Virus record (IMG/VR): IMGVR_UViG_3300037246_002943
Span: 1-22,903 of that record
Source of the DNA: a virus
Reading direction: 5' to 3' (one strand)
Length of the DNA: 22,903 bases
Below are positions 1 to 22,903 of the stretch, one piece after another. The translations under genes and the position numbers were made by a program. Each line of letters opens with the position of its first letter. Positions within the stretch are counted from its first letter, which is position 1. The notes beneath the pieces were generated by a model, which did not search any database, was not told where the DNA came from, and was given only the letters and a program-made list of their open reading frames with translations.

Positions 1-1
1 G

Positions 2-301
2 CCCTTGTTTGAATTCGTCAGCGATGGAGCAGAGCATGGAGGCAGCCGCTATTATGTCGCCAAGTTGGAGACGGGCCGCCGGATGGTTGTCATTTGTCGC
101 AATGGGCTGATCCTGGACGACCTGAGCGGCAGCACTATGGAAACGAGCATAGGTCAAGACCCCGGGACAGCGGGGCATGTTCGTGCTCTTTGCATTGACC
201 TGCGACACACAAAAGTGACTATCTACAGGAAAAGCGACCGCCAACCCCGCATGACCCTTTATCAGATAATGACCGCTGCCCCTGAATTGACCGACCCATG
301 A
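2..301 (+). CDS. Hypothetical protein, 5'-truncated by the window edge
   Basis: The reading frame is open to the first complete codon of the window, so the true start probably lies to the left; a TTG at position 5 could also serve, but no ribosome-binding site can be seen for it. The visible 99 residues carry short strand-like stretches (RYYVAKLETG, RRMVVICRNG) and no motif I recognise. The stop TGA at 299-301 overlaps an ATG at 298, and its last four codons lie inside a 51-bp repeat that recurs at the next gene junction. It is the first visible gene of a plus-strand operon of small proteins. Function unknown. Confidence 0.6.
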   Translation, partial: PLFEFVSDGAEHGGSRYYVAKLETGRRMVVICRNGLILDDLSGSTMETSIGQDPGTAGHVRALCIDLRHTKVTIYRKSDRQPRMTLYQIMTAAPELTDP

Positions 302-334
302 AACCGGGCCGGCGCTTGCCGCCGACCCAAAGGA
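284..334 (+). repeat. 51-bp duplicated gene junction, copy 1
   Basis: This copy matches 669-719 with two differences (positions 289/674 and 326/711). It contains an ATG at 298, a GC-rich core with a small possible hairpin (CGGC-GCTT-GCCG), and ends in the AAAGGA that serves as the ribosome-binding site of the gene starting at 343. In this copy the ATG at 298 is in frame with that next gene, so it could add a 15-residue leader. It looks like a duplicated translation-initiation region. Confidence 0.8.
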
Positions 335-342
335 AGAACCGA

Positions 343-675
343 ATGACTGACAAAACGCCCAACCCCATGCCCACCACCGAACGGCTTGCCGTTGCTCTTG
401 AAGCCCTTGACGACAATCGCCTAGTCGGGATGATACACCGCGCCAGGCACGGCTACTATGACGACTACAAAAGCACGCTGGTGCAGCCCCTTGTTACACT
501 CGTCAAGGAACTACACAGCTTTGGTCTGCCTGGCATGGTGCAGCGTGTCATTGATGGGGAGTTTGACAGCACAAAAAAAGAAGCAGAAGCCTGGGCGAAT
601 AGCCCAGAGGGACAAAGAATCTTTGCCGAGCTTTCTGAAGCCGCGCGATTTCGGCCCCAAAGCCGGCAGAATTAA
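343..675 (+). CDS. Hypothetical protein, 110 aa
   Basis: I chose the ATG at 343 because AAAGGAAG lies 7-10 bases before it. An upstream in-frame ATG at 298 has no such site, but overlaps the previous stop as ATGA and could be used by coupling. The protein is probably helical, with patches such as LAVALEALDDNRLVGMIHRA and a charged C-terminal half (TKKEAEAWANSPEGQRIFAE). No family is recognised. The stop TAA at 673-675 lies inside the second copy of the 51-bp repeat, so this gene is bracketed by two copies of the same sequence. Confidence 0.6.
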   Translation: MTDKTPNPMPTTERLAVALEALDDNRLVGMIHRARHGYYDDYKSTLVQPLVTLVKELHSFGLPGMVQRVIDGEFDSTKKEAEAWANSPEGQRIFAELSEAARFRPQSRQN

Positions 676-719
676 CCGACCCATGAAACCGGGCCGGCGC
701 TTGCCGCCGATCCAAAGGA
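669..719 (+). repeat. 51-bp duplicated gene junction, copy 2
   Basis: This is the second copy of the repeat at 284-334. It again supplies the Shine-Dalgarno (AAAGGAG at 714-720) of the following gene, which starts at 727. The internal ATG (683) here opens a 16-codon frame rather than joining the next gene. Confidence 0.8.
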
Positions 720-733
720 GACCGCTATGTTAG
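683..733 (+). CDS. Possible 16-aa leader peptide coupled to the next gene
   Basis: The ATG inside repeat copy 2 opens a frame of 16 codons (MKPGRRLPPIQRRPLC) whose TAG overlaps the ATG of the following gene (ATGTTAG). The geometry would allow translational coupling. There is no Shine-Dalgarno before position 683, so initiation would depend on ribosomes finishing the preceding gene, whose TAA ends seven bases upstream. It may be only a by-product of the duplication. Confidence 0.2.
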   Translation: MKPGRRLPPIQRRPLC

Positions 734-1311
734 ACGATATAAGAATATCTGAAATACTCACGTCCCACCCTGCCGTCGAACGGGTAACGTTGCGCAAGGA
801 AGAACAGACGTCCACTATCCAAACCAACTCCAGCGCCAACCTTGAGCCTTTGCTGGCGCAACTTGGCCTGGTGGTGGTGAAAACCAAGCGTCGCCGAAAG
901 GACCAAACCGGCAACCGCAACAAGCTCTGGCCCTACTGGTATCAAGTCCGAAAGGCCCCCCCAGGGAGCCACGTTCTGGACCATGACACTATCGTGGCCC
1001 TCGTTTGCGCCAAAGTCCTCACGCTGACGCAAAACGGCATGCCGGCGTCCATAATGAACGCCAGTGACGCCAACGTGGACGTGTTGTCCGCTTGGAGCAT
1101 ACGTTACACTCTGCGCAGGATAGGGAAGGGCCTATACCTCATGCGTTCTCTTGTTCCATCCCCAAACCTACACGTCTACCGGGGCGAGGATGTTACCCCC
1201 ATGAAAATGACCGTTCTAGATGCAATAGACCCGACCGCCGCCGAAATAGCCCCAGAGATTGCTTGCACGCAAGCAGGACCTGGAAGGGAGACGACCCACC
1301 ATGAAGCCTAA
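727..1311 (+). CDS. Hypothetical protein, 194 aa
   Basis: The ATG at 727 follows AAAGGAG with normal spacing. Visible features are a basic stretch around residues 52-65 (KTKRRRKDQTGNRNKLW) and a central segment rich in hydrophobic residues (TIVALVCAKVLTLTQNG). There is also a helix-strand pattern that might be a winged-helix fold (WSIRYTLRRIGKGLYLMRSL), but no confident family match. The stop TAA overlaps the next start by 11 bases. Near the 3' end it carries one copy of a 16-bp palindrome (1260-1275) that recurs elsewhere in other reading frames. Function unknown; DNA binding is possible but unproven. Confidence 0.65.
   Translation: MLDDIRISEILTSHPAVERVTLRKEEQTSTIQTNSSANLEPLLAQLGLVVVKTKRRRKDQTGNRNKLWPYWYQVRKAPPGSHVLDHDTIVALVCAKVLTLTQNGMPASIMNASDANVDVLSAWSIRYTLRRIGKGLYLMRSLVPSPNLHVYRGEDVTPMKMTVLDAIDPTAAEIAPEIACTQAGPGRETTHHEA
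1260..1275. repeat. 16-bp palindrome copy 1 (parS-like candidate, one mismatch)
   Basis: The sequence TGCTTGCACGCAAGCA differs by one central base from the perfect palindrome at 8552-8567 and 17348-17363. Here it is read as ACTQA inside the end of an unrelated hypothetical gene. The same DNA in three different coding contexts points to selection on DNA rather than protein. It is a candidate binding site of the ParB-like protein encoded at 15259-17334. Confidence 0.5.
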
Positions 1312-1624
1312 CATCGCCGAGCTTGCCAACATCTATGTCAACGCCAGATACACACTAGCCCAGGAGGACGCCGACGAGGACGCCGTCAGAATAGGCAAGC
1401 TGTTCGGAGCCAAACGCGACTGCCGAACGCTTGAAGCCGTTTTCCCCCAATTGACGGACTTGTCTTTTTCGCGCAATAAGCAAACTCGCCAATGGGACGT
1501 CAGATATGGCGAATCCACTGACTATTCCAACGAGTGGAGCTATCGCTACCCCGCCGACGCCGTGGCCCATGCCAAAAGGCTTGTCCGCGACATATTCAAA
1601 GAAGGAGACCCCCATGCTGCCTGA
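1301..1624 (+). CDS. Hypothetical protein, tandem paralogue A, 107 aa
   Basis: The ATG at 1301 is preceded by AAGGGAG with an 11-base spacer and lies inside the end of the previous gene. The C-terminal half contains the pattern RNKQTRQWDVRYG followed by AVAHAKRLVRDIF. The following gene contains NKKINQWDVAHR and AVARATTIIRDLF at the same spacing, so the two are tandem duplicates. The fold is probably small alpha/beta. The family is not recognised. The stop overlaps the next gene by 11 bases, consistent with co-translation. Confidence 0.65.
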   Translation: MKPNIAELANIYVNARYTLAQEDADEDAVRIGKLFGAKRDCRTLEAVFPQLTDLSFSRNKQTRQWDVRYGESTDYSNEWSYRYPADAVAHAKRLVRDIFKEGDPHAA

Positions 1625-2078
1625 TATTGACGCGCTATCCCTTGAGTACACCCAGGCGCTTTTCGTCGTCGCAAAAGCCGCGCGGGATGGAAAAGGTTAC
1701 GACCATGACCTCGTAGATATCCCGCATGCGATAATAAGCGTCATCCGTTCAATTTTCCCCAACGTGGGCGACGTCACCTTGTTCTGGAACAAGAAAATAA
1801 ACCAATGGGACGTGGCCCACCGTGACCAGGAGACCAGCCACACGTCAGCCGACGCAGCCGTGGCCCGCGCCACAACGATTATCCGCGACCTGTTTGAAGA
1901 CCTGCGACTTGCCGCCGGCAGCAGGGGAGAAAACCCGCCTGGGGCCGGAGAAGGCAATCCCCCCACCCCAGACGACTTGCCGCCAGGAGTCGCGGCGCGT
2001 TATCGTCTTGACCATCATCTGTTCCTACCCCGGCGCGTGACTTGTCCGCACTGTGGGGAGGCCTACCTGGAGAAATAA
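1614..2078 (+). CDS. Hypothetical protein, tandem paralogue B with CPHC tail, 154 aa
   Basis: The ATG at 1614 follows GAAGGAG with normal spacing; the longer upstream frame is only a shadow of the preceding gene. Residues about 55-92 repeat the paralogue A pattern (NKKINQWDVAHR, AVARATTIIRDLF). The protein then continues with a proline/glycine-rich linker (near residues 100-125) and a C-terminal CPHC motif. A single CxxC could complete a zinc site in a dimer or be a remnant of a ribbon. It appears to be a duplicated gene that gained a C-terminal extension. Function unknown. Confidence 0.65.
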   Translation: MLPDIDALSLEYTQALFVVAKAARDGKGYDHDLVDIPHAIISVIRSIFPNVGDVTLFWNKKINQWDVAHRDQETSHTSADAAVARATTIIRDLFEDLRLAAGSRGENPPGAGEGNPPTPDDLPPGVAARYRLDHHLFLPRRVTCPHCGEAYLEK

Positions 2079-2079
2079 A

Positions 2080-2439
2080 ATGCACCCCTTGAAAATAGAC
2101 CCGAAAGCTCTGCCCGTCGAACTGACCGAGACCGAGTTGGACGCCCTTGTCCGTATGTTAAATCTCAAAGGGCACAACGTCAAAGTCGCCAACATCCCCG
2201 GAAACGCGACCTGGGGAGCCAAGCTAGACGAGAGGCACCCCCAATTGGAAAAAGACCTGTGGTATTCTCTCGATTACCTGTTATGGGTGAGGGCCGCCGC
2301 TCTTCTCGTAACCAGTGGTTACACGCGCGCCGACGATGGCCCCGTCCCCGTTTTCAGCAAGGGCAAAACCCACATCAGGTTAGTCCGCAAATTGGGCAGC
2401 CTGGTATGGATTAGACGACGCGCCACCACTAGCATTTAA
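2080..2439 (+). CDS. Hypothetical protein, 119 aa
   Basis: The start at 2080 is set by GGAG seven bases upstream, at the very end of the previous gene. The sequence shows an acidic helix (ELTETELDALVRMLNLKG), a central LWYSLDYLLWVRAAALLV segment that is amphipathic or weakly membrane-seeking, and a basic C-terminus (IRLVRKLGSLVWIRRRATTS). I recognise no family. It sits one gene upstream of a ribbon-helix-helix-like protein in the same operon. Confidence 0.6.
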   Translation: MHPLKIDPKALPVELTETELDALVRMLNLKGHNVKVANIPGNATWGAKLDERHPQLEKDLWYSLDYLLWVRAAALLVTSGYTRADDGPVPVFSKGKTHIRLVRKLGSLVWIRRRATTSI

Positions 2440-2460
2440 GCGCCAACAGGAGGAATAAAA

Positions 2461-2691
2461 GTGAAGAACCGCAAAGTGAAGAAAAAGCGCCAAGTCCGCA
2501 CACGCGCTCCCGGAGGGGGCAGAAAGCGCCTGGCCGGACAGGAAGGCCCCAGGGCCGTGCGCTGCACAATAACCCTAACACCACAACAGGCCCAGGAGAT
2601 AGAGAACCTGGACCCTACATGCAAGCAAAACCTATCATCGGGCGTCCGTTTTCTTTACAAAGCCTACCTGACCGAAACCGGCCAAGGATAG
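2461..2691 (+). CDS. Small basic protein, ribbon-helix-helix-like
   Basis: The start is GTG at 2461, preceded by AGGAGG at good spacing. The first 35 residues are strongly basic (KNRKVKKKRQVRTR). The rest reads like a ribbon-helix-helix DNA-binding domain: a strand RCTITLTPQQ, a helix AQEIENLD, and a second helix SGVRFLYKAYLTE. Such proteins act as dimeric repressors or as centromere-binding ParR/CopG proteins. If the replicon is circular, this gene would be a possible partner of the ParM-like actin at the other end of the window, but that is speculation. It is the last plus-strand gene before the convergent junction. Confidence 0.6.
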   Translation: MKNRKVKKKRQVRTRAPGGGRKRLAGQEGPRAVRCTITLTPQQAQEIENLDPTCKQNLSSGVRFLYKAYLTETGQG

Positions 2692-2718
2692 CCGCGACCG
2701 AAAAGGGCCTTCGCATAG

Positions 2719-2946
2719 TTATAGTGGAGGAGGGTTTCCCTCGCCCCCCTCCAAAACGTCCCCGTCCCTGGGGGGGGTAGGTTGCTCTAGCTTGGCCGTC
2801 ACAACTGACCAACCGACTAGACCTCTTTTCCCCGCTTGAAGTTTGATGATGGTCACAATATGAATTCCTGCACCCAATTGGAGAACACGGTTCAGCAGGG
2901 GAACCCACTCTGCCGGCGTCACTTGTGGTTTTACATCGTTACCCAT
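2719..2946 (-). CDS. Small hypothetical protein at the end of the packaging operon, 75 aa
   Basis: The ATG at 2946 lies 16 bases inside the end of the portal gene, with GAGGG eight bases upstream, which is the usual arrangement in this operon. The N-terminal 55 residues look like a real folded protein (VTPAEWVPLLNRVLQLGAG, IHIVTIIKLQAGK); the C-terminal 20 are low-complexity Pro/Gly/Glu. Its position directly after the portal suggests an accessory packaging or head protein, but no family is recognised. Its end overlaps a hairpin that may be the operon terminator. Confidence 0.5.
   Translation of the reverse strand: MGNDVKPQVTPAEWVPLLNRVLQLGAGIHIVTIIKLQAGKRGLVGWSVVTAKLEQPTPPRDGDVLEGGEGNPPPL
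2725..2753. terminator. Hairpin at the convergent junction, possible terminator
   Basis: TGGAG at 2725-2729 can pair with CTCCA at 2749-2753, and GAGGG at 2730-2734 with CCCTC at 2738-2742 around a TTT loop; a six-base bulge separates the two stems. It lies where the plus operon (ending 2691) and the minus operon (ending 2719) meet. No long T-run follows on either strand, so termination function is uncertain. Confidence 0.3.
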
Positions 2947-5087
2947 ACGTCATCCCTCAAAGCCTCCAACTCGCAGCGACACCAACCGTCGCACTGTGTA
3001 CCATGCCCCGGAGCGATCCCTCCTGTTACCATCATCATGGCGTCCCAGGACGAATAGACGCGCCCCGGAGGTGGAGCGCCGTAAATTGGGCAATCTATGC
3101 AATGGTGAGCGAAAATGTTCAAAGTCCACCTGATAGCCTCAAAGGGGTTATCGGCCCCCTCGTGAGCGCCGATCCAGGCGGCATGCCAAACGTGCCCGCT
3201 ATACTTGTCTCCCCGCGAAAAGCCCTGGGTGGCATCTCTCACCGCTGTGCTAATTTCGAGGGCAACCTCGTCGGTTCGCCCTTGCTTGAGCAGGAGCAAG
3301 ATGGCCGCGATCCTGCCCTCCAGCTTGCCCGCGATATCGCCAAAGAGCGTGGGCTTGCTCGCCGGGTTGACACGGGCCAGTTCCCCATTCGGACTGTAGC
3401 CAAGCCAACTGTCGGCCAGGGCTATCTCGCCGTTCAGCACCTGTTGGACAGCGGGAGGGCCTGACGGAGCGCCGAAGCCCAACCAGAACGCCGCCCCAAT
3501 ATCGAGCACTGACCGCCCTCGAAACATCAGCAAACCGACCATGACCCAATCATCGAGAGTCGCTTGCATTTCCGAGTGGGAGGAGTCCGCATCGAGGGCC
3601 GAAATGTCGCCGGCCATATCCGCCGTCCAGCGTTCAAGATTCTCGCGCTGGGCCGCCGCGTTGTTATCGGCCAACGCCTGATAGGCCCCAAGCCGGTCTG
3701 CCGGCGCAGGCTTGGCCGCAAAAGTCGCAACCCCCGCGCGCCGCATTTGGCCCTCGTCGTCGTCATCCTCCTGGGCCTGCTCGCCGCCGTTGTCGTCCTC
3801 GCCATCATCAGAATCATCCTTGGCGCCATTTTCCGTAGACCGACCCGCGTCAGCCACAGAAAGTGGCATTCCTGGTATCACCTGCCGGAGAAAGTCCTCC
3901 GTCCTCGTGTCCATCGTCAGGCCCTTGACCGACCCCAACGCCCGGAGGAAAACCGCCAACCCCTTCAGGTCAATGATGCGAGGGCTGGAGTATTTCAGCA
4001 TTGGGAGACCTGTCATGGCCGGGTCAACGTACCAATCAAACAAGTAGGGCACAAGCCGACGATTGAACACTCCCGCGATAATTTCCAAGAACGCCTCGAT
4101 AGCCCTCATGAAGAAATCCTGAAGAGTGCCAGCAAGAGCCTGCGTCCCTACCGCCGTGAGACCCAACAGCAGCCACTGCACCAAGACACTCAAGGCCATT
4201 TCAGCGTCCTTCCGAGTTATGGCCTCGCCCAACCCCGTACTGACCGTTGACCCTTGCGGGCCACCGAACGTTAGTCCCCAATTATCAGGAATGACTGCTC
4301 CCATCATTCTATCCTGATAAAGTGCCCGAACTAGCTTGAGGGCTTTGGCCTCGTCAGACGCATCTCCCTTTTGTAGAACGGTGGAGGCCCCCGGGGGCAA
4401 CGTGACGATAGGGAAGCCAGCGTGCTGGCGGAAAAAGCCGGTCCCCTCCACTTGCTCAAGCCTCATTCGGTATTTTCGTGGCCTCACCGCCGCGCGATAT
4501 ATCGAAAGGCCCTCCGGGTCATTATTGGCCCGGTCTGTTCTGAAATGTAGCGACCGACTTTCCGGGATTAGCGCGTTATCACCCAGGCCCGTAAATTGCC
4601 ACATGCCGAAAAGCCGCCCCACGTCGTCATAGTTCCACTCCATCAGCGTCGTCTGTGGCCGCGCTGCAACGTCAGCAAAACCAACGACGCCGTCGCGCCG
4701 TTCCATCACCATCTCATGCCACGACCAGCCGTGGGCGAACATGGTGCAAATATCCGCCACCAGGTCTGGAAACGACAGGGCCGGAATTGAGTTGACCGAT
4801 TGCCACAGGTGATCAGCCGCCTTTTTATCAGCCTCGCCTTCCGAAGCCGGTTCTGCGCGCCAGCCTACCCCACGAATAGGGGCAGTCAACGCAGCGTACA
4901 TGGCCGAACAAGTGTGGTCAGTTCTGCGCATTTCATTGTAGGTTCGCGCGCCTTGTGGACCTCGTAGACTGGCGTCCGTCTCGATATACGCGACGACGGG
5001 CCCCCACGCCGAATAGCCCGTGGCCCCTATAGTTTGAAAAGGCGACGTGTTCTCAGCCGTTTTTTGCGATTGCTCGTCTAGTGCCAT
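2931..5087 (-). CDS. Phage portal protein (DUF935/Mu gp29-like) fused to a MuF-like C-terminal domain
   Basis: Portal proteins form the dodecameric ring at the capsid vertex through which DNA is packed. Residues 1 to about 410 match the Mu gp29/DUF935 type, for example HFRTDRANNDPEGLSIYRAA near 181-200 and the following KYRMRLEQVEGTGFFRQHAG stretch. Residues 424-446 are an acidic, disordered linker (DDSDDGEDDNGG, EDDDDEGQ). The rest ends in a cysteine pattern seen in MuF head-morphogenesis proteins: HHCIDCPIYG at 661-670, then GGIAPGHGTQCDGWCRCEL at 689-707. In Mu the two are separate genes, so this is a portal-MuF fusion of 718 residues. The ATG at 5087 has AGGGGG seven bases upstream. It follows the large terminase by 15 bases. 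Confidence 0.9.
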   Translation of the reverse strand: MALDEQSQKTAENTSPFQTIGATGYSAWGPVVAYIETDASLRGPQGARTYNEMRRTDHTCSAMYAALTAPIRGVGWRAEPASEGEADKKAADHLWQSVNSIPALSFPDLVADICTMFAHGWSWHEMVMERRDGVVGFADVAARPQTTLMEWNYDDVGRLFGMWQFTGLGDNALIPESRSLHFRTDRANNDPEGLSIYRAAVRPRKYRMRLEQVEGTGFFRQHAGFPIVTLPPGASTVLQKGDASDEAKALKLVRALYQDRMMGAVIPDNWGLTFGGPQGSTVSTGLGEAITRKDAEMALSVLVQWLLLGLTAVGTQALAGTLQDFFMRAIEAFLEIIAGVFNRRLVPYLFDWYVDPAMTGLPMLKYSSPRIIDLKGLAVFLRALGSVKGLTMDTRTEDFLRQVIPGMPLSVADAGRSTENGAKDDSDDGEDDNGGEQAQEDDDDEGQMRRAGVATFAAKPAPADRLGAYQALADNNAAAQRENLERWTADMAGDISALDADSSHSEMQATLDDWVMVGLLMFRGRSVLDIGAAFWLGFGAPSGPPAVQQVLNGEIALADSWLGYSPNGELARVNPASKPTLFGDIAGKLEGRIAAILLLLKQGRTDEVALEISTAVRDATQGFSRGDKYSGHVWHAAWIGAHEGADNPFEAIRWTLNIFAHHCIDCPIYGAPPPGRVYSSWDAMMMVTGGIAPGHGTQCDGWCRCELEALRDDVWVTM

Positions 5088-5102
5088 AATGTGCCCCCTT
5101 GT

Positions 5103-6566
5103 CTACTCCCAGGTAGACGCCTCTAACATAAGCAAATCCGGTTCGGACGGCGGAGCCGGCGCAGGGTTGAGAGCGATCCCCGCCAGCGCCAAAACGTAAG
5201 CGTCCGCCAAGTCATCCAGTTCACCTTCAGGAGCCTTGAGAGTCGAACCGTCAACGCTCCCCAATTGAGTGAAAACGTCAAAACTGTGGACGATGCTTTC
5301 CTCACAGCGGAAAGCGTCAGCCCCATAGTCAAACAACAAAGTCCGTCCCCGTGCCGACGACAGCCAGCCCGGTTTGTTGTCGTGGCCCAGGAGCAGCAAA
5401 AGGCGCGAGTGAGTGTCGAACCACAGCAGCACCGCATGGCCATGGTTATTTCTCTCGACCATGACCGCCGCCTCATTGTACCATAGCCCAACCTGGTCAG
5501 CGTAATCAGAAATCACCGCCGGTTGGACCCTCCCCCTAAACTTGGCGACTTCCTCACCCGTATTTCGATCCAAAACCACGAACGCCGAGTCGTTGCTCGT
5601 AGGATTACCCTCAGCCGGGTCTAGCCCGACGACGAATGAATCCCCAGGGGAGGGGAGACGATAGACCACCAGGCCAGGAACACTTGGGGCGTTTTCAGAC
5701 AAGTCGGTCAAGGGCTTGCGTTCATCGTAACACTGCAAGAGCCAATCCGCCGGCAGCCGCTTGTCCAGCTTGCGCGCCGAAAGTGCCTCCACGTCAGTGC
5801 TAGGGTATTGTTCCAATAAATCGTCGTCGGAGCCAGTCCGCCCTAAAATGTCGGCCTTTTGGGCAGCATACCAAACCGCATCCCGCCCAGGATGCACCGA
5901 CCACGGCAAGAACACATGCGCCCAATCAGTCAGGCCCGCTTTGGCCGCCCGATAGATATTTTTGAACTCGGAGCCGGGTCGGGTCTTGTCCGAACGCGAG
6001 ATAAGCCAGAGCCGCCCGCCCGCATCGATGGTCGGTTTGATGCTACGCATGAGCCGGTTTAGATTGATTATCAAGTCGGCCTCGTCAACCATGACGATTG
6101 ACGCCGTGTAGCTATCGCCCGCCGTCGTGGGGAAAGCCCTGGTGACACTCTCATTGGACAACATCCACCTATGATCCGCGTCAGCCAGGAAAGTGCGACC
6201 CTCTTTCATCCAATCGGGCAACCGTTTGTACATCCCTCGCATGCGTTCTGTTCCCAGGAGGTAGACCGCCTCGTCATCCCTGCGCGAGAAAATCAGCACC
6301 GAGACTATTGGAGCAAAAAGCATAAACCACAGGATGACGGCCAGCCCCAACCAGGTCAGGCCCAACTGCCTAGCTTTTAGGACCACCACCAACAAATTGT
6401 TAAAGAGCGTGTTGACCACATCCTCTTGTTCAGGCCATAAGTCAAACGCCACCCACCTTTTGGCTACCGCGTCGTAAATCTTGCAGTACTCACGGATGAA
6501 GTAAATGGGTGATTCTAAGCATTTCGCAAACTCATCAATTCGTTCCTGTTTCGTCGTCACTTTCAT
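5103..6566 (-). CDS. terL: Terminase large subunit
   Basis: This is the packaging motor: an ATPase that drives DNA into the prohead and a nuclease that cuts concatemers. Counting from the chosen start (487 aa), the Walker A-type KARQLGLT is at 64-71 and Walker B VMVDEAD at 158-164. The RNase H-fold nuclease shows D316 (VVGLDPAEG), E371 (VMVERNNHG) and the DDLAD cluster at 451-455. I chose the ATG at 6566, which overlaps the end of the small subunit by 32 bases; a longer frame to 6647 lies wholly inside that gene and its extra 27 residues look unlike protein. The Shine-Dalgarno is weak (GGGGCGAC). The portal follows immediately. Confidence 0.93.
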   Translation of the reverse strand: MKVTTKQERIDEFAKCLESPIYFIREYCKIYDAVAKRWVAFDLWPEQEDVVNTLFNNLLVVVLKARQLGLTWLGLAVILWFMLFAPIVSVLIFSRRDDEAVYLLGTERMRGMYKRLPDWMKEGRTFLADADHRWMLSNESVTRAFPTTAGDSYTASIVMVDEADLIINLNRLMRSIKPTIDAGGRLWLISRSDKTRPGSEFKNIYRAAKAGLTDWAHVFLPWSVHPGRDAVWYAAQKADILGRTGSDDDLLEQYPSTDVEALSARKLDKRLPADWLLQCYDERKPLTDLSENAPSVPGLVVYRLPSPGDSFVVGLDPAEGNPTSNDSAFVVLDRNTGEEVAKFRGRVQPAVISDYADQVGLWYNEAAVMVERNNHGHAVLLWFDTHSRLLLLLGHDNKPGWLSSARGRTLLFDYGADAFRCEESIVHSFDVFTQLGSVDGSTLKAPEGELDDLADAYVLALAGIALNPAPAPPSEPDLLMLEASTWE

Positions 6567-7275
6567 CAAAGTCGCCCCGTGCCCGCCGCAACGCCTCAAT
6601 GACCATGTCCGCCGGCAAGCCGTCGTCATCATCGCCCACGAGGGCATGGCGTGTCACCGGGTCAGAAACGTCAGCCGCCAGCCGTTGCAATTTGCTGGCC
6701 GTGTCAAATGACCGGATAAGGGCCTGGGTGTCAATCGCCATCGTAATGACTTCCCGGTCCCGTGTCAGTTGGACGACGTAGGTCTCGCCGTCCTTCCCTT
6801 CAATAGTCTTTGTCCTGCCCTTTATCAACTTTCGGTTTGTTTTGATGAATTGTGGCCCCTGCTTTAGAACAGTCCGCGCGAAATCGCGCAGGGCCGCGCC
6901 ATCGGCATAGTCGGCCCGCGCAACCTCCACCGCCCACTGCTCTTTTGCCGCTTGGGTGATCAGGGCCATATAATGGTCATAGTCGGCAGCCCGTTCATAC
7001 CAGGTCATGACCCCTGGCATTTTCGGGCCTGGACCCTTTGCACCAGCCGCCCAGTATCGCCATCGACGGGGCGCTTGCTTTTGGTCTATAACTGGCTGGC
7101 CCTCGTCTTTCCGCCAATGCCGGTAGGCCCTAGAAATAGACCTGGGCCTGGTCTGGGGGAGATAGTACAAGCGGAAACGACCGTGGGCCGTGTAAGTATC
7201 CCAGGGTTGGCGATCCCACGTTTGGGTCTCGTTTTGCTTGTATTCTGCCAGCACTTCAGCCGCTGTTCTTTTCAA
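6535..7275 (-). CDS. terS: Terminase small subunit-like DNA-binding protein
   Basis: The protein lies directly upstream of and overlaps the large terminase, the normal place for the small subunit that recognises the packaging site. The N-terminal region (about 30-100) has the spaced tryptophan/tyrosine pattern of phage terminase-type helix-turn-helix domains: RSISRAYRHWRKDEG, then APRRWRYWA and MTWYERAADYDHYM. The middle is a helical segment and the C-terminus is acidic (DFDESDDETG). The start is TTG at 7275, overlapping the stop of the preceding gene as TTGA with a weak GGTG site, so expression probably depends on coupling. The assignment rests mainly on context and pattern. Confidence 0.7.
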   Translation of the reverse strand: MKRTAAEVLAEYKQNETQTWDRQPWDTYTAHGRFRLYYLPQTRPRSISRAYRHWRKDEGQPVIDQKQAPRRWRYWAAGAKGPGPKMPGVMTWYERAADYDHYMALITQAAKEQWAVEVARADYADGAALRDFARTVLKQGPQFIKTNRKLIKGRTKTIEGKDGETYVVQLTRDREVITMAIDTQALIRSFDTASKLQRLAADVSDPVTRHALVGDDDDGLPADMVIEALRRARGDFDESDDETGTN

Positions 7276-7499
7276 GTGTTCACCATGTCTATAACGTCGA
7301 AGATTTGCTGGACCTCAACTATTGGCCCCATGCTCCGAACATGAGTAGGGAGCAAGGCATGCAGTTGTTTACGATTCGCCGGTTCCATTGGGTATTCTAC
7401 ACAGTCGCCCTGAAGCACATCTAGGCGCAAGCGCATGGCGCATCTAACCAAAGAACCCTCGTACAAAACCGTGATCAGGAAGGAAATAAATTCGCCCAT
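7272..7499 (-). CDS. Small hypothetical protein, 75 aa
   Basis: I chose the ATG at 7499 with GGGA nine bases upstream; a TTG eight codons earlier is an alternative. The N-terminus is hydrophobic (MGEFISFLITVLYEGSLVRC) and could be a short helix or membrane-associated segment. The remainder is mixed, with HALLPTHVRSMGPIVEVQQI near the end. It overlaps the terminase small subunit by four bases, so it is co-translated with the packaging genes. No family is recognised. Confidence 0.55.
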   Translation of the reverse strand: MGEFISFLITVLYEGSLVRCAMRLRLDVLQGDCVEYPMEPANRKQLHALLPTHVRSMGPIVEVQQIFDVIDMVNT

Positions 7500-7530
7500 T
7501 AGACTTTTCCCTTTTAATTGCAACTTTTCA

Positions 7531-9324
7531 TCAGACGCCCACCTGGTTAGGTTCCAGGCCCAGGTCTACCAGCCGCTGGAGCGAGACCGCCACCCACTTG
7601 GGAGAAATCTCCATAGCGTAACACTCCCGACCGGTTTCCTCAGACGCAGCCAGGTCAGTGCCAGAGCCGGCGAAAGGAGACAAGACGCGCCCCCCCACCG
7701 GCGCAGAGCTTTTTATGGCCCGCTTTACCAAGTCCAGAGGCTTGGGGCTTGGATGGTCATGTCTGGCGTCCAGGAGGACGCGCGGATATGACCAAATGTC
7801 CACGAGTCGGTCATGGGTGTTGTCAAACCAGGCCCGCGTCCCGTAAAACTCGTCACGCAGCGTTTGATGGGCCTCGACCAGTTTCACCCGTTCGTGCTCT
7901 AATGCGACCCCTGCCCCATCCCCGCTCAAGTCGGCGCTATCGTAGGGCCTCAAGAACGCCTCGCCCCCGGAGGCCTCCCGTAGGGCCATATAATGCCGCC
8001 GGCCAATGAACACCCACTGCGACCGGGTAAACCAATGCCCAAACATGTGAGTGTTGGTAATCTCCCGGATCTCTTTCGGACCCCATCCAAGCCGCTCCAC
8101 CTCACCCGCGAGATATTCCCGAATAGGTTCCCATCCAACCCAATAGTTCTCCATGTTGGCGTTAAAGCCTTGCTCGCCAAGCATGAAAAAGTGACACCGC
8201 TCAGAGCAGGGGGGGAACATGCGCATTTCGTCGGACCTAATGCCGATAGCGTCAAAGTCCTCAAGGCTATGTGTCAGCTTGCCCCAGACTATCTCATTTC
8301 TAAACGTGAGCCTCTCCGAGTCAACCAGCCCACCGCCATCGTCGGCCAGCAGATAGCCATACCACAGCCGCCACAGGTCAGGGGCATTGCCCCAAATGTA
8401 GACGGAGCCATTGTCCACGAGACCGGGCCGCCATACCCTCCACCAGCTCATCTGAAAGCGGTCTAACTTGGCCGCGTAGAGGTTGTCGTTGGCGATCCCA
8501 TCCTTTTGCTTGCCCATCCCATAAGGAGGGTCAGCAAACAACATGACGCCTTGCTTGCGCGCAAGCAAAGCAGCCACCGTGGCCGCGTCAGTCGAGTCGC
8601 CGCACATCAGCCTGTGCTCTAATTCAGGATGCGACCGGGAGGGGATAGACCATAAATCACCCAAGCGGACGTCCCACTCCCGTTCCAATTCAGTCGCCCG
8701 CGTCAGGTCTGGCGGAGACTTTTCACGGCGCTTTGACGCCTTTTCTTGGCCGTCATCCTGGTTGACGAGGGCCAGCAGGCCCAGGGCGTCAAAATCGTCA
8801 GCCGTAACAGGCAGGGTTTCTGCGTTCTGATCTTGCAGTATCGAGACAAGGACGTCGCTATCCCACAACTGGCGTATGTCCTCAGTGGTGAAATCGCCGC
8901 CGGCCAGAGTGAGGTTATTGTGGTCAACCCCATAAGCCTCAGCACTGGCTTGACTTTCAGCGTCCACGCCAAATAGAAGCGGGACGGCCCACCCGCCGTC
9001 GTTCATTTCCAAAATGCCAGGGGGCACGACCAGACCCTGTTCAAGCCTCCCGGCCATCTCCAGTCCCGTGTCTTTCATCAGCCGCAGGGCCGAGAGCCGC
9101 CCGTTGCCCTCCACTATACCGCCGGCCCCACTGTTGAGGGCCGGTTCGTATTTTGGTGGGTCTTTGAACCCGTAACGGGCGATGCTTTGGGCAATCTTGC
9201 GCAGGTCATGGCGCTTTGGGTTGCGCTCCCACAGCGCAGCCTGGGAAAGCCGAACGTAAGCAATCTGCAACCGCTCCCCGCCTGTCTTTATGGCACTCTC
9301 GTTGACCTTCAAGTTATCTCGCAT
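7531..9324 (-). CDS. ParB-like domain fused to a DNA methyltransferase (N6-adenine/N4-cytosine type)
   Basis: The 597-residue protein has two parts. Residues about 20-180 form a ParB/Srx-like domain with EGNGRLSAL at 72-80, the counterpart of the ParB GHRR motif. Residues about 210-597 are an amino-methyltransferase with motif IV DPPYG at 265-269 and the AdoMet-binding motif I SPFAGSGTDL at 549-558. Motif IV precedes motif I, as in the beta class. It should transfer methyl groups to adenine N6 or cytosine N4 of phage DNA, probably to evade host restriction. No restriction enzyme is beside it, so it looks solitary. The ATG at 9324 has a near-perfect GGAGGTGA. A 16-bp palindrome lies inside it at 8552. 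Confidence 0.9.
   Translation of the reverse strand: MRDNLKVNESAIKTGGERLQIAYVRLSQAALWERNPKRHDLRKIAQSIARYGFKDPPKYEPALNSGAGGIVEGNGRLSALRLMKDTGLEMAGRLEQGLVVPPGILEMNDGGWAVPLLFGVDAESQASAEAYGVDHNNLTLAGGDFTTEDIRQLWDSDVLVSILQDQNAETLPVTADDFDALGLLALVNQDDGQEKASKRREKSPPDLTRATELEREWDVRLGDLWSIPSRSHPELEHRLMCGDSTDAATVAALLARKQGVMLFADPPYGMGKQKDGIANDNLYAAKLDRFQMSWWRVWRPGLVDNGSVYIWGNAPDLWRLWYGYLLADDGGGLVDSERLTFRNEIVWGKLTHSLEDFDAIGIRSDEMRMFPPCSERCHFFMLGEQGFNANMENYWVGWEPIREYLAGEVERLGWGPKEIREITNTHMFGHWFTRSQWVFIGRRHYMALREASGGEAFLRPYDSADLSGDGAGVALEHERVKLVEAHQTLRDEFYGTRAWFDNTHDRLVDIWSYPRVLLDARHDHPSPKPLDLVKRAIKSSAPVGGRVLSPFAGSGTDLAASEETGRECYAMEISPKWVAVSLQRLVDLGLEPNQVGV
8552..8567. repeat. 16-bp palindrome copy 2 (parS-like candidate, perfect)
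   Basis: TGCTTGCGCGCAAGCA is a perfect palindrome, extended to 18 bp here by flanking T and A. It sits in the methyltransferase gene, where the minus strand reads it as LARKQ. The same 16 bases occur at 17348-17363 and, with one change, at 1260-1275. Confidence 0.6.
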
Positions 9325-9325
9325 G

Positions 9326-9913
9326 TCACCTCCCCAATAGGGCCAGCATAACCGCCAACCAGGTCAGCAGGGAAAATGACGCCATGCTCACTGCGACCGC
9401 CGCCAGGACGCGCGTTCTCTGAAATGTAACAGAAAGCCCCTCGGCTTTTATATGCAGTTCGCCCAGTATTTTAGAATGCGCCAATAGTTGGCCGCTGCCC
9501 CGCTCTGTAGCAAACTCCAACGCCCTAACTTGTTCACTGAACCTCGTGCCGTCACCCATGACCCGCTGCAGCTTGTGCTCTAGACATTGCAGGCTTTGAT
9601 AGAATAAGACGTGGGCGTGGTTATTGTCCGCCAGGTCTTGCAAGGGTAACGGTAATAGATTGATTACAGAAGGGGCTGGTTTCCATAAAACGTCTGGCCG
9701 CGTCTCTGTAACCGCGTTGATAAAGCCCTCAATCATTCCCCGTCTTTCAACGAGACTGATTAGAGAGACCAACTTGTCCGCCCTCCCATCCCCCTGTAAA
9801 TCGTCGTATTCTATCCCCAAGCCGAAACATAAAGACCGCACCTCAGCCGCGTCGAAATGTTGAACCATTTTCTCATGGAGATATTTGTAGTAGGGGCGAG
9901 CGGTATTCTTCAT
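9326..9913 (-). CDS. Membrane-anchored EAD7-type Death-like domain protein
   Basis: Residues 7-75 match the effector-associated domain 7 pattern known from bacterial conflict systems: a helix ending in HFDAAEVRSLCFGLGIEYDD, the LQGDGRADKL loop, the VERRG motif near 55-59 and the closing RPDVLW at 72-77. A proline-rich linker follows (78-92), then a helical, probably coiled-coil region (about 98-165), and one C-terminal membrane helix (about 169-193) ending LLGR. EAD7 domains usually recruit partners by like-with-like contact in caspase, trypsin or NTPase immune systems; here it is alone on a membrane anchor in a phage late operon. Its start abuts the stop of the C39 peptidase gene and has no clear Shine-Dalgarno, suggesting coupling. 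Whether it acts as decoy, effector or lysis factor is inference. Confidence 0.8.
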   Translation of the reverse strand: MKNTARPYYKYLHEKMVQHFDAAEVRSLCFGLGIEYDDLQGDGRADKLVSLISLVERRGMIEGFINAVTETRPDVLWKPAPSVINLLPLPLQDLADNNHAHVLFYQSLQCLEHKLQRVMGDGTRFSEQVRALEFATERGSGQLLAHSKILGELHIKAEGLSVTFQRTRVLAAVAVSMASFSLLTWLAVMLALLGR

Positions 9914-9914
9914 T

Positions 9915-10655
9915 TCAAGGAGCCGTCGCCAGCACCAGGGCCGCCCGCGCAGGGTTGCTCCAGTCCTCTTTGGCCCCCTCCCACATGGTCATGAAATCCA
10001 CCTCGATGATAGGGAGAAAAGCGCCCTGAGCCGTGTGTTCTCTCCACCAGTTCGAGTCATGGACAATGAGCCGGCGCACTTCCTTGCCCCTGTAGGGTAT
10101 CACGTCGTGGCCGACCGCGACCAGAAAATGGCCCTTTGTGAAATTGCGGTCAAGCCTCATGATAAAATACTTGTTTTTAATCAGCACCATTGAGGGCCGC
10201 CCCTCGTCAAGCGCCTCGATCAGCCCGTCCCACGACCAGCCAGAAAAGCGCAGCAGTTCAACCCCGCCCATGGCCAGCGCCGCGTTCTTTAGCTCAGTAA
10301 AGGACGTGGGGCGGTTCTTTCCGCCCGTGATATGGCCCATGATGTCATCTACTGTGAAAGGAGCATCGCCGCCGGCAGCGTAATCCAAAAGCATTTTGAT
10401 GCTAGCCGGGCCGCAGTCCATTGACGTCATTTCGGCCCCTTCTGCCCACTGGGAAACATAGGACACGGGCAAGACCATGCGCCCGGCCTGGTGACCAGGT
10501 CTTTGTTGAACATCCAATAATCTAGCCAGCATCGCCAGGGCCGTGTAGCCAATGTGACCCACAGTGCCGTGGTTGAACCTCTTGACGTAATCGCGCGCAA
10601 ACGCCACCTCTTTGCGCACCCGCTCGTCTAATACTGCCGTCCATCCTGTGCTCAT
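9915..10655 (-). CDS. C39-like papain-fold cysteine peptidase
   Basis: The 246-residue protein carries the catalytic layout of the Peptidase_C39_2 group: Cys81 in MDCGPASIKMLL, His176 in GHFLVAVGHD and Asp200 in LIVHDSNWW, with an upstream Gln (Q69) that could form the oxyanion hole. No signal peptide is seen. It has an excellent AGGAGG site before the ATG at 10655. It lies between a holin-like gene and the EAD7 membrane protein. It could be a cell-wall endopeptidase used in lysis, a maturation protease, or the protease arm of a conflict module with its EAD7 neighbour. The family assignment is solid; the substrate is unknown. Confidence 0.8.
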   Translation of the reverse strand: MSTGWTAVLDERVRKEVAFARDYVKRFNHGTVGHIGYTALAMLARLLDVQQRPGHQAGRMVLPVSYVSQWAEGAEMTSMDCGPASIKMLLDYAAGGDAPFTVDDIMGHITGGKNRPTSFTELKNAALAMGGVELLRFSGWSWDGLIEALDEGRPSMVLIKNKYFIMRLDRNFTKGHFLVAVGHDVIPYRGKEVRRLIVHDSNWWREHTAQGAFLPIIEVDFMTMWEGAKEDWSNPARAALVLATAP

Positions 10656-10676
10656 ATTGACCTCCTATAGACAAGA

Positions 10677-10702
10677 CGCCCAAGCTCAGACGAGCTTGGG
10701 CG
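10677..10702 (-). promoter_or_regulatory. Perfect 11-bp hairpin between the holin-like and peptidase genes
   Basis: CGCCCAAGCTC and GAGCTTGGGCG form an 11-bp perfect stem with a four-base loop. It lies in the 106-bp gap between the holin-like gene and the C39 peptidase gene, just before the peptidase Shine-Dalgarno. There is no T-run after it on the minus strand, so it is more likely a processing or partial-termination structure that sets relative expression than a full terminator. Confidence 0.55.
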
Positions 10703-10761
10703 CAACGCGAGGCAATCCACAGCCCCTTTATAATCTTCCCCCCGTGTTACACCTTGTCGCC

Positions 10762-11130
10762 CTACTCGCCTGGGTCGCCACTCCCGGAGGGCCAGACGTC
10801 ATTGACCAGGTTGGCCCCTCCACCTACCAGCAAGCCAGTAAGGGCCTCTCCTGCCCAGGTGTTGGGGGTTTCCCACTCCAGGGCCGTTAGGGCCAGCCCT
10901 ATCAGGTCAACCTTGAAAAATAAGCAAAGGGCAAGCCCTAACGCCCCTGACACGTAGGGCAGCACCTTGCTCGTTGCAGCGTAAGGATGTCCCGCCGCCT
11001 TTGCTATGGCCCCATAGAGGGCCTCGGCCAGAGGGCCGAAATAGTGTTCGACTAAACGTTCAACCAGCACAGCGAAAAAAGTCGCCGCCGTCAACGCCGT
11101 CGCCGCAAAACCCAAACTCGTTACATTCAT
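10762..11130 (-). CDS. Holin-like small membrane protein
   Basis: The 122-residue protein has two clear hydrophobic segments (about 5-28 and 57-84) and a third, weaker one near 93-112 containing GEALTGLLVGGGANLVNDVW. That last pattern is seen in small phage membrane proteins of the holin type. Holins form lesions in the inner membrane at lysis. It is the first gene after the late-type promoter, with AGGAGG seven bases before the ATG, and is followed by the C39-like peptidase, a possible holin-lysin pairing. The holin role is inferred from size, topology and position. Confidence 0.65.
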   Translation of the reverse strand: MNVTSLGFAATALTAATFFAVLVERLVEHYFGPLAEALYGAIAKAAGHPYAATSKVLPYVSGALGLALCLFFKVDLIGLALTALEWETPNTWAGEALTGLLVGGGANLVNDVWPSGSGDPGE

Positions 11131-11178
11131 CGTGGAACCTCCTGTTGTGAAAGTGTAAAAAAAGCCGCATTAGAGGTA

Positions 11179-11207
11179 ATGTTATCAGAAAAAGGGGATA
11201 AAGTCAA
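11179..11207 (-). promoter_or_regulatory. Strong sigma70 extended -10 promoter of the late-type operon
   Basis: On the minus strand TTGACT (11207-11202) and TAACAT (11184-11179) are 17 bases apart, and a TGA precedes the -10 as an extended -10 element. The start would be near 11172, giving a leader of about 40 bases before the holin-like gene. It is the only good promoter seen between the early operon and the packaging genes. Confidence 0.7.
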
Positions 11208-11214
11208 CGGATAG

Positions 11215-11468
11215 CTACCCAGGGCTTTGGGAAGTGTCAGGGCTAGCGCATCGAGGGCTTGCAATTAGCGAGTGATCAGGCCCGGGGCCCCTTGCACGTA
11301 ACCTGGAATTGCTCAGGCTGAGGGATGACCACCGGTTTGCAGAGAGCTCGAGGGCCGCGCCCCCTGGGTGGCCGACGAGGCATCGAGGGCCAGCAATCCC
11401 CGTTGTTTGACGAGCTGCGACCATCGAAGGCTGGATTGCAGCCCAGGGCCAGCAGCCAGGGCGACGAG
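11215..11468. other. Gene-poor stretch with internal repeats
   Basis: This 254-bp gap, beyond the late promoter, has no convincing gene. GCATCGAGGGCTTGCAAT at 11248-11265 recurs with two changes at 11380-11397, and a looser copy starts at 11421. Several short inverted pairs exist, such as GGCTG-CAGCC at 11430-11444 and GCAATCC (11393-11399) with GGATTGC (11433-11439). An 85-residue minus frame (11472 to 11215) starts with an ATGA overlap, but its composition (no lysine, many Pro/Ser/Arg/Cys) is unlike neighbouring proteins. It could be a structured RNA, a packaging or control site, or a decayed gene. Confidence 0.4.
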
Positions 11469-11708
11469 TCATCGCGCGCCCTCGTCTTTTGTGCCCTCGT
11501 CACCGTAGGGATAAATGGCAACCATATCGGGAGGGTAAAGGGGAGTAATCACGTATTTGTAGCAAAAAGCCCCGGAGCCATCGAACCAATGCTCCATCCA
11601 TAGCCAGCAGCGCCCCGCTCTTTCCCACTCCAAGAGCCGAGCCAGAACATGATCACGGGCCGCCCTGGGGCAAGACCGGGCAACTATCCACTCGACGCGC
11701 TTTACCAC
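11469..11708 (-). CDS. Small hypothetical protein, 79 aa
   Basis: The start is GTG at 11708, overlapping the end of the cytosine methyltransferase by seven bases; the ribosome-binding site is weak, so coupling is likely. The first half is a basic helix (RDHVLARLLEWERAG) followed by an aromatic-rich stretch (RCWLWMEHWFDGSGAFCYKY) and an acidic C-terminus. No family is recognised. It is the last recognisable gene of the early minus-strand operon. Confidence 0.5.
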   Translation of the reverse strand: MVKRVEWIVARSCPRAARDHVLARLLEWERAGRCWLWMEHWFDGSGAFCYKYVITPLYPPDMVAIYPYGDEGTKDEGAR

Positions 11709-12697
11709 GTCTCGTTGGCGTGGGCGACTAGGGCCAGACCGACCGCCTCAGCAAAGGGGGGGGGAATAGCCTGACCGACCTGTTGATATTGCTCTTCCAA
11801 AGTGCCGAGAAACAAGAAACCGTCAGGGAAACCTTGACACCTCGTCGTCTCTTTCATCGTCGGCATACGAAATCGGTAATCATCAAAAATGACCACGGCC
11901 TGGTTTCGAGATAACCCCTTCCCCCAGGCGGCTAGCACTGTGGGCATCAAATCGTCGTCGCCCACGATATAGAGAACATTGTAGGCCGACTTGTCACCCC
12001 GCAGGCCAGCCGACAGGCCCTTGCTCTTTTGTCGTCGCAAGACACCCTCCAGCGCCCGTTGGCTTAAAAAACGTGGCTTTTCCACGAACCGCTCCCGAAT
12101 AGCCCGAAATTCCACCCAACGCGGCAGCCCTATCAACGCCCCATTGCCCTCTTTTCCATTAGTCGGGAGGGGGAAGGGAGCCGGCGCGACCTTGCTGGCA
12201 ATTAGATGCCAGCGCCGCCGCTTTTGGCAAACGCCAAAGTCCGCATGTATGAACACTTCCTCAAAAATAGAGATAAAGCCCGCCTCGCGCAGAGCAGAAC
12301 ACACGAGGGCCGCACTTTTGCTTTTCCCATAAGGGGGCACATTTTCCAGGAAAACATAGCGTGGAGCGTTGGGCCTCCCCGACGAGGCTTTCAGGAGCCG
12401 CGCCAAGTCCGACGAAATGTCTCGCTCGTCTTTTTCTTCCAGCTTTCTGCCCGCGACGCTGAAAGGACCGCAGGGGACCCCGCAAACCCAAACGTCAGCC
12501 TGGGGGATGTCGTCAATATGAAGGTTGCGAATATCGCGCACGTCAGCCGGCGCGTGGGGAAAATTGGCCTGGTGAGACGCGACCGAGTTGGCGTCCAAGT
12601 CAAAGGCCCACGTCGTCTTTATCCCTGCCTGCTCCAGGCCCAGTGAGCCGCCGCCGGCGCCGCAGCACAGGTGAATCGCCGTCAGTTCTACCGTCAT
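11702..12697 (-). CDS. DNA (cytosine-5) methyltransferase
   Basis: This enzyme methylates cytosine C5 in DNA. Counting from the chosen start (331 aa), motif I HLCCGAGGGSLGLEQAG is at 9-25, the catalytic Cys76 lies in motif IV GVPCGPFS (Gly instead of the common Gln after Cys), motif VI is FLENV at 116-120, and motif VIII QKRRRWHLIA is at 158-167. Motif X QVGQAIPPPFAEAVG closes the protein. I chose the ATG at 12697 for its GAGGGG site and because motif I normally lies close to the N-terminus; an ATG at 12736 overlapping the preceding stop is the alternative. No partner nuclease is present, so it is probably an anti-restriction enzyme. A nine-base C-run encodes the prolines of motif X. Confidence 0.92.
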   Translation of the reverse strand: MTVELTAIHLCCGAGGGSLGLEQAGIKTTWAFDLDANSVASHQANFPHAPADVRDIRNLHIDDIPQADVWVCGVPCGPFSVAGRKLEEKDERDISSDLARLLKASSGRPNAPRYVFLENVPPYGKSKSAALVCSALREAGFISIFEEVFIHADFGVCQKRRRWHLIASKVAPAPFPLPTNGKEGNGALIGLPRWVEFRAIRERFVEKPRFLSQRALEGVLRRQKSKGLSAGLRGDKSAYNVLYIVGDDDLMPTVLAAWGKGLSRNQAVVIFDDYRFRMPTMKETTRCQGFPDGFLFLGTLEEQYQQVGQAIPPPFAEAVGLALVAHANETW

Positions 12698-12732
12698 CGT
12701 TTCCCCTCGTCGGCCTGTCACAGCGGGCCGGG

Positions 12733-13338
12733 TCATGCGTACACCATTTTGAACCGTGGATGTCCTTGATCCGGTTCTTTTTCCTCTATTGACGGTTCCC
12801 ACCGTGACTTTGCCAAATGCTTGGATTTTATCAAGTTGAGGGGCACATCATAACGAGCATATTTTAGGGCCTGTTGGCCGGCGCGCGAGATTTTATAACC
12901 TATGAACTGCTGACCCACAACCCTGCCCCCATCCTTGTCCCGCTTTGGCCCATACATCCTGTCAACCAATCGGCGCTTGGCGAGCCGCCCCATAAGGTAG
13001 GTGATCCCCATATTCCAACCACGTCCAATCGTGGGCCGCTCAGGCCAACGTGTCTCGCTAAAGGTCCGCGTGGACATGACGCCCCCGTGGTTATCGAGGA
13101 TGGTGAGAGCCGACCGATAGCCCCCTTCTAGCTTGGCAATGACGCCCAGTTCCAGAGCGCACTCTGGACAGGCCCAAACTACCTGTGTCCCTTGCGGGCT
13201 AAGGTAGATGACTAGCCGCCAGCCTATCTTTTTTGCAAAGTCTGCCGTCATAAAAGAACGCTGCACCCAGGGTTGCCCCACCTCGTTTTCTGTCCGATAA
13301 GGGCAAATCGCGCCACAAACAACAGCCCCCGCTTCCAT
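12733..13338 (-). CDS. Putative zinc-binding, winged-helix-like protein
   Basis: The start at 13338 overlaps the preceding stop as TGATG and has GGGTGA upstream. The N-terminal part contains two cysteine pairs (VVCGAICPY near the start and WACPECALELG near residue 58) that may bind zinc. Residues about 95-150 look like a winged helix: TYLMGRLAKRRLVDRMYG, then a basic loop and FIGYKISRAGQQALKYARYD. This suggests a DNA-binding protein of the early operon, possibly a regulator. No named family is recognised. Confidence 0.6.
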   Translation of the reverse strand: MEAGAVVCGAICPYRTENEVGQPWVQRSFMTADFAKKIGWRLVIYLSPQGTQVVWACPECALELGVIAKLEGGYRSALTILDNHGGVMSTRTFSETRWPERPTIGRGWNMGITYLMGRLAKRRLVDRMYGPKRDKDGGRVVGQQFIGYKISRAGQQALKYARYDVPLNLIKSKHLAKSRWEPSIEEKEPDQGHPRFKMVYA

Positions 13339-13907
13339 CACGTCACCCGCCGCAATTTTCCTGAAGCCGTATAGAAATCCCCTTCTGGGAGACCTTGCAA
13401 AGCCCAATGCCGAAAGGCGCGCATGTCGTGGAAGCCGTCAATAACAATGTCACCGGAGTCAGGACAAAGAGGGTAAGGAGTAGATGACGGCCCCGACGTA
13501 GCGTCGTATTTTGCGCTATGCTTGGCGATTTGCATTTCATAAATAGGCATGACCCAACCGCAGCCAGGGCAAAGGACGTACATTTTATCAAGGCTAGACC
13601 TGGGAGGAGACGTTCCAGCAAGGACGTCCGCCTCTCCCCTTGTTGTCAGCCAAAGCCCCAATGGCCGGGCGATATAACGAAGGTAGCGCGGCAGACTGCA
13701 ATCACCCCGCCTGCCCCACGAAAAGGTAGCCGCGTCCGCCGCGACTTTATGATGAAAGCCTGGGCAACGTGGGGGAAGCATACCGTGGTGGGCGTTCTCC
13801 CATCGAGCGTCCACAGGAAATAGATGGTGGGCTATCTTTCCATACTCCACAGCAGCCAACTCGCCACAGCCAGGGCAGAGCGTCACCCGCTCATTTCCCG
13901 AAATCAT
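13338..13907 (-). CDS. Hypothetical protein with two zinc-ribbon-like half repeats
   Basis: The protein holds two similar units. The first is TLCPGCGELAAVEYGKIAHH with a later PPRCPGFHHK; the second is YVLCPGCGWVMPIYEMQIAKH with a later YPLCPDSGD. Each begins with CPGCG and has histidines about 12-15 residues on, so an internal duplication of a metal-binding unit is likely. The ATG at 13907 has GGAGGAG upstream and overlaps the resolvase gene end by four bases. Function unknown; nucleic-acid binding is plausible. Confidence 0.6.
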   Translation of the reverse strand: MISGNERVTLCPGCGELAAVEYGKIAHHLFPVDARWENAHHGMLPPRCPGFHHKVAADAATFSWGRRGDCSLPRYLRYIARPLGLWLTTRGEADVLAGTSPPRSSLDKMYVLCPGCGWVMPIYEMQIAKHSAKYDATSGPSSTPYPLCPDSGDIVIDGFHDMRAFRHWALQGLPEGDFYTASGKLRRVT

Positions 13908-14497
13908 GTCTCCTCCCTTTTATCAACGACGTAAAGCGTATCACCGTTCACCACGTCAATGGCCGCAAAATCAGGCGTGCCCGACAGCATAACGTCGCGC
14001 ACCTTTATCAAGCCGGCTTGCCACAAGCCCAGGGCGTCAGCCTGGTCAGATTTCATTTGTTCAAGCGGGACACCTACGAATAGAGCCGCGTCACGCTTGG
14101 CCCCTTTGTGATATCCCGTGGCCTTGACTTCCTGGGGCGTGCATTGTACACGCCTGGCCCCACCCCTCGTAGCCTCAATGATGAGCGCCCCCAAGAGCGC
14201 ACCCATAACACGGTCAGTATGGCGATTGTCATGGTCTCCAGTTGGCAGTTCCATAATCAGAAAATCAGGGCGATATGAGCAAATCAAGACCGCCGTCCAA
14301 TGTGCGAACATCTCAACCCGCGACCAAACGTTATCCGGGTCACCGTAATGCATGCGCGTGTACTTTTTCATATTTTGACGGCCAGAGAATCTGTGCTCTC
14401 TGCCCGTGCCCACGCAAACGCCTGCCCACTCAGAGCCGGCGTCAATCGCCAGAAAGACCAACCGGTCAAGAAACCCCAAGTCCGCATTATTCTTCAT
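13904..14497 (-). CDS. RuvC-like Holliday-junction resolvase
   Basis: The RNase H-fold acidic residues appear in the RuvC order: D19 in FLAIDAGSEWAGV, E83 in FLIMELPTGDHDNR, and D151/D154 in KSDQADALGLW. The segment PQEVKATGYHKGAKRDAA (121-138) fits the RuvC loop before the last acidic pair. RuvC-type enzymes cut four-way junctions; phage versions resolve recombination intermediates and branched DNA before packaging. At 197 residues it is close to the bacterial RuvC size. AAGGA lies eight bases upstream of the ATG. Confidence 0.82.
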   Translation of the reverse strand: MKNNADLGFLDRLVFLAIDAGSEWAGVCVGTGREHRFSGRQNMKKYTRMHYGDPDNVWSRVEMFAHWTAVLICSYRPDFLIMELPTGDHDNRHTDRVMGALLGALIIEATRGGARRVQCTPQEVKATGYHKGAKRDAALFVGVPLEQMKSDQADALGLWQAGLIKVRDVMLSGTPDFAAIDVVNGDTLYVVDKREET

Positions 14498-14936
14498 TCG
14501 TTCTTTCCTTTTCCCCTATCTTTATCACGCCAGGCCCGTGGAGATCGACCTGGGCCAGCCAACCAGTGCTCGTGCTCAGGTTTTTCTCCACTTCAAGCAT
14601 AAAATTGTAGACGCGCCAAAGTGGGTCGCAGCCGGTCACGTTGGCCGCGTGGGCTTTGGCGAGGGCCGTCAGCCCAAACTCGCCGTAGTGATCAGGGTTG
14701 TGACGGGCCTCCGCGAGATAGTCAGCCAAGAGACAAATGTACAATACTGACCCACAATGAGGGCAACAGGGGATGCTACTTCCCAAATTGTCATCGGTTT
14801 TAGAGCTAGGCCCAAAGTCCACCCGGTTAGTTGTCCACCAACAACACCGTGACGAATAATACGCCATTGAGCCAATTTCCCAAACTTGGCATGTTGCTTG
14901 GGCCTCTATCTCATCCAGGGTTATAAAGTCGCTCAT
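14487..14936 (-). CDS. Hypothetical protein with CPHCG motif, 149 aa
   Basis: I chose the ATG at 14936, which overlaps the previous stop as ATGA; an ATG four codons earlier with a GAGGG site is also possible. The sequence contains CC and CCPHCGSVLYIC, which together could form a zinc site, and a helix DYLAEARHNPDHYGEFGLTA. The C-terminal third (FMLEVEKNLSTSTGWLAQVD) has no known match. It is one of several small cysteine-motif proteins in this operon and overlaps the resolvase start. Function unknown. Confidence 0.6.
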   Translation of the reverse strand: MSDFITLDEIEAQATCQVWEIGSMAYYSSRCCWWTTNRVDFGPSSKTDDNLGSSIPCCPHCGSVLYICLLADYLAEARHNPDHYGEFGLTALAKAHAANVTGCDPLWRVYNFMLEVEKNLSTSTGWLAQVDLHGPGVIKIGEKERTNEE

Positions 14937-15262
14937 GATATCCACCATTCGGGCAAGCCCTCACTATAGCCAGCCGGCGCAGGAATGAGCACCTGACCCG
15001 TCTCATTTTCGACGGGGAAAGCGTAACTGCCGTCAACCACCGCGCGGCAGTGACGACATGCGCGCCCGCGCCAGCTGTGGCCCCCGCCATAGTCCGTGGC
15101 AAGCTCAACGTCCTCGCCCTGGTCACAGTCGCACGAGGCATAGCCGCCGGCCTCATCTCGATTGACGGTCAGCCGAGTACACATGGAGTCGGTCACGCCC
15201 TGGTAAGATGCGAATAAGACCTCCCCATCGTCAAATCTGATTTGTCCCCACGCTGTACTCAT
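14933..15262 (-). CDS. Hypothetical cysteine-rich small protein, 109 aa
   Basis: The ATG at 15262 overlaps the ParB-like gene stop as ATGA and has GGAGG eight bases upstream; a longer frame to 15385 lies inside that gene and is not used. Cysteines at CDCDQ and ACRHC, about 25 residues apart, suggest a metal site. The end GYSEGLPEWW is tryptophan-rich. It appears to be an accessory protein of the early operon with unknown function. Confidence 0.55.
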   Translation of the reverse strand: MSTAWGQIRFDDGEVLFASYQGVTDSMCTRLTVNRDEAGGYASCDCDQGEDVELATDYGGGHSWRGRACRHCRAVVDGSYAFPVENETGQVLIPAPAGYSEGLPEWWIS

Positions 15263-17334
15263 GCCGCATCCTCCACTTGCTCGTAGACCAACTCCGCGTC
15301 CGTGGCTTGCGCTGTTTTGGCAGCCTCTAATTGTCGCATTTCCAAGTCGCTCCCCCAATCGTAGGAGTAAGAGCAGTGGTCGCATTCGTAGACATGGGTG
15401 GACGGGTCAGGGTGAGAGACCAAATTGCTAATTTTGCCACCCACGGGTTGGCAAATTGGGCAGAATGCGATCCCGTTGGTTGTCACTGGTGGAGTCTCGA
15501 AACGAACGTGGCGATTCTCTATATCTTTGAAGCCCTCACCGAGCGGGCCGCGTTCCCAGTCCCCTATGATGTCATCGAGGCGAAAAGTGTAGGTGCAGTC
15601 GTCCACGTTCGAGCAAATCGCCACGTCATCACGGCGCTTTAGTTCCACAATCTCACCCAGTTCTGTGCGGCAGTCAGGGCAGCACCAGCCCCATCCGCCC
15701 GTCGTATCCTCACGATACCAGGGATGTGCCCGTTGGCTATCGTCGCCCTCATCAAACCAGGGAACAACCAGGCCCAGTTCAATCGCAACCTTGCCAACGT
15801 TCCTGCGGGCCGCTTTGATGTTGGCCTCAGCGTAACCGCGCCAGGACCGGGCCATCATTTCGCCCACAGCCGCCGCCGCGATCTGCGCGTCCACGTCGAG
15901 CACCTGGTCGCGTTCCGCCGGCGGATGCAGGAGCTTACGCAATTCAGACCAAATAACAGAACCGCCGTCCAGGAGGGCCGCGCCAACAATTGGACCTATT
16001 TCCTCCACTACGCGCCGCTCCACCCGTGCTTTGGCCTCTTGCAGGACCGTCTTGCGCTCGTCGGCTTGACTGTTGGTCTCACGGCGCATCTCGCGCTGGT
16101 CTGCTGCCCGTGCTTTGGTAACGCACGTGCATTCTCGCTTTCCGTTGCGGCAGACATAAACGATACCCTCTTCGCTTGGCCCCAGGGCGTCATGGCTAGT
16201 GGAGAAACCGACGTAGAGGTTGGGGCAGCCGTCTTTGAGGATTTGCGCCAAACGTTCTTTATCATCGCGCCCAGGGTAGAAAAAGTGGTCAGTTCCCCAA
16301 TCCACGCCCCCTTCCAGGACGGGCAAGCCCTCCTGGGCCGCGACCTCAGCCAACAGTTGGAGGATAGTCCAGGACTTTTTCTTATCAAAGCAATCCGGGT
16401 CACCGCAACGCATCCCCGCTGGACTTCTCACCATATAGTCGCAAGCTGGCAAATGGTCTGGACCGAAACACGCCTCGAAGCGGACCCCAGGAACTGGTAA
16501 AGGGTTTTTATTGTCAAAATATAACTTGCCCGCATGCTCATGATAAAATGCGCGCGACCCCGTGGTTTTTATCGCTTGGGCCGTGGCGCGCAAGTCCGTG
16601 GAACTTTTACCTCGCATGGCCTCAGCGAGCATGGCCGCCGTCGAGAGGCTACTTTGCTTTTGCCATGCCGCGACACAAACCGTCTCTGGAAGCGCCATCA
16701 CGGGCAAAACGGCCATAGCCTGCCTGGCAGTAATCGCCCCTTGCTCCAGGGCCTCTTGCCAATCTTTGTCCAAATTGACCAGCCGCACCAGGTTAGACAC
16801 TGTTTGACGGGTAATCCCTACCTTTTCCGCCACCTCCTCTTGTGTCCAATCGAACGTGGTCATGAGTTTTAAGAACGCCCGCGCCCGGTCCATATCGCTA
16901 ACCGGTTCCCTGTCTGCATTCTCTCTTATGGCCGACAGCGCCATGTGCTCATCGTCATAGTTGCCCAAGTTGAGCGGCATGCTGGAATATAAATCCTGGG
17001 CCGCGTTATCCTCGTCGCCTTTTGACAATAGGCGAAAGCCCAAGCGCCGCCTGTGGCCGAACACGAGTTCTACTGCCAGACCTTGTTCTTTCAACAAGTC
17101 GCCCAAGTCAGTTCCCTCGTCAATTTCGGCCAATATCGCCACGTCCACGGGATTGCCACTTTCTGCCTCAACCAAGCGCCCGCTTGGCACTTGTAACAAG
17201 CCCTTTGTCGCCGACAGACTTGGCGTCATATCCTGGATGCTCAGGGCCAAGTCCGCCACCGTACCCCAATCTATCACCGAGCGTTCCTGAAACCGGTTGT
17301 CTGTGATGTCGGTCAATCTAACGTAAAAAAACAT
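15259..17334 (-). CDS. Large ParB-like DNA-binding protein with zinc-ribbon tail
   Basis: The 691-residue protein has a ParB/Spo0J-type N-terminal half: FGHRRRLGF at 92-100, a helix with the ENADREPVSDMDRA pattern at 138-151, and a helix-turn-helix (TQEEVAEKVGITRQTVSNLV) at about 164-183 followed by ITARQAMAVL. A cysteine region follows (CFGPDHLPAC, then RCGDPDCFDKKKSW), then a long coiled segment, and three C-terminal CxxC or CxxxxxC motifs (CCPDC, CSNVDDC, CPIC/CDHC). ParB proteins bind palindromic centromere sites and act in segregation or as regulators. No ParA is visible. A perfect 16-bp palindrome lies 14 bases upstream of the ATG, which suggests autoregulation. GAGGTG precedes the ATG at 17334. 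Confidence 0.82.
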   Translation of the reverse strand: MFFYVRLTDITDNRFQERSVIDWGTVADLALSIQDMTPSLSATKGLLQVPSGRLVEAESGNPVDVAILAEIDEGTDLGDLLKEQGLAVELVFGHRRRLGFRLLSKGDEDNAAQDLYSSMPLNLGNYDDEHMALSAIRENADREPVSDMDRARAFLKLMTTFDWTQEEVAEKVGITRQTVSNLVRLVNLDKDWQEALEQGAITARQAMAVLPVMALPETVCVAAWQKQSSLSTAAMLAEAMRGKSSTDLRATAQAIKTTGSRAFYHEHAGKLYFDNKNPLPVPGVRFEACFGPDHLPACDYMVRSPAGMRCGDPDCFDKKKSWTILQLLAEVAAQEGLPVLEGGVDWGTDHFFYPGRDDKERLAQILKDGCPNLYVGFSTSHDALGPSEEGIVYVCRNGKRECTCVTKARAADQREMRRETNSQADERKTVLQEAKARVERRVVEEIGPIVGAALLDGGSVIWSELRKLLHPPAERDQVLDVDAQIAAAAVGEMMARSWRGYAEANIKAARRNVGKVAIELGLVVPWFDEGDDSQRAHPWYREDTTGGWGWCCPDCRTELGEIVELKRRDDVAICSNVDDCTYTFRLDDIIGDWERGPLGEGFKDIENRHVRFETPPVTTNGIAFCPICQPVGGKISNLVSHPDPSTHVYECDHCSYSYDWGSDLEMRQLEAAKTAQATDAELVYEQVEDAA

Positions 17335-17335
17335 G

Positions 17336-18427
17336 TTACACCTCTTTTGCTTGCGCGCAAGCATCAGCGTCAGCCAGCACAGCCAATGGAGACGGGACGC
17401 GATATTTCAGCCCATCGTCAGTTTCTCCCATTTTCCACATGCCCGTGGGCCAGAAACCATCAGGAGCGCAAACGACGCATTCAACTACTTTGGAGACGAA
17501 CGGCAGACGAACGCGCCGGCCGTCAGCCGTAAACCACCAACCGTCTTGAGTACACTCTGCCGAGTAGCAGTTGAGTATGGCCGTCTCAACCCCTGAGTGG
17601 GCCTCCTCGTGAAAGACCCCGGTCTGATAATGGACCTCGTAAAAGTGAAAGGCCCAAAAGACGGCGCGCTCAATCTTCAAAATGCGCTCTTTTCGATCCT
17701 CTTGTTGTCGCTCAAATTCCAGGTCTAGTTCCTGCAACCGCTCGAACGCAGCCTCTTGAATTGTGCGACGGTCTTCATGGTTAATAGTTCGAGGGATGTC
17801 GTTTCGCATCCTGCTGATATAAGCGTCACAGTTGCTTTTTTCAATGTCCGCCACGGTTTTTAGCATGAGCGTTCGCGATGCTTTATCATCCTTTTTACGC
17901 TGTAGCCTGCCCTGAACTTGGGCCTCCTGGACGCGCTCATCAAAAATGACCATAGCCTTGTCCCAAAGCTCAAGTAAATCTGCGTCATCTCCCACGATGC
18001 GTTGGATTCTATTCCACCACGCGGATGTAACATGGTCGGGCAAGGGCCGCGTCGAGAGAAGTTCAGATAATTTCGCGCGTTCGGCAGCCAGTTCCTCTTG
18101 TTCCTCATCAACCTCAAGAATAAGGCTGGCGACCGTTCGTCCGACTTTTTCCACCCGTTGCCCAGGGGCGTCCTTTAGGTTGAAAGTCTCGCCTTTGTAC
18201 TGCAAAGCAACCTTTGCACGGAAATGCGTGGTTGACACTATCTCCACGTCCCATTCAGGCTTGAGCGCCGCGAGGGCATCAGCGCCTAGCGCGTCCGTCA
18301 TCAGGTGCTGATAGCCGACGAGTATCGTCGCGCACTCTCTTTCCCTATCACATTGGGCTTGTTGCTCCCGTTCCGCTTGTTTTTTTAGAAACCCCGTAAC
18401 AAAGTCCGCCAATGGTTGGCTACTCAT
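17336..18427 (-). CDS. Coiled-coil hypothetical protein, 363 aa
   Basis: The ATG at 18427 has GGAGG seven bases upstream. Most of the protein is charged helix: an N-terminal FLKKQAEREQQAQCDRER stretch, a heptad-like region near 112-130 (EVDEEQEELAAERAKLSELL), and another near 225-260 (AAFERLQELDLEFERQQED). The C-terminal part has TAILNCYSAECTQDGWWFTA and CVVCAPDGFW, possibly a small zinc domain. Its stop lies one base before the ParB-like start. It may work with that protein, but no family is recognised. The last codons overlap the 16-bp palindrome. Confidence 0.65.
   Translation of the reverse strand: MSSQPLADFVTGFLKKQAEREQQAQCDRERECATILVGYQHLMTDALGADALAALKPEWDVEIVSTTHFRAKVALQYKGETFNLKDAPGQRVEKVGRTVASLILEVDEEQEELAAERAKLSELLSTRPLPDHVTSAWWNRIQRIVGDDADLLELWDKAMVIFDERVQEAQVQGRLQRKKDDKASRTLMLKTVADIEKSNCDAYISRMRNDIPRTINHEDRRTIQEAAFERLQELDLEFERQQEDRKERILKIERAVFWAFHFYEVHYQTGVFHEEAHSGVETAILNCYSAECTQDGWWFTADGRRVRLPFVSKVVECVVCAPDGFWPTGMWKMGETDDGLKYRVPSPLAVLADADACAQAKEV
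17348..17363. repeat. 16-bp palindrome copy 3 (parS-like candidate, perfect)
   Basis: TGCTTGCGCGCAAGCA lies 14 bases upstream of the ParB-like start codon, in the last codons of the preceding gene (read as ACAQA). A ParB-binding site next to its own gene is a common arrangement for autoregulation. Confidence 0.65.
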
Positions 18428-19088
18428 GGTCGGCCTCCTCAAATTGCCAGTATTCTGCCGCGTCGCTATCCTCGTGAGTGAGCGCCAGCCCGCGCGTCGC
18501 CAGGCTTATCTCACGTTCAAAGTAATTGTGCAATTCCATAAAAGGGATAATTTGGCCCTCGCTCGGAGCGCCAGAAATCCACAACCTCTTGACCTCAGTT
18601 TTCAAGCGAAAGGAGAGCTTGAACACCTCGTCGCCACTGTGTACAGGCATGGTCGAGCCGCCCCAATTCATGTGGCGCAAGAACCATTCTGAAATCACGA
18701 AAGCAAGATCTGCCGGCCCCGATCCCCTGTAACCCCACTCGAAACCGGTGGGGGCATGGTGATGAAATAAGTGGGGCACGTTTGTCGCCACCTCGTAATC
18801 ATCCGGGCCGCCGTACTCAATCCGCCGCAAAATAACACCGTTCGGTTCTATCGAGAGCGGCAGATGCTTGTCATGATATTCGCTTTTTTGGTCTGTCATT
18901 GTAACGCCTCCTTTTTTTGAGCCACAAATCGGGCCGATCCCGGCTTGTATGCTATTTGGGTCTGTGAGCCGTCGCCCGCAGACTTTGCACTTGCGTGACC
19001 CTCCACGGTCACGCGGACCCCATTGTCCCAGGTTGGCCGGGTCAAGTTGGCCGCCGTCGCCGCCAAAATCGAAACCTATCTGGCACAT
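18420..19088 (-). CDS. DUF6011-type zinc finger joined to a DUF6166-like domain
   Basis: From the ATG at 19088 (222 aa), residues 34-57 form a zinc finger of the DUF6011 type: CKVCGRRLTDPNSIQAGIGP followed by IC. Residues about 64-222 match a DUF6166-like domain, with TGFEWGYRGSGPADLAFVIS as its typical core. An internal in-frame ATG at 18899, directly before the second domain, has a strong AGGAGG site, so the second domain is probably also made alone (159 aa). The first start has only GAGGCGGGA. The gene overlaps both neighbours. Neither family has a known biochemical role. Confidence 0.7.
   Translation of the reverse strand: MCQIGFDFGGDGGQLDPANLGQWGPRDRGGSRKCKVCGRRLTDPNSIQAGIGPICGSKKGGVTMTDQKSEYHDKHLPLSIEPNGVILRRIEYGGPDDYEVATNVPHLFHHHAPTGFEWGYRGSGPADLAFVISEWFLRHMNWGGSTMPVHSGDEVFKLSFRLKTEVKRLWISGAPSEGQIIPFMELHNYFEREISLATRGLALTHEDSDAAEYWQFEEADHE
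18907..18912 (-). promoter_or_regulatory. Internal ribosome-binding site for a short isoform
   Basis: On the minus strand AGGAGG lies exactly seven bases before the in-frame ATG at 18899, preceded by a run of seven As. It is a far better site than the one for the full-length start. It implies either a second product containing only the DUF6166-like domain, or two ancestral genes joined in frame. Confidence 0.55.
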
Positions 19089-19828
19089 AGTCCCGCCTCG
19101 ACTAGCTTTTCGCGCTGCAGGGTATGTTCGCCCGCAAACGTCACCCGGTAATGCTCCTCCACGAGGCATACCAGACCACGCGCCATAAGCGTGGGGAGAT
19201 AAGCCGCTGATCCTGCCGAGTCAGGCCAAAAGAGCCGGCGAAAGTCGCCGGCCGTGGGCCGTTCGGATTGAATCAGCCGAAGGGCTTTTATCGTTCGGTC
19301 TGTTACTTTCTGCGCTCGTTTCTTGCGCATTAGTTCTATCATCGTGGGGGTTATCTTTTCCGCCCACAAGTGGGAAAAATCTCGCCCGTCGCAGAATCGT
19401 TCCAGCGTATAGGCCAGAGCAACCTGCCAATAATAGCCGGCGCGTTCCAAGTCCTCCGGCAACGGATAAAACTTTTTAGTTCCCCGCTTACAAGCCAAGC
19501 AGCGCCAATAAGCCTCTTGCCGCCGGTTCCACCTTACGACCATGTTGGCCGCTCCACACTTGGAGCATAATGGCCGTCCATCGTCAGCCCGGCGAGGGCC
19601 GCCGTTAGGGCCAAAGGGAGCCAGCTTTTCTGTGGGGGGGGTGGGGGCAAAGTGAAGCCGTCCTGATGCAACAACAAAAAGGGCAACCCGTTTGCTATCC
19701 ACGTAGACGGCCTGGTTATCACCATTCCACCTCATTTCCGCCGTTGCGTTTTTTTCCAGTCGTTCATCGAACTGAGCCTGCGTCATCTTGACCGCTTGCC
19801 ACTCCTGGGGTATACTGTGTTCTGTCAT
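19076..19828 (-). CDS. Zinc-ribbon protein, first gene of the early minus-strand operon
   Basis: The ATG at 19828 has AAGGTGA upstream. The 250-residue protein has a central ribbon, CSKCGAANMVVRW then WRCLACKRGTKKF (about 88-120). The C-terminal part could be a winged helix (LPTLMARGLVCLVEEHYRVT near 213-232). It is the first gene after the leftward promoter at 19905-19933, so it is expressed early and may be a regulator or a DNA-handling protein. A C-rich run encodes a Thr-Pro-Pro-Thr segment. No named family is recognised. Confidence 0.65.
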   Translation of the reverse strand: MTEHSIPQEWQAVKMTQAQFDERLEKNATAEMRWNGDNQAVYVDSKRVALFVVASGRLHFAPTPPTEKLAPFGPNGGPRRADDGRPLCSKCGAANMVVRWNRRQEAYWRCLACKRGTKKFYPLPEDLERAGYYWQVALAYTLERFCDGRDFSHLWAEKITPTMIELMRKKRAQKVTDRTIKALRLIQSERPTAGDFRRLFWPDSAGSAAYLPTLMARGLVCLVEEHYRVTFAGEHTLQREKLVEAGLCAR

Positions 19829-19839
19829 TGTTTCACCTT

Positions 19840-19881
19840 CCAGAAAAGCGGCGAAGCCTCCACAGCGGGCCGCTTTTTTGG
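19840..19881 (-). promoter_or_regulatory. Attenuator-like hairpin in the early operon leader
   Basis: The arms 19840-19852 and 19869-19881 pair over 13 bases with one G-T wobble around a 16-base loop. On the minus strand the second arm ends GCCGCTTTTCTGG, so a GC-rich stem is followed by four Us, and its base abuts the Shine-Dalgarno of the first early gene. It could act as a weak terminator (attenuator) or as a translation-blocking structure. The leader between the promoter start (about 19898) and the ATG is about 70 bases. Confidence 0.5.
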
Positions 19882-19904
19882 TTCCAACTCAATAATACCC
19901 CCAA

Positions 19905-19933
19905 ATTATAGCACAATTCCCCCGGTAGGTCAA
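19905..19933 (-). promoter_or_regulatory. Leftward early promoter (near-consensus, extended -10)
   Basis: On the minus strand TTGACC (19933-19928) and TATAAT (19910-19905) are 17 bases apart, with TGC before the -10 as an extended element. Transcription should start near 19898 and run into the early operon. It is back to back with the rightward promoter, their -35 boxes only 22 bases apart. Confidence 0.85.
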
Positions 19934-19939
19934 GACCGA

Positions 19940-19956
19940 AAAGCGTACCAAAGCGT
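19940..19956. promoter_or_regulatory. Candidate operator: AAAGCGT direct repeats between the two -35 boxes
   Basis: AAAGCGT occurs at 19940-19946 and 19950-19956, ten bases apart, one helical turn. It fills the space between the divergent -35 boxes, where a bound regulator could control both promoters. The XRE protein encoded at 20031 is the obvious candidate, but no binding data exist here. Confidence 0.4.
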
Positions 19957-19984
19957 TGACAGGCCAAGCGCCTTATGCTATAAT
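19956..19984 (+). promoter_or_regulatory. Rightward promoter, perfect sigma70 consensus
   Basis: TTGACA (19956-19961) and TATAAT (19979-19984) are exactly 17 bases apart, with TGC before the -10. Start expected near 19991, giving a leader of about 40 bases before the XRE gene. Such a strong promoter normally needs a repressor, which fits a self-controlled XRE gene. Confidence 0.9.
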
Positions 19985-19987
19985 GTA

Positions 19988-20004
19988 ACCGTTGACCCAC
20001 CGTT
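19988..20004. promoter_or_regulatory. Candidate operator: ACCGTT direct repeats at the rightward start
   Basis: ACCGTT occurs at 19988-19993 and 19999-20004, eleven bases apart, spanning the predicted start of the rightward transcript. A protein bound here would block the rightward promoter only. Its relation to the AAAGCGT pair is unknown. Confidence 0.3.
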
Positions 20005-20030
20005 AAAAAGATACAGGAGAACCGGAAATT

Positions 20031-20303
20031 ATGAACGATACATCCGCCACCGCCACCGTATTTTGCCAGTTGCGCCCCCTGATATACTCCTGGCAAGCCG
20101 CAAATGAGAAACGCCTCACTTTTGATGAGTTGGCCGCACGAACTGGCGTGTCTGATAAAACCCTACGGCAATGGGCGAAGGGAGACGTGAGCATGTACTC
20201 TGCGCGTGTGTTGGCCGCCCTTTGCAGTTTTTTTGGCGTGACCGTGGGCGATATCCTCATCTTTGACAATGGGGAGAGTGAGCAGGAAAAAAATCATGGA
20301 TGA
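20031..20303 (+). CDS. XRE-family (Cro/CI-like) transcriptional regulator
   Basis: The 90-residue protein is nearly all helix-turn-helix: LTFDELAARTGVSDKTLRQWAKGD at about 29-52, then a helix with LAALCSFFGVTVGDIL at about 61-76. XRE proteins of this size act as Cro- or repressor-like switches. It is the first gene of the rightward operon, directly under a consensus promoter and two sets of operator-like repeats, so it probably controls itself and the divergent early operon. AGGAGA lies ten bases before the ATG. There is no C-terminal peptidase-like domain, so it is not a LexA/CI type. Confidence 0.85.
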   Translation: MNDTSATATVFCQLRPLIYSWQAANEKRLTFDELAARTGVSDKTLRQWAKGDVSMYSARVLAALCSFFGVTVGDILIFDNGESEQEKNHG

Positions 20304-20514
20304 TCAAGCTATAGCCCTAACCCTTGCCACTATAGAAGAAAGATATGCTCGTGGTCTTTGTGTTCAGTGCAGCAGGGAAATCACAGAAGAAAGACAGATG
20401 GGACGTAGCGTGTACGCAATGCCATGCGGGCATCGAGGAGGGCAAGGAAGAGCACGAACAAAAGAAGAACTTACCAAATTGCATCAAGACCAACCAGAAA
20501 AGTCGGGCCAATGA
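20296..20514 (+). CDS. Small CxxC protein, 72 aa
   Basis: The ATG at 20296 overlaps the XRE end by eight bases and has AGGA nine bases upstream. The sequence holds GLCVQCSREITEERQMGRS and a later AMPCGHRGG, so three cysteines and one histidine could bind a metal. The C-terminus is charged (RTKEELTKLHQDQPEKSG). No family is recognised. It sits between the regulator and the initiator and its stop overlaps the initiator start as ATGA, so the three are co-translated. Confidence 0.55.
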   Translation: MDDQAIALTLATIEERYARGLCVQCSREITEERQMGRSVYAMPCGHRGGQGRARTKEELTKLHQDQPEKSGQ

Positions 20515-21791
20515 GCGTCCGCACATCGAGCCTGGTCTGGGAGCAGTCTAGCCACAGGGGCAGCCGCCTGTTGGCCCTCTTGGCTTTAGCCGACATGTGC
20601 AATAACGAGGGCATCGCTTGGCCCAGGGTTGGGACCATAGCCGCGAGAATACGAGTCGCAGAGCGCCAGACCCAATACGTTCTGCGAGACATCGAGAATA
20701 CGGGCGAGCTATACACGCATCTGCAGACAGGACGTACCTGCCCCAACTTTTACCTGGTAGCAACGGGCCTCGATGCGCCAAGCATTGAAACCGCCCTGGT
20801 GACCTTCCTACTCTATCCGCAAGACCTGGCACAATACGTGGCCGCGCTTTTGCTCAAGGGCCAGCAAGGGGAAAATATCCGGGCCGACTTGGATGAACTG
20901 GACCAACCGTTCACCGCCTTTTTTCAAATACGCAGGCTAATCGTGGCCGAGCGTAAAAGGGTGCAGAAACCTGCACCCCTAAAGGCAAAAAGAGAAAAGG
21001 CGCAGAGACCTGCACCCCTAAAGGCAGAAAGAGAAAAGGCGCAGGTCCCTGCACCCCAGGGTGCAGAAAATCGCGTAAAGGGTGCAGCCCAATGCACCCA
21101 TGAACCCATGAACCGTAAGCATGAAACCTTTGTGGTAGAAATAGTAGGTGAGTTGGGGAACTACTTGTCGGCCTTGTTGCCCTGGTTCGTGGAGACCGCC
21201 GGCTTGCCGCTCCCTGATCACAATACCCCAACGGGAGCCGATGAAATCCAGCGCCGCTGGCTTGGCCCCCTGCAACGGATAGGCCAGCCCTCAGACTTTG
21301 ACGTGGAAGAAGTGAAAGACCTTTTGTTGTGGGGCTTGAATAGCGCCGACCTGGGAGGGTGGGGGGGAAAAGTCGCCGCGCCAGGGAGCCTTGAGAAAGC
21401 GATCCGGGCTGAGGTAGGCCGACGCAAACGAGCAAAAAAGCGGGATGAGAAGCAGCCACAAACCCTGCCCATGTTGTTGCCCTCGACTAAACCTATGTCG
21501 CCTGAACGCGCCGTGGCCCACGAGTGTTGGGAGACAATCAAAAGCGATTTGTTCCTGCAAATGACCCGCGAGACGTTCAACACCTGGCTGAAACCCACGT
21601 GTGCTATCGGCCAGGAAAACGGGACGTTGTTCGTTCAAGTTCCCAACGCCTACGTTAAGGAGTGGTTGGAAAATCGCTTGTTGGGAACCGTCGAGCGCAC
21701 AGCAACGAGCTATTCAGACGGAGCCATTCAAGAAGTGAAATTCAGCATAATACCGCCGGCCAAAGCTGGCACAAAAAAAGGAGCCTCATGA
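20511..21791 (+). CDS. Replication initiator: HTH_36-type N-terminus and DnaA domain I-like C-terminus
   Basis: From the ATG at 20511 (426 aa), residues about 15-75 form a helix-turn-helix of the HTH_36 type (LLALLALADMCNNEGIAWPR), common in phage and plasmid initiators. Residues 151-190 are a charged 13-residue repeat (QKPAPLKAKREKA, QRPAPLKAEREKA, then a diverged third). Residues about 335-412 resemble DnaA domain I: ECWETIKSDLF, TFNTWLKP and VQVPNAYVKEWLENR. DnaA domain I contacts the DnaB helicase, so the protein may bind an origin and recruit host helicase. The DNA of the repeat region holds a cluster of CTGCACCC motifs, as in lambda O where the origin lies in the initiator gene. The start overlaps the preceding stop as ATGA. 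Confidence 0.78.
   Translation: MSVRTSSLVWEQSSHRGSRLLALLALADMCNNEGIAWPRVGTIAARIRVAERQTQYVLRDIENTGELYTHLQTGRTCPNFYLVATGLDAPSIETALVTFLLYPQDLAQYVAALLLKGQQGENIRADLDELDQPFTAFFQIRRLIVAERKRVQKPAPLKAKREKAQRPAPLKAEREKAQVPAPQGAENRVKGAAQCTHEPMNRKHETFVVEIVGELGNYLSALLPWFVETAGLPLPDHNTPTGADEIQRRWLGPLQRIGQPSDFDVEEVKDLLLWGLNSADLGGWGGKVAAPGSLEKAIRAEVGRRKRAKKRDEKQPQTLPMLLPSTKPMSPERAVAHECWETIKSDLFLQMTRETFNTWLKPTCAIGQENGTLFVQVPNAYVKEWLENRLLGTVERTATSYSDGAIQEVKFSIIPPAKAGTKKGAS
20959..21098. repeat. CTGCACCC motif cluster, candidate replication origin iterons
   Basis: CTGCACCC or its complement GGGTGCAG occurs at 20959-20966, 20971-20978, 21010-21017, 21049-21056, 21059-21066 and 21080-21087, with weaker copies at 20999-21005 and 21092-21098. 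A 39-bp unit repeats from 20962, 21001 and (partly) 21040. Pairs of opposite motifs can form hairpins, for example 20959-20978 with a four-base loop and 21049-21066 with two bases between. The cluster lies inside the initiator gene, a typical place for phage origins. Confidence 0.6.
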
Positions 21792-22852
21792 TTACAGACA
21801 ATGGCATTTGCCTTATATCTATCGACCCCGGTAACGGGTATTTTAAGGGGGGGTTTACCCACGGAAAACAAACCGACGTGGCCGCGCTGCCCTCAGTTGT
21901 CGGGCTTGGCAGTCTGGAACAGGGCCTGGTCGGGCAAGGGCTTGGTCGGCAGAAAGCTAACAAGCCGCGCCTCGTCACTATTGGCCCATCTACGTACCTC
22001 GTAGGGGAAAATGTAGCCGGGTATGGCCGACCCGTTGAACGGGTTGACCCAGGGCGCTTTATTGATGGAGACGAGCTGCGCGCCCTCTTGTATGCTACAT
22101 TTGGTGACCTGCTTGGCCCCGGCGCGACCGACGTCGCTATCGTCGCAGGCCTCCCCGTGGAGGTCTTGCAAGCGGATGACGCCAAACGCACCGTCCGAGA
22201 AATGAAAAAGTGGATGCGCGCAGCCCACCGCTTTTCCGTTGGCCTTGATGAGTACTGCGTCACTGTCAAAGACGTACAAATCGTAGCGCAGCCGCTTGGC
22301 ACATATTTCGCCTGGGGCGCAGGGCCAGGGGGCTTGTGGGTGAAAGGGAAAACCGACATGGCCGCAGCCGTCGCTATCCTGGACGTGGGCTTTCAATCTT
22401 TGGACCTTTACGTGGTCGAAAACGCTGTGCTGCAGCCGCGATGGACAGCGGGCCGCAACGTAGGCATACGACGAGCTTGTGACCTCGTGAATGACCTGGT
22501 TTATCACGCACATGGACGCACTTTGAGCTTGCACGAGGCAGACGCCCTTTTGCGATTGACCATGAAAAAGAAACCTGCTATGATCAACGTTCCAGGAGGG
22601 CCGGCGAACGTGGCCGACATCGTAACGACTGCCCTGGAAATGTCGCGTGGCGAAGCTATTGCTTATTGTGAGAGCCAATGGGGCAACGGCAAGCAATTCG
22701 CCTATATCCTGCTGACCGGAGGTGGGGCGATAGCATACAAGCCGGCGCTTGAGCGTCTCTTCCCCTTTGCCGAACTAATGGAGAACGCGCAAACGGCCAA
22801 CGTGAGAGGGCTTTCCTTCCTGGCAAACCGTCCAAAGTATCTCAAGGTGTAA
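21788..22852 (+). CDS. ParM/StbA-like actin-family segregation protein
   Basis: The 354-residue protein has the actin-fold ATPase motifs: phosphate 1 SIDPGNGYFKGGF at 11-23, a DVAIVAGLPVEVL strand at 115-127, phosphate 2 ILDVGFQSLDLYVVEN at 197-212, and the adenosine loop LLTGGGAIAY at 309-318, ending with NVRGLSFLANR. ParM-type proteins polymerise with ATP and push plasmid copies apart, with a ParR adaptor bound to a centromere. In phage 2 a usual glycine/threonine is replaced (DVGFQSLD). ParR, if present, should lie just downstream, outside the window. The ATG at 21788 overlaps the initiator stop as ATGA with AGGAG upstream. Confidence 0.82.
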   Translation: MITDNGICLISIDPGNGYFKGGFTHGKQTDVAALPSVVGLGSLEQGLVGQGLGRQKANKPRLVTIGPSTYLVGENVAGYGRPVERVDPGRFIDGDELRALLYATFGDLLGPGATDVAIVAGLPVEVLQADDAKRTVREMKKWMRAAHRFSVGLDEYCVTVKDVQIVAQPLGTYFAWGAGPGGLWVKGKTDMAAAVAILDVGFQSLDLYVVENAVLQPRWTAGRNVGIRRACDLVNDLVYHAHGRTLSLHEADALLRLTMKKKPAMINVPGGPANVADIVTTALEMSRGEAIAYCESQWGNGKQFAYILLTGGGAIAYKPALERLFPFAELMENAQTANVRGLSFLANRPKYLKV

Positions 22853-22853
22853 A

Positions 22854-22902
22854 CCCCCCCGAGCACCCCCCCTATCTGTGGTGGAGGTGGGGAGGGGGGG
22901 GG
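22854..22902 (+). repeat. C-tract/G-tract inverted region after the actin gene
   Basis: Two runs of seven Cs (22854-22860 and 22866-22872) are followed by a G-rich segment ending in nine Gs (22894-22902). The C and G tracts can pair into a hairpin, and the G-rich part could form a quadruplex. It may be the terminator of the rightward operon. The sequence ends here, so the homopolymer may also reflect where the assembly stopped. Confidence 0.4.
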
Positions 22903-22903
22903 T

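Follow-up and report, generated by a model that had tools for sequence, protein, structure and literature searches.

An origin of replication placed inside the gene for its own initiator is established for phage lambda, in which an O dimer binds each of the hyphenated inverted-repeat iterons (PMC6022878). The four iterons annotated in the lambda O gene lie in frames 0, 2, 2 and 1. Semi-palindromic iterons bound by dimers are also described for the RepA_N plasmid initiators (pSK41, pTZ2162) and PLE RepA (PMC7145576).

Here we analysed a window of 22,903 bp, a linear viral contig that is itself a fragment (IMGVR_UViG_3300037246_002943), and conclude that positions 20956-21099 are very probably the initiator-binding array of a lambda-O-like origin located inside its own initiator gene. 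As in lambda, the putative origin lies in the initiator gene, four hyphenated inverted-repeat iterons with A-rich spacers fall in the part coding for a linker between an N-terminal DNA-binding domain and a C-terminal partner domain, and the iterons occupy different frames. The two loci differ in half-site (ATCCC in lambda, GTGCA here) and iteron spacing (20-24 bp versus 39-43 bp), and lambda's strong 39-bp AT-rich block is absent here. They also differ in what follows the linker: whereas lambda O ends in a P-binding domain and is followed by the P gene, neither of these was found here, and the window initiator has DnaA domain I and then an actin-like partition gene. The arrangement itself is therefore already known from lambda, and the version with DnaA domain I is a new variant. 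No description of this version, of the cross-phage GTGCA group or of the frequency of linker arrays was found in the open-licence literature, an absence that is weak evidence because only open-licence papers were covered.

Other described initiators share parts of this design. The RepA_N proteins and PLE RepA resemble the window initiator in their winged-helix N-terminus (weak Foldseek matches to 4pql, 4pt7 and 5kbj); however, no RepA_N Pfam match was obtained at E-values up to 1, DnaA domain I is not reported in those proteins, and the PLE iterons lie in a non-coding region whereas the array here is in coding sequence. The O-like/HTH_36 phage initiators (phrog_391, 270, 1032 and 678) have a homologous winged helix and linker dyad arrays, with the GTGCA half-site in a subset (the O protein gene of Bordetella phage PHB09 has one GTGCA dyad), but in most of them both the C-terminal domain and the half-site differ from those of the window initiator. 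Bacterial DnaA is the closest match to domain I by sequence and fold, although the AAA+ and DNA-binding (domain IV) parts of DnaA are missing from the window initiator. DnaA boxes were considered as sites and rejected, there being no exact TTATNCACA in the window.

Gene context and domains of the initiator

The minus strand of the window carries portal, terminase, methyltransferase, ParB-like and RuvC-like genes, including two DNA methyltransferases (7531-9324 and 11702-12802), one of which has an N-terminal ParB-like stretch. From 20 kb onwards, the plus strand carries an operon-like set consisting of a small Cro/CI-type HTH regulator (20031-20303; HTH_26, E = 2.6e-11), the initiator (20511-21791) and an actin-like partition protein of the ALP/ParM type (21788-22852; phrog_691, E = 5.5e-33), whose ATG overlaps the initiator stop codon (ATGA). 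A sigma-70 promoter match at 19956-19984 (+; TTGACA-17-TATAAT, 12/12, a consensus match only) is the likely start of this operon, and a divergent match at 19905-19933 (-; TTGACC-17-TATAAT, 11/12, again by consensus only) precedes the leftward operon. No P-type loader or helicase was found among the genes examined on this contig fragment. A GC-skew minimum at the array had been proposed in the initial annotation as a check on the origin, and the cumulative G-C minimum indeed falls close to it, some 0.85 kb away at 20119. On a contig fragment, and with gene direction also switching at this point, the minimum is no more than suggestive. The sign of the skew is not accounted for by orientation alone, since the skew is negative (C-rich) in the plus-strand genes at 298-2078 as well as in those of the minus strand.

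The initiator (426 aa) matches phrog_391 (O-like, E = 8e-8) and phrog_1032 (E = 6e-8), and its start, MSVRTSSLVWEQ, aligns with MSIKxMxYVW of relatives. Residues 1-86 (20511-20768, +) form a predicted winged-helix DNA-binding domain (AlphaFold pLDDT about 90 over residues 1-70); the phrog_391 match covers residues 1-85, as for an O-like N-terminal domain. The HTH_36 gathering threshold was missed by the window initiator (11.8 bits versus a cut-off of 25) but passed by its relatives L039 and L082. The recognition helix comprises residues 51-64 (20661-20702, +), inside VAERQTQYVLRDIEN. The array is encoded in a predicted disordered linker (residues 127-235, pLDDT mostly <50; 20889-21215, +), which separates the winged helix from DnaA domain I (DnaA_N; residues 338-395; 21522-21695, +), and the array thus lies between a DNA-binding and a DnaA-like domain, as first annotated. 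The term "DnaA-like" stands only for domain I (PF11638, E = 1.8e-11, 44 bits versus a gathering threshold of 24.6; match to PDB 4tps by sequence and, with Foldseek, by fold, E = 2e-4): no Pfam match to AAA+ or domain IV, the box-binding part, occurs in the initiator, which accordingly does not class as a DnaA initiator. Alignment to E. coli DnaA, in which the roles of domain I residues are described (PMC5448010), shows that Trp6, Trp25, Asn44 and Trp50 are kept in the window domain, while Phe46 is replaced by Tyr and the DnaB contact Glu21 by Thr.

Searches with the whole window initiator returned no relative in viral contigs, only three Yersinia O proteins (N-terminal part) in phage records and only a DnaA in plasmids. 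The closest DnaA_N matches were in Chloroflexota, the sole phylum searched with the window initiator. A 51-nt model repeat had no matches in phage records.

An array of four dyads conserved as DNA

Exact copies of CTGCACCC occur at 20959 (-), 20971 (+), 21010 (+), 21049 (+), 21059 (-) and 21080 (-), which bears out the six motifs in both orientations first annotated here (20959-21087), with only two more elsewhere in the window. This total of eight compares with 1.35 expected and was reached in 0 of 100 shuffles. The weaker half-sites number three (GGCGCAG twice and ATGCACCC once) rather than the two given before, and the annotated 39-bp tandem unit is confirmed (20956-21057, 2.6 copies, 88% match). 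Four repeat copies stand in register, at steps of 39, 39 and 43 bp. The half-sites are better described as four dyads, GGGTGCAG-N4-CTGCACCC, at 20959-21099 than as single motifs. Expressed as GTGCA-N6-TGCAC with at most one mismatch, these dyads start at 20961, 21000, 21039 and 21082 (two exact, two with one mismatch), and there are no others in the 22.9-kb window.

Iteron 1 (20959-20978) is the exact dyad GGGTGCAG-AAAC-CTGCACCC, in frame 0 (VQKPAP); iterons 2 (20998-21017; aGGCGCAG-AGAC-CTGCACCC, AQRPAP) and 3 (21037-21056; aGGCGCAG-GTCC-CTGCACCC, AQVPAP) are also in frame 0 and have one mismatch each. An extra exact half-site (GGGTGCAG; 21059-21066, -) forms an 18-bp palindrome together with 21049-21056. 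Iteron 4 (21080-21099; GGGTGCAG-CCCA-ATGCACCC) falls outside the 39-bp tandem unit and is in frame 1 (GAAQCT). This change of frame between the first three dyads and the fourth means that what is conserved is the DNA and not the peptide, and none of 2000 synonymous-codon shuffles of the initiator gene gave four dyads. Two characteristics of a lambda-type origin are hence found here, namely repeated inverted-repeat sites in the linker part of the initiator gene and, from the frames and the shuffles, selection of these sites as DNA. A mildly AT-rich stretch adjoining iteron 4 (21101-21160; 57% AT versus 43% in the window) is a weak candidate for an unwinding element.

Dyad arrays in other viral and bacterial genomes

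A scan of 2.9 million viral contigs for pairs of GTGCA-N6-TGCAC dyads separated by 4-34 bp yielded 104 loci, compared with 13 for a permuted motif (a single permutation). Once duplicates were removed, 81 loci were left, and in 25 of them the pair lay inside the ORF of a winged-helix initiator, versus 10 winged-helix initiators among 2611 comparison ORFs in the same loci (odds ratio 54, p = 2e-25) and none in the 12 loci of the permuted control. PHROG matches on 63 pair-bearing ORFs were to phrog_270 (27), phrog_391 (19) and phrog_678 (19), all replication-initiation families. The dyad recurs in unrelated initiators. Across 31 viral initiator genes, the 94 dyads were distributed over frames 0, 1 and 2 as 63, 25 and 6, with the inner six bases free. 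Among GTGCA..TGCAC pairs spaced 3-8 bp in these genes, the spacer was exactly 6 in 94 of 98, a value partly imposed by the search, as the genes had been chosen by the spacer-6 pattern. A scan for single dyads was discarded as an initiator finder, its hits being mostly chance (2/50).

In bacterial genomes the same dyad-pair scan gave 113 loci with only 7 initiator ORFs. The remainder resemble operators or chance occurrences, and the motif by itself is therefore not diagnostic outside phages. In three actinobacterial loci (L238, L272, L305), a DMT-type permease gene is immediately preceded by paired GTGCA-N6-TGCAC dyads, likely a conserved operator. In two Lachnospiraceae loci (L239, L277), two GTGCAA-type dyads lie directly upstream of a LacI-family regulator gene, and five Streptomyces-like loci (L241, L263, L318, L331, L347) share paired GTGCAGA..TCTGCAC-type dyads and apparently the same gene neighbourhood.

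Given that bacterial dyads often lie outside initiator genes, many of them near gene starts, the dyads in the window could instead be an operator for autoregulation by the initiator or the small HTH protein (20031), with the in-gene array acting as a roadblock. We regard this as improbable: the likely promoters (19905-19984) are 1 kb upstream of the array, the array in phages recurs specifically in winged-helix initiator linkers, and autoregulation by an origin-bound initiator would in any case be compatible with origin function.

Evidence for an in-gene origin also came from a motif-blind survey, in which family profiles were used to collect O-like initiators from Pseudomonadota, Actinomycetota and one Chloroflexota genome (phyla inferred from seed contig titles). 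Of the 43 initiators, 16 had a single stretch with at least two identical perfect dyads, whereas 2 of 79 neighbouring ORFs did and synonymous shuffling of the initiators gave 0.6 of 43; the 16 are a lower bound because the dyad score misses wide or imperfect dyads (the array in L553 was missed). Nearly every initiator had a different half-site, which makes GTGCA one specificity among many, common in the motif-selected sample and rare in the unbiased ones. Linker dyads with distinct half-sites were seen in L554, L558, L560 and L563, in L556 and L611, in L616 and in L557 (CCTGT/ACAGG, GGTGAC/GTCACC, CCGGAC/GTCC and GGAAC/GTTCC), some in more than one frame; these linkers are ready material for a helix-to-site code.

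The presence of such arrays, of other sequences, in initiators generally also bears on a second alternative, in which the dyads would serve the ParB-like protein (15259-17364, -) or the adjacent actin-like protein as a parS/parC-like centromere. Partition sites can be repeats, and the window holds both a ParB-HTH protein and an ALP/ParM-type gene; with both, this phage may be kept as a plasmid-like prophage. However, the dyads lie within initiator coding sequence, the identical dyad is found in many unrelated initiators, and no ParR-like gene was recognised beside the ALP gene, which leaves a centromere highly improbable. The ParB-like protein itself (701 aa) has several Cys-rich motifs in its C-terminal half. 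The least credible explanation is that the repeats are just a tandemly duplicated low-complexity linker, or an RNA or DNA hairpin acting on translation or transcription. In its favour are the tandem nature of the 39-bp unit, strong single-strand folding of the region's DNA (z = -5.6, which does not discriminate between readings) and two minus-strand stems that resemble terminators. Against it, iteron 4 is neither part of the tandem unit nor in its frame, phage dyads are kept in all three frames with free inner bases, synonymous shuffling destroys them, and any inverted repeat brings hairpin potential.

Putative mechanism and possible covariation of helix and site

The initial proposal of a probable origin within the initiator gene, arranged as in lambda O, is supported by comparative sequence evidence, namely dyads in relatives and linker arrays in the unbiased O-like set. 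In such an origin, the N-terminal winged helix would bind each GTGCA-N6-TGCAC dyad as a dimer, the half-sites being about one helical turn (11 bp) apart, and four or more bound dimers could strain or open neighbouring DNA, with replication presumably starting at the array. The C-terminal DnaA domain I is a candidate contact for host DnaB, which it probably recruits, directly or via host loaders, in place of lambda O-P; we infer this from the role of domain I in E. coli (PMC5448010) and from the lack of a recognised loader gene beside the initiator. This fusion points to a short path from the bound origin to the host helicase that dispenses with a phage loader. Counting against an origin are the lack of a P-type loader or helicase among the genes examined on this fragment, the dyad spacing (39/39/43 bp), which is no integral number of helical turns, the weakness of the adjoining AT-rich element, and the changes of the DnaB contact Glu21 to Thr and of Phe46 to Tyr.

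We then considered whether relatives retain the motifs, the loss of which had been named initially as an argument against an origin. The winged helix-linker-DnaA_N architecture occurs in two divergent viral contigs, L039 and L553. The L039 linker has three exact GTGCA dyads at 57 bp spacing, while that of L553 has a different array of five 25-nt repeats at 23-24-bp steps and no GTGCA dyad; its recognition helix reads SERNAQKLI versus AERQTQYVL. Dyads are also retained with the nearest winged helices by sequence, in L082/L551 (ERQAQYII; two GTGCA dyads) and L552 (three). These cases are consistent with co-variation of the site and its recognition helix.

A recognition-helix code for GTGCA is offered as a hypothesis. 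Arg at position 3 with Asn, Tyr or Ser at position 7 was present in 20 of 28 GTGCA initiators and 5 of 52 others, a post hoc result since these data had also served to choose the residues. Independent sets gave weak backing. One contained no GTGCA case. Four new cases had Arg throughout and Thr in three, and a further set gave 2 of 7 versus 0 of 37 (p = 0.02), one of the two being the L082 contig that was among the earlier four. A wider generalisation, which we find conceivable but rather doubtful, is that phage O-like winged-helix initiators generally have their origin in the linker, with a half-site predictable from the recognition helix (for GTGCA, Arg plus Asn, Tyr, Ser or Thr four residues on), and that one branch, which includes the window initiator, L039 and L553, captured DnaA domain I and would need no phage loader to bring in the host helicase. 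To our knowledge, no origin has been mapped for the majority of phages seen solely in metagenomes. If O-like linkers do encode dyads matched to the winged helix, origins would be readable from sequence for many of these phages, and protein-DNA co-evolution inside one ORF would become testable.

In a separate Chloroflexota protein family of 650-730 aa (L446-L456, from genomes sampled in the phylum to which a Thermomicrobiales contig belongs), often present twice per genome, DnaA_N stands at the N-terminus, AAA+ gave no match, and one stretch is rich in repeats (DANGS...; GANDSIGVAQ four times in L456, GAVDT/GANDT in L455). This may be a further initiator family in which DnaA domain I is combined with in-gene repeats.
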